Below, in pieces: positions 1 to 64,000 of a stretch of DNA of 64,000 bases. The DNA lies in assembly GCF_029392875.1 (NCBI RefSeq), contig NZ_CP113946.1:1922001-1986000 (forward strand), read 5' to 3'. Position 1 is the stretch's first letter. Each line of letters starts with the position of its first letter. The notes under the pieces are model-generated. The model did no database searches and was not told the DNA's origin. It was given only the letters and a program-made list of their open reading frames with translations. Origin of the DNA: Lactobacillus sp. ESL0677 (GTDB lineage Bacteria > Bacillota > Bacilli > Lactobacillales > Lactobacillaceae). A program made the translations under genes and the position numbers.

Positions 1-59
1 ATTACTTTAAGCCAAGAATCTGTAATTAGATTAAAGTCTTTTTCAATCATCATCATCAT
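1..59 (-). CDS. cse1: Cse1/CasA (Cas8e) of type I-E Cascade, N-terminus only
   Basis: Reading leftward from position 59 the frame gives four Met codons, then I-E-K-D-F-N-L-I-T-D-S-W-L-K-V up to the window edge. The FNLIT-x-x-W pattern is the usual start of Cse1/CasA, the large Cascade subunit that recognises the PAM. It overlaps the 3' end of cas3 by about 17 bases in another frame; the run of Asp codons ending Cas3 is the run of ATGs opening Cse1. The true start is unclear: the weak AAAGG just upstream (60-64) favours the third or fourth ATG (53 or 50). Its position directly after cas3 fits a cas3-cse1-cse2-cas7-cas5-cas6e-cas1-cas2 operon leaving the window. Only about 19 residues are visible. 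Confidence 0.8.
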   Translation of the reverse strand, partial: MMMMIEKDFNLITDSWLKV

Positions 60-2793
60 CCTTTGTATAACTTAAACCAAACTGCTCAGAATACTGCAAT
101 TTCCACTTACCAAGAGTAGTTGTTAAATTTTCATCTAATGGCAAGGCTAAGGCACCTTTGAGCAAAACACTATTTTGCCAATCGGCACAGTATTTATTAG
201 TAAGTTTTTCTAAGCGTTTAATTACCGCTTCAATTTCATTAGTATACTGGGTAATTGCAGTTGGTAGTCTGATTACTTGCTCTGAAATATCATAATCTGA
301 AACCTGAGCTAAATCTTGACCATTAATTAAAAAGTTGCCCTTAGCTATATGCTTAAGCAAAATAACTTCAATTGTTTCCTGAATATCGCGGACAGACGCA
401 CTAGCCTTTTGTTCATCCTTATCAACATCTAATTGATCATAATTCAGCCAGCCATGAATTGATTCTTCAGGGTCAGGATCATTAATTTGAAAATTACCGG
501 CTTTTTGTTCCTCTTTTTCAATATAAAGATCAAATTCTTCTTTTGCTTTTTCAATTCCAGCAACTTTAGAATCAGTTTTAGGATTATAAACTTGCTGGAC
601 AAGATTAGAAATATCATCAGGTAACGTAATAGTATCTGGCAAAAAATGATCCGTCTTCATTAACAAATATTTATGATAAATGCTCTCATTGGCTGCGCCA
701 TAATCGCCAAAATCGTTAATTCCCATCACATAAAGTTGTGGCTGCTCTAAATTTTTCGGTCTAGTAATTTCATGGCGATGCAAACGCCCTGCCCGCTGCA
801 AAATCAAATCAATTGGTGCAATATCTGTATAAAGAACATCAAAGTCAATATCCAAAGATTGCTCTAAAACCTGTGTCCCAATTACAACTAATTTTTTTGG
901 TCTCTTACCTTTTTTGCCAATCGCATTTTGCAATTTTGTTTCCTGTGCTGTACGTTCTGGCGCTAAAAAGGCAGAATGTAAAACCATGAATTCTACATCG
1001 GATTGCGCAACTAATTTAGCCAATGATTGTGCGCGTTTAACTGTATTTACAATAACTCCAGCAATCCCACCAGCTTTTATCTTATTTAAAATAGCAGCTA
1101 CCAATTCATCATCAGGTAAATTAATTCTTTCAACCTGCAACTTTTGTACTTTCTGGTCGCTTTGACCAGGGAATTCTGAAATTTGCTTTAACTGACAGCC
1201 ATCCAGAATACTTACTAATGGATATGCTTGATTGTTTTCCCAATCAGCAGGCGCCTTAAATTTTGAAGCAAATTGCCAACCATACTTACCAATTAAATAT
1301 GATTGAATCAATAACCTTCTCTTTTCTGTTGGCAATGTTGCTGACAGAATTACAATCGGAACATGGTATGTACCTAGCCATGTGATTGCCTTATACAAAT
1401 ATTGACTCATGTATGCATCATAAGCATGGACCTCATCAATCACAACTACTTTGCCGCTCAAACCTAAATGCTTTAAAAACAAATGCTTTTGCTTTAATCC
1501 CATCGAAAGCAGATTATCAATCGTACCAATCGTGAACTTAGTCAGGATAGTCTTTTTCCCAGAAAACCAGCTATTAACTGTAACAGCTCCAGTATCTGTA
1601 TCATCTGCCACATTTTCCGCATCAGGTAGCCTTTTATATTCGCTATTAAACGCTTTTTTACTGTGCATTAATTCAATTGAAAAATCACCGTGTTGCTCAT
1701 CAGATAGTTTTTGCAGCCAATACCCAACTCGACTAAACATTCCATTACTAGTTGCCTGTGTTGGCAAACCCATAAATAATCCATCTGCGCCGGTAATATA
1801 AGCTAACTGTTCAGCAGCAACTAGTGCAATCTCTGTTTTACCTAGGCCCATTGGCGCTTCGACAATGATCATACCCGGATCAGTCGTTTCACCAATTGCT
1901 TTAGTTATTGCCTTTTGAACTGGTCTTGCTTTAAACTGCCATCTCTTTTCATACGGGTCAGTTGCTTCAGAAACTTTTTGTGGCTCCCATTCATCGCCAA
2001 GATACCAATTGCGCATCGCCTGTTCAAAACGCTCTTCCATATTTAAATCATGCCAAGTTTGATCTAGTCTAATTAACGGAAAGAGCTCTTCACCATTATG
2101 TGTGCGCTCACTTGAAGCTAGCCAATCAGCCATAATTATTAGGCCTTCCAATATCACAGCTTGCGGTTGAGTAATGTCCGGAATATCTGCAACACTTTGA
2201 TAACCTGCAATTGCTAAGCCATATTCAAACAATTCTTTTTGGACTTGCCGCCAAGGCGTTTTTAGGATTTCATTTTGATCACTTTGATAATAATTTGCTG
2301 TATGACTCCTAATTTCATCATACGGAGTGGTTGACTCAGGCTTACCATGATGGCCGCCAATCAATGCAGCCACATTTTCTGGCACACCAAATTTTAGTAA
2401 TAAAGCTTCTCCAGCTCGGTTATGTGGAGATTCTCTTCGGAGCGACAATTCCAAATTATTAAGGTCAGAGAAGCCTTGCCTGATTAGCCTTTCAATCAAA
2501 GCATTATCTAAATCATCATCATGAATATATGCCTTTTTAGTTTGAAAAGCTGGTGTGGCTTTGCCAAAGTCGTGGATAAAGCCCAAGAACTTGACCAATT
2601 TATGAATTTCGTCATCAGACAAATTTCCTTTTAAAAATTGACGTTGATTATTAGATAACCAATGATTATATAAAAAATTAATTACATTTTTAGTATCTGT
2701 TAAGTGAGCAATCAATGGTAACCATTTTTGTTGCCCATCTTCTGTATTTTTCTTTGCCCATAATGCTAAAGTTTTACTTGATAAAGCTGTCAT
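43..2793 (-). CDS. cas3: CRISPR-associated helicase/nuclease Cas3 (type I-E)
   Basis: Cas3 is recruited by target-bound Cascade, nicks the displaced strand with its HD domain and degrades DNA while translocating. The product is about 916 residues, normal for a full-length HD-helicase Cas3. Visible motifs: HD pair at about 75-76 (GFIHDFGK), histidines at about 149-150 (GGHHGKP), MADWLAS at about 222, Walker A APMGLGKT at about 314-321, DEVH box at about 454, SAT motif at about 485, and the C-terminal RecA motif ending QRAGRLHRH. The C-terminus ends in poly-Asp. A GTG at 2796 and an ATG at 2793 both lie a suitable distance from the Shine-Dalgarno AAGGAG (2804-2809); ATG is preferred here. The gene looks intact. 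It is preceded by a sigma-A promoter and a mini-CRISPR that may regulate it. Confidence 0.97.
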   Translation of the reverse strand: MTALSSKTLALWAKKNTEDGQQKWLPLIAHLTDTKNVINFLYNHWLSNNQRQFLKGNLSDDEIHKLVKFLGFIHDFGKATPAFQTKKAYIHDDDLDNALIERLIRQGFSDLNNLELSLRRESPHNRAGEALLLKFGVPENVAALIGGHHGKPESTTPYDEIRSHTANYYQSDQNEILKTPWRQVQKELFEYGLAIAGYQSVADIPDITQPQAVILEGLIIMADWLASSERTHNGEELFPLIRLDQTWHDLNMEERFEQAMRNWYLGDEWEPQKVSEATDPYEKRWQFKARPVQKAITKAIGETTDPGMIIVEAPMGLGKTEIALVAAEQLAYITGADGLFMGLPTQATSNGMFSRVGYWLQKLSDEQHGDFSIELMHSKKAFNSEYKRLPDAENVADDTDTGAVTVNSWFSGKKTILTKFTIGTIDNLLSMGLKQKHLFLKHLGLSGKVVVIDEVHAYDAYMSQYLYKAITWLGTYHVPIVILSATLPTEKRRLLIQSYLIGKYGWQFASKFKAPADWENNQAYPLVSILDGCQLKQISEFPGQSDQKVQKLQVERINLPDDELVAAILNKIKAGGIAGVIVNTVKRAQSLAKLVAQSDVEFMVLHSAFLAPERTAQETKLQNAIGKKGKRPKKLVVIGTQVLEQSLDIDFDVLYTDIAPIDLILQRAGRLHRHEITRPKNLEQPQLYVMGINDFGDYGAANESIYHKYLLMKTDHFLPDTITLPDDISNLVQQVYNPKTDSKVAGIEKAKEEFDLYIEKEEQKAGNFQINDPDPEESIHGWLNYDQLDVDKDEQKASASVRDIQETIEVILLKHIAKGNFLINGQDLAQVSDYDISEQVIRLPTAITQYTNEIEAVIKRLEKLTNKYCADWQNSVLLKGALALPLDENLTTTLGKWKLQYSEQFGLSYTKDDDDD

Positions 2794-2838
2794 CACTTTA
2801 AATCTCCTTAGTTTATTTTTTTATTAATTATTAAGTTC

Positions 2839-2867
2839 AATATATACTCTTACACGCCTCGTTGCAA
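2839..2867 (-). promoter_or_regulatory. Predicted sigma-A promoter of cas3
   Basis: On the minus strand TTGCAA (2862-2867) and TATATT (2839-2844) are separated by exactly 17 bases, a near-consensus sigma-A promoter. Transcription would start around 2832-2836, about 35-40 nt before the cas3 start codon. The A/T-rich stretch 2811-2835 immediately downstream is the one matched by the spacer of the mini-CRISPR at 2922-2999. Confidence 0.7.
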
Positions 2868-2876
2868 GCGCTTTAA
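2862..2876 (+). promoter_or_regulatory. Candidate cre (CcpA) site overlapping the cas3 -35 box
   Basis: TTGCAAGCGCTTTAA fits the catabolite-responsive-element consensus WTGNAANCGNWNNCW at every defined position except one (A for the penultimate C). It shares the TTGCAA that serves as the cas3 -35 box, so binding of CcpA would be expected to block the promoter. The match is by eye only; AAGCGCTT at its centre is also a perfect palindrome. Confidence 0.4.
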
Positions 2877-2893
2877 AAATAATTTTAAATAAA

Positions 2894-2919
2894 TGGGCTA
2901 AGTATGACGCTATAGCCCA
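2894..2919 (-). terminator. Hairpin followed by T-rich tract, probable terminator of the mini-CRISPR RNA
   Basis: The arms TGGGCTA (2894-2900) and TAGCCCA (2913-2919) form a 7-bp stem with a 12-nt loop. On the minus strand it is followed by TTTATTT. It lies just downstream of the second relic repeat and just upstream of the cas3 promoter, so it would end an RNA starting at the mini-CRISPR and insulate cas3 from it. Confidence 0.5.
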
Positions 2920-2921
2920 GA

Positions 2922-2999
2922 AATTAGCCCCCACAAATGTGGGGAATACCATATTTTTATTTATTATTAACGGATGACCCTCATTATTATGAGGAATAC
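2922..2999 (-). CRISPR. Two-repeat degenerate mini-CRISPR upstream of cas3 (candidate cas-regulating crRNA-like gene)
   Basis: Two diverged copies of the type I-E repeat (2972-2999 and 2922-2949, read on the minus strand) enclose a 22-nt spacer (2950-2971), shorter than the 33-nt spacers of the main array. The decay is not random. The first repeat keeps a 6-bp stem by paired changes (CCTCAT/ATGAGG in place of CCCCAC/GTGGGG) and keeps seven of eight bases of the expected 5' handle (GGTCATCC against GGTGATCC). The second keeps its full CCCCAC/GTGGGG stem but has lost the distal tail, which a single crRNA does not need. A perfect -10 box stands 7 nt before the first repeat and a terminator-like hairpin follows the second. 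The spacer resembles the cas3 start region (18 of 22 positions). That this is a CreR-type regulator is inference; it could also be a dead remnant of the main array. Confidence 0.7.
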
Positions 3000-3006
3000 A
3001 TCTTTA

Positions 3007-3015
3007 ATTATACCA
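3007..3015 (-). promoter_or_regulatory. Extended -10 promoter for the mini-CRISPR
   Basis: On the minus strand TGGTATAAT gives a consensus TATAAT (3007-3012) with a TG extension. Start of transcription is expected at about 2999-3001, the very first base of the first relic repeat. No convincing -35 box is seen 16-18 nt upstream, which is common for extended -10 promoters. Confidence 0.5.
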
Positions 3016-3089
3016 TCTTCAAATAATGTTGCTTCCTTATCCAAATTGACCCAGACAACCTCTCTAAGCAGGATTCATATATTTCTGAC

Positions 3090-3518
3090 TTGCTTTACAA
3101 TCTGGCATTACCTGGTACTTTATTCTTGATCATCATTTCAGTAAGGTTGCTAATACCATTTCGCCAAGTTTGTAACTGGGACTTAGTATTAACCGAAAAT
3201 GGGTACCCGGTAATTAACGTTAATCCTTCCAAAAAAGCTCGAGATAAATACATGATGGCATTAGCCACAGCAGAAGCGCCAGAAAATGACCCTCAACCAT
3301 TTAGAGAACTAATCACTGATTACGTTGAAAAAGAATTAGACTGCAGAATTAAAACTCTGCAGTTAAATGAGAAATATACTCAAGAAGCAGAAGAATCATT
3401 TAATCGTAGTGGAATAGACTGGGATAAATTAGAAAAAGAAAGACTTGCGCAAGCAGAATTAGCATCACAATACAAGGCGCAAAAAGGACTTAAACAAGAT
3501 GTCCCCGAATTAGAATGA
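3090..3518 (+). pseudogene. C-terminal remnant of a Fic-family protein
   Basis: The open frame encodes up to 142 residues. From about residue 29 it reads W-D-L-V-L-T-E-N-G-Y-P-V-I-N-V followed by R-D-K-Y-M-M-A-L-A-T-A, resembling the helices that follow the Fic active site in Fic/DOC AMP-transferases. The catalytic HPFxDGNGR motif and all N-terminal parts are missing and there is no good ribosome binding site at the first Met, so it cannot be a working Fic enzyme. It sits between the mini-CRISPR and the main CRISPR array, on the opposite strand to both, and ends at a strong terminator (3543-3572). Family assignment is by eye and moderate; the first 28 residues may be out-of-frame noise. Confidence 0.55.
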
Positions 3519-3542
3519 AATTCTATAAATTATTGAATAGCA

Positions 3543-3572
3543 AAAATAGCTCAGGAAAGCCTGAGCTATTTT
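3543..3572 (+). terminator. Rho-independent terminator after the Fic remnant
   Basis: Perfect 13-bp inverted repeat AAAATAGCTCAGG / CCTGAGCTATTTT with an AAAG loop and T-rich flank; usable on both strands. It ends the Fic-like frame and, on the minus strand, lies downstream of the CRISPR array. Confidence 0.85.
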
Positions 3573-3610
3573 GTTACTTTATTTAAATATATGCTTGATA
3601 AGACAAGGTA

Positions 3611-3674
3611 GCATAAAACTGAAGTGATGTGCATCACCTGCCGGTAGCAGTCGTAATCGACTGCTGTTTTATGC
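3611..3674. ncRNA. Three-way-junction palindromic element of unknown function
   Basis: A 9-bp closing stem GCATAAAAC (3611-3619) / GTTTTATGC (3666-3674) encloses two further hairpins: GTGAT-GTGC-ATCAC (3624-3637) and AGCAGTCG-TAAT-CGACTGCT (3646-3665). All three stems are perfect, with junction lengths of 4, 8 and 0 nt. No T-run follows, so it is not a simple terminator. It stands alone between the Fic-remnant terminator and the oldest end of the CRISPR array. It could be a small structured RNA, the folded end of a lost mobile element or a protein-binding site; the sequence does not decide. Confidence 0.45.
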
Positions 3675-3755
3675 AAATAGATACTTCTCAGATTAGTTTT
3701 TTAGAGGTTATTTTTATCCTGCTTCAATCACAACATTTAATAGGATTAATTTTTA

Positions 3756-4689
3756 ACCCTCACCAGTGTGGGGAATACAGAATGTTATTTTTAGAATACA
3801 CCATAGAATCACCCCCACCTCTGTAGGGAATACCTCAATACCTACCCATTGATCACCGTCAATGTCAGGATCACCCCCATGCATGTGGGGAATACACTGC
3901 CGTTAGTCCCAGTATCCAAGGGTTCATAGGATTACCCCCACGCTTGTGGGGAATACTAAGTGTCAAAGATAGTGAGTAAGCAGTACAAAGGATCACCCCC
4001 ACCCATGTGGGGAATACGCCAGTGGCGACATGAACGGTGGCTCGTCAGCAGGATCACCCCCACGCTTGTGGGGAATACCATAAGCAGCCTTAATTTGACG
4101 ATCACTATAAAGGATCACCCCCACCCATGTGGGGAATACCACATTACCCTCAGCAACAACCTCACCAAAAACGGATCACCCCCATGCATGTGGGGAATAC
4201 TGACACAACTAGTTAGCAGTAACACTGTACCAGGGATCACCCCCACGCTTGTGGGGAATACTTAAATACCAAGCTAGAAGAAGCCAAAAATAAAGGATCA
4301 CCCCCACGCTTGTGGGGAATACAAAAGGCGCTATCTTAAAAGGTAGCGCCCCGCAGGATCACCCCCACGCTTGTGGGGAATACCGCTGCCGTCTGGATTA
4401 AGCCCGTTAATTTTCAGGATCACCCCCACGCTTATGGGGAATACATCTTTTAAGATATTGAGCAAATTATTACTTAGGGATCACCCCCACGTCTGTGGGG
4501 AATACTGATATCTAGTATCTGAATTTATTCATTGCTTCAGGATCACCCCCACGTCTGTGGGGAATACCTAACCATGTTATCAGTTTCGACGATTTAGGCG
4601 GGATCACCCCCACGTCTGTGGGGAATACTTGTTGAAACTAACAATGGCAGTATAGGCTCAAGGATCACCCCCACGTCTGTGGGGAATAC
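3756..4689 (-). CRISPR. Type I-E CRISPR array, 16 repeats and 15 spacers
   Basis: Fifteen 28-nt repeats start at 3806, 3868, 3929, 3990, 4051, 4112, 4173, 4234, 4295, 4356, 4417, 4478, 4540, 4601 and 4662; one badly decayed copy is at 3756-3778. Spacers are 33 nt except 34 nt at 3834-3867 and 4506-4539 and a 27-nt gap at 3779-3805. On the minus strand the repeat begins GTATTCCCC and ends GGTGATCC, the Lactobacillus type I-E form. Decayed repeats at the low-coordinate end put the leader at the high-coordinate end, so the array is transcribed leftward toward cas3. The loop differs among repeats: GTCT in the four leader-side copies, mostly GCTT with some CCAT and TGCATG forms farther away, while stems are kept. 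No spacer could be matched to a source by reading. Confidence 0.98.
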
Positions 4690-4800
4690 AGTAAAAGATC
4701 CCAGCTATATCAGTATCCTTAAAATGGAGAATACACTTTTTTCATTGGTTTGTAAATTTTAATTTATGATTACTTATCTTTAAAACTTTATCTATTGTCC
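4690..4800 (-). promoter_or_regulatory. CRISPR leader
   Basis: A/T-rich sequence beside the leader-end repeat. It carries a partial repeat-like GTATTCTCC (4726-4734, minus strand) 36 nt from the first repeat, forming an inverted repeat with a nearby GGATAC. It should hold the array promoter and the adaptation signals. It reaches almost to the eamA stop codon, with no terminator seen between, so read-through from that gene is possible. Confidence 0.6.
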
Positions 4801-4805
4801 AAGCT

Positions 4806-5714
4806 CTAGGAATTTCTTTTCTTCTTAGGCGTAATATTCAGCGCCATCGCTGCAGCAACTACCAAAAGGGCGCCAAGCCAATCAAGTGGCGTCATAATTA
4901 AGCCGAAGCACAAAACGGATCCAATCGTTGCGGACAATGGCTCAAAAGCATCAAGCAAGCTAGCCGTCGATGCCTTAATGAATCGCAGTGAGTTAGTCAT
5001 CAATTGAAACGGAATAAGAGTACCAATCACAATTACTACAGCGACGGACAACCAAACTTGTCCTGTTAAATGCGTATGTGGCCAGACTGGATGAATAATT
5101 GTCAAACAAATTCCAGCAGAGAGTAATCCCCATCCTGTGACCACCAAACTAGAAACGCGGTGCAATACATTAATTGGAATTAAAGTGTTAGTTGCCACGC
5201 CAACTGCGGCTAACAGTCCCCACATAAGTACTTCGGGTGTAATCGCCAAATGACTGAAATCACCGTGTGTTGCAAGCAAAATAACACCAATAAATGCCGT
5301 GATTGCGGCTAGCATATCTAACATACGCAGAGTTTGCTGATGGCGAATGATTAAGTAAGCCATCACAAAAAACGGCCCAATAAATTGCAGGATTGTTGCA
5401 ATCGCCGGATTGGCTTTTTGCACGGTAATAAAATAAAACAACTGCACTGGCAACAAGCCAAAAATACCGTACGCGATAATTACCCACGCATCATGCTTAT
5501 TTTTCATTGTTGCTATCGGCTTTTGGTCAACAACCCCAGCAACTATTAATAAAACCACACCCGAAACCACCATGCGCATTTGTGTAAGCCAAATTGGTGT
5601 GATTTCTGGACTAATGTTAAATAATGACTTGGCAAATAGCCCCGAAATCCCCCACATAACACAGGCTAAGCCCGCAAGAAAGGCCCACAAATGTCTCTTC
5701 TTAGCTGATACCAT
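4806..5714 (-). CDS. EamA/DMT-superfamily transporter
   Basis: A 302-residue, very hydrophobic protein with about ten predicted membrane helices in two EamA halves. It opens K-K-R-H-L-W-A-F-L-A-G, with the typical MWGISGLFAK in helix 1, and has basic residues at the C-terminus (PKKKRNS). The family exports small metabolites or amino acids; the substrate cannot be read from sequence. It is monocistronic, separated from tenA by a bidirectional terminator (5790-5809), and its 3' end abuts the CRISPR leader. Confidence 0.9.
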   Translation of the reverse strand: MVSAKKRHLWAFLAGLACVMWGISGLFAKSLFNISPEITPIWLTQMRMVVSGVVLLIVAGVVDQKPIATMKNKHDAWVIIAYGIFGLLPVQLFYFITVQKANPAIATILQFIGPFFVMAYLIIRHQQTLRMLDMLAAITAFIGVILLATHGDFSHLAITPEVLMWGLLAAVGVATNTLIPINVLHRVSSLVVTGWGLLSAGICLTIIHPVWPHTHLTGQVWLSVAVVIVIGTLIPFQLMTNSLRFIKASTASLLDAFEPLSATIGSVLCFGLIMTPLDWLGALLVVAAAMALNITPKKKRNS

Positions 5715-5789
5715 TTCTAACTCTTCTTTTTTATTTTAACTTACCTATAATAACAAAAATCCCGATTAAGCTAAACTAGCAACTAAAAA

Positions 5790-5809
5790 AAGCATGACCA
5801 TTCATGCTT
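5790..5809. terminator. Terminator between tenA and eamA
   Basis: AAGCATGA (5790-5797) and TCATGCTT (5802-5809) flank a 4-nt loop; A-run and T-run on the two sides make it usable in both directions. It ends the leftward mleR-tenA transcript. Confidence 0.85.
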
Positions 5810-5824
5810 TTTTGTTCGCCAACT

Positions 5825-6487
5825 TTAAGACCAACGCTCTTGTTTATACGCCATCTGCCAAAATTGCAATTCATAATAACTGCTACGAACAAATGCCAGT
5901 TGCATCTTTTCACGTTCACTTGCAGAGCTGGAATCAGCTAGCGAGTTGGTTAAGCGCAAAATCCGTTTCACATTAGTCGCATACCAATCGCCATCATAAG
6001 TATCAATCCACTCTTGGTAATAGGAAACTGGCGACCCCGAATCTGCTAATTTTTGGCCAATTTCCTGATACAACCAGTAACATGGCACAAGGGACGCAAC
6101 TGTTGGACCAATTCCATCCCTTTCCAAAGTCATGTCCAAATGATTAACGTAAGCATACGCTGTTGGTGCAATCGGTGTTTGGGCAATTTCATCCGGCGTA
6201 ATTTTCAATTGCTCGAAGAAGCGCTCACGTACCGCCATTTCACTATCCTTTAAGTCTTGAGCTCCAGCAAGCAAAAATTCTTTAGTTTGCTGATCAGATG
6301 TTTTGGCCGCAATTGCGCGATGAAACTTACTAAATTCATTTAGATAATACCTGTCTTGCAATAAGTAAAAACGGAATTTAGTCATTGGTAATTCCCCGCT
6401 TTTTAATTCCTGCACAAATGGGTGTACCATACTCTTTTGCCATAAACTATTTGCCGCTTGGTGCAATTGGTCTGTAAATTCTGTCAT
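5825..6487 (-). CDS. tenA: TenA-family thiaminase II / aminopyrimidine hydrolase
   Basis: TenA hydrolyses degraded thiamine to recover the hydroxymethylpyrimidine moiety. From M-T-E-F-T-D-Q-L the protein is 220 residues, the family norm. Visible signatures: LLQDRYYL (acidic substrate-binding residue), LVPCYWLY (active-site Cys) and YELQFW near the C-terminus (catalytic Glu). An upstream in-frame extension to 6550 is less likely because GGAG stands 9 nt before the ATG at 6487. It follows mleR by 13 nt and shares its transcript, while the thiamine synthesis operon lies 4 kb away under a riboswitch; no THI box precedes tenA. Confidence 0.93.
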   Translation of the reverse strand: MTEFTDQLHQAANSLWQKSMVHPFVQELKSGELPMTKFRFYLLQDRYYLNEFSKFHRAIAAKTSDQQTKEFLLAGAQDLKDSEMAVRERFFEQLKITPDEIAQTPIAPTAYAYVNHLDMTLERDGIGPTVASLVPCYWLYQEIGQKLADSGSPVSYYQEWIDTYDGDWYATNVKRILRLTNSLADSSSASEREKMQLAFVRSSYYELQFWQMAYKQERWS

Positions 6488-6500
6488 ATCATTCTTCTCC

Positions 6501-7394
6501 TTAACTACATAAATTTTGCCGTAAAATTGCCAATAACTGCTGTTCGTCACTTGTTAATCGGTGAGTTTTGCGATAAGCAACTGACATATAAAAGTGTGGC
6601 TGCTTAGGGTCTGTTAGGTTAACCGTGCACAGTTGATCCGTCTTACTTAACGCAGTCTGCGTTAAAAAGCCGATGCCCAAATTTTGCCGCACCATTGCCT
6701 TCAATATTTGAATATCATTGGCTTTATAAATAATACGGGGCTTAATCTGGGCTCTTTTACATAGTTGTTTAAATGCCTGCTCGTGAACAAAAACATTGCT
6801 TAACGTGATAAACGGTTGCTTTTTTAAATCTGTAAAGGATACTGACTTTTGTTTAGCCAAAGGATGTTCAGGTGCGACCACAACCTTAAACTCGGTTTTG
6901 GCAAACAAATTAACATGCAACTGGTCATTAAATGTTGGTGCGATTGAACCTAGCAATGCCATTTCTAAGTCGCCCGATTCCAAGAGTTCCTGCAAATGTG
7001 ACGAGCCCGCCTCAATCGTTTCTAGTGAATTGGTTAATCCCGCCTTAAATAATTCCGGAAAAATTTGCGGGAAATAATAGTTACCAATAATCGGTGGCAA
7101 CCCCAACCTAATTACCTGACGCTCAATCTGCGCAATTTCGCGCTTAGTCAAATCTAATTCCGCTAAAATTGACCGCGCATGCGGCGCTAGTTGCTGACCT
7201 GTCGGTGTCGGCCGCAACTGCTGGTGTGAATGATCTCGCACCAGTAAGCTAGTCTGAAAATCATTCTCAAGTCGTTTAATTGCTAGTGTTAACGTTGGCT
7301 GTGACACACCACAATCCTTAGCTGCTTGCGAGAAGCTGCGCTTTTCTAAAATTGTTAAAAAATACATCAAGTCCTTAACGTTCAATGAATCCAA
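6501..7394 (-). CDS. mleR: LysR-family regulator, probable MleR activator of malolactic genes
   Basis: A 297-residue LysR protein: N-terminal winged HTH (LNVKDLMYFLTILEKRSFS, then SQPTLTLAIKRLE) and a C-terminal LysR substrate-binding domain. It is divergent from the malolactic enzyme gene, the classic mleR arrangement, so L-malate is the likely co-inducer. The best start is a TTG at 7394 behind GGGGTGAG. A perfect 12-bp palindrome lies in the shared intergenic region. The assignment to MleR rests on neighbourhood. Confidence 0.85.
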   Translation of the reverse strand: MDSLNVKDLMYFLTILEKRSFSQAAKDCGVSQPTLTLAIKRLENDFQTSLLVRDHSHQQLRPTPTGQQLAPHARSILAELDLTKREIAQIERQVIRLGLPPIIGNYYFPQIFPELFKAGLTNSLETIEAGSSHLQELLESGDLEMALLGSIAPTFNDQLHVNLFAKTEFKVVVAPEHPLAKQKSVSFTDLKKQPFITLSNVFVHEQAFKQLCKRAQIKPRIIYKANDIQILKAMVRQNLGIGFLTQTALSKTDQLCTVNLTDPKQPHFYMSVAYRKTHRLTSDEQQLLAILRQNLCS

Positions 7395-7454
7395 ATTACT
7401 CTCACCCCTTAATCAATTTCCTCATATAACATTTTATTATAAGTTGAGCAAAAT

Positions 7455-7484
7455 TTGACAATAAATTTATTACCCGCGTAAAGT
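7455..7484 (+). promoter_or_regulatory. Candidate malolactic promoter and LysR-type operator
   Basis: TTGACA (7455-7460) and TAAAGT (7479-7484) are 18 bp apart. The perfect palindrome AATAAATTTATT (7460-7471) begins at the last base of the -35 box and fits a LysR T-N11-A box. A second TTGCTA/TATTAT pair (7494-7521) lies too close to the ribosome binding site to be the main promoter. Confidence 0.4.
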
Positions 7485-7536
7485 ACAGAATTGTTGCTAT
7501 TAAAAATACTTATTGTATTATATTTGGAGGGCAATT

Positions 7537-9162
7537 ATGGAACAAGGACAAAATATTTTAAACAATCCTTTTTTAAACAAAGGAACTGGTTTTACTAAGC
7601 AAGAACGTGAACAATACGGCTTAACTGGACTACTGCCAGCACGTGTGCAAACATTAGCTGAACAGGCAAGTCAAGCTTACAACCAATTTCAAAGTAAAAC
7701 ATCTGCTCTTGAGAAGCGCCTATTCTTAATGAATATCTTCAACGAGAACCGGACGTTATTCTTTTACTTGATGGGACAACATATTGTTGAATTTATGCCA
7801 ATCGTTTACGATCCCACTGTTGCCGACTCAATTGAGCAATATGGTCAATTGTTTACTAACCCGCAAAATGCGGCTTTTTTATCAATTGACGATGCGGCAA
7901 ATATCACAGCAGCCCTAACCAACGCTGCAGCAGGTCGCGATATTCGTTTAATTGTTGCAACCGATGCTCAAGGCATTTTAGGTATTGGCGACTGGGGCGT
8001 TAACGGCATTGACATCGCCATTGGTAAGCTGATGGTTTACACTGCCGCTGCCGGCGTTGACCCTAGCCAAGTTTTGCCCGTTGTATTAGACGTCGGTACT
8101 GATAACCAAACCTTGCTTGATGATCCAGAGTATCTGGGTAACCGTCATCACCGCATTCAAGGTGAACAGTACATGACTTTTGTCGACGAAGTTGTCCAAA
8201 ATATCGAAACTGTCTTCCCGCATGTTTTGTTACACTTTGAAGATTTTGGTCGCGAAAACGCCGCAACCATTTTAAATAAATACAGAAACGATATTTTTAC
8301 TTTCAACGACGATATTCAAGGAACAGGAATTGTTTCTTTAGCCGCAGTTCTTGGTGCGTTAAATATTTCTAAGGAAAAGTTAACAGACCAAATCTTTTTA
8401 ACCTTTGGTGCTGGGACTGCTGGTATCGGAATTGCAAATATGATGCGGGACGAGTTAGTCCGTGCAGGTTTGAGTCCAGAAGAAGCTCGCAAGCACTTTT
8501 ACCTTGTTGATAAGCAAGGCTTATTGTTTGATGATACCCCCGAGCTGACTGCTGGGCAAAAAGACTTCACTAGAACGCGCAATGAATTTGCTAATGCCGA
8601 TGAATTGACTAACCTTGAAGCCGTGGTTAAAGCTGTCCACCCCACAATTATGATTGGGACCTCGACACAACCTGGTGCTTTTACCAAAGCTATTGTCCAA
8701 GAAATGACAGCACATACAGCTAGACCTATTATCTTCCCATTATCTAATCCAACTAAATTAGCCGAGGCCAAAGCCGAAGACTTAATTAAGTGGACTGATG
8801 GTCGGGCTCTTGTTGCGACTGGGATTCCTGCCGATGCAGTTGAATACCAAGGTGTAACCTATGAAATTGGCCAAGCCAATAATGCCCTAGTATATCCAGG
8901 ACTTGGTCTTGGAGCAATATCCGTGAAGGCCAAGCTGATGAGCGATAAAATGGTCGCAACCGCCAGCCATGCTTTAGGTGGGATTGTTGATCCAACTATT
9001 GCCGGTGCTGCAGTTCTGCCGCCAGTTGCGAAACTAACCAGTTTCTCAGCCACAATTGCCGAAAAGGTAGCTCAAACTGCAATTGATCAAGGTTTAGCAG
9101 GTGAAGGAATTACTGACGCCAAAAAAGCCGTTCAAGAAACAAAATGGATGCCTAAATATTAA
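7537..9162 (+). CDS. mleA: Malolactic enzyme
   Basis: Converts L-malate to L-lactate and CO2 using NAD and Mn, helping the cell resist acid and make proton motive force. From M-E-Q-G-Q-N the protein is 541 residues, the usual size. It has the malic-enzyme N-domain ([29 protein letters not shown]), the metal-site region [10 protein letters not shown] and FNDDIQGTG, and an NAD fold with [10 protein letters not shown]. The ATG at 7537 follows GGAGG by 6 nt, so a longer upstream start is unlikely. It is co-transcribed with the permease 26 nt downstream. Confidence 0.96.
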
Positions 9163-9188
9163 TTAACTACAGAAAGAGGAAACTTTTT

Positions 9189-10154
9189 ATGCAAGTCTTT
9201 TTGACATCTGTATCAAGCGTTGTCGTGATTATCTTAATCATGGCTCTCGGCTTTTTACTAAAACAATTTAATTGGATTGACGATAAATTTGGTAGTGAAA
9301 TTTCTAGTATTATTACTAAAATCGCCCTGCCAGCTTCGATTTTTACAGCCGTTATGAAAAACCTTAGCCGTGGTAGCCTGCTGCAATTATCAACCGAATT
9401 ATTGTTCCCAGCATTGGGCGTAATTATCGGCTACATCATTGCTTGGCTCTGCGTCAAAGTCTTCAAAATCCGTCCTGGCCGCCGCGGCATTTTTATGAAC
9501 GCCGTGGTTAATGCCAATACAATTTTCATCGGAATGCCGTTAAACATGGCACTTTTCGGTGATCAAGCCATGTCTTACTTCTTGGTATATTACATTATCA
9601 ACACCGTTTCCACTTGGGCCTTTGGCGTTTTCTTAATTCAAAACGACGACCCAACTGCTAAGGGTAAACAGACTAGCCACAAAATTAATTGGAAAAAACT
9701 TTTACCAATGCCACTTGTTGGTTTTATTGTTGCTCTAGTCTGGATGTTATTAGGGATTCCTGTACCTACCTTCTTAAACTCTACATTAACTTACGTTGGG
9801 AACTTAGTAACACCACTTTCACTTGTTTATATCGGGATTGTCCTGCATGACGCCGGGATTAAGAACGTCAAGTTCGATCGTGATTCAATCTTGGCCTTGA
9901 TTGGTCGGTTCATTCTTTCACCAATCGTTTTAATTATTTTAATTAAAATTGGAATGAATGCTGGCTTCAACCTGCCAAGCTTGATGCGGCAAACCCTAGT
10001 TGTGCAATCAGCAACGCCAATGTTAGCTGTTTTACCAATTTTAGCTAACGAATCACACGGCGATGTTAAATACGCAACCAACATTGTTGTCGAAAGTACA
10101 ATTCTCTTCATTATTGTAGTGCCAATTTTGATGACGATTTTACAATTTATCTAA
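9189..10154 (+). CDS. mleP: AEC-family malate permease
   Basis: A 321-residue membrane protein of the auxin-efflux-carrier family with about ten helices and a charged central loop (about residues 155-170). Its place directly after the malolactic enzyme marks it as the malate/lactate transporter. The pair runs an electrogenic malate cycle. A strong terminator follows. Confidence 0.92.
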   Translation: MQVFLTSVSSVVVIILIMALGFLLKQFNWIDDKFGSEISSIITKIALPASIFTAVMKNLSRGSLLQLSTELLFPALGVIIGYIIAWLCVKVFKIRPGRRGIFMNAVVNANTIFIGMPLNMALFGDQAMSYFLVYYIINTVSTWAFGVFLIQNDDPTAKGKQTSHKINWKKLLPMPLVGFIVALVWMLLGIPVPTFLNSTLTYVGNLVTPLSLVYIGIVLHDAGIKNVKFDRDSILALIGRFILSPIVLIILIKIGMNAGFNLPSLMRQTLVVQSATPMLAVLPILANESHGDVKYATNIVVESTILFIIVVPILMTILQFI

Positions 10155-10167
10155 CAATTAAAAGAAT

Positions 10168-10206
10168 AAAGGCCAAGCTGTCATCACTAGCTTGGCCTTT
10201 ATTTTT
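10168..10206 (+). terminator. Terminator of the malolactic operon
   Basis: Perfect 12-bp inverted repeat AAAGGCCAAGCT / AGCTTGGCCTTT (10168-10179 and 10189-10200) followed by ATTTTTTT. Confidence 0.93.
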
Positions 10207-10275
10207 TTAGCTTTAATACCGCCACTAACTTAGCATTGTATTCTTCATTAAAAATCGGTATAATTGGAAGCGATA

Positions 10276-10360
10276 ACACGAGGGGGGCCTTTTAGGCTGA
10301 GATGAAACAACGTTTCAGACCCTTTGAACCTGTAAGCTAATACTTGCGCGAGGAACGTGT
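10276..10360 (+). promoter_or_regulatory. TPP riboswitch (THI element) aptamer
   Basis: Contains the conserved THI-box blocks: CTGAGATG (10297-10304), ACCCTTTGAACCTG (10319-10332), TAATACTTGCG and the closing AGGAA. The outer stem P1 is ACACG (10276-10280) with CGTGT (10356-10360). It binds thiamine pyrophosphate and controls thiMDE. Confidence 0.97.
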
Positions 10361-10405
10361 CAACTACCTATTGCTTTGACACAACTACGTGCCAAAGCTT
10401 TTTTA
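10357..10405 (+). terminator. Riboswitch expression platform: antiterminator and terminator
   Basis: Two exclusive folds are visible. GTGTCAA (10357-10363) pairs with TTGACAC (10376-10382) as antiterminator, using the 3' strand of aptamer stem P1. Alternatively GCTTTG-A-CAC (10373-10382) pairs with GTG-C-CAAAGC (10389-10398) followed by TTTTTT, a terminator. TPP binding locks P1, frees the terminator arm and stops transcription before thiM. Confidence 0.88.
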
Positions 10406-10452
10406 TTAGCTTGGCTCTGAGGACTTCTTCAATTATTTTTAGGAGAAAAATT

Positions 10453-11241
10453 ATGCAGTTAGAATTATTAGATAAATTGCGCAAACAGAACCCCGTTGTT
10501 CTTAATGCCGCTAACTTCGTTACCGTTCAAGATGTCGCCAATGGATTGAATGCGATTGGTGCTTCGCCCATTATGAGTAACGAAATTGATGAAACCAGCG
10601 AAATGGTCAACATGGCCTCGGCCGTAGCGATTAACATGGGTAGTTTAACTAAATTACAGATTGCGCACATGAAGGAAATGGGCGATTTAGCTCGAGAATA
10701 CAAAAAGCCAATCGTACTAGATCCTGTTGCTGTTGGCGCTGTCCAATATCGACTTAATGTTGCCCAAGACTTATTATGGAACTTCCATGTGGGTGTGATT
10801 CGTGGTAATGCGGGAGAAATCGCCGCTTTAGGTGAATTTGCATGGAATGCTAAGGGGATTGATGCTGGATCAGGCACTGGTAACCTTGACGAAATCACCA
10901 TGGAAGTAGCTAAAAAGTATCATTGTACTGTTATTGCTAGTGGTGCAACTGATACAATTAGTGATGGCAATAATGTAGTTCACATTCATAATGGTACCCC
11001 ACTATTTCAAGCTCATGTCGGGTCCGGCGACATGTTAACCAGCATTGTCGCTGCCTTCTGTGCAGTAACCGATAGTCGTTTCGAGGCAGCCCAAGCTGCA
11101 ACGCTTGTTTTTGGCTCAATCGGACAATTGGTCGTCCAAGATCATCCCGATGTTGGCCCCGGCAGTTTTGGGATGTACCTCATGGACTACTTAGCTAAAG
11201 TACAAGTTGCTGATATTAAAAAGATTGCTGATTATGATTAA
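10453..11241 (+). CDS. thiM: Hydroxyethylthiazole kinase ThiM
   Basis: Phosphorylates 4-methyl-5-(2-hydroxyethyl)thiazole in thiamine salvage. From M-Q-L-E-L-L the protein is 262 residues. Ribokinase-like fold with family motifs SPIMSNEIDE near the start, VLDPVAVGA, VIRGNAGEI and the C-terminal VGSGDMLTS active-site/anion-hole segment. The ATG at 10453 follows AGGAG closely; an upstream in-frame start would lie inside the riboswitch terminator. First gene of thiMDE. Confidence 0.96.
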   Translation: MQLELLDKLRKQNPVVLNAANFVTVQDVANGLNAIGASPIMSNEIDETSEMVNMASAVAINMGSLTKLQIAHMKEMGDLAREYKKPIVLDPVAVGAVQYRLNVAQDLLWNFHVGVIRGNAGEIAALGEFAWNAKGIDAGSGTGNLDEITMEVAKKYHCTVIASGATDTISDGNNVVHIHNGTPLFQAHVGSGDMLTSIVAAFCAVTDSRFEAAQAATLVFGSIGQLVVQDHPDVGPGSFGMYLMDYLAKVQVADIKKIADYD

Positions 11242-11252
11242 GGAAGTATTTT

Positions 11253-12056
11253 ATGGCAGAAGAAATTAATTCATTCCCTCAAGTTCTGACAATTGCTGGC
11301 ACAGATTCTGGCGGTGGTGCTGGCATTATGGCAGACCTCAAGACCTTTCAAATGCAAGGCGTCTTTGGCACTGCGGTTGTGGTCGCCGTTACTGCCCAAA
11401 ACACATTAGGTGTCCAGGCATCGCACTTACTGCCACTTGAGATGATTGATAAGCAGTGTGCATCTTTAGCTGCTGATTTTAAAATTCGGGCAACCAAAAC
11501 CGGCATGCTTGGTGATGCTGCCCACGTCCACCAAGTGGCACTTAACTTGCAAAAATATGACTTCGGTCCAGTTACCGTTGACCCTGTCATGGTGGCTAAA
11601 GGTGGTGCCCACCTGCTAAGTGAAGATGCAATTACAACCGTAAAGAAGGAGTTATTTCCATTAGCCAACTTAGTAACTCCTAACTTGCCAGAAGCGCAGG
11701 TGTTAACGGGCATGACTGTTACTTCACAGCAGCAATATCCCGACCTTGCCCACTCGCTGCAAGAGATGGGCGTTAAAAACGTGCTAATCAAGGGCGGACA
11801 CTCCACTACTGAAGAAGTTCGCGACTTTGCCCTTCTCGAAGACGGCTCCAGCTTCTGGGTTAGCAGTCCGCGGACACATACTAAGCGCACACATGGTACC
11901 GGCGATACCTTAGCTGCCGCAATTACTGCCCAGCTGGCCCTGGGACATGACTTAGCCGCTGCTGTTAAACTCGCTAAAAAATACGTTACGAAGACAATTG
12001 AACAAACAATCCAGGTGGGTCATGGTCACGGACCACTCAACCACTGGGCAAAATAG
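11253..12056 (+). CDS. thiD: Hydroxymethylpyrimidine/phosphomethylpyrimidine kinase ThiD
   Basis: Phosphorylates HMP to HMP-PP, the pyrimidine half of thiamine. 267 residues. Opening VLTIAGTDSGGGAGIMADLK, the substrate-binding signature; VTVDPVMVAKGG and the HGTGDTLAAAI nucleotide/anion-hole motif near the C-terminus. It starts 11 nt after thiM. HMP could come from TenA salvage. Confidence 0.96.
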   Translation: MAEEINSFPQVLTIAGTDSGGGAGIMADLKTFQMQGVFGTAVVVAVTAQNTLGVQASHLLPLEMIDKQCASLAADFKIRATKTGMLGDAAHVHQVALNLQKYDFGPVTVDPVMVAKGGAHLLSEDAITTVKKELFPLANLVTPNLPEAQVLTGMTVTSQQQYPDLAHSLQEMGVKNVLIKGGHSTTEEVRDFALLEDGSSFWVSSPRTHTKRTHGTGDTLAAAITAQLALGHDLAAAVKLAKKYVTKTIEQTIQVGHGHGPLNHWAK

Positions 12057-12069
12057 ATAGGAAAAACTA

Positions 12070-12723
12070 ATGCAAAAGTTTAATGCAAATATTCTTCAAG
12101 CTTACTTTATTTGTGGTACCCAAGATTTACCTGCTGGCAAAACCCTGCCGGAAATCGTTAAAGAAGCGCTAGAAGCTGGAATTACGGCTTTTCAATTTCG
12201 TGATAAGGGACCTAATTCAACTTTAAATGATAATGAGCGACTGCCAATGGCTCGCAAGTTGCATGAGCTTTGTCAACAATATCAAGTGCCCTTCTTTATT
12301 GATGATGATGTTGCTTTAGCCAAAGCAGTTAATGCCGAAGGAATCCATGTTGGTCAAAGTGATGAAGCCATCCAACAAGTAATTGACGAGGTCGGCGGCC
12401 AAATGATTGTGGGTTACTCCTGCTCGACTTTAGCAGAAATTGAAGCTGGCAATCAAATTGCAGGGATTGATTATTATGGCAGCGGACCGATTTTTGCGAC
12501 CCAATCCAAGGCTGATGCTGACCCTGTAATTGGTCTTAATGGTCTTAGCGAATCGGTAACCAGCAGTGAGCATCCCATCGTTGCTATCGGTGGTATCACG
12601 GTAAAAGACCTGCCTGATATTGCTCATACTGGAGCCGCTGGTGCCGCAGTAATTTCAATGATTGCTCAAAGTAGCGATATTAATGAAACCGTTCAGGCAA
12701 TGCTTGATGCACCGTGGCAATAA
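12070..12723 (+). CDS. thiE: Thiamine-phosphate synthase ThiE
   Basis: Joins HMP-PP and thiazole phosphate to thiamine phosphate. 217 residues, TIM-barrel with FQFRDKGPN, FFIDDDVALA, GIHVGQSD, GPIFATQSKADAD and VAIGGIT motifs. Last gene of the riboswitch-controlled salvage operon; no thiC or thiG is near, so the cell appears to salvage rather than build thiamine de novo, as far as this window shows. Confidence 0.96.
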   Translation: MQKFNANILQAYFICGTQDLPAGKTLPEIVKEALEAGITAFQFRDKGPNSTLNDNERLPMARKLHELCQQYQVPFFIDDDVALAKAVNAEGIHVGQSDEAIQQVIDEVGGQMIVGYSCSTLAEIEAGNQIAGIDYYGSGPIFATQSKADADPVIGLNGLSESVTSSEHPIVAIGGITVKDLPDIAHTGAAGAAVISMIAQSSDINETVQAMLDAPWQ

Positions 12724-12750
12724 AATACTTAATCTTAAATACACATTTAA

Positions 12751-12784
12751 AGACCTACCAGCAAAAATGCTAGTAGGTCTTATT
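12751..12784. terminator. Convergent terminator after thiE
   Basis: AGACCTACCAGC / GCTAGTAGGTCT (12751-12762, 12769-12780) with a 6-nt loop and one mismatch that is G-U on the minus strand; serves thiE and the convergent membrane-protein gene. Confidence 0.85.
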
Positions 12785-12796
12785 TATATTCAATAA

Positions 12797-13219
12797 TTAA
12801 TTTTTTAGTTCTTCAATAATTGCAAAAATCACCTGTAAAATCCAGCCGATATTCCAATACACGATTGAAATACATGCAATACCTAAACACACATCATTCT
12901 TATATTTACTATATAATATGGCAAAAATCAGAAAGACAATTAAAGCCAACCAGCTTAACCATTTTAGCGCTCGCGCACCAACAATATTATTAATATAACG
13001 ATCACGTTCATCATTATCCCATTCATCACGCTTGCCTTTTTTAATATCTTTTGCATTAAAATAACAGCCTAAAGCACAGAACAAGCATACAGCTGCCCAA
13101 ATAAAATGCTTAATCATAAAAAGACCATCATGATCCTGAACTACCATGATTATTTCGCTTAAACCACCAAGTAAAAACATTAATTGCCACGCAGCGTTTC
13201 GTAATAACTTTTTCTTCAT
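12797..13219 (-). CDS. Small membrane protein coupled to an XRE regulator
   Basis: A 140-residue protein with four likely membrane segments: W-Q-L-M-F-L-L-G-G, I-W-A-A-V-C-L-F-C-A-L-G, a pair near LALIVFLIFAIL, and a last helix at the C-terminus. A charged middle loop contains KKGKRDEWDNDERDRYI. The start chosen is M-K-K-K-L-L at 13219, preceded 8 nt by GGAG that lies inside the end of the upstream HTH gene, so translation is probably coupled. Small XRE regulator plus multi-helix membrane protein is a common Firmicutes pair; the function is unknown. Confidence 0.75.
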   Translation of the reverse strand: MKKKLLRNAAWQLMFLLGGLSEIIMVVQDHDGLFMIKHFIWAAVCLFCALGCYFNAKDIKKGKRDEWDNDERDRYINNIVGARALKWLSWLALIVFLIFAILYSKYKNDVCLGIACISIVYWNIGWILQVIFAIIEELKN

Positions 13220-13221
13220 TA

Positions 13222-13428
13222 TTAGTTCTCCAAATATTCTTTTAAACAAAATAACTCTTCAATACTTATGCCAAAAAAGCACGCCAACTTATATGCTAGT
13301 AATAGCGATGGCTTGTACTTACCCTTTTCTACAGAAATAATTGTTCGTTGTGTAACCCCAACTTTGTCAGCCAGTTCTTCCTGAGTTAATTTATGCTCTA
13401 GTCGCAATTTTTTCACTAAATTCGGCAT
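13222..13428 (-). CDS. Short XRE-family transcriptional regulator
   Basis: A 68-residue protein made almost wholly of an HTH_3 domain: LVKKLRLEHKLTQEELA, then VTQRTIISVEKGKYKPS and AYKLACFFGISIEELF. This is the YozG/Cro-like class. The start is uncertain between 13428 and 13437; 13428 (M-P-N-L-V) has AGAG 8 nt upstream. An extended palindrome just upstream (13458-13489) is the probable autoregulatory operator. Confidence 0.88.
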   Translation of the reverse strand: MPNLVKKLRLEHKLTQEELADKVGVTQRTIISVEKGKYKPSLLLAYKLACFFGISIEELFCLKEYLEN

Positions 13429-13457
13429 TATTTTCATCTCTACATTCAATATTCAAT

Positions 13458-13489
13458 ATGAAGTTTGCTTCATATGAAACTAACTTCAT
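13458..13489. promoter_or_regulatory. Nested palindromic operator upstream of the XRE gene
   Basis: ATGAAGTT (13458-13465) mirrors AACTTCAT (13482-13489) around a perfect inner palindrome TTCATATGAA (13469-13478), all sharing one centre. The symmetry suggests a dimer or dimer-of-dimers binding site, presumably for the XRE protein encoded 30 nt downstream. Confidence 0.6.
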
Positions 13490-13563
13490 ATTATTACATT
13501 TGGTAATAAAAATCAATCATAAATAAAAAATATCTATTCCTAATCAGGAACAGATATTTTAAT

Positions 13564-14325
13564 TTACACATAGTTAATTTCGACATCGCCAAACTTACTA
13601 TTGCCGGTTAATACTAGCGTTGGCCCGCCACCATTAGAGCTGCCATTAATCTCAACATCGCCGAAGATTGACGACATCTGGTCATCAACCTGCCACGATA
13701 ATGGAATATAAAGCGAGACATCACTCATTGATGAATTAATATCCACAATTATCGTATCAGTTGCCGGTTTAGCCGCATCAAGATAGACCTTGGCATCCCC
13801 CATTAACGAATTGATCGTAACACTGCGCAAACTCTGCGAGCGAACATACCGCGAAACATCAGACAGCTTTTGATTAACCACAATGTCTTGCTCATCTACA
13901 TCCTGACTGCTACTGTCAAAAACATGATCGGCGTGAAATGACTTTTCTGTGCCAAACTTTGACCAACCACCATTGACATTATGCCCGTTAATATACACAT
14001 GCGTATGGTGCCGTTTGTGTGGAAAAATCATGTGCAGGCCACCAGTGATTAAACATGCCGCAAGTAAGACAGTCCACGGGACAATCTTAGTGATTTTTAG
14101 CGGCTGGGCATACACAATTAACAACAAGGCAATTGAAAAAATCGTGCCACCAATACTGCGATTAGTCAGGCCTTCAATCAAGCACGCACCAAAAATAATT
14201 GTCCAAAAAATCGTCCAAAAATTTAGCCGAAACGAAAACAAATTTAACTGATTCATGATTAAAAAGATTGCTGCTCCAAGTAATGCTATTCCCCAAAACA
14301 GTTCTCTAATCTTTTGCTTTTTCAT
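13564..14325 (-). CDS. LiaF-like membrane protein with cell-wall-stress C-terminal domain
   Basis: 253 residues. Four hydrophobic segments in the first 105 residues form the LiaF transmembrane domain; the rest is a soluble beta-rich domain with FGTEKSF, INSLMGDAKVYLD, INSSMSDVSLYIP and SSIFGDVEING repeats, typical of LiaF/YvqF C-termini. Such proteins restrain or sense envelope-stress signalling. The start codon overlaps the stop of the LytTR gene by one base (TAATG), so the two form a coupled operon. Confidence 0.88.
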   Translation of the reverse strand: MKKQKIRELFWGIALLGAAIFLIMNQLNLFSFRLNFWTIFWTIIFGACLIEGLTNRSIGGTIFSIALLLIVYAQPLKITKIVPWTVLLAACLITGGLHMIFPHKRHHTHVYINGHNVNGGWSKFGTEKSFHADHVFDSSSQDVDEQDIVVNQKLSDVSRYVRSQSLRSVTINSLMGDAKVYLDAAKPATDTIIVDINSSMSDVSLYIPLSWQVDDQMSSIFGDVEINGSSNGGGPTLVLTGNSKFGDVEINYV

Positions 14326-14780
14326 TATAATGGCCTTCTCTCGTTTAATCGATCACTCAAGCTGTGGTAATAGTGGCGTGAAACATAGACAGTTTTATAA
14401 GTATCATGAAAGTGTACCTGGCAATTAGTAATTGACCTAGTCAATGAATACACTTGCTGCAAATTCAAAATCGTGGATTTGGAAACGCGCATAAACTGAC
14501 TGCTCAATAAGTTCTCTAGTTCGTATAATTTATAATTAACACTAAACGAATCACGTCCCGTATGTGCAACCACTTGCCGATCTTCTGTTTCAAAGAACAA
14601 AATGTCGTTTAAATCCAAATAATATGAAACGTCATCTTTATAACATTCAAGCTGGTCGGGTCTCTGACTGACTTCCTGCAGCTGCCGATAGATCCGCTCA
14701 ATTTCTGGCGACAATTCTTTTGCTTTAATTGTTACTACTGGTTCAGTCACATCAGGGTCAAGGTCAATTTTTACTTTCAT
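14325..14780 (-). CDS. LytTR-domain DNA-binding regulator
   Basis: 151 residues; the C-terminal two thirds is a LytTR domain (SYYLDLNDILFFETEDRQV, SSQFMRVSKSTILNLQQV, YVSRHYY). There is no receiver domain, so it is a stand-alone LytTR protein as is common in lactobacilli. The ATG at 14780 stands 6 nt after AGGTG. It is followed by the overlapping LiaF-like gene; the pair probably answers to envelope stress and regulates itself. Confidence 0.88.
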   Translation of the reverse strand: MKVKIDLDPDVTEPVVTIKAKELSPEIERIYRQLQEVSQRPDQLECYKDDVSYYLDLNDILFFETEDRQVVAHTGRDSFSVNYKLYELENLLSSQFMRVSKSTILNLQQVYSLTRSITNCQVHFHDTYKTVYVSRHYYHSLSDRLNERRPL

Positions 14781-14896
14781 GATTCTCACCTGCCTTTCAT
14801 GATGATTATTAAACGCTAATTTAAAGCCAAAATCTACCCTCTTTGCATAAGTGGTCGCTTTAAGTGCGTAAGTTGCAATTAGAACGACTCTAATTA

Positions 14897-14925
14897 AAAA
14901 GCAGACTCGATTAAGTCCGCTTTTT
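14897..14925 (-). terminator. Terminator of purA-purB
   Basis: AAAAGCAGACT / AGTCCGCTTTT (14897-14907, 14914-14924), one mismatch, followed by a T-run on the minus strand. Confidence 0.85.
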
Positions 14926-14926
14926 G

Positions 14927-16222
14927 TTATTCAAGTCCTACTTGATGAAAGATTTCATCAACATGACGCAAATGATAATGGTAATCAAAGGCATCAGCCA
15001 CATCAGTCTCGGACAAGTAATTCATAATTTGGCTATCTTCAACTAGCTTTCTAAATGAAATACCATCCTGCCATGATTTAGTCGTTAACTTTTGCACCAT
15101 ATCATAAGCTGCTTCACGAGATAAACCTGCCTCATCAATCAGCTTCAGCAATAGACGCTGTGAATAAATCAGACCATAGGTCTTGTCCATGTTCTTAAGC
15201 ATTGTTTCTGGGAAAACATCTAGGTTAGTCAAAATCCGGTTAAAGCGGTCAAGCATGTAATCAATCCCAATCGTGGTATCAGGTAAAATTACCCGCTCAG
15301 CACTTGAATGCGAAATGTCCCGTTCATGCCATAAAGTTACATCTTCGTAAGCCGTCACAATATTGCCACGCAGCACCCGCGCCATGCCACATAAGTTCTC
15401 TGAACCAATCGGGTTACGCTTGTGTGGCATCGCCGATGAACCCTTTTGACCAGCGCGAAAATGTTCTTCAACTTCATGAATTTCCGAACGTTGTAAACCA
15501 CGGATTTCCGTTGCCCAGTTTTCAATACTTGTGGCAATCAATGCCAAAGTAGCAATATATTCGGCATGCAAGTCACGGGGCAAAATTTGACTGGTAATTG
15601 GTTGCCGCGTTAAACCCAATTGCTTCATTACGCTAGCTTCAACAGCTGGCGGCACGTTGGCAAAAGTACCAACAGCACCAGAAATCTTCCCGGATTCAAC
15701 ACCCTTAGCCGCATGTTCAAAACGGTCAATGTCCCGATTAATTTCGGCATACCAACGAGCAAGCTTCAAGCCAAAAGTAGTTGGCTCTGCTTGGACGCCA
15801 TGTGTCCGGCCCATTTCAACGGTATCCTTATATTTAAGAGCTTTTGCTGCAATCGTTTCTTTTAGTGCGAGCAAATCTTGCCGAATAATTGCATCAGCCT
15901 GCTTCAAGATATAGCCTTGAGCCGTATCAACCACATCGGTTGAGGTCAAACCAAAGTGAACCCACTTTTTTTCTGGGCCAAGGCTCTCCGAAACAGTTCT
16001 GGTAAAGGCTACTACATCATGATGCGTTACCTGCTCAAGTTCTGCAACACGCTGCGCAGTAAAACTAGCATTTTTAGCAATTTTGGCTGCATCAGCTGCC
16101 GGAACCTCACCTAGTTCACTCCAAGCATTGGTTGCCGCAATCTCGACCTTTAACCATGCCGCATATTTATTTTCATCTGTCCAAATTTTACCCATTTCTG
16201 GGCGTGTGTAGCGCTCAAGCAT
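14927..16222 (-). CDS. purB: Adenylosuccinate lyase
   Basis: Cleaves SAICAR and adenylosuccinate, releasing fumarate in purine synthesis. 431 residues, normal length. Fumarase/aspartase-fold signature GSSAMPHKRNPI is intact, with VEMGRTHGVQAEPT (catalytic His) and VHFGLTSTDVVDT. It lies 3 nt after purA and shares its transcript. Confidence 0.97.
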   Translation of the reverse strand: MLERYTRPEMGKIWTDENKYAAWLKVEIAATNAWSELGEVPAADAAKIAKNASFTAQRVAELEQVTHHDVVAFTRTVSESLGPEKKWVHFGLTSTDVVDTAQGYILKQADAIIRQDLLALKETIAAKALKYKDTVEMGRTHGVQAEPTTFGLKLARWYAEINRDIDRFEHAAKGVESGKISGAVGTFANVPPAVEASVMKQLGLTRQPITSQILPRDLHAEYIATLALIATSIENWATEIRGLQRSEIHEVEEHFRAGQKGSSAMPHKRNPIGSENLCGMARVLRGNIVTAYEDVTLWHERDISHSSAERVILPDTTIGIDYMLDRFNRILTNLDVFPETMLKNMDKTYGLIYSQRLLLKLIDEAGLSREAAYDMVQKLTTKSWQDGISFRKLVEDSQIMNYLSETDVADAFDYHYHLRHVDEIFHQVGLE

Positions 16223-16225
16223 CGG

Positions 16226-17545
<1,320 letters not shown>

Positions 17546-17589
17546 TCACAAAAATTAGTCTAACAATTTATAAGCTGTTAGTCAAATTA

Positions 17590-17634
17590 AAATGCGAATT
17601 ATTTTAGCGATTTAATTTTTAATAGTTCGATTTT
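17590..17634. promoter_or_regulatory. Candidate inverted PurBox pair between purA and guaC
   Basis: On the plus strand AAATGCGAATTAT (17590-17602) and on the minus strand AAAATCGAACTAT (17622-17634) match the PurR box AWWWCCGAACWWT with two and one mismatches; the central CGAA is kept in both. They face each other in the purA-guaC divergent region, as PurR boxes often do. Matched by eye only. Confidence 0.42.
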
Positions 17635-17710
17635 TATATTGACAAATTAAAATAAATTGATTATAGTTACTCTCGTTCAAACAGATAAGGAATTAGGAGT
17701 CGATTGAATT

Positions 17711-18703
17711 ATGAGTAACTACTTTAGTATGGAAGCCTTTGACTACGATGACATTCAGCTTGTACCTAACAAAGGAATTATTAAAAGCCGCCATGACGCT
17801 GATACTAGCGTTAAGTTTGGAAGCCGAACATTTAAAATACCAGTCGTTCCTGCTAACATGGAAAGTGTAATTAACGAAGATTTAGCCGTTTGGCTTGCTA
17901 AAAATGGCTACTACTATGTCATGCACCGCTTTCAACCTGAGAAGCGACTTGACTTCATCAAAATGATGCATGAACAAGGACTTTTTGCCTCAATTTCTGT
18001 TGGTATTAAAGATAGTGAGTACGCTTTTATTGATTTACTCGTTAAAGAAAATATCATCCCCGAATACATTACAATTGATGTCGCTCACGGCCACTCCGTG
18101 TACGTCATTAAGATGATTAAGTACATTAAAGATAAAATGCCAGATACATTTTTAACAGCCGGTAACATCGCCACTCCTGAAGCTGTTCGTGAATTGGAAG
18201 GTGCTGGTGCTGATGCGACAAAAGTTGGCGTCGGTCCCGGCCGTGCCTGCATCACTAAACTCAAGACTGGTTTTGGTACTGGTGGCTGGCAGCTAGCTGC
18301 TCTTAGAATGTGTAGCAAGGTTGCAAGTAAACCAATCATCGCTGACGGCGGTATTCGCCACAATGGTGATATTGCCAAGTCTGTCCGCTTTGGTGCAACT
18401 ATGGTAATGATTGGCTCAATGCTGGCTGGTCACCAAGAGTCTCCAGGTAATGTGATTAAAATTGATGGCAAGACTTACAAGCAATATTGGGGTTCTGCTT
18501 CGGAAGTTCAAAAAGGCGCCTACCGCAACGTTGAAGGTAAACAAATGCTGGTCCCATTCCGCGGTTCAATCGCTAACACGTTAACCGAAATGCAGGAAGA
18601 CTTACAATCCGCCATTTCTTATGCCGGTGGTAAAAAGCTTAGCTCCATTAAGCTGGTTGATTACGTAATCGTTAAAAATACCATCTTAAACGGCGACAAA
18701 TAG
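17711..18703 (+). CDS. guaC: GMP reductase
   Basis: Reduces GMP to IMP with NADPH, linking guanine to adenine nucleotide pools. 330 residues, IMPDH/GMPR barrel. Visible: [48 protein letters not shown] with the catalytic Cys loop, and [15 protein letters not shown]. There are no CBS domains, which separates it from IMP dehydrogenase. Divergent from purA, consistent with shared purine control. Confidence 0.96.
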
Positions 18704-18779
18704 TCAATAAATCAACTTTCTAAGTGAAATAACATTTTAAAGTAGCAATGAAATGCCATTTCCGATAAAATGATAATTG

Positions 18780-18816
18780 TCTCAGCTCTGTTAGGTAGTC
18801 AGTGCTGAGATTTTTT
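18780..18816 (+). terminator. Terminator of guaC
   Basis: TCTCAGC / GCTGAGA (18780-18786, 18804-18810) followed by TTTTTT; 17-nt loop. Confidence 0.75.
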
Positions 18817-18860
18817 ATTTCCTAAGAGTGATAACTCTATGCTATACTTAGAAAGTTGTC

Positions 18861-18934
18861 GCGCCCTTAGCGCAACTGGATAGAGTGTCTGACTACGAAT
18901 CAGAAGGTTGAAGGTTCAAATCCTTCAGGGCGCA
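18861..18934 (+). tRNA. tRNA-Arg (ACG)
   Basis: A 74-nt cloverleaf: acceptor GCGCCCT/AGGGCGC plus A, anticodon stem TCTGA/TCAGA around the loop CTACGAA (anticodon ACG), and T-loop GTTCAAATC. The ACG anticodon, read as ICG, decodes CGU/CGC/CGA. CCA is not encoded. A strong terminator, the first of two identical 49-bp copies, follows at once. Confidence 0.97.
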
Positions 18935-18936
18935 TA

Positions 18937-18985
18937 AATAAAAAGCTAGAAGTTATGCAATAAAATTGCGACTTCTAGCTTTTTT
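18937..18985. repeat. 49-bp direct repeat, copy 1 (terminator after tRNA-Arg)
   Basis: Identical to 19481-19529. The unit is itself a long terminator hairpin, AAAAAGCTAGAAGT ... ACTTCTAGCTTTTTT with an inner GCAAT/ATTGC stem. The two copies bracket the orphan hicB gene. Confidence 0.9.
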
Positions 18986-19059
18986 CGTACCCTCGAAAAC
19001 TGATTATGTTTTTGATAGAATTAATTAAAATTAATTTCATATAATATTGAGGTAATAAA

Positions 19060-19413
19060 ATGAGTGATAAACAATCTGATTTACTATACTATCCAATCGT
19101 TTTACATCACGAAGATGAAGGTGGATATAGCGTAGAAGTCTATGACAATCGCCATGATTATACACAAGGAGAAGATGTTGAGGAATGCATGTATATGGCA
19201 CGCGATCTAATTCAATGTGTCTATTCTTGTCATTTTGATAAAAATACAGCTGGTATGACATTAGAAGATGTATCACCTGATGGCACCAAGTTTGAAGACA
19301 TCAAAGTTAAAGATAAAGATATAAAGTTAATGGTTGTCATGTCGCTTAAAGAATTGAAGGAAGATAATGACTACTACAAGCAAATAAAGAAAAGTGACTT
19401 AATAAATGAGTAA
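19060..19413 (+). CDS. HicB-like antitoxin (orphan)
   Basis: 117 residues. The N-terminal half is HicB-like: Y-Y-P-I-V-L-H-H-E-D-E-G-G-Y-S-V-E-V, then D-Y-T-Q-G-E-D-V-E-E-C-M-Y-M-A-R-D-L, the partly degraded RNase-H-like fold of HicB antitoxins. No hicA toxin is found on either side. There is no obvious C-terminal HTH or RHH domain, though the tail (KELKEDNDYYKQIKKSDL) is charged. The ATG at 19060 follows TGAGG, with TATAAT upstream. The gene is flanked by perfect 49-bp repeats beside a tRNA, which suggests acquisition or a local duplication event. Confidence 0.75.
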   Translation: MSDKQSDLLYYPIVLHHEDEGGYSVEVYDNRHDYTQGEDVEECMYMARDLIQCVYSCHFDKNTAGMTLEDVSPDGTKFEDIKVKDKDIKLMVVMSLKELKEDNDYYKQIKKSDLINE

Positions 19414-19480
19414 ACGAACAGCTTAGACAATAATTCTTGTCTGCTCAATAATAGTAAACAAAGACGCTAGGATTTATAAA

Positions 19481-19529
19481 AATAAAAAGCTAGAAGTTAT
19501 GCAATAAAATTGCGACTTCTAGCTTTTTT
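19481..19529. repeat. 49-bp direct repeat, copy 2 (terminator shared with the DUF218 gene)
   Basis: Identical to 18937-18985. The hairpin ends hicB transcription and, on the other strand, the convergent DUF218 gene that stops at 19549. Confidence 0.9.
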
Positions 19530-19548
19530 GCTATTCCAGCTTCATTAC

Positions 19549-20523
19549 CTATCTTACTAAATTCGGGTACAACCATATATCATCTATCCGCAGCACATCG
19601 CGATACATCGCTATCTGTTCTTCTCTGCTGGAATGATTTATTAGTTCAGGCACATCTGGAGTACCAACGATATCCATTATCTGCTCTGCCCCATTAATTT
19701 TTTTGCTAGCAATCATAAACAAGATTTGAACTCTGCGAAGATGACTAACCGAACTAATCAAGGTTATCTTTTTACTAAAAGCAATCTGATGAGCACAACG
19801 CAATGAAAATTCAGCATTTTCAATCGTATTAATTGATTTACTTTCTGTAAAAATGCGCTCGGGAGCTACACCATGATTAACTAACCACTTTTTCATTAGA
19901 TAGGCTTCTGTATGCCCATTTTCGGGAATACCACCTGTAACAATAACAGAAGAACGTGGATTCTTGATTAATAATTGCAATGCTAAACTCAAACGTTGGT
20001 GCAATATTGGGGGAATACTGCCGTCTTTTCGCAAATCATAGCCAAGCAAGATAAACAAGTGCCCATCTTCATAGCTGTTAATTTCTGTAGCTATCTTGGT
20101 TTGCCGGATTTTTTCTAAATTAGCAAAATCTTGCATAAACATTGCTGTACGCTTGCTATCCAAAGCTATTAATCGCTTAAGAAGACTAGCAGAAAAGTCA
20201 TCTTTAACTATTCCTGAATAGACATAATATGACATTAGCGCATCGTAATTATTTGGTGCCTTCTGCAAAATATTTTGCAATAATTCTACCGCTTGTTCAA
20301 TCTGATTATCAGTAATTAAAGTTGCCGCAAGGTCTTGTTGATAATCAAAATTAGTTGGATCAAATTGGATTAATTCTTTAAAAATTGCTTCTAAAGCATC
20401 TTGGTCGCCATTAATACTGACTCCTTTAAAGAAAGTTTTCTCATTTTTCTCTGTCAAATTGCCGTACAAATAATAGTTTTTGGCTCTTGCAAGTAGCTTA
20501 GCTATCTGGTCTTCCTTATTCAT
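19549..20523 (-). CDS. YdcF/SanA-like DUF218 protein with N-terminal TPR-like region
   Basis: 324 residues. About 1-130 are helical with TPR-like spacing (AIFKELIQFDPTNFDYQQDL, then AVELLQNILQKAPNNYDAL). The DUF218 domain follows: FILLGYDLRKDGSIPPIL, SVIVTGGIPENGHTEAYLM, FTESKSINTIENA and ISSVSHLRRVQ. No signal peptide or membrane anchor is visible, unlike many YdcF proteins. The family's biochemical role is poorly known, with proposed links to envelope or nucleotide-bound metabolites. Divergent from a LacI regulator 95 nt away, which may control it. Confidence 0.85.
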   Translation of the reverse strand: MNKEDQIAKLLARAKNYYLYGNLTEKNEKTFFKGVSINGDQDALEAIFKELIQFDPTNFDYQQDLAATLITDNQIEQAVELLQNILQKAPNNYDALMSYYVYSGIVKDDFSASLLKRLIALDSKRTAMFMQDFANLEKIRQTKIATEINSYEDGHLFILLGYDLRKDGSIPPILHQRLSLALQLLIKNPRSSVIVTGGIPENGHTEAYLMKKWLVNHGVAPERIFTESKSINTIENAEFSLRCAHQIAFSKKITLISSVSHLRRVQILFMIASKKINGAEQIMDIVGTPDVPELINHSSREEQIAMYRDVLRIDDIWLYPNLVR

Positions 20524-20555
20524 TCTTAAATCAAGTTCCCTCTATTTAATAATTT

Positions 20556-20584
20556 TTGACATGGTATCGATTCCATATAGTATT
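20556..20584 (+). promoter_or_regulatory. LacI promoter with an operator between -35 and -10
   Basis: TTGACA (20556-20561) is followed by TAGTAT (20578-20583) at 16 bp. Between them lies ATGGTATCGATTCCAT (20561-20576), a 16-bp near-palindrome with central ATCGAT, a LacI-type operator. It sits in the divergent region, so it may govern both the regulator and the DUF218 gene. Confidence 0.5.
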
Positions 20585-20618
20585 ATTGAGTTAAAAGCAC
20601 AAAATAAAAGGCAAAACA

Positions 20619-21551
20619 ATGACAACCATTAAAGAAATTGCTAAACTATCCGGATGTTCTGTTTCAACAGTATCACGGGTAATCAACCATCATCCTTATG
20701 TCTCTGTAGAAAAGCGACAACGAATCCAAGCAGTCATTCAAGAAACTTCTTACCATCCTAATCGAATAGCCCAAGACTTAAATAAGAAAAAGACTCATAA
20801 TTTAGGCGTAATTGTTCCCTATCTTGATGAGCCTTATTTTGAAAAAGTGACGGCTGGGATTTGTCGCGCTGCTGTCAAACATAATTACAAAATATCTATC
20901 TTGCCAACTTACTACAATCGTAAAATCGAGATGAATTATTTTGAAGAGTTTGCTTCCAAATTATATGATGGCCTGATTGTCACTTCTAAAGCTAATAAAA
21001 TAAGCGACATTTTGCCTTACATTAAATATGGCTCCGTGATTTTTTGCAAAAAAATTGCTTTTAATAATATTTCTTGTATCTACATTAATCGCAGTCAGGC
21101 TTTTAAAGACCTGTTCACATATTTTACCCAAAAAGAGATTAACCATATTGGTCTGACGAGCGCGCAAAATAAGGACAAAAGCAGCAGCACAAAACTATTA
21201 TTTTACATTGCCAAACAATATTTTCCTACCTTTAGACTGAACCGTCTTGTTGAAAATTGTGCGACCTACCAAGATGGTATTAATGCAGGAAAATATTTTA
21301 TGAACTTTCCGCAAATTGACGGCATCTTCGCCAATGGAGATGAAATCGCCGCTGGAATCATTCAGGCTTATCAAGAAAAAGGACTTCAGCCACCATTAGT
21401 CATCGGTCAGGACAATACCCTGGTCAGTAAAATTATGAATTTTTCTTCAATCGATACTTATCCAGAAAAATATGGCGAGGAAATATTTCAGCACTTTATT
21501 GAGAAAAAGACGGAGCATGTTAGCATTGATGCCACATTCATTAAACGATAA
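20619..21551 (+). CDS. LacI/GalR-family transcriptional regulator
   Basis: 310 residues: N-terminal LacI HTH (TIKEIAKLSGCSVSTVSRVI, hinge NRIAQDLNKK) and a periplasmic-binding-like effector domain (HNLGVIVPYLDEPYFEKV, then DGIFANGDEIAAGI and VIGQDN). It is a little shorter than the usual 330. No sugar gene adjoins it; the divergent DUF218 gene is its only visible candidate target besides itself. Confidence 0.9.
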   Translation: MTTIKEIAKLSGCSVSTVSRVINHHPYVSVEKRQRIQAVIQETSYHPNRIAQDLNKKKTHNLGVIVPYLDEPYFEKVTAGICRAAVKHNYKISILPTYYNRKIEMNYFEEFASKLYDGLIVTSKANKISDILPYIKYGSVIFCKKIAFNNISCIYINRSQAFKDLFTYFTQKEINHIGLTSAQNKDKSSSTKLLFYIAKQYFPTFRLNRLVENCATYQDGINAGKYFMNFPQIDGIFANGDEIAAGIIQAYQEKGLQPPLVIGQDNTLVSKIMNFSSIDTYPEKYGEEIFQHFIEKKTEHVSIDATFIKR

Positions 21552-21855
21552 AGTTTAGCCCAATCACGCAGCTGCCAGACATCAGTATTATAAATCATGA
21601 AACCCATCCCAGAGCAAACACTTTTTATATAAGTTATTACTATTGTAAAGGTAGTGAATATAATTGACGAAAAATAGAATTAAGCTTTGGAATAGCCATA
21701 TTACATTAATTATATAGTGGCGCACGACATACTAGTCATTCATCCTTGGTTAAAAGCTGCACGTAAGCAATTAAGAGAATTTATTGATTATTCTAAGAAT
21801 TAATAATTACGTGTAATAAAACACAGAAAAAATTAACAAATATTATAAATTAATA
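21552..21855. other. Gene-free A/T-rich stretch
   Basis: About 300 bases without a supportable gene. A 28-codon GTG frame (21717-21803) ending R-K-Q-L-R-E-F-I-D-Y-S-K-N looks protein-like and may be a gene stub, but has no ribosome binding site. No repeat or terminator stands out. Confidence 0.4.
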
Positions 21856-21885
21856 TTGCAATAACTTCTATTATCAAGATATAAT
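21856..21885 (+). promoter_or_regulatory. Promoter of the type I toxin mRNA
   Basis: TTGCAA (21856-21861) and a consensus TATAAT (21880-21885) are 18 bp apart. The transcript would start near 21892, giving a leader of about 100 nt before the toxin start. Confidence 0.65.
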
Positions 21886-21991
21886 CAATAACGAACACGA
21901 GATAAAGTTTTAAAGGGCGGTGGCTGTTTAATTCCGAGGAGATGATTGTCTATGGAAACATGGGGCAAATTATTGAAAGGTATAACAGTTA

Positions 21992-22087
21992 ATGAGCGTC
22001 TACGATGCAATTTCTTTAATGTTGCAATTTGGTTTAGTGCTGTTGGCACTGTTGTCTTACATCAACAGCAACAACCACGACAAATAA
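21992..22087 (+). CDS. Putative holin-like type I toxin (31 aa)
   Basis: The short frame reads M-S-V-Y-D-A-I-S-L-M-L-Q-F-G-L-V-L-L-A-L-L-S-Y-I-N-S-N-N-H-D-K. This is the pattern of the putative holin-like toxins of lactobacilli and bacilli: short acidic start, one hydrophobic helix, charged tail. Such peptides insert in the membrane. The mRNA is flanked by CGGTGGCT (21918-21925) and AGCCACCG (22161-22168), which can pair end to end and hold the message inactive, as in Fst/TxpA-like systems. An imperfect hairpin at about 22095-22143 ends in a T-run on the minus strand, the expected terminator of an antisense antitoxin RNA. A strong plus-strand terminator lies at 22193-22226. Confidence 0.8.
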   Translation: MSVYDAISLMLQFGLVLLALLSYINSNNHDK

Positions 22088-22094
22088 GAGCAGC

Positions 22095-22143
22095 AAAAAA
22101 GGCCGTCCCACTTAATAACTTTAGCGAGTTATGGGATAGCCTT
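22095..22143 (-). terminator. Terminator of the predicted antisense antitoxin RNA
   Basis: On the minus strand AAAGGCTATCCCATAACT folds with the complementary GTTATTAAGTGGGACGGCC and is followed by TTTTTT. The plus strand lacks a T-run here, so the hairpin points to a leftward RNA that overlaps the 3' end of the toxin mRNA. Confidence 0.6.
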
Positions 22144-22192
22144 TAGCTACTCTATAATTAAGCCACCGTTCTTTATACGGAAACTTGTGTTT

Positions 22193-22226
22193 AAGAAGTC
22201 CTATTACCAGTAGGACTTCTTTTTAT
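22193..22226 (+). terminator. Terminator of the toxin mRNA
   Basis: Perfect AAGAAGTCCTA / TAGGACTTCTT (22193-22203, 22211-22221) followed by TTTATT. Confidence 0.88.
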
Positions 22227-22315
22227 TCACAGCTATATTTTAGCATGTTCACTATTGGTATTCAATTTATTACATAAATATAGCAACTTATTATCAATAT
22301 TATATTTTCAAAATT

Positions 22316-22462
22316 TTAACAACCCCTAAACCAAAACATCGCAAATGGCAATACAAGCAAGAACCGACTACCATCAAAAACTGCACCATATTTATTTTTT
22401 CTAGGACCAACAAGCAGGATGCCTGCAATTAAAAACATGATACATGCAAAAATTAAAATCAT
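22316..22462 (-). CDS. Small two-helix membrane peptide (48 aa)
   Basis: The frame encodes 48 residues: M-I-L-I-F-A-C-I-M-F-L-I-A-G-I-L-L-V-G, a basic loop P-R-K-N-K, then a second hydrophobic stretch F-L-L-V-L-P-F-A-M-F-W-F and the end R-G-C. It begins 16 nt after the bacteriocin immunity gene stop, on the same strand. The ribosome binding site is weak (GAAGTTGG). It may be an accessory immunity or transport peptide; no family was recognised. Confidence 0.5.
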   Translation of the reverse strand: MILIFACIMFLIAGILLVGPRKNKYGAVFDGSRFLLVLPFAMFWFRGC

Positions 22463-22478
22463 AAGTTTTTACCAACTT

Positions 22479-22760
22479 CTAATGAAAAATCTGGGTAATG
22501 CCATAACCCAATTGATGATCGCTAAATTCTGGTGATAACAGTTCACGATATAATTTGCGCCCAGCTGGTGATAATTGTTGCTTGATAGCAAGCGGTGTTA
22601 AACTGTTCTTCATACTATTAGCAACACTTGCCAAATATTCTTCCTTTTCTAGTCGCTTTTTAGCAAGAAAAATTATATTATATTCATCATTACTTAAATT
22701 ACTATCTAAACTAGTATTAACTATATTTAGCAAATTAGCTGCTGCTTTTTTAGTATTCAT
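22479..22760 (-). CDS. Enterocin A-type bacteriocin immunity protein (orphan)
   Basis: 93 residues from M-N-T-K-K-A-A-A. An all-helical cytosolic protein with the layout of EntA-immunity proteins: L-L-N-I-V-N-T-S-L, a central KRLEKEEYLASVANSM helix, and a C-terminal helix after LSPAGRKLYRELLSPEF. Such proteins protect the mannose-PTS receptor from class IIa bacteriocins. No bacteriocin, ABC exporter or histidine kinase is nearby, so it would give immunity without production. The alternative, a generic helical hypothetical protein, cannot be excluded. Confidence 0.6.
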   Translation of the reverse strand: MNTKKAAANLLNIVNTSLDSNLSNDEYNIIFLAKKRLEKEEYLASVANSMKNSLTPLAIKQQLSPAGRKLYRELLSPEFSDHQLGYGITQIFH

Positions 22761-22914
22761 GTTTAAATCACACCTTCCATTCACCTAAATAAATTATTAT
22801 CACTATTCTAAATAAGTTAGGCTGTTTTTCAAGTGACTTTCTTCAAGCCTGATTCATGATTTTATACTCACAGCGTTATACAATGACAATAATCAAACGA
22901 AGGGAATCCTAATC

Positions 22915-24426
22915 ATGAATATCAAGTTCAATCACACCAAGTCATTAGTAGCCATTGCTACATTTACCACACTACTTTGCCTAACTAGCTTGCAGCATTA
23001 TCCAGTGCAAGCTAGCACTGTACCTAATGTTAACAATATTACCGTAAACGATAATTTAGTTGGCACAGATGGAACCTGTAAATGGAACTATGATTCTAGT
23101 TCGCAAACATTGATATATGCTCCCGAAACTTCTAACGCAACTTTGTCATCAACCGAAATTCTTAAGCTCAATCCCCAGTTTGAAAATATTGAACACATTA
23201 TTTTCACTAAACCAGTGAGCTTGGCATCAGATTCACATAATAAATTTAAAAATTTAACCAAACTCCAAAGTATTCAGGGACTAAATAAAGTTGACACTAG
23301 TAACGTCACTAACATGCAAGGGCTATTTGAATATGACCGTTCACTGACTCAGCTTGATCTGAGTAATTTCAACACTGCTCGAGTGACAAATATGAATGCA
23401 ATGTTTGCTACTATGGATCAGCTCACTTCCTTAGATGTCAGTACTTTCGACACCAAAAATGTCACTAAGATGGATTACTTATTCGAAGGCGAACCTCAAA
23501 TTAAGCAGTTAGATTTGAGTAACTTTAATACAAGCAAGGTTACTTCAATGAGCGGCATGTTTGCGCGTGACACTAACTTGCAAGACATTGATTTACGCAG
23601 TTTTAACACGATTAATGTTCATCATATGGATTACATATTCAGTGATTTGTCCAAAATAACTTCATTAAATTTGGCTAATTTTAATACCGCTAATGCCACT
23701 GACTTAAGTTACATGTTCCTTGATGACACTAATTTGGCTAGTTTAGATTTAAGTAATTTCACTACTGAGCGTGCAAACAAGCACGAAAACGGAACCCTCG
23801 GCATGCTTGCAAATTGCGGCAATCCTGATGGCTTCATTTTGAAGTTAGGCCGAGGAAAACTTAAACAAGATACATTTATCGGTAATAATATGACTAAAGT
23901 TATGGCAGTTGGTCACAGCACTATTCTTAATCCTCTGGGAAAAACTTACTCTCTGAAGCAATTCAAGAAATTAACTAGTCACAACAATAAAAAATCTGCA
24001 ATTTATCTAATGTTTCGTGGAGCTAGACCACACCTAACAAGCCTTCCGCCTGTAGCAATTGATCGCCAACTCAAACATAATGCATATTTTTACAATAAAT
24101 CAGGCTCTGCTATTCCTAATATCAAACTTACAAGCGGTGTAACAATTGGAACTTATGAAATAACGACAATTAATCACCGGCAATTTTATGATGTTGGCAA
24201 TGGCCTTTACCTTGCCGTCAATAACTTTGGTAATCATTCAACAGGCAACGGTCACTTGCTAGTTAACGGTCACCCAGTTAATCAAGGAGCACTTCCAGCA
24301 GATACTAATTCACTAAGGATTGTTGTTTTCAAAAATCACGGTTCATTTAAGACGGCAACGCTAGTTAACAAAAATAAGCACAGTTATTATGAAATTGATA
24401 ACGCACATATATTACCTGCTAAATAG
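22915..24426 (+). CDS. Secreted DUF285 (BspA-like) repeat surface protein with SLAP-like C-terminus
   Basis: 503 residues. Signal peptide: basic start, hydrophobic VAIATFTTLLCLTSL, cleavage near VQA-S at about residue 40. Residues about 120-300 hold roughly seven 24-25-residue repeats of the form L-D-L-S-N-F-N-T-x-x-V-T-x-M-x-x-M-F, the DUF285/BspA-like leucine-rich type often found on adhesins. The last 120 residues (LKHNAYFYNKSGSAIPN, then ITTINHRQFYDVGNGLYLAV) resemble the SLAP domain that binds lactobacillar cell wall non-covalently. There is no LPxTG motif, so anchoring would be through that domain. Monocistronic, with a terminator at 24520-24553. Confidence 0.85.
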   Translation: MNIKFNHTKSLVAIATFTTLLCLTSLQHYPVQASTVPNVNNITVNDNLVGTDGTCKWNYDSSSQTLIYAPETSNATLSSTEILKLNPQFENIEHIIFTKPVSLASDSHNKFKNLTKLQSIQGLNKVDTSNVTNMQGLFEYDRSLTQLDLSNFNTARVTNMNAMFATMDQLTSLDVSTFDTKNVTKMDYLFEGEPQIKQLDLSNFNTSKVTSMSGMFARDTNLQDIDLRSFNTINVHHMDYIFSDLSKITSLNLANFNTANATDLSYMFLDDTNLASLDLSNFTTERANKHENGTLGMLANCGNPDGFILKLGRGKLKQDTFIGNNMTKVMAVGHSTILNPLGKTYSLKQFKKLTSHNNKKSAIYLMFRGARPHLTSLPPVAIDRQLKHNAYFYNKSGSAIPNIKLTSGVTIGTYEITTINHRQFYDVGNGLYLAVNNFGNHSTGNGHLLVNGHPVNQGALPADTNSLRIVVFKNHGSFKTATLVNKNKHSYYEIDNAHILPAK

Positions 24427-24519
24427 CTAACGTATAAATAATATAAGTTAACATATAACTACTATGTTTATACTGTTCTAAGAATAAAAACTGACATAAC
24501 GCAGGTCAATTACGCATAA

Positions 24520-24553
24520 AAATAAGCCTAGTCACTATCGATTAGGTTTATTT
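24520..24553. terminator. Terminator after the surface-protein gene
   Basis: AAATAAGCCTA and TAGGTTTATTT form a G-U containing stem followed by TTTTT on the plus strand. Confidence 0.7.
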
Positions 24554-24558
24554 TTTGC

Positions 24559-24866
24559 CTATTTATTCCCCAGCTCTTTTCTTGATAACCAAAACATAAT
24601 TAACGGTAAAACAATAAGACCAAAAATCATCATGCTGATTGCCACTACCTGCTTGGTCGTCACCAACGTCAGCGGATTTAGCAACATATTTTGCGGCTGC
24701 AGCAAAGGAAATAGCCAAAATGGCAGCAATAAAATACACCAATAATGCTTTACTACCAACCTGACTGACTACACTGCCGAGAGTCAGAAAAATTCCCGAT
24801 CCGATAATTGAGTTTATCGCCAAAAGGACAATCGACCAAAAGCCAAGCTTGTCATTCTTACTTTTC
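24559..24866 (-). pseudogene. Relic of an APC amino-acid permease
   Basis: In the first frame the minus strand encodes K-L-G-F-W-S-I-V-L-L-A-I-N-S-I-I-G-S-G-I-F-L followed by V-G-S-K-A-L-L-V-Y-F-I-A-A and A-A-A-K-Y-V. It then shifts frame into a permease C-terminus, I-F-G-L-I-V-L-P-L-I-M-F-W-L-S-R-K. Both parts resemble the intact permease at 24985-26379 (MMIGSGIFLTPGS and CVLPLIMYLISR). Some 340 internal codons and the start codon are gone. It is the remnant of a tandem paralogue. Confidence 0.85.
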
Positions 24867-24951
24867 TTTATTAATACGCTCCCTTATGGCTAGTTTTTAA
24901 TCATGTTATAATCGGAAGTTCCACTATGGGTACGTTATTTGTTTATAAAAA

Positions 24952-24975
24952 AGGACTGGGCAATTACCCAATCCT
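24952..24975 (-). terminator. Terminator of the APC permease gene
   Basis: AGGACTGGG / CCCAATCCT (24952-24960, 24967-24975), pairing with one G-U on the minus-strand RNA and followed there by TTTTTTA. Confidence 0.8.
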
Positions 24976-24984
24976 CAATAATAT

Positions 24985-26379
24985 TTAGTCTTGTTGGCGC
25001 GGCCGTGAAATCAAATACATAATTAGCGGTAAGACACAAAAGCCAAAAAACATGGCAATAATTGCCAGCCAATTAATGCCAATGACACGGCTATTTACGA
25101 CAATGCCAAATTGCTCCCGCCAGTTGTATTCAACTAGCAAAAAGATAACTAATAGAACCCCAATCACCGGTATGATTAGGTCAGTCCACACATTTTTATT
25201 AGGCGTCAAGATCTGCTCCTTGCTTTTACCAAAATAAAAACGAATGACAGATAGCGGTACAACTGTAAATTCCAAAAACCGGACAATCGCACTCAATGTG
25301 ATTAAGTTCGTCATGTTGTACTGAAAAGTAAAAGGAATCAAAATTGCTAAAACAACAGAAATAGCATACGTTCTGATTGGAAAGTTCCTTTTAGTCCGTT
25401 GCGTTAACTTTTCTGACAACTGATGCTCTCGTGCCATTGCTTCTAAAATCCGTGGTGTGCTGAAGCTGTATCCAAAGTTAAGTCCCAGCATTGACACTAA
25501 CGCACCTACCAAAATTATATCGCGCAAAATTTCATTATTAAAAATTGCGGCTAGAGCAATCACTTGGTTGGTCTTAATCAAGGCTGTAGGATTTAGCTTC
25601 AAAGCAACCGTCAAGACACCAATATACACAATTGCAACTGCTAAGATTGCTAGCGGAATTGCCCGCGGGAGATTTTTTTCAGGATTTTCCATATCTTCCG
25701 CGCCAGAAGCAACGGACTCAAAACCAGTAAAGGCATAAAACGCGGAAACAACCGCCATGACCATGCCGCTTGTTGTCAAAGTCGGAATAACAGCTTGGCC
25801 ATGAACGGTCATTTGATCAACTTCATTTAACCGGTGCGATACACCTGTTATCAGCAATACAGCAACACCAGCGGCAATTATTAAGACAAGCGTCATTAGC
25901 TTACCAATTGTTGCCAAATTCATCACTCGCTTGATAATTTTTTGGCCAAATAAGTTAACAATTGTAACTAGCAGCAATAAAGCAAGTAGGCCAGCTGTCA
26001 CGTTACTTACCTTGTTCGGATCACCACCACAGATTGAAATCGTTGACTTAGTAATTCCAACAGAAGCGACGCCCCACACGGCACTAGTTGCAAAGTAGCA
26101 CGTCGTTCCAATGTAAAAGCCAAACTTAGAACCAAACGCGGCTTTGCTATAAGCATAAGAAGCCCCAGCCTTATTAACATATTTAGCTGCTGCAGCAAAC
26201 GACATCGCTAGGATTGTAGCAACTACAGCTGCTGCCAAGTAGACCAGTAGTGTTTTGCTTCCGGCCTGCTTAACCACACTTCCTGGTGTTAAAAAAATGC
26301 CGGAACCAATCATCATATTAATTGCAAGGAAAACCATGGCGCTAAAGCCTAACTTATCGCCTGCTTTTTTATTTTTCAT
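24985..26379 (-). CDS. APC-family amino-acid permease
   Basis: About 464 residues with twelve predicted helices. N-terminal signature MMIGSGIFLTPGSVVKQAGSK (helix 1, substrate site) and the conserved FYAFTGFESVASGAEDMENP in helix 6 mark the amino acid-polyamine-organocation family. The substrate cannot be assigned. The start is not certain: M-K-N-K-K at 26379 was chosen, but an in-frame ATG at 26397 exists and neither has a strong ribosome binding site. A decayed paralogue lies immediately downstream. Confidence 0.88.
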   Translation of the reverse strand: MKNKKAGDKLGFSAMVFLAINMMIGSGIFLTPGSVVKQAGSKTLLVYLAAAVVATILAMSFAAAAKYVNKAGASYAYSKAAFGSKFGFYIGTTCYFATSAVWGVASVGITKSTISICGGDPNKVSNVTAGLLALLLLVTIVNLFGQKIIKRVMNLATIGKLMTLVLIIAAGVAVLLITGVSHRLNEVDQMTVHGQAVIPTLTTSGMVMAVVSAFYAFTGFESVASGAEDMENPEKNLPRAIPLAILAVAIVYIGVLTVALKLNPTALIKTNQVIALAAIFNNEILRDIILVGALVSMLGLNFGYSFSTPRILEAMAREHQLSEKLTQRTKRNFPIRTYAISVVLAILIPFTFQYNMTNLITLSAIVRFLEFTVVPLSVIRFYFGKSKEQILTPNKNVWTDLIIPVIGVLLVIFLLVEYNWREQFGIVVNSRVIGINWLAIIAMFFGFCVLPLIMYLISRPRQQD

Positions 26380-26505
26380 TTCTAACCCATCTTCCATACG
26401 TGGTTTGTAAAATTAAACAACTCTACTATTATATGAAAGAAACGTACCAAACTCCATATTGTATATTGCTAGATAAGCAAATTGCCCTAAAATTTGCTCA
26501 TTAAA

Positions 26506-26540
26506 AAGCATCTCAGGCTTTAAAACTTGAGATGCTTCAA
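26506..26540 (-). terminator. Terminator of the beta-helix protein operon
   Basis: AAGCATCTCA / TGAGATGCTT (26506-26515, 26528-26537), perfect 10 bp, followed on the minus strand by TTTTTAA. Confidence 0.88.
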
Positions 26541-26546
26541 ACTAAA

Positions 26547-28331
26547 TTATTCAATTATTCCAATTGCTGGACCGCTTTGAAGAATTAAGTTACCCAAAAA
26601 ATCTTTTTCTATTGGGTTAATACCATTATCAATCACAATTCTTATACCATGCTTTTTTAAATTAGAATTATTTGATAATTTCAATTTATTCAAATCACTG
26701 TATTCAGAATTAGGATATAAAACTCCTATAAAGTTTGGATTAGTTTTAATTGAACGTTGATCCTGAGAAGGTATATTGACATTATTATAATAATCATTAT
26801 TACTATAACTGGTTCCCTTTCCCTCGCCAACATTAATTAATCCATTACCACTATTATAAAAAATATTATTACAAATGGTATGCATGTCCACAGACCGATC
26901 TATTTCTTTTTGACCAGCTGATGAATAAATAAAGTTGGTAGGCTGGTTACTCATTGCATAGAACACATTGTTATAAATATCATGCTTTCCTGTATCACCA
27001 TGAATATTAATATAACTATTCTTTGAACTATTAACCTTACCATTATCTGCAATTACATTATAACGAACAACTGTTGTACTAAATTTAATACCGCAGAGCA
27101 AAATGCCGTCACCGTTACCATGGATATAATTATATTGAATAATCATCCTTGTAGTTTCTTTATCAGGATCTATTCCATTAGAGTCAGCTCCGCCAGCTTT
27201 AGGAACACTATTTGAAGTGTCATTATGTTGAATTAAAACATTATCACCGTAATAAACTTCAATTCCACTAGTTCCTGCACCCTTAGTAATATTACCTTCT
27301 ATCTTAGAATCCTTTACGCTAGTTAAATAAATTGCGTCACATGCATATTTAGACTTAGATTGATTAATATAATTATTCGTTACATTTATGTTAGTATGTG
27401 GTGCCCAAGTCGAACTTTGGTAATCATTTGACGCTTTTGCATCATCACGAGATGCCCAATTTTCATTTGTACCTGCATTACCTTGCCACTGCTTGAATAT
27501 AATTCCACCATATGAATTATTATTAATAATATTGTTGTTAATATTCACATTGCTAAATGTAGTTGGCTTTGAAGTAGCTGGTTGCGCAATATCAAAGACT
27601 ATTCCTCCTGTATCCTTTGAGCGATCCCAACCACCTTTAAAAATTACACCTGGCTTATTATTAGCAACATTTCCACCAATGAAAATATCATTTCCAGTGA
27701 CATCATGAACATACAAATTATGGAAAAAGTAGCCACTTAAATTTCCTGCATCTTTTCCAACAACGTGAATGCCTCTTAAATCAGCCAATTTGTTACCGTT
27801 GACATAGTTAAAGCCTTTAACATTGTTGTTAATATTTAAATTAGAAATTGTAATATTCTTCTGGTTTTCCAGCTTAATAACATCTGCAACTTTTCCCTGA
27901 CCAGCTAATTTAGGTAAGTTTCCTGTTCCATAACTACTTATGGTCAAGTCGTCACCTTTGGGCATTAAAGTTGTTTGGCCAAGCCATGAATCACCAGCTT
28001 TAAACAAAATTCTATCTCCTGACTTGAAGTTTTGTTGATTAACTCTTGCCAGTGAAGCCCACGGCTTATTAGGACTAGTTCCTGAATTAGCATCATTGCC
28101 TGTAACAGAAACATAGTATGCTTTACCACTTGTAGTTGGCGTATCCTTATCTGTAACTGTTGGAACTATTCCAGAATCAACTTGTTCTCCAGTTCGATTC
28201 AATGCTGCCAGTTGTGATGAAATCGTGGCAAAATCATCTTGTGAAGCAAAAACAACAGACCGTGATAGTAGTATAACTAGCCCAACACTTAAGATTGATA
28301 AAAGTCTCTTTAAGCTTTGCACGTATTTCAC
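26547..28331 (-). CDS. Secreted right-handed beta-helix protein, probable pectate-lyase-like enzyme
   Basis: 594 residues with a signal peptide (KRLLSILSVGLVILLSRSVVFA). A mature start segment is followed by Y-Y-V-S-V-T-G-N-D-A-N-S-G-T-S-P-N-K-P-W, the N-terminal cap common to PL9-type lyases and related beta-helix enzymes. Many NITISNLNINNN-like turns build the helix through about residue 530. Family (PL9, other PL or a GH) cannot be fixed by eye. It has no sortase or SLAP anchor, so it is probably released. It is the last gene of GH115-symporter-beta-helix; gaps of 12 nt imply one transcript. The likely role is attack on a uronate polysaccharide outside the cell. Confidence 0.8.
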   Translation of the reverse strand: MKYVQSLKRLLSILSVGLVILLSRSVVFASQDDFATISSQLAALNRTGEQVDSGIVPTVTDKDTPTTSGKAYYVSVTGNDANSGTSPNKPWASLARVNQQNFKSGDRILFKAGDSWLGQTTLMPKGDDLTISSYGTGNLPKLAGQGKVADVIKLENQKNITISNLNINNNVKGFNYVNGNKLADLRGIHVVGKDAGNLSGYFFHNLYVHDVTGNDIFIGGNVANNKPGVIFKGGWDRSKDTGGIVFDIAQPATSKPTTFSNVNINNNIINNNSYGGIIFKQWQGNAGTNENWASRDDAKASNDYQSSTWAPHTNINVTNNYINQSKSKYACDAIYLTSVKDSKIEGNITKGAGTSGIEVYYGDNVLIQHNDTSNSVPKAGGADSNGIDPDKETTRMIIQYNYIHGNGDGILLCGIKFSTTVVRYNVIADNGKVNSSKNSYINIHGDTGKHDIYNNVFYAMSNQPTNFIYSSAGQKEIDRSVDMHTICNNIFYNSGNGLINVGEGKGTSYSNNDYYNNVNIPSQDQRSIKTNPNFIGVLYPNSEYSDLNKLKLSNNSNLKKHGIRIVIDNGINPIEKDFLGNLILQSGPAIGIIE

Positions 28332-28343
28332 CTTAATTCTTAA

Positions 28344-29927
28344 TTATTCATCATTTTTCTTCCAAAATGTAATTGAGTCATATTTAACACCAGTTAAGGT
28401 TTCACAAACCTTCTTAGTTTCTGGCTTAACATCGCTCATCTTGCCACCATGTTGCAAACGAGTTAATTCATCGGCTAAAATACCAAATGTCTTCTTACTT
28501 AAGTGGAAGTGAAGCGCAAAGTAGATAGCAATTAACATCATAATGCCAACACCGCCAGATACAATAAAAATAATCATATGAACTGCACTTGCAGGCTGTG
28601 TAACAGCACCACTTGTAGATTGACGGAAGTGAGCAAAGTCAAGCAAATATCCAGCAACAACTGATGCCAGTCCTTGACTAATTTGATTAATAAAGACCAT
28701 AACTGATGCGAATAAACCTGAACGGTTCTTTCCTGTAACCAGCGTATCAACGTCTGGAATAAATGGGAAAACATTCCATGGCAAGAAGTAAAGAATGTAT
28801 AGACCTACTTCGTAAAATAACATCCCAACGACCAACCATACCATAACGTTAGCTGGTTTATTAAATGCAATAAATGCCCAATCAAGACAACTAATAATAA
28901 TTAACGAGTAACCAAAGACATACATTGATCTAGGTGAAATCTTAGTTACCAAATATCCTGCCAAAATCGTAACAGGTACAGAAACAATACTTAAAGATTG
29001 TAAAAATCCTGATGTACTAGTAGTTTTACCTACCGCAAAAACAATGTAGTAAACAAATACTGTTGAAAATAAGATTGTACCAAAGTATGAACTAAGGTAA
29101 ATTCCCATGTGAGTTCTAAAGCTCTTAATCTTAAAGGTTGAGAAGTAATTCTTTAATTCTGCCTTAAATGAACTCTTCTTACCATTGTTTTCAAGAGCAG
29201 CTTCTTCATCTAACTTCTTGGCTTCTGCTTTAGTAACAAAGTGTTCCCAAGTAGTATTGTAAGTAATTAAAATCAAGAAGAAAGTTACAACTGAGAACAT
29301 AACTTGCATAATTAAATATGGCAGTGGCGAAGTTTGTGGGAAAACTTTAAACAATTGTGCTGGAATAAATTGTGCCAGCATGTTGCCTAATCCTGAAATA
29401 ACCATTCTAGTTGTAGAAAGTTCAGTTCTCTCATTGTAGTCCTTAGTCATTTCATTAGGTAAAGTTTCCCAAGGTATCTGCAAAACTGACATTAAAATCG
29501 TGGTAATTACATAAGTGATCATGTAATACCAGTAACTCATCCCTGCGACCCACAATGTGATGGCAAACAAAACCGATGGTGCTGCAGCCAAAATAAAGAT
29601 ATGCCGTCTACCGAATTTTCTACCTAAACGATATTTATAAATATTATCAGAGATATTACCCATAAATAACGAAGCTAAACCATCAGCAACTCTTCCGACT
29701 AAGAAGATAGTCGCACCTTGTCCAGCACTCAAGCCACAAAATGTAGTGTAGAAGAACAGCAACCATGCGCCAACAAGGCCCTGCATTGAAATACTAAAGA
29801 ATGAGAACACACCAAAACCTAGTGAACGAAAAATCCCTATTTTTCCGCGATTTTGATATATTTTCTTCGATTGATATTCATCCCAGCCATCGTGCTGTAT
29901 GGCTGTCTCATTTTTGTTATCGTCCAT
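28344..29927 (-). CDS. GPH-family (MelB-like) sugar:cation symporter
   Basis: 527 residues, about twelve helices, MFS fold with GPH features: VGRVADGLASLFMGNISDN in the first half and YLVTKISPRSMYVFG in the second. GPH carriers move glycosides, pentosides and hexuronides. Flanked by the GH115 enzyme and the secreted beta-helix protein in one operon, it probably imports the oligo-uronides that they release or use. It differs from the second GPH symporter at 40725-42173. Confidence 0.9.
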   Translation of the reverse strand: MDDNKNETAIQHDGWDEYQSKKIYQNRGKIGIFRSLGFGVFSFFSISMQGLVGAWLLFFYTTFCGLSAGQGATIFLVGRVADGLASLFMGNISDNIYKYRLGRKFGRRHIFILAAAPSVLFAITLWVAGMSYWYYMITYVITTILMSVLQIPWETLPNEMTKDYNERTELSTTRMVISGLGNMLAQFIPAQLFKVFPQTSPLPYLIMQVMFSVVTFFLILITYNTTWEHFVTKAEAKKLDEEAALENNGKKSSFKAELKNYFSTFKIKSFRTHMGIYLSSYFGTILFSTVFVYYIVFAVGKTTSTSGFLQSLSIVSVPVTILAGYLVTKISPRSMYVFGYSLIIISCLDWAFIAFNKPANVMVWLVVGMLFYEVGLYILYFLPWNVFPFIPDVDTLVTGKNRSGLFASVMVFINQISQGLASVVAGYLLDFAHFRQSTSGAVTQPASAVHMIIFIVSGGVGIMMLIAIYFALHFHLSKKTFGILADELTRLQHGGKMSDVKPETKKVCETLTGVKYDSITFWKKNDE

Positions 29928-29939
29928 TTTCTCCTCCTA

Positions 29940-31958
29940 TTAATCGATATTTTTCCCGCGAAGCCTACTTGCCAACTCTTCATCAGAATATGCTTTGTGT
30001 GTATTTGACAAAAGCATTACTTTAGCATCACTTGTTGCCATCAGATATTGTCTTTCCCATTGATCCTGGTCAGGACCATCACCACAAATCCGCAAATAGC
30101 TTTCTACTGTTTCTAATAATTCTACTGTTAACGTAACATTGGTATAACAATCATTTTGATAGAAGTAATGCCACTTATCTGACGGATTATTCTGCCATTG
30201 ACTAACTATCTCTTTCATATTCATCCGAGCTTTATCTACCAGTAAGAATGCCTTCAAATAATCTTCAGATTGATAAGCTGTGTATGCTTGGATTGTTAAT
30301 TTAAGAGCTTTAATGGAATAACTATGAATAGCAATGCTTAACCATAAGTCATTAAATAAGCGTTGCTTGTCTTCATCACATAGAGTTTGTAATAACGCAT
30401 TACATTCTTGATTCAATTTAGCAAATGGCTGCACATGATCAACAATCAACTTGTCTACTTCTGCTACCTGATCAGACAAATTGTCGCTTGTTAACATCCA
30501 TTCCATTTCTGGCATTTTCTTTGCGTTAGTTAACCAAGTCTTAATCAGTTTACGTAATGTATATGTATAAAATTCATCTCCTGCTTTTTGGTCAGCATAA
30601 TCACGATAATTAAACACCGTTGCAAAATACTTTTCATAGGTGCTAGTAATTTTATCATTTGGCTTAGTATAGTATTCGCTAATATACGCATCTAAATATT
30701 CTTTACTTGAGTTAATCTTAAAGTCATTACGCCATGATTTTGCCAGTAACCATAAGAAAAAGATGTGCGGCTTTATACTACCTGTATTAACCATTACCAA
30801 GTCATCTAACGTTGCTTTGCGAACTCTTTCTAGTTCTAATGCAACCTCATGTGGATCAATTTGTAACAGTGTCAAAAAGTTTGATGCCTGCAAATCGTGA
30901 AACGCAACATGATAATATATTCCTTGCGAAAGCTTAGGATCACCATTCTTCAAGACTTCAGAACGTGGGTCATCAATTCCTTGTCGACGTGACAGCATCT
31001 TACCATAGCCGTTATCAGCCCAAATTTGTACAACATCATCAGGAATTTTCAATAGCCCAGCATTATATAAAGCAGGTAATTCACCATAAATGTTCATCGA
31101 GCAAATCGCATCAGGATTAGCCTGCTTAACCATTTCATACTGGATCTTGATTACTGAGTTAATTACATCCGCTTTCTTTTCCAAGGTATATTCATGTGGA
31201 TCATCAGCCCAAAATGGCCGGTCACCTTGTCCTCTAAAGCCAAGATTCCACAAAACTTTATTGCCTTTTTGCTTATCAATACTTTCCTGCCAAATATGTT
31301 TAAACAAATCAGGATACTTTAAATACGAAGCCTCAAGATCTGGATATACTCGAGCAAACATTTCTGCACCCAAAGGTTCAGCATGGTGATGGGCTATTAT
31401 TAAACCCATCTGTGAAGCTAACTCCCGGTGCAAATGAGAATTAGTATCTGTCCCCGGAATCACTATATTGCCACCGCACCGCAATAGAGTTTCAAAAATC
31501 ATTTTCCAGACATATTTGTTGGATTCACTATAATGCCAATGATTAATTAGCAATTCATCATTTACAAACCAACCACGATATTTAACATGGTATTCTGGCA
31601 ATTTTAAAGAGCTAAAGTCAGTCCATTCTATAGATTGATGCACCTTAGGTCTTTGATCTAGCCAAAACCAAAAATCTGTTATTCCAAGTATTTCACGTGA
31701 AACACTTAAGACACCATACATTACACCCAGTTCAGTCCCAGAAGAAATTTCAACCCGGTTACTGTCGACTTGACAAACCTTAAAAGTATCATTTCTTGGC
31801 AACTTCTTATCTACAAGTAAAGCAATAATATTTTCTTGCCCGAGTTCAGTAGTAGTGCGCTGAATATCTCTATTGAGAATTTCTGTCGCATTCCGCAAGA
31901 CATCATTTGTAAAGTCAGCCTGAACTTGTGTATTTTTATTGATTAAAAAATTATCCAT
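29940..31958 (-). CDS. GH115-like alpha-glucuronidase, intracellular and short
   Basis: 672 residues from M-D-N-F-L-I-N. Matches to the GH115 pattern: K-Y-R-G-W-F-V-N-D-E-L-L near 129, LRCGGNIVIPGTDTNSHLH, IIAHHHAEPLG, NLGFRGQGDRPFW, the segment G-L-L-K-I-P-D-D-V-V-Q-I-W-A-D-N-G-Y-G, and a late IKPHIFFLWLLAKSW. GH115 enzymes remove glucuronate side chains, classically from xylan. Typical members are 800 residues or more, so this one lacks a C-terminal module. There is no signal peptide, so it should act on imported oligosaccharide. The start at 31958 follows GGAGGGAG. First gene of a three-gene operon behind a uronate-type promoter. Confidence 0.75.
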   Translation of the reverse strand: MDNFLINKNTQVQADFTNDVLRNATEILNRDIQRTTTELGQENIIALLVDKKLPRNDTFKVCQVDSNRVEISSGTELGVMYGVLSVSREILGITDFWFWLDQRPKVHQSIEWTDFSSLKLPEYHVKYRGWFVNDELLINHWHYSESNKYVWKMIFETLLRCGGNIVIPGTDTNSHLHRELASQMGLIIAHHHAEPLGAEMFARVYPDLEASYLKYPDLFKHIWQESIDKQKGNKVLWNLGFRGQGDRPFWADDPHEYTLEKKADVINSVIKIQYEMVKQANPDAICSMNIYGELPALYNAGLLKIPDDVVQIWADNGYGKMLSRRQGIDDPRSEVLKNGDPKLSQGIYYHVAFHDLQASNFLTLLQIDPHEVALELERVRKATLDDLVMVNTGSIKPHIFFLWLLAKSWRNDFKINSSKEYLDAYISEYYTKPNDKITSTYEKYFATVFNYRDYADQKAGDEFYTYTLRKLIKTWLTNAKKMPEMEWMLTSDNLSDQVAEVDKLIVDHVQPFAKLNQECNALLQTLCDEDKQRLFNDLWLSIAIHSYSIKALKLTIQAYTAYQSEDYLKAFLLVDKARMNMKEIVSQWQNNPSDKWHYFYQNDCYTNVTLTVELLETVESYLRICGDGPDQDQWERQYLMATSDAKVMLLSNTHKAYSDEELASRLRGKNID

Positions 31959-31978
31959 CAAAAAGTCTCCCTCCTTCA

Positions 31979-32036
31979 TATACTAATATATCAAATTAAC
32001 CGCTTACATATTAAAACGCTTTTTCCTAGTAGTCAA
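31979..32036 (-). promoter_or_regulatory. Uronate-regulon promoter: GH115 operon
   Basis: Minus-strand TTGACT (32031-32036) and TAATAT (32008-32013) 17 bp apart. Just downstream come a cre-like TGTAAGCGGTTAAT (31995-32008, one mismatch) and the 13-bp core ATATATTAGTATA (31979-31991). The same combination recurs at 33487, 42412 and 43350. Confidence 0.7.
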
Positions 32037-32045
32037 TACTATATT

Positions 32046-33458
32046 TCAAAATCCAAAATAATTTTTGGCATTGTTATATGAAATATCTTCAACAATTTGG
32101 CCCAAATAATCATAATCCTCAGGTAATTGACCACGTTCGACCCATTCGCCGATTAAATTGCACAGAACTCGTCTAAAGTATTCATGCCTTGGATAAGATA
32201 AAAAGCTACGTGAGTCCGTCAGCATCCCAACAAAATTAGCTAATAAACTTTGTTGTGCCATTGTTCTAAGCTGTCTTTCCATCCCTTCACGGGTATCGTT
32301 GAACCACCAAGCACAACCAAGCTGTAATTTTTGAGCACTGCCTTCATAAAAGTCTCCCATGCCAGTTGCTAACTGCATCCAGTCATTAGGATTAAGGGAA
32401 TACAGGATGGTCTTGGGAATATTGTCCTCATTTTGCATATCAGATAGCAGCCGCATCATATTGTCTGCAATATCAGCTTGTGTTCCCATTGAGTCGAAGC
32501 CTGTATCAGCGCCAATTTTAGTAAACATTGGTTTATTGGCATTGCGTAATGCATTAATATGAAATTGCATTGTCCAGCCAAATTTATTATTTAAGCGCAT
32601 TAAGGCTTCAACCAAGCCAGTTACGTAAGCATCTACTTCAAAAATTCTCAGTTCTTGTTTATCAATTGCCTTAGCGACAATTTTATCTAGTTCTTCAGGT
32701 GTAACCTTAACAAAATGGAAAGTATTCAAGCCATGATCGGATAGCTTGCCACAATGAGCTTGGAAAAATTCAAAACGCTTTTCCAAGGCTTTAACCAAAC
32801 TCTTAAAGTCGGTAATCGAAACTTGAGCCGTATTACCTAATTCTTGTAAGTACTCTGCATACGTTGGCGCTGTTATAGCAAAAGCTTTATCAGGCCGCAT
32901 TGCTGGTAGAACTTTAAAACCGTTCTCCTGCTCCTCTTTTTGCAATAATTCGTGATAATGCAAATCAGAAGCAGGATCATCCGTCGTACAAACGACTTTG
33001 ACATTTGAATTCTTAATCAGATTACGGGGTTTAAAGTTTTCTGTGGCCAGCATTTTATTGGCTTTATCCCAAATCTTCTTAACGTTCTTTTCGTTAAAAG
33101 TATCATCAATACCGAAAAATCTTTTTAGTTCAAGATGGGTCCATTCAAATAGCGGATTACCAATTGCTTTTTCAATTGTCTTAGCCCAAGCAACCATTTT
33201 TTCATAGTCGTCGCCGTCGCCAGTGATTAATTCTTCGGGAACACCATTAGCTCGCATTAGTCGCCATTTATAATGATCACCAAAGAGCCCATCATTAATC
33301 CATATCCGGGTTAAATTAGGATAATTTTTATTCTCATAAATCTCTTTGGGATCTAAATGGCAATGAAAATCAATGATTGGCATCTTAGCTGCGTGCTCAT
33401 GGAACAATCTTTTGGCAGGTTCATTAGTTAGTAAGAAGTCTTTGTTTAATAATGTCAT
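32046..33458 (-). CDS. uxaC: Uronate isomerase UxaC (copy 1)
   Basis: Isomerises D-glucuronate to D-fructuronate and D-galacturonate to D-tagaturonate. 470 residues, family norm. Amidohydrolase-like barrel: [13 protein letters not shown] (metal histidines), [45 protein letters not shown]. It has its own promoter/operator (33487-33543), and no clear terminator separates it from the GH115 promoter. A second UxaC lies at 37637-39049; the pair differ along their whole length, so this is not a recent duplication. Confidence 0.96.
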
Positions 33459-33486
33459 TTTTACTGCCTTTCTAATTTTAATTCTA

Positions 33487-33543
33487 ATATATTAGTATAC
33501 ATGAAATCGATTACATATTATTATTAAAATAAATTTTTGTCAA
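33487..33543 (-). promoter_or_regulatory. Uronate-regulon promoter: uxaC copy 1
   Basis: Minus-strand consensus TTGACA (33538-33543), 17 bp, TAATAT (33515-33520). A cre matching the consensus at every defined base, TGAAATCGATTACA on the plus strand (33502-33515), and the 13-bp core ATATATTAGTATA (33487-33499) cover the start region. Confidence 0.78.
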
Positions 33544-33603
33544 CAAAAATTTTATGCTAATATACTCTACTCAATAATAAAAAATTAGATTTTGGCACAT
33601 CAA

Positions 33604-33686
33604 AAAAGAAGAAATAGCCTATCAATTCAACAAATTAATACTATTTCAAAAATAATAAAATTCGTTTTTTGACTATTTCTTCTTTT
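33604..33686 (-). terminator. Large-loop terminator of the LacI-GH28-acyltransferase operon with an alternative fold
   Basis: AAAAGAAGAAATAG (33604-33617) and CTATTTCTTCTTTT (33673-33686) pair perfectly over 14 bp around a 55-nt loop, with T-rich flank on the minus strand. The GAAATAG half can instead pair with CTATTTC at 33641-33647. Confidence 0.55.
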
Positions 33687-33733
33687 ATTTTTTACCGAAT
33701 AATTTTTATCAAGTAAATTTTATATTTTTCCAT

Positions 33734-34969
33734 TTAATGATTAATAATTGCATTAAGTGAAAAATTATTTATCATGTCGCGCATATTAGCTGCAATTGCC
33801 ATCCCGCAATTGTATTCTGCTCGTGTGCCACTCATGTTAAATGCCAAATTTAGACATCCCCCATATGTTGCCACCGCTATTTGATACATTGGTGCAGTTC
33901 TAAAACCGCCAGTTAATATTACTCGCTTTATTTTGGCAGCGCCAAAAGCTAACTTACCCTCATCAACAATGCCAAAATTAGTATACGCAATATCGCGAAC
34001 ATGGTAGTTATCCTGCACAACTTGTTGGAGTTTAGTTAACGGTTCTGTATGATATTGCAGCAGCAAATCCTTAATAGAATCAAAACATTGAAAATTATTT
34101 TTCAATGTTAGCATTTCATCATGAACTCGAAGCACTAGATCGCTAAAGTTCTCACTTAGCAGCGTCGTAATTGTGATATTGTATCTTGAAGTTAAGTTTG
34201 CAACCTGAACGCCGTTAATCTTAGGGCCAAATTTACGCATATCTGTTGGACAGGCCAGCGAAATATCTGGCACGCCAGCAAAACGTTGAATAGTACGACC
34301 AAAAGCCGTCATTACAACATCATTAATAGTTACTCCTTTTAGATGAGCTGCCTCAATTAACTGAGTAGTTTCTGTTTTAGTTAGACTAAGACTGCCAACA
34401 TAGCGGGCTTTCTGACCGTTGCTAGCAATAGCCGGCAATAAAAGTGGATTAACAGGATGGTCAGTTTGTTTTGCCGGGACTTTTTGATAATTACTTATTA
34501 ATTTCTCCAGCCAAGCAATTTTTTGGTAATTATGAACGTTGCTTAATGCTCGTGGTCCCTCCGAATATGCTTTTGCCAGCAAATACAGTAATTGCTTACT
34601 GCCAGCGCCATCTGTCAAAATATGACTTAAGTAAATAACCAACTTAGTTTGCTTGTGATAATCACACCAATAAATCTTAATTTGCGGTTCACACATTAAG
34701 TTCCAATTTTTGATATCTTCATCAGGATAAGCAACATTGTACTTAATTACTTGTTCAGCGCTGTCTGCTATTTGAACAAAACTATTTGTAGCAAGGTCAT
34801 AGCAACACAGTAATTCGGGAACTACTTGTATTGCAGCAGCTAAAGCAGCAGTAAATCGCTGGCGATTTAGTTGTGAAGTAAAATCAAGTTCGCATCTAAT
34901 AATGGGATACATTGTATCTAAGCCAACAGTATGAAGAATATTTAATGGTTCACCTAAATATTTACGCAT
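33734..34969 (-). CDS. Condensation-domain-like acyltransferase
   Basis: 411 residues with the CAT/condensation two-lobe plan. The HxxxDG catalytic motif is present as L-S-H-I-L-T-D-G-A-G at about residues 114-123, and the distal segment R-K-F-G-P is similar to that of WES/alcohol acyltransferases. It has no carrier-protein or adenylation domain and no signal peptide. It starts 21 nt after the polygalacturonase gene and shares its transcript. Such enzymes move an acyl group to an alcohol or amine; the substrate here is unknown and its link to pectin breakdown is not explained. Confidence 0.75.
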   Translation of the reverse strand: MRKYLGEPLNILHTVGLDTMYPIIRCELDFTSQLNRQRFTAALAAAIQVVPELLCCYDLATNSFVQIADSAEQVIKYNVAYPDEDIKNWNLMCEPQIKIYWCDYHKQTKLVIYLSHILTDGAGSKQLLYLLAKAYSEGPRALSNVHNYQKIAWLEKLISNYQKVPAKQTDHPVNPLLLPAIASNGQKARYVGSLSLTKTETTQLIEAAHLKGVTINDVVMTAFGRTIQRFAGVPDISLACPTDMRKFGPKINGVQVANLTSRYNITITTLLSENFSDLVLRVHDEMLTLKNNFQCFDSIKDLLLQYHTEPLTKLQQVVQDNYHVRDIAYTNFGIVDEGKLAFGAAKIKRVILTGGFRTAPMYQIAVATYGGCLNLAFNMSGTRAEYNCGMAIAANMRDMINNFSLNAIINH

Positions 34970-34990
34970 TAATAAACATCTTCTTCCAGA

Positions 34991-36391
34991 TTAATTCTTC
35001 CAATTCAAATCTTTATTATTCACATTATGAACAAACTTTTCAGTGGTTATCCCCTTAATTGACACGTTATTCAGATGAACATTAGTCGTATTTTCAAACC
35101 AAAAGCCAGAATCTGCATATTTTTGTGCATGATCAATCATTTCTGGTTCTTGAGCAAGTGCATTAGGAGCCATCGTTACAGAATAGTTTGAAAGTGTTAC
35201 CCCATCAACTGGAGATTCTGGTATGCCATAAATAAATCCAGCAACAGAAGAAACATCGGTTGCAGTAATATTAGTCAGACTAATGTTACTAATTACTGGG
35301 GTGCCCGAAGTAATCGGCTGCTTGGTATTAGATAAATAATTATTCGCAGTTGCACCACTTTTACCATAAAACTCATTAATTGCTAATGGTGTAATGACAC
35401 CCTGCATAATAATATTAGAAACAGTAACATTACTAATTTGACCGCCGCGACCGCGTCTTGTTTTCATTCTGATGCCACGATCTGTATGATCAAAAATATT
35501 ATTACTAATAATGACGTTATGAATGCCGCCACTCATTTCACTACCAAAAACAACGCCTCCATGCCCGTGTTGCATTAAATTATTGCTGATAATAATGTTG
35601 TGACTGGAGCTTTTAGGATTGGTCGTTTCAATTCCTGACTTAATTGCAATACAGTCATCCCCATCACTGATTGTATTATTTAAAATTTTGACATTATTCG
35701 AAGACTCAGGATCAATTCCATCAGTATTAGGTGAGGTTAAAGGATTATCAATCGTGATCCCTTGGATCAACACGTTCTCACTTTCTAATGGGTGAATCGT
35801 CCATGCAGGAGAATTAATTAGTTTAATACCCTGAATTTTAATTTGTGAACTATGGTCAAAAGCTAATAAAAATGGTCTGGTATATTTAAAAGGCGTTGTT
35901 GGCGCATTTTTTAATGGTCCCTGCTTAGCCTTTTTGTACATTTTCCACCAAGCTTGACCATTACCATCCAAAGTACCACTACCAGTAATAGCTGCATTAT
36001 GAACATTATTGCCGTAGATATCTGGATGCCGCATTTTAATAGCTGCACCCTCATATCTGGTATTAACTGCTGGAAAGGCAGAAAACTTATCTGAAAAGAC
36101 AAGCTTAGCCCCTTGATCTAGGTGTAAATTGACATTACTTTTTAAATTTAAATATTTTAAGCGATATGTGCCGGGAGCAATAGTTACTTTTCCGCCACCA
36201 ACTTTTGCAATGTGATTAATAGTTGACTGAATTTGTTGCGTCATATCTTTTTTACTTACATGCTTTTGTTTAATTACAACAGTCTCTTTAACCGTTTTAG
36301 CTTCTGCACGCAAAGTAAAACCTGCACCACTAAGTATTATTCCCATCGCAATCAGCCCATTAACAAAAATTCTTTTGAAGTTATCCTTCAC
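34991..36391 (-). CDS. Secreted GH28 polygalacturonase
   Basis: 466 residues with a signal peptide (FVNGLIAMGIILSGAGFTLRAEA). Beta-helix with GH28 catalytic motifs in order: N-T-D-G-I-D near 227, G-D-D-C-I near 248, G-H-G-G-V near 280 and R-I-R-M-K (usual RIK) near 310. It hydrolyses alpha-1,4-galacturonan outside the cell. No cell-wall anchor is visible. It lies between a LacI regulator and the acyltransferase in one operon, gaps 24 and 21 nt. Products would feed the isomerase pathway encoded on both sides. Confidence 0.92.
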   Translation of the reverse strand: MKDNFKRIFVNGLIAMGIILSGAGFTLRAEAKTVKETVVIKQKHVSKKDMTQQIQSTINHIAKVGGGKVTIAPGTYRLKYLNLKSNVNLHLDQGAKLVFSDKFSAFPAVNTRYEGAAIKMRHPDIYGNNVHNAAITGSGTLDGNGQAWWKMYKKAKQGPLKNAPTTPFKYTRPFLLAFDHSSQIKIQGIKLINSPAWTIHPLESENVLIQGITIDNPLTSPNTDGIDPESSNNVKILNNTISDGDDCIAIKSGIETTNPKSSSHNIIISNNLMQHGHGGVVFGSEMSGGIHNVIISNNIFDHTDRGIRMKTRRGRGGQISNVTVSNIIMQGVITPLAINEFYGKSGATANNYLSNTKQPITSGTPVISNISLTNITATDVSSVAGFIYGIPESPVDGVTLSNYSVTMAPNALAQEPEMIDHAQKYADSGFWFENTTNVHLNNVSIKGITTEKFVHNVNNKDLNWKN

Positions 36392-36415
36392 TTTTACCTC
36401 CCATCTTTATAAAAA

Positions 36416-37453
36416 CTAACTATCTCGCTTGATATTTAAAACCGAATTGCGGACAATAATTTCCGGATTAATTATTTTTTGCTCAATTGCTTCTTGCTGG
36501 TCACCAGCCATAATTTTCATCAATTGTGAAATACCAAGTAGAACAATGATAGACGTGGGTTTGCGAACAGTAGTCAATGCTGGAACTAAATATTTAGAAT
36601 AGCTCATGTCATCAAAGCCGATAAAAGAGATATCCTCTGGTATTTTATAGCCTAACTCAATGCATGCATTAATTGCGCCAACTGCCATATCGTCGTTTTC
36701 ACAAATAACACAAGTTGGGATATTGCTACTCGATAAAATCTGCCGCATTAAAACGTTGCCACTCTTTGGTCGATAATCGCCTTGCTTGATTAATGTAGGA
36801 TCAAGTTTAATATTATTAGCACGAATTGCAGACATAAATCCTTTAGTTCTCAGTTTGGCTGACTCAAAGGTACTAAGTCCTTTGATTAACGCAAATTTAC
36901 GATGGCCCATTCTAATAGCATATTCAGTCGCAATTTTGCCGCCAAGTTCATCACCAATCGCATAATTATTAATATCCTTGCGTTTAATTACCCTATTCAA
37001 AATAACTAGCGGAATACCAATTTTGTGCAAATATTCAATAAATTGATCATCAGAAGCAGATTGACTTAATAAGATAATGCCGTCAAAGTTGCTAACCGAG
37101 ACACTGTGGTCTGCCATTGCATTATCAATGCTATTAATTGACAAAGAATAGCCCGTTGGCAATATCTTCTGCGTTTGTTCAATTACATCTGTCAAAAAGC
37201 TAGCAGATGTTCCCGTATTTAAATCTGTAAAGAAAATTCCAATCATATATGAGCGATTGGTTACCAAACTTTTAGCATTAATATTAGGAACATAACCTAT
37301 TTCTTGAGCAATTTTAACTATTTTTTCCCGTGTCTGTGGCTTAACTAATGAACTGCCGTTTAAAGCTCGGGAAACTGTTGTATGTGAAACATTGGCCAAT
37401 TTAGCAATCGTTCTAATTGTCACAACACTGCCACCTTTATTAATATCTTTCAT
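36416..37453 (-). CDS. LacI-family regulator of the polygalacturonase operon
   Basis: 345 residues: HTH TIRTIAKLANVSHTTVSRAL, hinge INAKSLVTNRS, effector domain with MIGIFFTDLNTG, CVICENDDMAVGAIN and ISFIGFDDMSYSKY. The ATG at 37453 was chosen (GGGAAG 9 nt upstream); in-frame GTG codons at 37456 and 37462 are possible. It leads the operon LacI-GH28-acyltransferase, so the regulator is made with its targets. The inducer is probably a pectin-derived sugar. Confidence 0.9.
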   Translation of the reverse strand: MKDINKGGSVVTIRTIAKLANVSHTTVSRALNGSSLVKPQTREKIVKIAQEIGYVPNINAKSLVTNRSYMIGIFFTDLNTGTSASFLTDVIEQTQKILPTGYSLSINSIDNAMADHSVSVSNFDGIILLSQSASDDQFIEYLHKIGIPLVILNRVIKRKDINNYAIGDELGGKIATEYAIRMGHRKFALIKGLSTFESAKLRTKGFMSAIRANNIKLDPTLIKQGDYRPKSGNVLMRQILSSSNIPTCVICENDDMAVGAINACIELGYKIPEDISFIGFDDMSYSKYLVPALTTVRKPTSIIVLLGISQLMKIMAGDQQEAIEQKIINPEIIVRNSVLNIKRDS

Positions 37454-37537
37454 CACTGCCACTTCCCTTTACATAATGTGTTAGTTTTAGTAAAAATTAT
37501 TATGGCTGTAACAAAAGAAATGGTCAAGCCTAGAAAA

Positions 37538-37573
37538 GGCACCTAGAATTATTTATATTTCTAAGTGCCTTTT
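37538..37573 (-). terminator. Terminator after uxaC copy 2
   Basis: Minus-strand AAGGCACTTAGAA and TTCTAGGTGCCTT pair with one G-U around an A/T-rich loop and are followed by TT. Confidence 0.75.
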
Positions 37574-37636
37574 TTGCCGTTTGATTTTTTACGAAATTGA
37601 AATTAGTTTTTTAAAGATTATTTATGTATTTATTTT

Positions 37637-39049
37637 TTAGAAATTAAAGTAATTTTTAGCATTATTATATGAAATGTCTTGTACTATCTTACCTAATTTC
37701 TTAGTATCATCTGGTACTCGTCCTTGTTCTGCCAACTTACCGTAAAAGTTGCACAATACTCGTCTAAAGTACTCATGTCTTGGATAAGAAAGAAAACTAC
37801 GTGAATCTGTCAGCATCCCAACAAAGTTAGGTAACAAACTTTCTTGAGCGAAAATCCGCAACTGGTTTTCAATGCCTTCAGCGGTATCATTAAACCACCA
37901 ACCAGCACCTAATTGCAGTTTTTGAACCATTCCCCCCTGGAAACAACCCATCATAGTTGCTAGTTCCATCCAATCATTATTGTTTAACGAATAGAAAATT
38001 GTTCTTGGAACTTGATTCTCACTTTGCATTGTCGTGTACAGTTTAGTAATGTGGGTGACAATGTCTGGTTGAGTACCAACTGCATCATATCCAGTATCCG
38101 GACCTAACTGGTCAAACATTGGCCGATTTAGATCACGATTAGAATTTATGTGGAATTGCATTGTCCAATCAAATTCATTGTTCAAAGCCATTAACTTTTC
38201 TAGCAACATTGTCAGATATTGATCAATTTCTGTTTGACTAAGAGGCTTGTTTTCAATACCCTTTTTGACAATTTGATCTAATTCATCCTTAGTAGCTTCT
38301 TTAAAGTGATAAGTTAATAAAGAATGATCTGATAGACGACCGCCCATTTCACTAAAGAATTCAAATCTTTGATGAAGTGCCTTAACAATATCATCAAAAC
38401 TATTAATCGTCACACCAGAAATTTTGCCTAATTCTTCCAGATATTCGCCATAACCGTCACGATCAATTTGAATTAATTTGTCTGGACGCATTGCTGGCAA
38501 GGTCTTAAACCCGTTTTGCTGTTCTTCTTTTTTAAGCAGCTTGTGATACTTTAAATCCGAAGCAGGATCATCAGTCGTACATACAACTTTTACATTCGAG
38601 TTCTTAATTAAGTTGCGTGGCTTAAAATCTTCAGTTTGCAGTAATTCATTAGCTTTTTGCCAAATTCTTGGAGCTGATTCTTGGGTAAATTCTTCATCAA
38701 TATGGAAAAAGCGCCGTAATTCTAGGTGTGTCCACTCATAAAGTGGATTACCATAAGACTTTTCAATGGTTTTTGCCCATTCCACAAACTTTTTATATTC
38801 ATCACCATCACCGGTGATGTATTTTTCATCTACACCATTTGCCCGCATCAAACGCCATTTATAGTGGTCACCATAATGTCCTTCGTTGAGCCAAATTCTA
38901 GTAATGTTTGTGTAATTCTTGTTCTCGTAAATTTCTTCTGGATTCAGGTGGCAGTGAAAATCGATAATTGGCATCTTAGCTGCATAGTCATGAAACAGCG
39001 TCTTTGCTGTATCATTTTCCAGCAAAAAATCTTGATTTAATAAACTCAT
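37637..39049 (-). CDS. uxaC: Uronate isomerase UxaC (copy 2)
   Basis: 470 residues with the same motifs as copy 1: [56 protein letters not shown]. It is the last gene of symporter-uxaE-uxaC2. Neighbourhood with tagaturonate epimerase suggests that this copy handles galacturonate while copy 1, beside the glucuronidase, handles glucuronate; that division is inference. Confidence 0.96.
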
Positions 39050-39084
39050 ACTAGATTAAAACCTCCTTAGGTTAATCTTGTTAA

Positions 39085-40680
39085 CTAAATTTCTTTAGAA
39101 ATATCAGTCTTAGGTTCATTCTTATCTAAGGCTTCTTGCTTAGTCTTAACAACACCTTGAAGCAAGTCTAAGTGTTCAGCAATATGGATATTCAAGTACT
39201 TGTCGTATAAAGCTTGGTTCTTAAGCAGAATGTTCCAGAACTTATCACGGTATACATAGTGATAGTTGTGCTTCAAGTTCATAATCGGACCAAACATCGT
39301 ATGTAAAATTTGTCGTGAATCATTGTCATCTAATAATGTATTCACATTAGCTGGTGTAATTGTTTCAGGTTTAGGAGCATTACCATCAGTTTGAGCATCA
39401 AAGACGTAGTAATCCTTAACGTCATCAAGATTTTCGTAAGCAAACTTGTACAACTCAACCATAAATTCTGGATCTTTATGAGCAATTACTCGTAATGCCT
39501 CAAGCCAGTTAGTACCAGCAGTCTTGACATGCCAACCATTCTTCTTAGAAATCCGGCCAATAATTTCATAAACTGATAATTTATCAGAACCTGAGTGAAT
39601 ACTTAATCTGTAGCCAAAATGTTCAGCGATTGCTTCATGAACAATGTAGTCTTTTTCAAATTCCTTAGGATCACCAATGTAATCAATCGCCTTTTGGAAT
39701 TCACCAACAAATCTTGGCGCTACTGAAGTTGGCGTAATGCCACGACGCTTCAATTCATTAGCAAAGAAGTAGTGGTTAGGATTAGTTGTCCGATATGGCG
39801 TTTCGTCCATTGAAATTTCAAGATCCAAGTTATAAGGGACAATGTATTTTTGGTAAACATTAATTGAAAAGAGAAGTGCATCATAGTAAGTCAATACAGA
39901 TTCTTCAACGTCATGCTTAGTAAACTTAACTGAATAGCCATTACCAATATCAAAAGTTTTGTTCAAATAAGTATCGTTAAAGTATTTGATTTGTTCTGGA
40001 TCAAGAGCATTAAATTGTTTATCTAGTTCTTCATCACTCAAGTTAACAGCATCATTATTAACTACTTCTGTTAAATCAAGCGTAATGATTGAACAACCAA
40101 TCTTAACAGCATAATCAACTTCATAAGGTGTCTTAACGTGGTCACCATCAGCACCCCAGCCATAGGTAAAACCTTCTTCAAAGACTGACCATGAAGCATC
40201 TTGGAATACATCTGTATTAGTCCGGTTCATCAAAACTAATTCTCGAATTGATTGTTGAGCCAACACTGGCATTACACCGCGGCCCTTGAACAATCTAATA
40301 TGAGCATTTGATGCATTGCCTAATCGATCACCTAAACCAAAGGAGTACTTGTAATTACGCCGTGAGGTTGGACGAATCCAGTGGAAACGTTTAGCTAAAG
40401 CATTATTGTTATGTTCGTTTAATTCAGCAACTAATAAAGTCGAGTCAACATCTGTCAAAGATTCAACTGCTTCAAAATTTGTAGCAGTCAGACGGTTTTC
40501 ATAAACTACTAACTTCTTTTGCATAATGCCATCAGTACCCATTTGATGAAGGATAAAGTATACATTGCGCCGATCTACTTGAATTGAGGGCTTATAAATG
40601 TGCTCATTAGTCAAACTATCATAGTTGCCATCGGCAGCTAAAATCTCTTTAACGTTACATAATAATTCATTTAAATCCAT
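39085..40680 (-). CDS. uxaE: Tagaturonate 3-epimerase UxaE
   Basis: 531 residues, family norm. Recognised by L-N-E-L-L near the start, HWIRPTSRRNYKYSFGLGDR, FTYGWGADGDHVKTP, EISMDETPYRT and YRLSIHSGSDKLS. UxaE turns D-tagaturonate into D-fructuronate, joining the galacturonate and glucuronate branches without UxaB and UxaA, neither of which is seen in the window. It lies between the GPH symporter (44 nt) and uxaC2 (35 nt) in one operon. Confidence 0.92.
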   Translation of the reverse strand: MDLNELLCNVKEILAADGNYDSLTNEHIYKPSIQVDRRNVYFILHQMGTDGIMQKKLVVYENRLTATNFEAVESLTDVDSTLLVAELNEHNNNALAKRFHWIRPTSRRNYKYSFGLGDRLGNASNAHIRLFKGRGVMPVLAQQSIRELVLMNRTNTDVFQDASWSVFEEGFTYGWGADGDHVKTPYEVDYAVKIGCSIITLDLTEVVNNDAVNLSDEELDKQFNALDPEQIKYFNDTYLNKTFDIGNGYSVKFTKHDVEESVLTYYDALLFSINVYQKYIVPYNLDLEISMDETPYRTTNPNHYFFANELKRRGITPTSVAPRFVGEFQKAIDYIGDPKEFEKDYIVHEAIAEHFGYRLSIHSGSDKLSVYEIIGRISKKNGWHVKTAGTNWLEALRVIAHKDPEFMVELYKFAYENLDDVKDYYVFDAQTDGNAPKPETITPANVNTLLDDNDSRQILHTMFGPIMNLKHNYHYVYRDKFWNILLKNQALYDKYLNIHIAEHLDLLQGVVKTKQEALDKNEPKTDISKEI

Positions 40681-40724
40681 AATATTTCTCCTATCTACAA
40701 AATTACATTTTTAAATAATTAATC

Positions 40725-42173
40725 TTAGTTATCGCCAATTCGGCCACCTTCCCAGAGGCCATGGTCTAAATCATCAACAATCTTAGCAAAGCGATCATCA
40801 TCTAATTTATATAAAAAGCCAATGATGATTGCAGCTAAAATCAAGCAAACACCTGGATACAATGTCATTGCTGCTTTAATTCCTCTAAGAGCGCCTGGAG
40901 TCTGATGAGCATTGGCAACGTAACCAGTCATTGCCAATACACCTGCAGAAACTAACGCTGCTAAAGACTGCGCAATTTTTCTTGAAAAGTTGAATGCAGC
41001 ATAGGTGATACCCTCTTTACGAGTACCTGAACGCCATTCGCCATAATCAATTGCATTGGAAACCATTGCCCACGTAATCCCATTCGGAATTGCTAAAGCA
41101 GTATAGCCAATCGTTACTAAAACAATAAAGGTAACAACATTATTAGGCAAAACAAAGTTTAAAATATTGGCTATTGCACCAATAACAAAACTCCACATTG
41201 CAGTTTTCTTTTGGCCAAAATGTTTGGTAAGAGTCGGAATCATAAATACCCCAATAATTGAACAGCCCATCATAATTGCGTTAATGACTGGCTGCAAGCC
41301 AATGTTACCTAGATTATATTCCGCATAAAACACCATCATTTGGTTATTGGTATTCATTGCAGAAATGGTAAACAAAGTCATTAAAATGATTGCTCCCAAT
41401 GGGCCATTTTTAAAAATAACCTTGAAGTAATCTTTAAAGCCTTCTTTTTGTGCAGATTCGTTTCTGTTAACGTGAACATTTTCCTTCGTGCCAAAATAGC
41501 AAATTGCAAACATCACAACACCTAGTACGGCAAAAATTGATGCAGCTAAGAAATAGCCTCGACGTTGGTTACTACCACCAAGCATTACAGTTAACGGGAT
41601 AAATGCTACACCAGCAATAAATTGGGCTCCTACTGAACCAATTTGTCTTGTCGTTGCCATAAAGCTACGGTCTTGCGTATTTCTGGACATTACTGAAGCT
41701 AGTGAACCGTAAGGATCATTAGTGAACGAATAAGTTAAACCCCAGATCATGTAAGCAGCATATGCATAAATAATTTTTTGATTTGTTGATAAACCATTCG
41801 GCATTGTAAAGGTAACAATCGTCAAAATTCCTAGAATTATCGCTGAAATCATCATAAACGGTCGAAATTTACCGCGTTTACCAATGTTTTTTCGATTATC
41901 AACTACTGAACCTGCTATCGGATCCATAAAAGCATCAAAAATTTTAGTAAACGCAAAGATTCCAGCGACAACTCCTGCACCAATACCAACACCATCAATC
42001 CAAAACTTAGTTAAATAAGATTGACCTAGGTCGAACATAAAGCCATTACCAAAATCACCAAAGCCATAGGCAATTTTTTGGTGAAGTGGTATGTGCTTAG
42101 ATGAATCATTTACCAGCGTAGCATCACAGTCTTTTGCCTTTTTATCAATAATATTCGCATCTACGCTCTCCAT
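40725..42173 (-). CDS. GPH-family hexuronide symporter
   Basis: 482 residues, about twelve helices. It has GPH features: HQKIAYGFGDFGNGFMFDL at the start, FDAFMDPIAGSVVDNRKN in the first half, and AIDYGEWRSGTRKEGITYA in the second. First gene of symporter-uxaE-uxaC2, so galacturonate or small galacturonides are the likely cargo. A 240-nt untranslated leader separates it from its operator-bearing promoter. Confidence 0.9.
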   Translation of the reverse strand: MESVDANIIDKKAKDCDATLVNDSSKHIPLHQKIAYGFGDFGNGFMFDLGQSYLTKFWIDGVGIGAGVVAGIFAFTKIFDAFMDPIAGSVVDNRKNIGKRGKFRPFMMISAIILGILTIVTFTMPNGLSTNQKIIYAYAAYMIWGLTYSFTNDPYGSLASVMSRNTQDRSFMATTRQIGSVGAQFIAGVAFIPLTVMLGGSNQRRGYFLAASIFAVLGVVMFAICYFGTKENVHVNRNESAQKEGFKDYFKVIFKNGPLGAIILMTLFTISAMNTNNQMMVFYAEYNLGNIGLQPVINAIMMGCSIIGVFMIPTLTKHFGQKKTAMWSFVIGAIANILNFVLPNNVVTFIVLVTIGYTALAIPNGITWAMVSNAIDYGEWRSGTRKEGITYAAFNFSRKIAQSLAALVSAGVLAMTGYVANAHQTPGALRGIKAAMTLYPGVCLILAAIIIGFLYKLDDDRFAKIVDDLDHGLWEGGRIGDN

Positions 42174-42411
42174 TACACACCTCCATATTAAAAATATTTG
42201 AATAAATTTATTAGTTACTTAGTCCAAAAAATGCACACGTTAACATTTTTTGTAAAAATATAACTTCGATAACTGCTTCTCTCATTTTTAATGATTAGTG
42301 CTTAACGAAATCTGTAATTGAGAGAATTTAGTATTCAAGCATTAGTTGAGCTAATTGTATCTGTAATTCGATAAATCAATAAATTCATTTCTTCAAATAT
42401 AAGTTTTCTTA
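42174..42411 (-). other. Long untranslated leader of the symporter operon
   Basis: About 240 nt between the promoter and the start codon, with no gene. TTAGTGCTT (42295-42303) can pair imperfectly with AAGCATTAG (42337-42345), and a short block CTGTAATT occurs twice (about 42310 and 42361). No known riboswitch or T-box was recognised. Confidence 0.35.
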
Positions 42412-42468
42412 ATATATTAGTATATCTGAAATCGATTACATAATATTCTTAAAAGATATTTTTGTCAA
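42412..42468 (-). promoter_or_regulatory. Uronate-regulon promoter: symporter-uxaE-uxaC2
   Basis: Minus-strand TTGACA (42463-42468), 17 bp, TATTAT (42440-42445). A cre matching the consensus at every defined base, TGAAATCGATTACA (42427-42440), and the core ATATATTAGTATA (42412-42424) follow with the same 2-bp gap as at uxaC copy 1. Confidence 0.78.
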
Positions 42469-42491
42469 CAAAAAATTTAAAATAAAAAAAT

Positions 42492-42516
42492 AGTTTTCGA
42501 TCTTAAATCGAAAACT
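42492..42516 (-). terminator. Terminator of the GntR regulator gene
   Basis: AGTTTTCGAT / ATCGAAAACT (42492-42501, 42507-42516), perfect 10 bp, followed by ATTTTTTT on the minus strand. Confidence 0.9.
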
Positions 42517-42550
42517 ACTATACTAGTGAGTTCAAATGAGTTCAAAAATA

Positions 42551-43219
42551 TTATTCAAAATAATCAGCATAATCGTGGCGTAAAGTTGGCTCCTCATCAA
42601 GCATTCGGTGCAAGTGACTTGAAAGCAGCTTAACTGCTACTGCCGGCTGCTTTTCTTTGACAGCTTCTAAAATTTGCTCATGTTCCTTAACTAACGAGTC
42701 CCACGACAAACTTTTACTGCGCAGCCTAAGTACACGGAACCGATTTAGCTGCATATTAACCATTTGCAACCATAACCAGACTTGCTCACGACCTGATGCT
42801 TGATAAAAATAATGGTGGAAATTTTCATCCTGTTCAAAAAAGCGCATATCATTATGAGTTGTCTTAACTTCAAGCTTCTGGCGCTCAATAATTTGGCGCA
42901 AAATCATAAAATCATAATCAGATAACTTTTCAACCGCTTCTTCAATAACCTTCGTTTCAACACTTTCACGCATAAAACGGGCATCCTTTGCCTTTTGCAA
43001 ATTAATCTTCGAAACATATGTCCCCGATTGCGGCACAGCAACTATCAGCCCAACTTCACGCAATTGAAGAATTGCTTCCCTAATTGGCGTTCTCCCAATC
43101 TGTAGTTCTTCACATAAATCTTTTTCAGAAATTTTTTGACCGGGTAAATATTGTAAACTAATAATCCGCTTTAGAATTGTATTGTAAACTTGCTCTTTCA
43201 TGGTTGAAATCATTGCCAT
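42551..43219 (-). CDS. GntR/FadR-family regulator of uronate genes
   Basis: 222 residues: winged HTH (STMKEQVYNTILKRII, LCEELQIGRTPIREAILQLREVGLI) and an all-helical FCD effector domain whose metal-site residues appear in R-F-M-R-E-S-V-E, FHHYFYQASG and H-L-H-R-M-L-D. This is the UxuR/ExuR class that senses hexuronates. Divergent from uxuB. The shared 13-bp motif in four nearby promoters is its most likely operator. GAGG stands 9 nt before the start. Confidence 0.9.
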   Translation of the reverse strand: MAMISTMKEQVYNTILKRIISLQYLPGQKISEKDLCEELQIGRTPIREAILQLREVGLIVAVPQSGTYVSKINLQKAKDARFMRESVETKVIEEAVEKLSDYDFMILRQIIERQKLEVKTTHNDMRFFEQDENFHHYFYQASGREQVWLWLQMVNMQLNRFRVLRLRSKSLSWDSLVKEHEQILEAVKEKQPAVAVKLLSSHLHRMLDEEPTLRHDYADYFE

Positions 43220-43316
43220 TGTCAGTGACCTCTCTTATTTTATTATCTTCTTTATTACATCATACTCCTATTTACTTGCAAAAAATTCTAAATAAATAAA
43301 AATCTCTCAATACATA

Positions 43317-43377
43317 TTGACATTTCCAAATAATGCGTTTACATTAGTAATATATTAGTATATTGAAATCGCAATTA
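43317..43377 (+). promoter_or_regulatory. Uronate-regulon promoter: uxuB-uxuA
   Basis: TTGACA (43317-43322), 17 bp, TACATT (43340-43345), the -10 lying within a cre-like site (43331-43344, minus strand, one mismatch). The core ATATATTAGTATA (43350-43362) falls at the predicted start, followed by another cre-like TGAAATCGCAATTA (43364-43377, one mismatch). TTAGTA occurs twice, 11 bp apart. Confidence 0.72.
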
Positions 43378-43411
43378 ATACTATCTTGTTTATACCTAAG
43401 GGGGTATTACA

Positions 43412-45049
43412 GTGCTTAAGTTAAGTGACAATTATTTAGAAAAAAGCGCTGACTTTGCAGCTCAAGGAATTACTGTTCCTCAATATGATCAAGCTAAAAT
43501 CACAGCCGAAACTAAAGAAAATCCTGTTTGGGTGCATTTCGGAGGCGGTAATCTTTTCCGTTGTTTCCATGCTAAAATCGCTCAAGACTTATTAAATCAA
43601 AACGAACTTTCAAGCGGAGTAGTAGTCGCTGAAACTTACGATGATGAAGTTATTGACAAGATTTACCACGGCTACCAAAACAGAATGTTAAGTGTCGTCA
43701 TGAACAGTGACGGTTCATTAGAAAAGGAATTATTAGCTAGTGTTGGTGAGTCACTCTACTTCAACCATACAAATCCTAGTGGTTGGAATAGATTAACCGA
43801 AATCTTCACTAAACCATCATTGCAATTTGCTACTTTTTCAATTACCGAAAAAGGTTACGCTTTAACTGACGTCAACGGCAATCTAATTGATGCAGCACAA
43901 GCTGATATTGAAAATGGTCCTGATAAACCACAAACAAATATGGGGGCAATTGCTCATTTGTTATACGCACGTTACCAGGCTGGTAAATTGCCAATCGCAA
44001 TGGTCAGCACCGATAACTTTTCACAAAATGGTCTCAAACTGGAAACGGAAGTTCTTAGAATTGCCGAAGGTTGGACTAACAACGGTCTTGTCGACAAAGG
44101 CTTTATTGACTATCTGAAGGATCCAAAGCAAGTTTCATTCCCATGGACAATGATTGACCGGATTACACCTAACCCAGCTCAAAGTGTGGCTGATGAACTC
44201 AAAGCAAGTGGCTTCGCAGATACTGAGATTGTTCATACAACTAAGCACACCAATATTGCTCCGTTTGGTAACACCGAAAAAATTCATTATCTAGTAATTG
44301 AAGACAGCTTTCCTAACGGTCGCCCAGCATTAGAAAAGGCTGGCGTTATGTTAGCAAGTCGCGACACTGTTAATGATGCCGACCAAATGAAAGTTACAGC
44401 TTGTTTGAATCCTTTGCATACAGCTCTTGCCATCTATGGTAACTTGCTCGGATACACTTCAATTGCAGCTGAACTTGCCGATGAAGACTTGCTTGGTTTA
44501 ATCAAAAACCTAGGCTACGGCGAAGACTTACCAGTTGTTAAAGATCCAAAGATTATCAACCCGAAGAAGTTTATTGACGAGCTGATTAACCTTCGGTTAC
44601 CAAGCAAGAATATTCCTGACACGCCACAAAGAATTGCCAGTGACACTTCACAAAAGATCCCGGTACGTTACGGTGTAACCTTGCAACATTACATCGATGA
44701 CCCGAAGCTTGACCCAACCAAGCTTGAATTTATCCCGTTAGTTCTTGCTGGTTGGTGCCGCTACTTAATGGGTATCGATGACAATGGCGCAGAATTTACG
44801 CAAAGTCGTGATCCATTATTAGCTGACCTAAAGCCTTATGTTGCTAACATTAAACTCGGTGATACCAATACAGATATTCACAAGGCATTAAAACCAATTT
44901 TAACTAACGATAGTATTTTTGGTAACGATCTTTACCAAGTAGGAATTGCTGACAAAGTAGAAAACTACTTCAAACAATTAATTGCTGGTAAAGGAGCTGT
45001 TCGCTCTACTTTACATGAAACTATTAAAGCGAAGAGCTATCAATTTTAA
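43412..45049 (+). CDS. uxuB: Fructuronate reductase (mannitol dehydrogenase family)
   Basis: Reduces D-fructuronate to D-mannonate with NADH. 545 residues; Rossmann part with WVHFGGGNLFRCFHAKIAQ, VVVAETYDDEV and the downstream MVSTDNFSQNG, then the helical domain with FPWTMIDRITP and CLNPLHTALAIYG (catalytic region). GTG start behind AAGGGGG. First gene of uxuB-uxuA, 22 nt apart, divergent from the GntR regulator. Confidence 0.94.
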   Translation: MLKLSDNYLEKSADFAAQGITVPQYDQAKITAETKENPVWVHFGGGNLFRCFHAKIAQDLLNQNELSSGVVVAETYDDEVIDKIYHGYQNRMLSVVMNSDGSLEKELLASVGESLYFNHTNPSGWNRLTEIFTKPSLQFATFSITEKGYALTDVNGNLIDAAQADIENGPDKPQTNMGAIAHLLYARYQAGKLPIAMVSTDNFSQNGLKLETEVLRIAEGWTNNGLVDKGFIDYLKDPKQVSFPWTMIDRITPNPAQSVADELKASGFADTEIVHTTKHTNIAPFGNTEKIHYLVIEDSFPNGRPALEKAGVMLASRDTVNDADQMKVTACLNPLHTALAIYGNLLGYTSIAAELADEDLLGLIKNLGYGEDLPVVKDPKIINPKKFIDELINLRLPSKNIPDTPQRIASDTSQKIPVRYGVTLQHYIDDPKLDPTKLEFIPLVLAGWCRYLMGIDDNGAEFTQSRDPLLADLKPYVANIKLGDTNTDIHKALKPILTNDSIFGNDLYQVGIADKVENYFKQLIAGKGAVRSTLHETIKAKSYQF

Positions 45050-45071
45050 TTAAAAAGGAAGATTTATATTT

Positions 45072-46148
45072 ATGAAAAACATGGGATTTCGGTGGTACGG
45101 TGATAACAACGACTCCATCACATTATCAGATATTCGGCAAATTCCGGGTGTATCGCAAGTAGTTGGTACCCTGTTTGATATTCCAGCTGGAGAAGTTTGG
45201 CCAAAAGATCAAATTAAGCACCTAAAGGATGAAGTCGAAGCTGCTGGTTTAAAGCTCGAAGTTATCGAGTCAGTTAATGTTCACGATGATATTAAAATCG
45301 GCTTGCCAAGTAGAGACAAATATATCGAAAACTACATTCAAACAATTCGCAATTTAGCAGAATACGGTGTTAAGGTTATTTGTTATAATTTCATGCCTGT
45401 TTTTGACTGGGTTAGAACTGACTTGCATTACCCATTAGCTGATGGCTCAACTGCTATGGCCTTTGAACAAAAGTACTTGACCGATGACCCACAAAGTATT
45501 GCCGATGCAATGCAAAAGAACTCTAACGGTTACGTTCAAGCTGGTTGGGAACCAGAAAGAATGGCTGAAATCAAGCGGTTAATGGCAGCATATAAGGATG
45601 TAGATACTGAAAAATTAACTGCTAACCTAAAATACTTCCTTGATGCAATTATTCCAGTCTGTGAAGAATGTGATGTCCGCATGGCAATGCACCCAGATGA
45701 CCCACCACGTGAATTATTCGGTTTGCCACGGATTTACAAGAACCGTGATGATATGCTTAAGATTGAACAACTGCACGAATCACCATACAATGGCTTCACC
45801 ATTTGCTGTGGTAGTTTAGGTGAAAATCCAGAAAACGATGTTCCAGCAATTATTCGCGAATTTGCAGCTAGGGACCGTGTCTTCTTTATCCATGGCCGTA
45901 ACATCAAATTCTTAAATAAAGACGGTGACTTCCACGAATCAGCTGCACTTTCATCCGAAGGTTCACTTGATATGTATGAAATCATCAAAGCTTTGCACGA
46001 CAATAATTATCAAGGCTACATTCGTCCAGATCACGGACGCGATATTTGGAATGAAAATGGTCGTCCTGGATATGGCCTCTACGACCGTGCTTTAAGTATT
46101 ACCTACTTGAATGGGCTATGGGAAGCTATTGATAAGGACCGTAAATAA
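45072..46148 (+). CDS. uxuA: Mannonate dehydratase UxuA
   Basis: Dehydrates D-mannonate to 2-keto-3-deoxygluconate. 358 residues, xylose-isomerase-like barrel with GFRWYGDNNDSITLSDIRQI, VICYNFMPVFDWVRTDL, MAMHPDDPPRELFGLPRI, and YIRPDHGRD near the C-terminus carrying metal-binding residues. An unrelated ManD-type mannonate dehydratase candidate lies at 48965-50176, so two folds may share this step. Confidence 0.96.
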   Translation: MKNMGFRWYGDNNDSITLSDIRQIPGVSQVVGTLFDIPAGEVWPKDQIKHLKDEVEAAGLKLEVIESVNVHDDIKIGLPSRDKYIENYIQTIRNLAEYGVKVICYNFMPVFDWVRTDLHYPLADGSTAMAFEQKYLTDDPQSIADAMQKNSNGYVQAGWEPERMAEIKRLMAAYKDVDTEKLTANLKYFLDAIIPVCEECDVRMAMHPDDPPRELFGLPRIYKNRDDMLKIEQLHESPYNGFTICCGSLGENPENDVPAIIREFAARDRVFFIHGRNIKFLNKDGDFHESAALSSEGSLDMYEIIKALHDNNYQGYIRPDHGRDIWNENGRPGYGLYDRALSITYLNGLWEAIDKDRK

Positions 46149-46159
46149 TTAATCAACGA

Positions 46160-46190
46160 AAAAATATCCAGCATAATGCTGGATATTTTT
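46160..46190. terminator. Convergent terminator between uxuA and rpiR
   Basis: AAAAATATCCAGCA / TGCTGGATATTTTT, perfect 14 bp, usable on both strands. Confidence 0.92.
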
Positions 46191-46196
46191 TATGCC

Positions 46197-46946
46197 TTAT
46201 TTTTCACGAAAAGTATAAAGATACATTTTCAAATATAAGACACTAGCAAAAATAAAGTAGGGATCTTTGACAGATAGGTACTGACCATCTGTAACTTTTA
46301 ATTCGACTGGATCAACAAAAATATTGTAATTACTCAGGCGCGAGATTTCATTATCAACGCGCTCAACCACAGAGATGAATGGCACCCCGCTCGTTCGCAA
46401 CTGTCTAGCAAACAGTCTTGCGTTATCGGAAGTCCCCTTTAGCGTAATCAAAATCACAATGTCATCTTTAGTTAGCGACTTAGGTAATGACGACAACTCA
46501 TCAACACCTTCAATGAAGAAAATGGTGATATTAATCGTTAAGAATAACCGTCTAATTTCTTGAGCAATATTTCGCTGCAGCGTTCCTGTACCATAGACAA
46601 AAACTTTTTTGCTCTTTAATAATGCCCGACAAATATCAGTAAAGTCCTTACTAATTATTTGTTCAACAAATTCATTAATTTGTACCTGATATTGATGAAA
46701 AATATCTTCATCAATTCTAGGAACAATACTTTCCTGCTTGAGCAAATAGCGCATTTCTGAAAATCCTTGTAAAGAAATTCTTTTAGAAAAACGAACGATT
46801 GCTGACGGCGATACGTTACATTTGGATGCTAGTTGTGTCAAATTTAATGATAAAACCGATTTCTTAGAAGATTTTATGACCCGCCAAATATGTTTATCAG
46901 TATCTGTAAGCCGCTCAAAGTTTTTAATTACTAGATCGTCAATCAC
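46197..46946 (-). CDS. RpiR/MurR-family regulator
   Basis: 249 residues: N-terminal RpiR HTH (LAS-K-CNVSPSAIVRFSKR) and a C-terminal SIS sugar-phosphate-binding domain (VFVYGTGTLQRNIAQEIRR, DDIVILITLKGTSDNARL). The open frame runs back to 47045, but a GTG at 46946 stands 8 nt after a full GGAGG, so that start is chosen; the longer form begins with poorly conserved residues. Last gene of manD-PTS-rpiR; a phosphorylated product of the PTS is the likely effector. Confidence 0.88.
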   Translation of the reverse strand: MIDDLVIKNFERLTDTDKHIWRVIKSSKKSVLSLNLTQLASKCNVSPSAIVRFSKRISLQGFSEMRYLLKQESIVPRIDEDIFHQYQVQINEFVEQIISKDFTDICRALLKSKKVFVYGTGTLQRNIAQEIRRLFLTINITIFFIEGVDELSSLPKSLTKDDIVILITLKGTSDNARLFARQLRTSGVPFISVVERVDNEISRLSNYNIFVDPVELKVTDGQYLSVKDPYFIFASVLYLKMYLYTFREK

Positions 46947-47054
46947 CAGCACTACCTCCATTAAATGAACTATCATCAATAAAATAATTCGTTGACTAAT
47001 TGCATTGTCTGTCATTATTCTATCTATTTCAAGTACATTAAACAAAGAACCTGA

Positions 47055-48947
47055 TTATGCGAGGTACAACAAGTTTTCACTCACATCTATTTGCTTTAGA
47101 TTATCTTCCGGCTTTTCAACTTGATGACCATTATTATCTGTAATAATCATGACTACTATCGGATCATAACCAGCCTTTTTAATGTTAGCTAAATCCATTT
47201 TAATTAGCGGCTGACCTTGTTTGACTTCTTCGCCCTGCTCAACTTCTGCAGTAAAGCCCTTGCCGTGCAGATCAACTGTATCAATTCCTAAATGCAGCAA
47301 AATTTCACAGCCTGTCTGGGCATCTTTAAGTCCGATTGCATGTTTAGTCTTTGCTAGCATCACTACCTGACCCGTAACCGGTGAAGTTACTTCACCAGTT
47401 GTTGGTTCAATCGCAATTGTTTTACCTAAAATTTCTTGAGCAAAAGTTTCATCATTAATATCTTTAGCAGGCACAATTTGGCCTGCAACTGGAGCAACTA
47501 CTTCACCAGAATTGCTGTTTGTAGTTGCAACTGGCTCAGTATCAGCAACATTTTTACCAGCTTTAGCTTGTTCCCATTCTTGAATCTTCTTATTAGGATC
47601 AAAGAAGAAGTAAACTAGCGAACCAGAAACTAACATCGCCGTAATATGAATAATAAAGTAGTTAATCAATGCTTGTTTACTGTACAAATATGTAACTAAA
47701 CCCGGAATAGCGGCTACGCCCATACCAGAACTTGCGGCATGCAGTAAACCAGCTACCATCCCTGAAACAGCACCACCACATAGGGCAAAGATAAATGGCG
47801 TCCCAAATTGTAAGTTAACACCAAAGATAGCAGGTTCAGTAATTCCCAAAAATGCTGGCAATGATGAAGAAGTGTATAGACTGCGCTTCTTAGCATCCTT
47901 AACTTTCAATCCTGTTACTAGAGCTGCGGTTGCTTGAGCGATAATCCCACCAGTAATCATTGCGTTAAATTGGTTGAAACCAGTAGTAGCAAGCAGACTA
48001 GATTCTAGTGCTAAGAAGATATGGTGCATCCCCGTAACCACAATCGCCTGTTGGGTACCACCAATAATTAATCCACCTAAACCAAATGGCAGATTGATTA
48101 CAGCCTTAGCAACAAACAAGATACCGTGTTCAATCTCCTGACAAACTGGCCCAATAACTAACAGACCAAGTAATCCTGAAATCAGCAGTGTAACAAACGG
48201 TGTAATTATTAAGTCCAAACTATCTGGAACTATCTTTTTCAGTTTTTTCTCAATATATGCAGCTAGCATAACTACTACTAACGCAGGTAACACCGACCCA
48301 GCATAGCTGACAACATTGTCTTGAATGCCAAAGATATTAATCGTCAGTGCCTTTGCCGTTCCCTTAATAATATCGTTAGGGTTAGGCAAGAGTGGGTTAA
48401 CTAACATCAAACCGAGGATTAATCCTAATACTGGTGACCCACCAAACTGGCGCATTCCTGACCATGCAATTAAAACTGGTAGGAAGGTAAATGCTGTTTT
48501 CATCAAAACCGTGGCAATAGTCAATGCAGCTGGACTCATGTGGACATTAAACGCCGTCAAGCAGTTAATAATCCCACTGAATAATCCAGTCGCAACCAAA
48601 GCAGGAATTACGGGGATAAAAATATCTCCCAAAATTCGGGACACCTTTTGTGGTAAGGACATGCCCTCATATTGACTAGCTTGCCCGCCATCTTGGTTAT
48701 CGTTATTAGACACCAAATTGTAAATTCGGTCTACTAGCCCAGTACCCAAGATAACTTGGAACTGATCACCAGAGTAAAATTCACCCTTAACGCCAGCAAT
48801 TGAACTAATACCGTCTTCATTAATCTTACTTTTATCAAATGGCGTAATTCTAAGTCTAGTTGAACAATGTGACACGTTCTTAATATTATTTTTTCCGCCT
48901 ATGTTTGCCAAAATTTCTTTAGCAATATTACGATCATTGGTTTTCAA
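47055..48947 (-). CDS. PTS sugar transporter, fused EIIB-EIIC-EIIA (beta-glucoside/sucrose family)
   Basis: 630 residues. EIIB at about 1-85 with the phosphorylated Cys in VSHCSTRLRITP. EIIC at about 100-450 with ten or so helices and FLGITEPAIFGVNLQFGTP. EIIA at about 480-630 with the phospho-His in ILLHLGIDTVDLHGKGF. It takes up and phosphorylates a sugar. Beside a mannonate/sugar-acid dehydratase and an RpiR regulator, the cargo could be a glycosidic uronide or an unrelated glucoside; the sequence does not say. Confidence 0.92.
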   Translation of the reverse strand: MKTNDRNIAKEILANIGGKNNIKNVSHCSTRLRITPFDKSKINEDGISSIAGVKGEFYSGDQFQVILGTGLVDRIYNLVSNNDNQDGGQASQYEGMSLPQKVSRILGDIFIPVIPALVATGLFSGIINCLTAFNVHMSPAALTIATVLMKTAFTFLPVLIAWSGMRQFGGSPVLGLILGLMLVNPLLPNPNDIIKGTAKALTINIFGIQDNVVSYAGSVLPALVVVMLAAYIEKKLKKIVPDSLDLIITPFVTLLISGLLGLLVIGPVCQEIEHGILFVAKAVINLPFGLGGLIIGGTQQAIVVTGMHHIFLALESSLLATTGFNQFNAMITGGIIAQATAALVTGLKVKDAKKRSLYTSSSLPAFLGITEPAIFGVNLQFGTPFIFALCGGAVSGMVAGLLHAASSGMGVAAIPGLVTYLYSKQALINYFIIHITAMLVSGSLVYFFFDPNKKIQEWEQAKAGKNVADTEPVATTNSNSGEVVAPVAGQIVPAKDINDETFAQEILGKTIAIEPTTGEVTSPVTGQVVMLAKTKHAIGLKDAQTGCEILLHLGIDTVDLHGKGFTAEVEQGEEVKQGQPLIKMDLANIKKAGYDPIVVMIITDNNGHQVEKPEDNLKQIDVSENLLYLA

Positions 48948-48964
48948 CGGTCTTACCTCCTTAT

Positions 48965-50176
48965 TTATGGTCTAACGCAAGTGCCATCTGGCAATCTGCT
49001 AATTGTCCAATCACTGGTCCAATCATCCTTAAATGAAATTTCCGGATATTCTTTAGCTGCTTCTTCATCAATATCAACGCCGATACCAGGACGGTCATTA
49101 ACATAAATATAACCATCACGAACAGTAGGGGTCCCCGGAAATACCCGATAGGTATTTTCCTTAATGCTATTGCTCCACTCCTGAACACCACAATTATGTG
49201 AAGATAAACTCAATTGGGCATTGACAGCATGACCAATAGCTGACAAGTCTCCCGGGCCATGCCATGAAGTCTGAATGCCGTACAAATCGGCAAAAGCAAT
49301 TAACTTCCTGATTGGAGTAATGCCACCAATCTGACTAATATGACATCTGATAAAGTCAATATCACGATCCTGAATGACCTTCATCCATTCGCGCGGATTA
49401 TTAAACAATTCACCCATCGATAGAGGCACACTTGTCTGCTCCCTAACTCTACCTAACCAATCCATTTGTTCTAGTGAAACAACATCTTCCATGAACAATG
49501 GTGAAAACTTTTCCATTTTTCTTAAAAAAATAATTGCTTGATTAGGCGTCAATCGTTCATGAACATCATGAATTAGTCTTATCTTGTCACCGAACACATC
49601 ATGAACCTTAGTAAAAGCTCGTAAAACTGTGTCCATATACAAGTATGGATCATAATAAACACCATCATTAGGCCCAGTCACTGAACCATAATCTGAACCA
49701 CCATAACCGTTAACTTGAACCCGAATATTAGTCCAACCTTGGTCGACCTTACCTTGAACCTGCTTAACGGCATCATCTACCGAAGAAGCATCAACATGGG
49801 TATATGCAGGAATGGCATCACGACATTTACCGCCAAATAGTTCATATAGTGGCATGTCAGCCAACTTCCCCTTAATATCCCACAAGGCCATGTCAATTCC
49901 TGCTACTGCATTATTGAGAACTGGACCATTGCGCCAGTATGAGTTAGCTGTGCAGGCCTGCCAAATATCTTCAATATTGTTTGGGAATTTTCCAATCAAC
50001 ATCGGCTTAAGATAGCTGTCAATTGCCTTCTTAACAACCTTAATTCTTTGAGTAAATGTTGCGCACCCAACACCATAAATGCTTGGGTCATTTGTCAACA
50101 CTTTGACAACTAACAAATTTATTCCTTCCGGAGCAGTGATAATGGTTTTAACATCTGTTATTACCAATTTCTTCAT
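48965..50176 (-). CDS. Enolase-superfamily sugar-acid dehydratase (ManD/RspA type)
   Basis: 403 residues from M-K-K-L-V-I-T-D. Mandelate-racemase/ManD features: AVAGIDMALWDIKGKLADMP, a Tyr in N-G-Y-G-G-S-D-Y, HDVHERLTP (metal Asp and catalytic His), FMEDVV and MGELFNN (metal Glu residues) and SWHGPGDLS (second His). These are the residues of D-mannonate dehydratase ManD, which makes KDG from mannonate; low-activity RspA-type or gluconate-specific members look alike. First gene of an operon with the PTS and RpiR. The ATG at 50176 has AAGGA close upstream. Confidence 0.85.
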   Translation of the reverse strand: MKKLVITDVKTIITAPEGINLLVVKVLTNDPSIYGVGCATFTQRIKVVKKAIDSYLKPMLIGKFPNNIEDIWQACTANSYWRNGPVLNNAVAGIDMALWDIKGKLADMPLYELFGGKCRDAIPAYTHVDASSVDDAVKQVQGKVDQGWTNIRVQVNGYGGSDYGSVTGPNDGVYYDPYLYMDTVLRAFTKVHDVFGDKIRLIHDVHERLTPNQAIIFLRKMEKFSPLFMEDVVSLEQMDWLGRVREQTSVPLSMGELFNNPREWMKVIQDRDIDFIRCHISQIGGITPIRKLIAFADLYGIQTSWHGPGDLSAIGHAVNAQLSLSSHNCGVQEWSNSIKENTYRVFPGTPTVRDGYIYVNDRPGIGVDIDEEAAKEYPEISFKDDWTSDWTISRLPDGTCVRP

Positions 50177-50315
50177 GAATCCTTCACCTCTCACTTTCTA
50201 AAACAGTTTTTATTGTAAGGGCTTCATCAAAAAATAGATATACTTCTTGACCATTTGAATTTTTACTTCACAAGTTGAACTATTTTTTATTTCTTAAAAA
50301 ATTTTTTAAACAAAA

Positions 50316-50341
50316 AAGAGCCTTACAACCGTAAGACTCTT
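50316..50341 (-). terminator. Terminator of kdgA-kdgK
   Basis: AAGAGCCTTAC / GTAAGACTCTT (50316-50326, 50331-50341), one internal mismatch, followed by TTTTTTG on the minus strand. Confidence 0.85.
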
Positions 50342-50359
50342 ACTAGTTTATAAAAATTT

Positions 50360-51385
50360 TTATCTTAAAACACGCATATTGCTCTGCTTATCCATTACCG
50401 CACGAATTTCTGCATCAGTAACCAAATTAAGATCGCCGCTAATGGTCAGTTTCAAAACGCTGGCAGCAATCGCGTAATCAAGTCTATCTTGAGCGCTGAA
50501 ATCATGCAACAAGCCGTGCACTAGACCAGCACCAAAGGCATCGCCAGCAGCAACACCTTCCCACACGTGCATCTTATAAATTGGCGTTTCATAAACTTGC
50601 CCGTGATCAATCATCAGCGCCATCCATTCCGAATCCTCAACAGAATGAATGTTGCGTAAGACGCTGGCAACAGTTTGACACTTAGGGTATTTAGCAGTGA
50701 TGGCCTGCATCCCTTTAATAAAAGCATCTTTTTGTTCAATACCGCAGCTCATATCACCATCAAAAGCCTTGATACCCAATGTTGCTTCAAAATCTTCATC
50801 ATTTGCCAAACAAACATCGACATACGGCATTAGTTGCGCCATTGCCTGTTGTGCCTTTTCTGGAGACCACATTTTACCGCGATAATTCAGATCGCACACA
50901 ACCTGAATATCATGCTCAAGACAATACTGACAAGCCGCTAATACTGCCTGAAACATTTCAGTGGAAATAGCAGGCGTAATTCCTGAAAAGTAGAAATAAC
51001 TGGCGTCTTGCAAAATTTCGGCCCAATCATATTCTGCCGCCTTTGAAACTGCAAAAGAACTACCAGCACGATCATAAACCACACTGGTGTTGCGAACACT
51101 CGCACCTTTTTCAAAGAAATAAATACCTAGTCTTGGTCCGCCAATTCGTATTTCAGCTGTATCAACACTATAGCGGCGCAAAGTTCCTAAGGCTGCTTGG
51201 CCAACTGCGTTTTGCGGTACTTTAGAAACAAACTGCGCATGATCGCCAAGTAATGACAACGACGTTGCTACATTAGCTTCCGCACCACCGTAAAGACCCG
51301 AAAAAGTATCAGTTTGAATAATCCGTTGGTTCTCTGCTGGCTTAAGTCGCAGCATCATTTCGCCAAAAGTTACTACCTTCTGCAT
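50360..51385 (-). CDS. kdgK: 2-dehydro-3-deoxygluconokinase (KDG kinase)
   Basis: Phosphorylates KDG to KDPG. 341 residues, PfkB/ribokinase fold: TFGEMMLRLKP, F-S-G-L-Y-G-G-A-E-A-N-V-A near the start, VVCDLNYRGKMWS, and the C-terminal VAAGDAFGAGLVHG with the catalytic Asp. The ATG at 51385 follows AGGTGA, 9 nt past the kdgA stop. Final genes of the uronate route. Confidence 0.95.
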   Translation of the reverse strand: MQKVVTFGEMMLRLKPAENQRIIQTDTFSGLYGGAEANVATSLSLLGDHAQFVSKVPQNAVGQAALGTLRRYSVDTAEIRIGGPRLGIYFFEKGASVRNTSVVYDRAGSSFAVSKAAEYDWAEILQDASYFYFSGITPAISTEMFQAVLAACQYCLEHDIQVVCDLNYRGKMWSPEKAQQAMAQLMPYVDVCLANDEDFEATLGIKAFDGDMSCGIEQKDAFIKGMQAITAKYPKCQTVASVLRNIHSVEDSEWMALMIDHGQVYETPIYKMHVWEGVAAGDAFGAGLVHGLLHDFSAQDRLDYAIAASVLKLTISGDLNLVTDAEIRAVMDKQSNMRVLR

Positions 51386-51394
51386 TCGTCTCAC

Positions 51395-52042
51395 CTATTT
51401 TCCTTGGATTCGTAAAATTTCCTTATGGTAGGCTTCTGCTTGTTTAGTCACTGCATCGTAGTCACCTTTAGCAGCTGCTGCTGTTAAGTTGCTGCCGGCA
51501 CCAACGACAACAACACCGGCTTCGAACCACTCGCGCATGTTCTCAAGGTTAACGCCACCAGTTGGCATAATGTTAACTTGAGGCAATGGTGCCTTAACTG
51601 CCTTGATAAAGCCGCGACCCAAGACACTGCCTGGAAATACTTTGACAATTTCTGCACCATAACGCATTGCTGTTTGAATTTCAGTAACTGTCATGCAGCC
51701 TGGCATGTAAGGAATTTGGTATTCATTACACAATAATGCTACTTCCTTATCAAAGGATGGCGCAACGATAAATTTAGCACCAGCCATAATGGCAATTCTT
51801 GCAGTAACAGCATCTAATACTGTACCGGCACCAACAACAACTGCTGGGTCAGCGCTATATTCATCGTGAAGCTCGCGAATAATTTCATCTGCTTGTGGCG
51901 CGGTGAATGTTAATTCGATCGCCTTAACGCCGCCTTTAATACAAGCAACTGCTGTTTTGTAAGCTTCTTCTTTTGACTTGCCGCGAACAACAGCAACCAC
52001 ACCCGCATTCTGCACTGCAAGTAATGTTTCAGTCTTTTGCAT
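51395..52042 (-). CDS. kdgA: KDPG aldolase
   Basis: Splits KDPG into pyruvate and glyceraldehyde 3-phosphate. 215 residues, class I aldolase barrel: VVAVVRGKSKEEA, KAIELTFTAP, VVGAGTVLD, IVAPSFDKEV, and the Schiff-base Lys in IVKVFPGSVLG. The ATG at 52042 follows GGAGG by 7 nt. Operon with kdgK, divergent from the LacI-type regulator. Confidence 0.96.
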   Translation of the reverse strand: MQKTETLLAVQNAGVVAVVRGKSKEEAYKTAVACIKGGVKAIELTFTAPQADEIIRELHDEYSADPAVVVGAGTVLDAVTARIAIMAGAKFIVAPSFDKEVALLCNEYQIPYMPGCMTVTEIQTAMRYGAEIVKVFPGSVLGRGFIKAVKAPLPQVNIMPTGGVNLENMREWFEAGVVVVGAGSNLTAAAAKGDYDAVTKQAEAYHKEILRIQGK

Positions 52043-52081
52043 AATATTTCCTCCAATTTTTATCACTAATTATAACTTTAT

Positions 52082-52133
52082 GGTAAACCTTTACCTTAAT
52101 TTTTTCAATCATTATCTTGGCAGTAAAGATAAT
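52082..52133. promoter_or_regulatory. Two palindromes in the kdgA-kdgR divergent region
   Basis: GGTAAA-CC-TTTACC (52082-52095) and ATTATCTT-N7-AAGATAAT (52111-52133), both perfect, are candidate operators for the neighbouring LacI-family protein. Confidence 0.5.
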
Positions 52134-52194
52134 TCATCCCTCCTAATTAGTTGTTTGCTATAATAGCGATATAAACATTGGATTTGAGGCTTTT

Positions 52195-53175
52195 ATGAAA
52201 AGAAAAACAGCTAGTATTAAAGACGTCGCTAACCTAGCAGGCGTATCAATCGCAACCGTGTCACGATTTTTACACGGAAAATATAATCGGATGTCACAAA
52301 TGACTGCCCAAAAGGTTGCTAGTGCAATTGAACAACTAAATTACGTGCCTAATGCAGCAGCTCAACAATTGATTACCAATAAAAGTAAAACGATTGCAAT
52401 TATTGTAGCCAATATTGCCGACTCATTTTCAACCGAATTATTTAAAGGAGCCAGTTCAGTTCTAGAGCCCGTCGGTTATACAACAGTGATGCTCGACACC
52501 GACTCGCAGCAACAAAAGGAAGAACATTTAATCAATGCCGTTGGTTTAAACACTTATGATGGCCTGATTTTACAGCCTTTAAGTAGCGACGTTGCCACGA
52601 TTAAAGATGAGGTGCGCCGCAAAATCCCCATCGTTATCCTCGATCGTAAATTAGCCTACTCTCCCTGGCCGCAAGTTTTAAGTGATAATCGCAGTGCTAG
52701 CTATCGCGCCGCTAAATATTTTCATCAGCATCATTGCACCGATGCAATTGTCTTATCTTCACCAATTTCTGTCGCTTCTACAAGACAAGAACGGTTAGCT
52801 GGAATTAAAGAAGTCTATCCTCAGGCAACAATCCTAGAATTTAACGACGAGAGCAATCAAAATGCTGTCTATCAAAAAATAGGTAAAGCTTTAACTAATA
52901 ATCAAAAAACTGTTTTGTTTTTTCTCGAAGAACGGTGGCTACTTGCCCTGTTGCCACGGCTAATCAACGATAAGCTACTTAACGAAAAGAAACTACAAAT
53001 TTCAGGCTTTGCCGATACCGATTTAATTTCAACGATTTGGCCCACTGCTAAAATGATTATTCAAAATCCTTACCAAATGGGTAAAAGTGCTGGTCAAATC
53101 ATGCTTAATTTACTAAACGAAAATCGGAATATTCCCGAAGTCACAACCATTAAAACGGAATTTAAGCCAAAATAG
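52195..53175 (+). CDS. kdgR: LacI-family regulator, probable KdgR
   Basis: 326 residues: HTH SIKDVANLAGVSIATVSRFL, hinge NAAAQQLITNKSKT, effector domain with IAIIVANIADSFSTELFKG, DGLILQPLSS and VILDRKL. Divergent from kdgA-kdgK, the arrangement of Firmicutes KdgR; KDG or KDPG would be the inducer. The symbol rests on context. Confidence 0.85.
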   Translation: MKRKTASIKDVANLAGVSIATVSRFLHGKYNRMSQMTAQKVASAIEQLNYVPNAAAQQLITNKSKTIAIIVANIADSFSTELFKGASSVLEPVGYTTVMLDTDSQQQKEEHLINAVGLNTYDGLILQPLSSDVATIKDEVRRKIPIVILDRKLAYSPWPQVLSDNRSASYRAAKYFHQHHCTDAIVLSSPISVASTRQERLAGIKEVYPQATILEFNDESNQNAVYQKIGKALTNNQKTVLFFLEERWLLALLPRLINDKLLNEKKLQISGFADTDLISTIWPTAKMIIQNPYQMGKSAGQIMLNLLNENRNIPEVTTIKTEFKPK

Positions 53176-53194
53176 GTACTAACAAATTTCTGAT

Positions 53195-53941
53195 TTAGCT
53201 AATCGTAATGCCACCTGTAATTGTAGTAATTTTCACATGATTATCGCTAGTGAAGTTTCTGCCTGTCTGATTGGCAAAGCAGCGCACATGCCCTGCTACT
53301 GTTGATAATTGATAGTCACTGGTTGGATCAGCTTGAGTAATGCGCACACCACCGTTAGTTAGCTTCAGGATATTTTGCCCCAATAATTGACTGGCATCAA
53401 TTTTAGCACCTCCATTTTTTAATCGGGCATCAAGAGTCAGTTGACTGTGATTAATTTTGATACTGCCATTGGCAATTCGCAGCATTGTCTGTGGCAAACT
53501 AGATTGTGTAATTGTTACAGAACCATTGGCCGTTTTAAGTGCCACTTGCCCAGTAACTTTCAGTCCATTTAATTTGCTGGCACCATTTTTAAGCTCCAAT
53601 GCTAAATTACTACAAGTAATAGCGGCAAGATTGACGCTGCCATTACAATCATTAATCTCAATCATGTCTAAAGATACTGCACTAGGAATGGTAATTTCAA
53701 TTCGAGGTTGCTCTAGGTATAAGTGAAGTAAATTAAGCTGAACAATATCGACATCACTTTCAGTAACAATTAATTCATTGCCATTGACCTCAGCGTGTAA
53801 AGTCTGTCTCTTAGTATCTGTAAGTGTAACTTGGTAAGATGTTGCGGCGGTAATCGTAACGGTCGCATTTTTAACATTAATTTTGATATTGGTAAAAGTA
53901 GCAGCGGGAATTGTATGTGTCATTTGATTAATAAAAGTCAT
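53195..53941 (-). CDS. DUF4097-type beta-repeat protein
   Basis: 248 residues from M-T-F-I-N-Q-M-T-H, preceded by GGAGG. Made of short beta-strand repeats (IEINDCNGSVNLAAIT, LELKNGASKLNGL, LKTANGSVTITQSS, LRIANGSIKINHS), the DUF4097/adhesin-like fold. No signal peptide or membrane segment is visible. In Firmicutes such proteins often accompany envelope-stress regulators, but here it stands alone between kdgR and ilvE. Confidence 0.8.
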   Translation of the reverse strand: MTFINQMTHTIPAATFTNIKINVKNATVTITAATSYQVTLTDTKRQTLHAEVNGNELIVTESDVDIVQLNLLHLYLEQPRIEITIPSAVSLDMIEINDCNGSVNLAAITCSNLALELKNGASKLNGLKVTGQVALKTANGSVTITQSSLPQTMLRIANGSIKINHSQLTLDARLKNGGAKIDASQLLGQNILKLTNGGVRITQADPTSDYQLSTVAGHVRCFANQTGRNFTSDNHVKITTITGGITIS

Positions 53942-54099
53942 AGTTGTCCTCCTTGTATGTTGTTTTGTTATACTCATCATTAAAGACTTATTATTAATAA
54001 AAACAATCAAAATTCAGTAAGTGGTCGGTTACCATGCCTAAGAGGTAGTAATATACAACTAAAAATATTGCTGTTCTCTTTAAGACCAAGACCATAATA

Positions 54100-54138
54100 A
54101 AACCCCGAAATTAGAAAAATCTAATTTCGAGGTTTCGT
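54100..54138 (-). terminator. Terminator of ilvE
   Basis: AAACCCCGAAATTAG / CTAATTTCGAGGTTT (54100-54114, 54121-54135), followed by TTATTA on the minus strand. Confidence 0.85.
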
Positions 54139-54164
54139 TTCATTTTATATTTTTCGGTCAAATT

Positions 54165-55187
54165 TTAATCAATTGTTTGTACCCAACCTTCAGGGCCCTC
54201 TTTATCACCATATTGGATAGCAATCAATTCATTGTACAACTTAGTTGTGACAGGGCCAGTCTTGTCTTCACTGTAAATGACATGCTTTTGTCCCTTGTAA
54301 GTGATTGAACCAACTGGCGAAATTACGGCAGCCGTGCCCATTGCGCCAGCTTCCTTCATCTTAAAGGCTTCTTCCAAAGTAATTTGACGTTCAACTGGGT
54401 TCAAGCCTTGACGCTTAGCAACTTCGAGCAGAGATCTCTTAGTGATTGAAACCAAAATTGATTCGGATTTTGGTGTGACAAATTGACCTTCTTGAGTAAT
54501 ACCGAAGAAGTTAGCACCACCAAATTCATCAACATACTTGTGCTCACGTGGATCAAGGTACAAGCAATCGGCAAAGCCTTCTTTATGTGCTTCAACTGAT
54601 GGCAATAAGCTGCTGGCATAGTTCCCCGAAGTCTTAGCTTGACCCGTACCAGCATAAGCAGCACGGTCATACGGACTAACTTTGTAAGCTGCTGGATTCA
54701 AGCCTTTAATATATGCACCAACTGGTGTAGCGAAAATCCGCAGAGTATATTCTGTCGCTGCAGCAACACCCAAAGCTTGTGAGGTGCCAATCATAAATGG
54801 CCGAACATAAAGCGTTGCACCGCTATCATATGGTGGAACATATTCTTTATTAGCCAACACAACTTGCTTAACCGCCTCAACAAATTTATCTTCTGGATAT
54901 GGCGGCATTGCTAAACGTTCAGCTGATAAAGCAAACCGGTGGGCATTTTGATCAGGCCGGAACAGATTAATTTTACCGTCTTTTCTACGATAAGCCTTCA
55001 GACCTTCGAAAATTTCCTGACCATAGTGCAACACTTCCGCACCTTCGGAAAGAGTCACAGTCGAATCTTCGACTAATTTTCCTTCTTGCCATTCACCATC
55101 TTTATATTTAGCTTCATAACGATATGGTAGATCGCGATATTCAAAGCCTAGATTATTCCAATCAAGATCTGCTAATTTTTGTTTCAT
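54165..55187 (-). CDS. ilvE: Branched-chain amino-acid aminotransferase
   Basis: Transaminates Leu, Ile and Val with 2-oxoglutarate. 340 residues, fold-type IV PLP enzyme: YGQEIFEGLKAYR, YVRPFMIGTSQALGV, GQAKTSGNYASSLLP with the PLP Lys, LDPREHKYVDEFGGANFFG and MKEAGAMGTAAVISPVG. Monocistronic. The 185-nt upstream region shows no T-box specifier or leader peptide. Confidence 0.96.
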   Translation of the reverse strand: MKQKLADLDWNNLGFEYRDLPYRYEAKYKDGEWQEGKLVEDSTVTLSEGAEVLHYGQEIFEGLKAYRRKDGKINLFRPDQNAHRFALSAERLAMPPYPEDKFVEAVKQVVLANKEYVPPYDSGATLYVRPFMIGTSQALGVAAATEYTLRIFATPVGAYIKGLNPAAYKVSPYDRAAYAGTGQAKTSGNYASSLLPSVEAHKEGFADCLYLDPREHKYVDEFGGANFFGITQEGQFVTPKSESILVSITKRSLLEVAKRQGLNPVERQITLEEAFKMKEAGAMGTAAVISPVGSITYKGQKHVIYSEDKTGPVTTKLYNELIAIQYGDKEGPEGWVQTID

Positions 55188-55332
55188 CAGAGTACCTCCA
55201 CTTATTAATTTTTAGAATAGATATGAAAATTTATGCCATGTTATTTTCATAATTATTTAATTGCTACCTAATTTAACTCATAAAGATACAGATGTCAACA
55301 GCAGATGATAGTTTCTTCTACCTATATATAAC

Positions 55333-55363
55333 AAAAACGCCACTTTTAAAAAGTGACGTTTTT
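55333..55363 (-). terminator. Terminator of the Clp ATPase gene
   Basis: AAAAACGCCACTTTT paired with AAAAGTGACGTTTTT, T-runs on both sides. Confidence 0.88.
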
Positions 55364-55372
55364 AAAATTAAA

Positions 55373-57481
55373 TTATTTCTCTTCTTTTGCGACTTTTTCG
55401 GCGTCGGCTTCTACCTTGGGATTAATATCCAATATCGCCTCACCGTTCAAGTAAACATGCTTATCATCAGCAGTAAACTTAACTTCTTTAGTATCTGGTT
55501 CCTTCATTAACAATTTAGCAATTGGCGTTTCCAAATCTTGCTCAACTACCCGACGCAATGGCCGTGCACCAAATTTCTTGTCGTAACCCTTCTCTGCGAT
55601 ATAGGCCTTAGTTTCATGTGAAACATCAACCTGAACTTTTCTCTTGGCAAGAACTTGGTCCATCTTCTTGAGGTAAATATCGATAATCTTGGTCATATCT
55701 TCTTCACTCAAAGAGTTAAACGGTACAATTGCATCCAGACGGTTCAAGAACTCAGGTCTAAAGTAAGCTTCTAGTGCCTGAATCATCTTATCGTGGTCAA
55801 CTTTGCCATCTTTAAGTAGATTATCAGAAAAGCCGGCATTAGAAGTCATAATTAAGATTGTATCCTTGAAGGAAACAGTCCTGCCTTGAGCATCTGTTAA
55901 GCGACCATCATCCATAATTTGTAATAATGCGTTGAAGACTTGTGGGTTAGCCTTTTCAATTTCATCAAACAAAATCAAACTATACGGCTGGTGACGGACT
56001 TTTTCAGTTAATTGACCACCCTCACCATAACCAACATAACCTGGAGCAGAACCTATTAATTTGTTAACTGCCATTTGGTCTTGATACTCTGACATATCGA
56101 GGCGAATCAAGTGGTTTTCACCACCGAACAACTGAATTGCTAATTGCTTGGCCAGTTCTGTCTTACCAACACCAGTTGGGCCAGTGAGCAGGAATGAACC
56201 AGTTGGGCGATCATTATCTTTGAAAACTTGCTTACGCGCAATCGCGTCGGTAATAATATCAATCGCACTATCTTGATCAATTACCGCCTTCTTTAGTCGT
56301 TTAGCTAAGTCAAGATTATGTTGCCCCTCGCTTGCGTGCAATTCACTCATCGGAATCTTGGTTCTTGCTTCAATTAAGGCATAAATATCTTGAGCCGTAA
56401 CTCGCGGCGTTGCAACATCATGAACATGATCCTTTTTATCGGTCAATTCCTTGATTTGCTTCTTTAAATCACTAGCTCTAGTATAGTCTTCCTTTTCAGC
56501 AGCCTCTCTCTTCTCGTGTTCAAGATGCCCAATTCGCTCCTGCAGACTAGCTTCATCTTCGGGAACAGTATCCAGACCTTTTTTGGCACCAGCTTCATCC
56601 ATTAAGTCGATTGCCTTATCTGGTAAATACCGACCTTGAATGTAACGCTGTGACAATTCAACGGCTAAGCGCAAAGCACTGTCATCATATTTAACATGGT
56701 GATATTCTTCATACTTTTTCTTTAAGCCTTCCAGAATTTTAACAGTCACATCAGCCGATGGCTCTGGTACTTGTACTGGTTGGAAACGCCGGGCCAAAGC
56801 TGCATCGTTTTCAATTCTACGGTATTCACTGGTGGTTGTTGCCCCAATTAAATTCAAATCACCGCTAGCCAAAGCTGGCTTCAAAATGTTGGCAGCATCG
56901 CCGCTATTATTTTCAGAATCAGTTGAGCCAGCACCGACAATATTGTGCAATTCATCAATGAACAAGATAATGTTCGGATCTTTTTTAGCTTGGTCAATGA
57001 CCTTCTTCAGGCGTTCTTCAAAACTGCCCCGCAAACTAGAACCTGCAACCATATCATTAATATTAACATCGATAATATGCTTGTCCTTCATTTTGTCTGG
57101 AACATCACCGCTCGCAATCTTTTGTGCCAAGCCCTCAACAATCGCTGTCTTACCAACACCGGCAGGACCGACTAAGACAGGATTATTCTTTTTCCGCCGA
57201 CTTAAAATTTCAATTACTTCCTGAATTTGCTCATCACGACCAATTACGGGATCGTATTTATGCTTTTTTGCCTGCTCAACTAAGTCAACACCAATTGGCT
57301 TGTCCTGCTTAGGGTCTGGACCAGCAACCGGACTTTGACCATTAAAATTTTGCGGCGATAGGTGCATATCACCTGAATAATGGATTGGTATTGAGCCGTT
57401 GTCAGAATCCTTCATATTACCAAAGAAGGAATTGTTTAATTCGTTAAATAAATTATCAAAATCGTTATCAAAGTATGCCAT
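55373..57481 (-). CDS. clpL: Clp ATPase, ClpL/ClpE type
   Basis: HSP100 disaggregase of 702 residues with two AAA+ modules: Walker A VGPAGVGKTAIVEG at about 103 and LTGPTGVGKTELAK at about 430, Walker B ILFIDELHN and LILFDEIEKANP. A UVR coiled-coil segment (HEKREAAEKEDYTRASDLKK) lies between them. The N-terminus is short and Asn/Asp-rich and has no Cys4 zinc finger, pointing to ClpL rather than ClpE, though the name is not certain. Controlled by a perfect CIRCE element upstream, hence HrcA. Confidence 0.9.
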   Translation of the reverse strand: MAYFDNDFDNLFNELNNSFFGNMKDSDNGSIPIHYSGDMHLSPQNFNGQSPVAGPDPKQDKPIGVDLVEQAKKHKYDPVIGRDEQIQEVIEILSRRKKNNPVLVGPAGVGKTAIVEGLAQKIASGDVPDKMKDKHIIDVNINDMVAGSSLRGSFEERLKKVIDQAKKDPNIILFIDELHNIVGAGSTDSENNSGDAANILKPALASGDLNLIGATTTSEYRRIENDAALARRFQPVQVPEPSADVTVKILEGLKKKYEEYHHVKYDDSALRLAVELSQRYIQGRYLPDKAIDLMDEAGAKKGLDTVPEDEASLQERIGHLEHEKREAAEKEDYTRASDLKKQIKELTDKKDHVHDVATPRVTAQDIYALIEARTKIPMSELHASEGQHNLDLAKRLKKAVIDQDSAIDIITDAIARKQVFKDNDRPTGSFLLTGPTGVGKTELAKQLAIQLFGGENHLIRLDMSEYQDQMAVNKLIGSAPGYVGYGEGGQLTEKVRHQPYSLILFDEIEKANPQVFNALLQIMDDGRLTDAQGRTVSFKDTILIMTSNAGFSDNLLKDGKVDHDKMIQALEAYFRPEFLNRLDAIVPFNSLSEEDMTKIIDIYLKKMDQVLAKRKVQVDVSHETKAYIAEKGYDKKFGARPLRRVVEQDLETPIAKLLMKEPDTKEVKFTADDKHVYLNGEAILDINPKVEADAEKVAKEEK

Positions 57482-57517
57482 TTATTAACACCCCTTATTA
57501 TAGTTTTTCGTCTGCAA

Positions 57518-57544
57518 TTAGCACTCTACTAATCGGAGTGCTAA
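57518..57544. promoter_or_regulatory. CIRCE operator (HrcA) upstream of the Clp ATPase
   Basis: TTAGCACTC (57518-57526), 9-bp spacer, GAGTGCTAA (57536-57544): identical to the CIRCE consensus. Located 37 bp before the start codon, it would be bound by HrcA and released on heat shock. Confidence 0.97.
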
Positions 57545-57644
57545 CCTGTTTACATCCTAAATTATAACAGGTTATCCACAAATAGCAAATTATTTGTCTC
57601 ACTTTTCCACAATGTATAGCTTTATTCTTAGGTAAACAAAAAAA

Positions 57645-57663
57645 TGCCGATAAATCGGCAATT
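57645..57663 (-). terminator. Terminator of the UvrA-like gene
   Basis: TGCCGAT-AA-ATCGGCA (57645-57660) followed by TTTTTTT on the minus strand. Confidence 0.85.
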
Positions 57664-57671
57664 TGCATAGA

Positions 57672-60218
57672 CTATTTATTATTTTTTTGATATAAATCAT
57701 AGTGTTTACGCAAATATTTTGCAGTCAAGCTTGTGGAATTTTTGGAAATATCCACAGGCATACCTTTGGCAACTATTTTACCTCCCTGCTGACCACCACG
57801 TGGTCCCATGTCAATCATATAATCACTATTAGCTATCACATCTAAGTCATGAGTAATTGTAATAATTGTTGCCTGCTGAGCTAACAATTTTTGCAAAACC
57901 ACTAGCAATGTCCGCACATCATACGGGTGTAAACCAACTGTCGGCTCATCAAAGACAAACAGACTACCCTTTTGCTTACGGTGCAGGTGACTAGTTAGTT
58001 TTAACCGCTGCGCTTCACCACCTGATAAAGCTGGCGTTGACTCACCTAAATGCAAATAGCCCAAGCCCATATCGTGCAAGGTTGTGACTGTTTTTTGAAT
58101 TGCCGGCACTTTGGCAAATAATCCTTGATTGAGTACATCATCAACTGAAAGAGCTAAAACATCCGCAATACTCAACCCCTGCCATTTAACTTGCAAAACT
58201 TTGGAGTTATAGCGTCGCCCGCCACACACAGAGCAAGTTTCCACCATATCAGGCAAGTATTGAATATCAAGTGCAATTACCCCCGTCCCACCACAGGCTG
58301 GACAGGCACCTTCTTTATTATTATAAGAAAAATGAGTGGCCTTATATTTTAACTGCTTTGCTAGTGGCTGGTTAGCGAATAATTTGCGCAAATTCGTCAT
58401 AATATCAGTATACGTCGCAACCGTTGAGCGCTGATTTTTACCAACTGGCGCAGAATTTACACTAATCACATTCGTAATTCCGCTGGCTGCTAAATCTTTG
58501 ACCCAAGCTGGACCAGACTCAGACTTTTTTTGCGCCTCAAGTGCTGGTAACAGCGAATCAAGAATCATCGTTGTCTTGCCAGCACCGGAAAAGCCAGTAA
58601 TTGAGGTCAAGCGACCAACAGGAATTTGCGCGTGAACATCGTGCAGATTAAAGCGATCAGTAACTGTAAAAGCAATCTTCCCCTTGGCAAACAAAGTATC
58701 TTCCTTAGCCTGTAGCCTAACTTGTAAAGGTGCGTCACCTGTTAGATAAGGGCCAATGTGTGAATTTTCATTTTGCTTAATCTGATTAGGCGTGCCTTGA
58801 GCAATAATTTGGCCACCTTGACTGCCAGATCCTGGGCCAATTTCAATAATCCAATCGGCTGCGTTAATAATTGATGTTTCATGATCAACAACGACCAAGG
58901 AGTTACCCTGATTAACTAATTCATGAAAAACATCAATCAATCCAGCTACATTATCTGAGTGCAGACCAACAGACGGCTCATCTAAAACGTACAATACACC
59001 AGTCGTTTCTGTTCTAAGCGTCCGGCCCAACTGTATTCGCTGCAACTCTCCCGTTGATAAGGTGCTAGCTTGCCGCGCCAAACTTAAATAATCTAAGCCC
59101 AACTTTAACAGCGGCTTAACCTGATGCATCAATTCACCGGTTAAATTTTGAGCTAGCGCCTGCATATCTTCTGGTAATTCAGTCAAAATCGCTTGCATAT
59201 AGTCACCCAACTCACCCAGAGTTAGTTGCTCTGCCGCTACAATATTTTTACCGGCAACTAGCTGCGTCCAGCGACTAGGATCAATCCGCGAGCCGTGACA
59301 ACGTGGACAGGTGCTAAAACGGTAAAAGGCGTTAATCCGCTCTAAGCCACGTTCTGACTTGGTAGTTTTACGCGAATTAGCAACAGCATTATAGGCATTT
59401 TCATATAAAGCATCTAAATGATAAACTCGTCCAGTTGAAGTTGGAAGATCAATTGGGATTTTTCGTTCTTCACCATGTAAAACAATCTGCTTTTCCTTAG
59501 CTGTTAATTCTTTATACGGAATATCGGTGCGAACGCCGAGCTCACGTGCAATCCGCCACATCCAGTTACGTCCCGGAATCTGCCATGTGGCCACAGCCCC
59601 TTGCTCAAGCGATAAATTTTTATCGGCAATAATCTTGTCGTCATCAATCTGCTCAACTGTTCCCAAACCCTGACATTGTGTACAGGCGCCATCAGAATTA
59701 AAGGCAAAATCTTCCGCACTAAACGCATAAAATTTAACACCACAAGTTGGACAGATTATTTGTCCCATTGCATCCCCCGATAGGTCCATTGCTTGAGCAA
59801 TTTTAATTGTTGGCGCCACCCGATGACCGTTAGGACAAACTGGTGAGCCCAACCGTGAAAAAATCAGCCGTAAAATATTAAAAATTTCGGTTACCGTGCC
59901 AACCGTCGACCGCACACCAGGGATTGTCGGCCTTTGCCGTAATGCCAAAGCTGACGGAATATGTTTTACCTCATCAACGGTGGCTCGACCAACTTGGCTA
60001 ATTCGGCGTCTGGTATAAGTCGCTAGCGAATCAAGGTAACGCCGCGCACCTTCAGCATATAAAATCCCCATCGCCAAGCTTGATTTTCCCGATCCGCTAA
60101 GACCAGAAATAGCAACAAACTTATGCAGCGGAATATTGACATTTATATTTTTCAAATTATTTACACGGCCACCACGTACTTCAATTTGAGTTGGCTGCTC
60201 TTGATATTTCATGTTCAT
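57672..60218 (-). CDS. UvrA-like ABC ATPase (UvrA paralogue)
   Basis: 848 residues with two ABC ATPase halves: Walker A SGLSGSGKSSLAMG and TGFSGAGKTTMILD, signatures LSTGELQRIQLG and LSGGEAQRLKL, and zinc-finger CxxC pairs (CPTCG, CTQCQG, CPRCHG, CPACGG, CSVCGG). True UvrA is about 940-950 residues; the shortening suggests a class II UvrA that may lack full UvrB/DNA-binding insertions. Such paralogues are linked to antibiotic self-protection and damage tolerance. There is no uvrB neighbour. Starts at 60218 or 60212 (AAGGGA upstream). Confidence 0.88.
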   Translation of the reverse strand: MNMKYQEQPTQIEVRGGRVNNLKNINVNIPLHKFVAISGLSGSGKSSLAMGILYAEGARRYLDSLATYTRRRISQVGRATVDEVKHIPSALALRQRPTIPGVRSTVGTVTEIFNILRLIFSRLGSPVCPNGHRVAPTIKIAQAMDLSGDAMGQIICPTCGVKFYAFSAEDFAFNSDGACTQCQGLGTVEQIDDDKIIADKNLSLEQGAVATWQIPGRNWMWRIARELGVRTDIPYKELTAKEKQIVLHGEERKIPIDLPTSTGRVYHLDALYENAYNAVANSRKTTKSERGLERINAFYRFSTCPRCHGSRIDPSRWTQLVAGKNIVAAEQLTLGELGDYMQAILTELPEDMQALAQNLTGELMHQVKPLLKLGLDYLSLARQASTLSTGELQRIQLGRTLRTETTGVLYVLDEPSVGLHSDNVAGLIDVFHELVNQGNSLVVVDHETSIINAADWIIEIGPGSGSQGGQIIAQGTPNQIKQNENSHIGPYLTGDAPLQVRLQAKEDTLFAKGKIAFTVTDRFNLHDVHAQIPVGRLTSITGFSGAGKTTMILDSLLPALEAQKKSESGPAWVKDLAASGITNVISVNSAPVGKNQRSTVATYTDIMTNLRKLFANQPLAKQLKYKATHFSYNNKEGACPACGGTGVIALDIQYLPDMVETCSVCGGRRYNSKVLQVKWQGLSIADVLALSVDDVLNQGLFAKVPAIQKTVTTLHDMGLGYLHLGESTPALSGGEAQRLKLTSHLHRKQKGSLFVFDEPTVGLHPYDVRTLLVVLQKLLAQQATIITITHDLDVIANSDYMIDMGPRGGQQGGKIVAKGMPVDISKNSTSLTAKYLRKHYDLYQKNNK

Positions 60219-60226
60219 TGTCCCTT

Positions 60227-61075
60227 TTATTTATTTGGCTTTGGTTGTCTTTCCGACCTCAACAAATATTGTCTAATCAATTGAACAACCTGCTTATTTT
60301 GTGGCAAATCCGAATGGTCGGCTTCTTTACCCGTAACTGTCATTGCCGTATATGATTTAACCTGATTTTGAAAAATAAACTTGCCTGCTGCAACACTTGA
60401 TTCAGGAACGATGCCATCTGACTCATAATTTTTACCACCGGATAATGAATACACTCGCAAATTCTTAGGCAATTTGGAGCGACTTTTAATAAAATCAGCC
60501 AGCATTTGCGTGTGATTAGCCATATTATTTTCCGTAAAATTATACGGCGTCCCTAAGGTCATCAGGCACTTCATTTTCGTCTCACTAGAATAGTCTGCAT
60601 AATAATGCTCAAGCCAGTACGTCCAAATTAAGCCACCGTTAGAATGACCAAACGCCTTAAAATTATTGAATTTATAATTACTCATTAGCGAGTCAAAGGC
60701 AATATCCAACCAATGTGCCTGCTTTTTAATATTGGCATAACCATCCTTATTATTATCAAAGCCAATAATAATGAACGGTTCTAGGTCATTTTTACCAATT
60801 GAACCGGTGTAAGAAAGTTTTGATTCACGTGAAACATTAATTTTTAAAACGCTATGATGATGCAGTGTTGTCTTATTCAGCTGGTCGATTAACTGGTTAA
60901 ACCGCTCAGTTGTCGCACTCGACCCCGGAACCATAATCACTGGCGACAATAATGATTTACTGCGTTCAGCACGAGCATTGTTGGATTTCTTCATCCAATT
61001 ATATCCTGGAATTGCCAGCAACAGTAATATGATTATCAGCAAACAAATCCACTTAAAATTCTTATTTTTGCGCAT
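60227..61075 (-). CDS. DUF915 alpha/beta hydrolase, membrane-anchored
   Basis: 282 residues from M-R-K-N-K-N-F-K. An N-terminal membrane helix (WICLLIIILLLLAIPGY) would place the enzyme outside the membrane. The hydrolase core has VIMVPGSSATTERF (oxyanion turn), F-G-H-S-N-G-G nucleophile elbow with Ser, Asp in Y-E-S-D-G-I-V-P and His in K-E-A-D-H-S-D-L. It matches the cell-surface hydrolase family of lactobacilli. Its start overlaps the end of the PTS EIIC gene by 14 nt and follows AAGGTG, indicating coupled translation. The substrate is unknown. Confidence 0.87.
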   Translation of the reverse strand: MRKNKNFKWICLLIIILLLLAIPGYNWMKKSNNARAERSKSLLSPVIMVPGSSATTERFNQLIDQLNKTTLHHHSVLKINVSRESKLSYTGSIGKNDLEPFIIIGFDNNKDGYANIKKQAHWLDIAFDSLMSNYKFNNFKAFGHSNGGLIWTYWLEHYYADYSSETKMKCLMTLGTPYNFTENNMANHTQMLADFIKSRSKLPKNLRVYSLSGGKNYESDGIVPESSVAAGKFIFQNQVKSYTAMTVTGKEADHSDLPQNKQVVQLIRQYLLRSERQPKPNK

Positions 61076-62375
61076 TAATCGCACCTTCTTGTTCAGGATT
61101 AAGCCGAGGCTCAATCTTCTCACCAATTTTAATAATCGGTAACAATAGACAAGCATCCAACACTAACAAAATTATCGGGAAAACTAATGCCACCCAATCA
61201 CCATTAGTACCGAAAAACGGAATTAAAATTCCCGGTGTACCCTTTAAAATCGGATAGACTGACACGGGTAAAATATGAAGACTAATCGCACAGGCAGCAA
61301 GCAGCATATTTATCAGCGGCAATACTAATATCGGCAAAATAAACAACGGATTTAAAATTAGCGGCATCCCCACAGCAAAGCCCAATGTTGAGCTAAACGC
61401 TACTGGTAATAAGCTGAGCAGTGCCAACGCCTCAATCTCATGATTTTTTTGTCTAAGCAAAAGCACCACAATAATTGCCAGCACAATACTTGTACCACCC
61501 ATCGTCCCATAATTATTAATTAGTGAACTACCTAAAAATTTGTACGGTACATTCCATGAATTACCGTGATGCAACGCATAAGTCAAATTTTCTGCTGTAT
61601 AAGCATTGTTAATCGTTCCCGACATTGAACGTAGTGGATAGCCAATGCCTAACCACCCTAACAACGTGATTACTGCCGATAATAACATGCCTTCAGCCAA
61701 ATTATTGGTCGTTTGCATTCGGCTGACAATTTCATTAAAACTCGCAGAATTTAACATTTTTAGTTGGAGTTCATAAATAATAACTCCTAAAATAATACCT
61801 AAAATCAATGATACGACCATTGGCAGCACACTTGCCCACGCCCGATGACGAATCCATTTAACGTTCTCTCTTTTAACAAGAACGTACCGTTTGCCCAAAA
61901 GATGAAAAACCTGCCCCACACAATAACCGACGATTAACGCAATAAACACACCATCAACCTGCAATAAGCTAGCTGTAAAGGGCACGCGACTATCGCGGCC
62001 GCTACTTGAAGCATACGCGCAAAAAAGAATAACTAACACAGCCGCCATGCCAGCCATTGTTGAATCGCGCTGATATATTCGAGCAGTATAACGCGCCATA
62101 AAATAGGTGGCATAAACGCCAAAAACGCCAAAAGTCACCTGCACCATTCCGCGACTTACAAAGGAACCAGCATACCATAAATGATCTGACAAAATTTTAT
62201 CCAAACCAAAAATATTGTAAATCAACCCGTTAGGCGAAAATACAAGATCAAATAAAAGTTGAAAATATGAACCCAAAACAGCAATCGGCATTAACATTAC
62301 TAGTGTTCTTTGCGTTGCTTGAAAAAATGAACGTTGCCGCAACCACACTACAGTCCTTGTAAAAAAATCAATCAT
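61062..62375 (-). CDS. PTS EIIC, lactose/cellobiose family
   Basis: 437 residues, about ten helices, with the family pattern QRTLVMLMPIAVLGSYFQL near the start and NNYGTMGGTSIVLA in the conserved loop. No EIIA or EIIB domain is attached or nearby, so it must use components encoded elsewhere or do something else. Co-transcribed with the overlapping hydrolase gene. Confidence 0.88.
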   Translation of the reverse strand: MIDFFTRTVVWLRQRSFFQATQRTLVMLMPIAVLGSYFQLLFDLVFSPNGLIYNIFGLDKILSDHLWYAGSFVSRGMVQVTFGVFGVYATYFMARYTARIYQRDSTMAGMAAVLVILFCAYASSSGRDSRVPFTASLLQVDGVFIALIVGYCVGQVFHLLGKRYVLVKRENVKWIRHRAWASVLPMVVSLILGIILGVIIYELQLKMLNSASFNEIVSRMQTTNNLAEGMLLSAVITLLGWLGIGYPLRSMSGTINNAYTAENLTYALHHGNSWNVPYKFLGSSLINNYGTMGGTSIVLAIIVVLLLRQKNHEIEALALLSLLPVAFSSTLGFAVGMPLILNPLFILPILVLPLINMLLAACAISLHILPVSVYPILKGTPGILIPFFGTNGDWVALVFPIILLVLDACLLLPIIKIGEKIEPRLNPEQEGAINAQK

Positions 62376-62514
62376 TAATTTACGCCTTTACTTTATTAAT
62401 CTAAATAATAATACTCAACTCTCTTAAGTCTACCAGCTCTAAACAATTAGTGGTTTTTTAACAGCAAATTTTAAAAAAATGCTATAATGAGTGTAGTTTG
62501 TGAAAGGTGAAAAA

Positions 62515-62757
62515 ATGAGTAAGAAGAGAATTGAGTTAAACGAAAAAACAGAAAAATTGGTAGAAAAATATCTTGATGTAAATGAATCTGATATTAATGA
62601 ATTGACCAATAAGGCGCTGCAGTCGTTTCTTATTAATCATCTCAGTGCTAGCCAAGTCAAAGACGCATTACAAGAAATAGATGGTATCAGCGGGGCAAGC
62701 ACTAAATATTCAGAACACTTATTTAAAAATAGCATTGACGACTTAAACAGATTCTAA
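62515..62757 (+). CDS. Small conserved-looking hypothetical protein, possible antitoxin-like
   Basis: 80 residues from M-S-K-K-R-I-E-L, with AAAGGTGA just upstream. Helical and charged, starting R-I-E-L-N-E-K-T-E-K-L-V-E-K-Y-L, which faintly recalls ribbon-helix-helix antitoxin N-termini. No toxin frame follows; a terminator stands right after. No family was recognised with confidence. Confidence 0.65.
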   Translation: MSKKRIELNEKTEKLVEKYLDVNESDINELTNKALQSFLINHLSASQVKDALQEIDGISGASTKYSEHLFKNSIDDLNRF

Positions 62758-62772
62758 AATCTGTTACTAACT

Positions 62773-62802
62773 AAAAAAGCAGGAGCTTACTCCTGCTTTT
62801 TT
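62773..62802. terminator. Convergent terminator
   Basis: AAAAAAGCAGGAG / CTCCTGCTTTTTT with CTTA loop (62773-62802), serving the small gene and the DUF975 gene. Confidence 0.92.
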
Positions 62803-63557
62803 TATTCCCTAAATTGGTTACCCGCCAAATTCCGGTAAAATTCTGCCTTAGTCGCTTGAATATATGGTGTCAGTACTAATGAACCAATACCAACACATAG
62901 GCCAATTATTGCCGCGTGAGCAAACACTTGATAAAGACTCGTAATACTAATCAAAGCGGTTAATCCAAAACTAATTAAGCCGCTCACTACATACAGCAAA
63001 ATATACCAGCCCATAAAACTCAGGTCGAGGACAAACAACTCCCACTTGTGTCCAGCCATTAAGTCTTTGCTAGCTGTCACCCCAGCAGTAAACCCAACAT
63101 GCTGACCACTATCTACCATGTCTTTTACAATATAAGGCGTCATCGCGTAAGAATAAGACTTAATTAACCCGGGGATAACTAACAATAAAAACCATAAAAA
63201 TTCAAAAACATTTTGCATCAAATAATTGAGCAGTTCTGGAATAAAAAGATTATCATAAAAGGCCGAAAAAGCCGACTTAATAACGTTATCCTTACGACCA
63301 TCACATAAATTTAAAAAGGTGACCGCGTAACTCAATGCAAAAAAACTAATAAAAATTGATAAGCCAATTTGCAATAACCATTGCAGCTGAACCTTGTAAT
63401 CCATTCCCGCAATGTTACCGCGCACAGCAAACTGCATATAACTAGGACTAGAAACAATTAAATTAATTACAGAAATAATCAATGCTACGCCAACAGCCCA
63501 GCGCCAATTACCATGTAATTTTTCTTTTGCCTCTGCTTTTAATTCTGCTCTGGTCAT
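62802..63557 (-). CDS. DUF975 membrane protein
   Basis: 251 residues, about six helices, opening M-T-R-A-E-L-K-A-E-A-K-E-K-L-H-G-N-W, the typical DUF975 start, and ending in a long conserved helix with YIQATKAEFYRNL. Function unknown. Ribosome binding site AAGGAG is close to the start. It has its own transcription unit. Confidence 0.9.
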   Translation of the reverse strand: MTRAELKAEAKEKLHGNWRWAVGVALIISVINLIVSSPSYMQFAVRGNIAGMDYKVQLQWLLQIGLSIFISFFALSYAVTFLNLCDGRKDNVIKSAFSAFYDNLFIPELLNYLMQNVFEFLWFLLLVIPGLIKSYSYAMTPYIVKDMVDSGQHVGFTAGVTASKDLMAGHKWELFVLDLSFMGWYILLYVVSGLISFGLTALISITSLYQVFAHAAIIGLCVGIGSLVLTPYIQATKAEFYRNLAGNQFRE

Positions 63558-63642
63558 AGTTAAGCTCCTTTTTATTAGTAAATATAATTTATATTATACA
63601 CTATTTTTATAAAAATAATAGCAGAAGTTAAGGCATCAAAAA

Positions 63643-63673
63643 AGCCTAGTTCCACCAACATCGGAACTAAGCT
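63643..63673 (-). terminator. Terminator of the right-edge gene
   Basis: AGCCTAGTTCC / GGAACTAAGCT (63643-63653, 63663-63673), G-U paired on the minus strand and followed there by TTTTTTG. Confidence 0.78.
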
Positions 63674-63680
63674 CACACAG

Positions 63681-63765
63681 TGTTGTGCCGTTATTACTGA
63701 CCACATATAGAAGTTAGCATTTTCGCTACCGGAGAAAATGAATACTTTCCTATAACGACACAACA
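63681..63765. ncRNA. Long imperfect hairpin (85 nt) of unknown role
   Basis: TGTTGTGCCGT (63681-63691) pairs with ACGACACAACA (63755-63765) with one mismatch. Inside, TATAG, AAGT and CATTTTC pair in order with GAAAATG, ACTT and CTATA, leaving the loop GCTACCGGA. A 14-nt one-sided bulge breaks the outer and inner parts. It lies between the right-edge gene and its terminator, so it would be a folded 3'-UTR. Confidence 0.4.
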
Positions 63766-63799
63766 AAATTTTAGCATTCAATTTGACAAAAGACAAGGT

Positions 63800-64000
63800 T
63801 TAACCTGTTATATTTTCACTACCAGACTTTAAGCCAATCAGTCGACCCATAATTTGATTAATCTCTGCCTTTAAAATGACAAACTGACCAGCCTTAGTCT
63901 GGTTAGACTGGATAATCATCATTGTCTTACCATTATCAGTAGTACGCATAAAGGTATAGTAACCCTCGCCAGCACCATTAGCGGTTTTAACATTGTACTT
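63800..64000 (-). CDS. C-terminal part of an unknown protein, cut by the window edge
   Basis: 67 codons including the stop: K-Y-N-V-K-T-A-N-G-A-G-E-G-Y-Y-T-F-M-R-T-T, then K-T-M-M-I-I-Q-S-N-Q, a segment A-E-I-N-Q-I-M-G-R-L-I-G-L and the end S-G-S-E-N-I-T-G. No membrane segment is visible in this part. The family was not recognised. Confidence 0.7.
   Translation of the reverse strand, partial: KYNVKTANGAGEGYYTFMRTTDNGKTMMIIQSNQTKAGQFVILKAEINQIMGRLIGLKSGSENITG

Follow-up and report, generated by a model that had tools for sequence, protein, structure and literature searches.

A degenerate mini-CRISPR upstream of cas3 in Lactobacillus sp. ESL0677 as a candidate CreR-type autorepressor of a type I-E system

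The closest described systems are the CreRs, which autorepress type I-B, I-E and V-A systems through partial promoter complementarity according to the available sections of three accounts (PMC13131331; also PMC12737573 and PMC12948488), all of which lead back to Liu et al. 2023 (pmid 37659410) as the primary source. A CreR in type I-E is already reported in these sections, and the unit described here, found in a stretch of 64,000 nucleotides of Lactobacillus sp. ESL0677 (hereafter the window), is a well-supported further case. Both consist of a mini-CRISPR with partial complementarity to a cas promoter, with a crRNA-like RNA (predicted here), and the CreRs generally lack a toxin gene. In the window a mini-CRISPR with degenerate repeats is linked to the cas operon, and a limited complementarity to the cas promoter lies beside a PAM, the promoter being predicted and the AA-type PAM being taken from another species. 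Mirrored substitutions in guide and target, neutral sixth positions, two guide-length classes, and array-tail and inverted copies, seen in the window or in the set of loci described below, go unmentioned in the compared sections of the CreR accounts. Among the literature matches listed, none concerned a CreR in lactobacilli, Liu et al. 2023 lying outside that scope.

The CreA guide of CreTA, as presented in the available parts of PMC9458426 and PMC10989794, likewise has degenerate repeats and matches a promoter with a seed of about 11 nt. In those parts the target of CreTA is the promoter of a toxin gene and its first repeat is the more diverged one, whereas in the window the guide matches the cas3 promoter, repeat 1 keeps handle and stem, and it is repeat 2 that loses its tail. 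The guide of CreTA lies on the creT toxin promoter; the target found here adjoins the predicted cas3 transcription start instead. Racr, a viral solitary-repeat anti-CRISPR RNA (PMC10651486, in the portion available), is also a repeat-like RNA outside arrays; unlike it, the unit of the window is chromosomal, has two repeats on a 2.03-Mb contig in place of a solitary repeat on a viral genome, and matches a promoter. Finally, the spacers of ordinary I-E arrays and the mini-CRISPR guides share repeat architecture and PAM, whereas the guides are about 12 nt shorter in 16 of 27 cases, target their own cas promoter and pair with it partially.

The features of the locus are collected in Table 1. The genome that carries the window (G000) is a single contig, and its closest named relative found is Lactobacillus sp. 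ESL0679, whose cas3 is 97% identical. Behind cas3 the operon continues with cse1, cse2, cas7, cas5, cas6e, cas1 and cas2, a complete I-E set, with a score of 69.0 for the Cse1 model, whose cut-off is 70.05. At the end of this operon (L061:6226-7122), Cas2e (TIGR01873, residues 1–85) is fused to a DnaQ-like 3'-5' exonuclease domain. Further similar repeats are placed beside the cas2 end (G000:C1:1913638-1915259), and the mini-CRISPR itself lies between the ordinary array and cas3. The loop of the repeat hairpin varies blockwise along that array (e.g. GCTT, CCAT and GTCT types), with stem and handle nearly constant. The open reading frame at 3090–3518 gave no Pfam family.

Table 1. Features of the cas3–mini-CRISPR region, in window coordinates.
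Feature	Position	Strand	Remarks
cas3, type I-E helicase-nuclease, first gene of the cas operon	43..2796	-	TIGR01587 and TIGR01596 above cut-offs
cas3 start codon	GTG at 2796 or ATG at 2793	-	
Target (protospacer strand)	2814..2835	-	18/22 identical to spacer; start close to predicted cas3 transcription start
PAM of target, GAA	2836..2838	-	
Predicted cas3 promoter, TTGCAA, 17 nt, TATATT	2839..2867	-	promoter scan
Hairpin 3' of repeat 2, 7 bp, 12-nt loop	2894..2919	-	possible terminator or attenuating structure
Repeat 2	2922..2949	-	stem intact, 3' tail gone
22-nt spacer (guide; 21 nt + PAM-derived base)	2950..2971	-	
Repeat 1	2972..2999	-	5' handle kept, one change
Extended -10 box TGGTATAAT, predicted mini-CRISPR promoter	3007..3015	-	ends 7 nt before repeat 1
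Ordinary I-E array of the same system, 61-nt spacing	3751..4698	-	source of control spacers

A letter-by-letter check bore out the two repeats and the 22-nt spacer that the first-pass annotation had placed on the cas3 strand, with their coordinates, and also the selective decay that it had described, the handle of repeat 1 being kept with one change, the stems being kept and the tail of repeat 2 being lost. Two stem pairs of repeat 1 differ from the array repeat on both sides and pairing is retained. The -10 box claimed 7 nt before repeat 1 has the expected sequence (3015–3007), the promoter remaining a prediction; it is absent from the list of the promoter scan (an extended -10 box is present, with no good -35), a scan that returned 2 promoter-like sites against 2.2 expected by chance. 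A TATAAT with an upstream TG stands at the same spacing to repeat 1 in L062–L064. The terminator-like hairpin proposed earlier is present at 2919–2894 and was not scored as a terminator, the sole terminator-like hit on the minus strand being repeat 2 itself. The predicted fold of 2999–2880 (z = -2.7) contains the hairpins of repeat 1, repeat 2 and 2919–2894, and pairs part of the spacer with the downstream A/T tract. The E. coli crRNA handle has 8 nt, and by analogy with it the start of the processed RNA, formerly put at about 2979, is now predicted at 2978 (GUCAUCCG).

Comparison of the spacer with 2835–2814 confirmed base for base the match that had been read at 18 of 22 positions, in which positions 1, 10, 19 and 22 differ and GAA lies directly 5'. 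The mismatch at position 1 is expected, since the first "spacer" base is the PAM-derived base of the repeat (29+32 convention). As had been claimed, the target is placed at the cas3 start, adjoining a transcription start that follows from the predicted promoter. The shuffle-based statistics proposed with the first reading were moderate (p 0.002–0.0065): with an AA PAM required and 15 positions scored, two detectors gave p = 0.0022 and 0.004 against dinucleotide-shuffled spacers, and shuffles over 18 positions with no PAM gave p = 0.0065. Taken alone, the 18/22 match of this A/T-rich sequence is moderately unlikely by chance, and thus suggestive, not decisive. The pattern of matched positions plus PAM occurs exactly at one site of the whole genome, the cas3 promoter, at no site with one mismatch and at 15 with two, one of them the spacer itself (11 sites for a reversed control pattern); having been built from the match, the pattern provides no independent test.

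The match was then considered across 101 cas3 loci, 90 from the family of the window and 11 from other families of the order. The 90 came from two overlapping searches, of 150 genomes (41 matched, many of them distant helicases) and of 397 genomes (74 matched), and the 11 from a search of 395 genomes, in which 13 of other families matched and loci were obtained for 11; G054 was left out, its cas3 start being missing. A unit was defined as a hairpin followed by the 3' handle of the repeat, and was called isolated when no intact repeat handle lay at 55–67 nt, a class that takes in the array-tail units of L087 and L099, with degenerate neighbours. Of 67 isolated units up to 1200 nt upstream of cas3, 31 carry a guide that matches the upstream region of their own cas3 next to an AA PAM (10/10 seed or at least 13/15, region -900 to +80); of 185 units that have an array neighbour, none does in the same test (Fisher 2e-21, over loci that are phylogenetically non-independent, 32 tabulated loci holding 27 distinct spacers). 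Several detectors were used in turn, with thresholds loosened after earlier hits for units with an ill-fitting stem or loop; this latest test extended the target region to -900, from -400 before, and the array controls were run with identical code. The shuffle test (p ≤ 0.01, region -400 to +80) selected 27 of 184 isolated units (one being the L146 artefact), 1 of 94 array-end and 1 of 498 array-interior units, and an earlier detector 21 of 186 units in chains of one or two versus 1 of 760 interior ones. In 22 loci preselected for a good match the own promoter was the joint best in 20, with a mean of 13.3/15 on the own promoter versus 9.2 off the diagonal, values inflated by that selection and by shared ancestry.

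All detectors pooled, 35 of the 101 loci hold a candidate (29/90 in the family of the window and 6/11 outside it), and 66 gave none with any detector. Five of the 35 are weak: L093 and L096, with a perfect seed only and shuffle p of 0.11 and 0.14, not significant, L136 (p = 0.04), L029 (p = 0.035) and L167 (p = 0.015). L136 entered late, as did L128 and L163, which carry no shuffle p, and L087, L094, L145 and L167 are earlier candidates that the 31/67 test missed. L138 (p = 0.02) was left out, and two others were dropped, L146 as an artefact of array repeats matching each other and L141 as antisense repeat pieces. Five of the 14 mini-CRISPR hits at p ≤ 0.01 in a test free of the PAM condition had no AA; four of these were antisense repeat pieces misread as units, and the fifth, L072, has a best PAM-free site that differs from its AA site. 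The array-end hit L092 also has no AA. A simple sigma-70 picker placed promoters inconsistently in the other loci, and their targets are therefore not placed relative to promoters.

The close relatives offer a finer view of the match. Spacer and target in G010 are identical to those of the window. The G048 spacer differs from it at indices 6, 14 and 15 (the PAM-derived base being 0), and its target carries these three changes as well (3/3), with a fourth at index 21. In G051 the spacer shows six differences, of which those at 3, 11, 14 and 15 are mirrored exactly in the target (4/6); at the PAM-derived index 0 and at index 6, a base that Cascade flips out, spacer and target have both changed, to different bases, and the target is also altered at 9, already a mismatch. 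Thus, wherever the spacer has changed at a pairing position, the target has changed likewise. The first-pass annotation had pointed to spacer and promoter covarying in related genomes as a check, which is what the window shows against G048 and G051, and had taken free drift in relatives, with loss of the match, as the outcome that would speak against it; the relatives gave the opposite result, the match being kept. Compensation is seen in the repeats as well: in the 13 loci with enough array repeats, 13 stem pairs of repeat 1 have changed on both sides and still pair, with none broken, 10 have changed on one side and pair, and 8 have changed on one side and are broken, all of these in L094, L096 and L115, where the repeat is apparently shifted in register.

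These observations bear on a first alternative, by which the unit is what remains of the end of an old, decaying array and the likeness of its A/T-rich spacer to the promoter is fortuitous. The degenerate repeats, the short spacer and the modest significance of the window match fit such an origin, and the caution about A/T-rich similarity, voiced from the beginning, holds for the window sequence by itself. For the set of loci chance is rejected: the mirrored substitutions, the contrast between isolated and array units and the doubly changed stem pairs all run against it, the eight broken pairs notwithstanding, and this alternative appears very improbable.

The sites also share a PAM and a pattern of pairing. 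When seed-perfect sites were sought with no PAM condition, 25 of 31 carried AA (a count that includes the L146 artefact) against a background of 0.118, in support of the AA-type PAM proposed earlier; five of the six non-AA sites came from artefact units (three in L146, one each in L069 and L102) and the other is a second L109 site. For a Ligilactobacillus I-E Cascade, a cell-free assay confirmed AAT as a PAM, as stated in the section available of PMC11288051. Over the 27 distinct spacers, matches at positions 1 to 5 number 27, 27, 26, 27 and 27, at positions 7 to 11 27, 27, 24, 25 and 27, and at position 13 25, declining afterwards, with counts at scored positions raised by the choice of site. 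Positions 6 and 12 each match in 7 of 27; they were unscored in that choice, so that chance level is expected there if nothing selects. The fair comparison is a balanced phase test, in which skipping 6 and 12 yields 24 seed-perfect isolated units (23 without L146), skipping any other pair six apart (five phases) yields 3 to 6, and interior units yield 0 or 1 of 498 (23 versus 6 of 184, Fisher p = 0.0015). Cascade flips out each sixth base of the crRNA, and position 6 is less important for binding (PMC5904413, in the part available). The window itself does not show this comb, owing to the inner mismatch of its clade at position 9.

Maintenance of the match by selection, a criterion of our own and not one from the papers, is indicated by co-substitution together with this profile. 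Judged from the sequences compared, the match between guide and own promoter is under selection, with co-evolution across the lineage. A spacer acquired from the host's own cas promoter, self-targeting and now decaying to escape autoimmunity, would account for the AA PAM and the protospacer geometry, which are what acquisition would give, and for the matching spacers at the end of ordinary arrays in L087 and L099. Decay would not change guide and target alike, nor would it spare the paired positions, and as an account of the present units it too is very improbable; as the origin of the guide, a self-acquired spacer remains plausible.

The length of the spacer divides the 27 guides into two classes, with 21–24 nt in 16, 32–36 nt in 11 and none between, these lengths depending on an automatic placement of repeat 2 that fits poorly in L075 (3/7 pairs). 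The short class pairs further, at 35 of 64 cells at indices 16, 17, 19 and 20, against 9 of 44, about chance, in the long class (Fisher p = 0.0006). In Haloarcula I-B, spacers of 21–24 nt repressed the target and those of 20–24 nt gave no priming, interference being gone as well at 24 nt (PMC10989794, available in part). The lengths support a repression-only role for the short class, which for I-E would hold by analogy.

The mini-CRISPR is very probably a CreR-type, Cascade-guided autorepressor of cas expression, a reading that draws on the mirrored substitutions, the excess of matches among isolated units, the AA PAM, the position profile, in which matches are confined to bases readable by Cascade, and the complete cas operon. 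The original suggestion of such a regulator in a Lactobacillus I-E system is in this way supported by comparative evidence. The unit would be transcribed from its own extended -10 promoter into a short crRNA-like guide, Cas6e would cut at the stem of repeat 1, and repeat 2 would form the 3' hairpin of the mature RNA. Cascade loaded with this guide would bind the AA-PAM site beginning at the predicted cas3 transcription start and pair with the template strand over about 17 to 20 bp, a short R-loop presumably insufficient for Cas3 cleavage or priming. The bound complex would block transcription initiation for cas3 and the cas genes that follow it. Cascade would thereby limit its own synthesis, and array crRNAs or anti-CRISPRs drawing Cascade off might relieve the block. 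Antisense pairing with the cas3 mRNA was rejected for the window, since the guide has the same sense as the mRNA and cannot act antisense on it. Counter-evidence comes from E. coli, where partial off-target binding of Cascade was transcriptionally silent and promoter repression is said to drop greatly with 6 PAM-distal mismatches (both in the part available of PMC5904413). The modest significance of the window match, the 66 loci that gave no candidate and two clear mini-CRISPRs that lack a convincing match (L068 and L144) also weigh against this reading.

Two further alternatives were considered. A decoy crRNA-like RNA might occupy Cas6e or Cascade in the manner of Racr, its promoter match being incidental, and a short guide with both hairpins would presumably load Cas proteins as well; the conserved match to the own promoter beside a PAM argues against it, none of the phage and plasmid records searched matched the mini-CRISPR region at the sensitivity used, and the decoy is even less probable than the alternatives above. 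Least probable of all is a CreTA-like addiction module whose guide represses a hidden toxin gene upstream of cas3, since for all its identical anatomy of two degenerate repeats adjoining cas genes the target lies between the predicted -10 and the cas3 start codon, and the 125 nt from repeat 2 to cas3 hold no open reading frame of at least 60 aa (smaller frames and RNA toxins falling outside this count).

For the autorepressor reading a wider proposal can be put forward tentatively, with slightly less than even confidence: guides across the Lactobacillales would have co-evolved with their own cas3 promoters and largely been cut to 21–24 nt, about two Cas7 footprints below the immune guide, giving a smaller, repression-only Cascade, so that one operon would supply two complexes, one that destroys and one that regulates, with the array-tail guides showing the origin in an old self-targeting spacer. 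The candidates suggest that lactobacilli and related members of the order commonly repress their own cas genes by way of a crRNA-like guide. The level of cas expression, and with it phage defence and editing by means of these systems, may hinge on a 22-nt guide that annotation is likely to pass over. The special value of the case lies in the lineage-wide co-evolution and the neutral sixth positions. The set of loci can be read as a natural mutational scan, with positions 6 and 12 free and the rest kept by evolution, and its profile as a putative in vivo record of the base-pairing geometry of Cascade and of the pairing sufficient for regulation without self-destruction.

Several loci depart from the arrangement of the window. 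The L065 unit is inverted with respect to cas3 and matches the cas3 promoter all the same, a point in favour of action in trans. In L087 (R1 end at -2444) and L099 (R1 end at -354) the cas3-matching spacer sits at the end of an ordinary array, an arrangement from which the mini-CRISPR may have arisen. The two-repeat units of L068 and L144 are clear, and neither matches the region upstream of its cas3 convincingly; in L068 the best AA-PAM site, at -674, reaches 9/10 in the seed and 12/15. With the unit or target about 190–760 nt from cas3 in L099, L109, L128, L137, L160, L163, L164 and L166, the promoter under control in these loci is unproven. In four of them, from another family (L160, L163, L164 and L166), the unit stands 68 to 161 nt upstream of cas3 and the target about 330–370 nt upstream. 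An HTH_3 gene begins just after the guide target in L164, which suggests that this guide may act on a promoter upstream of both the HTH gene and cas3.
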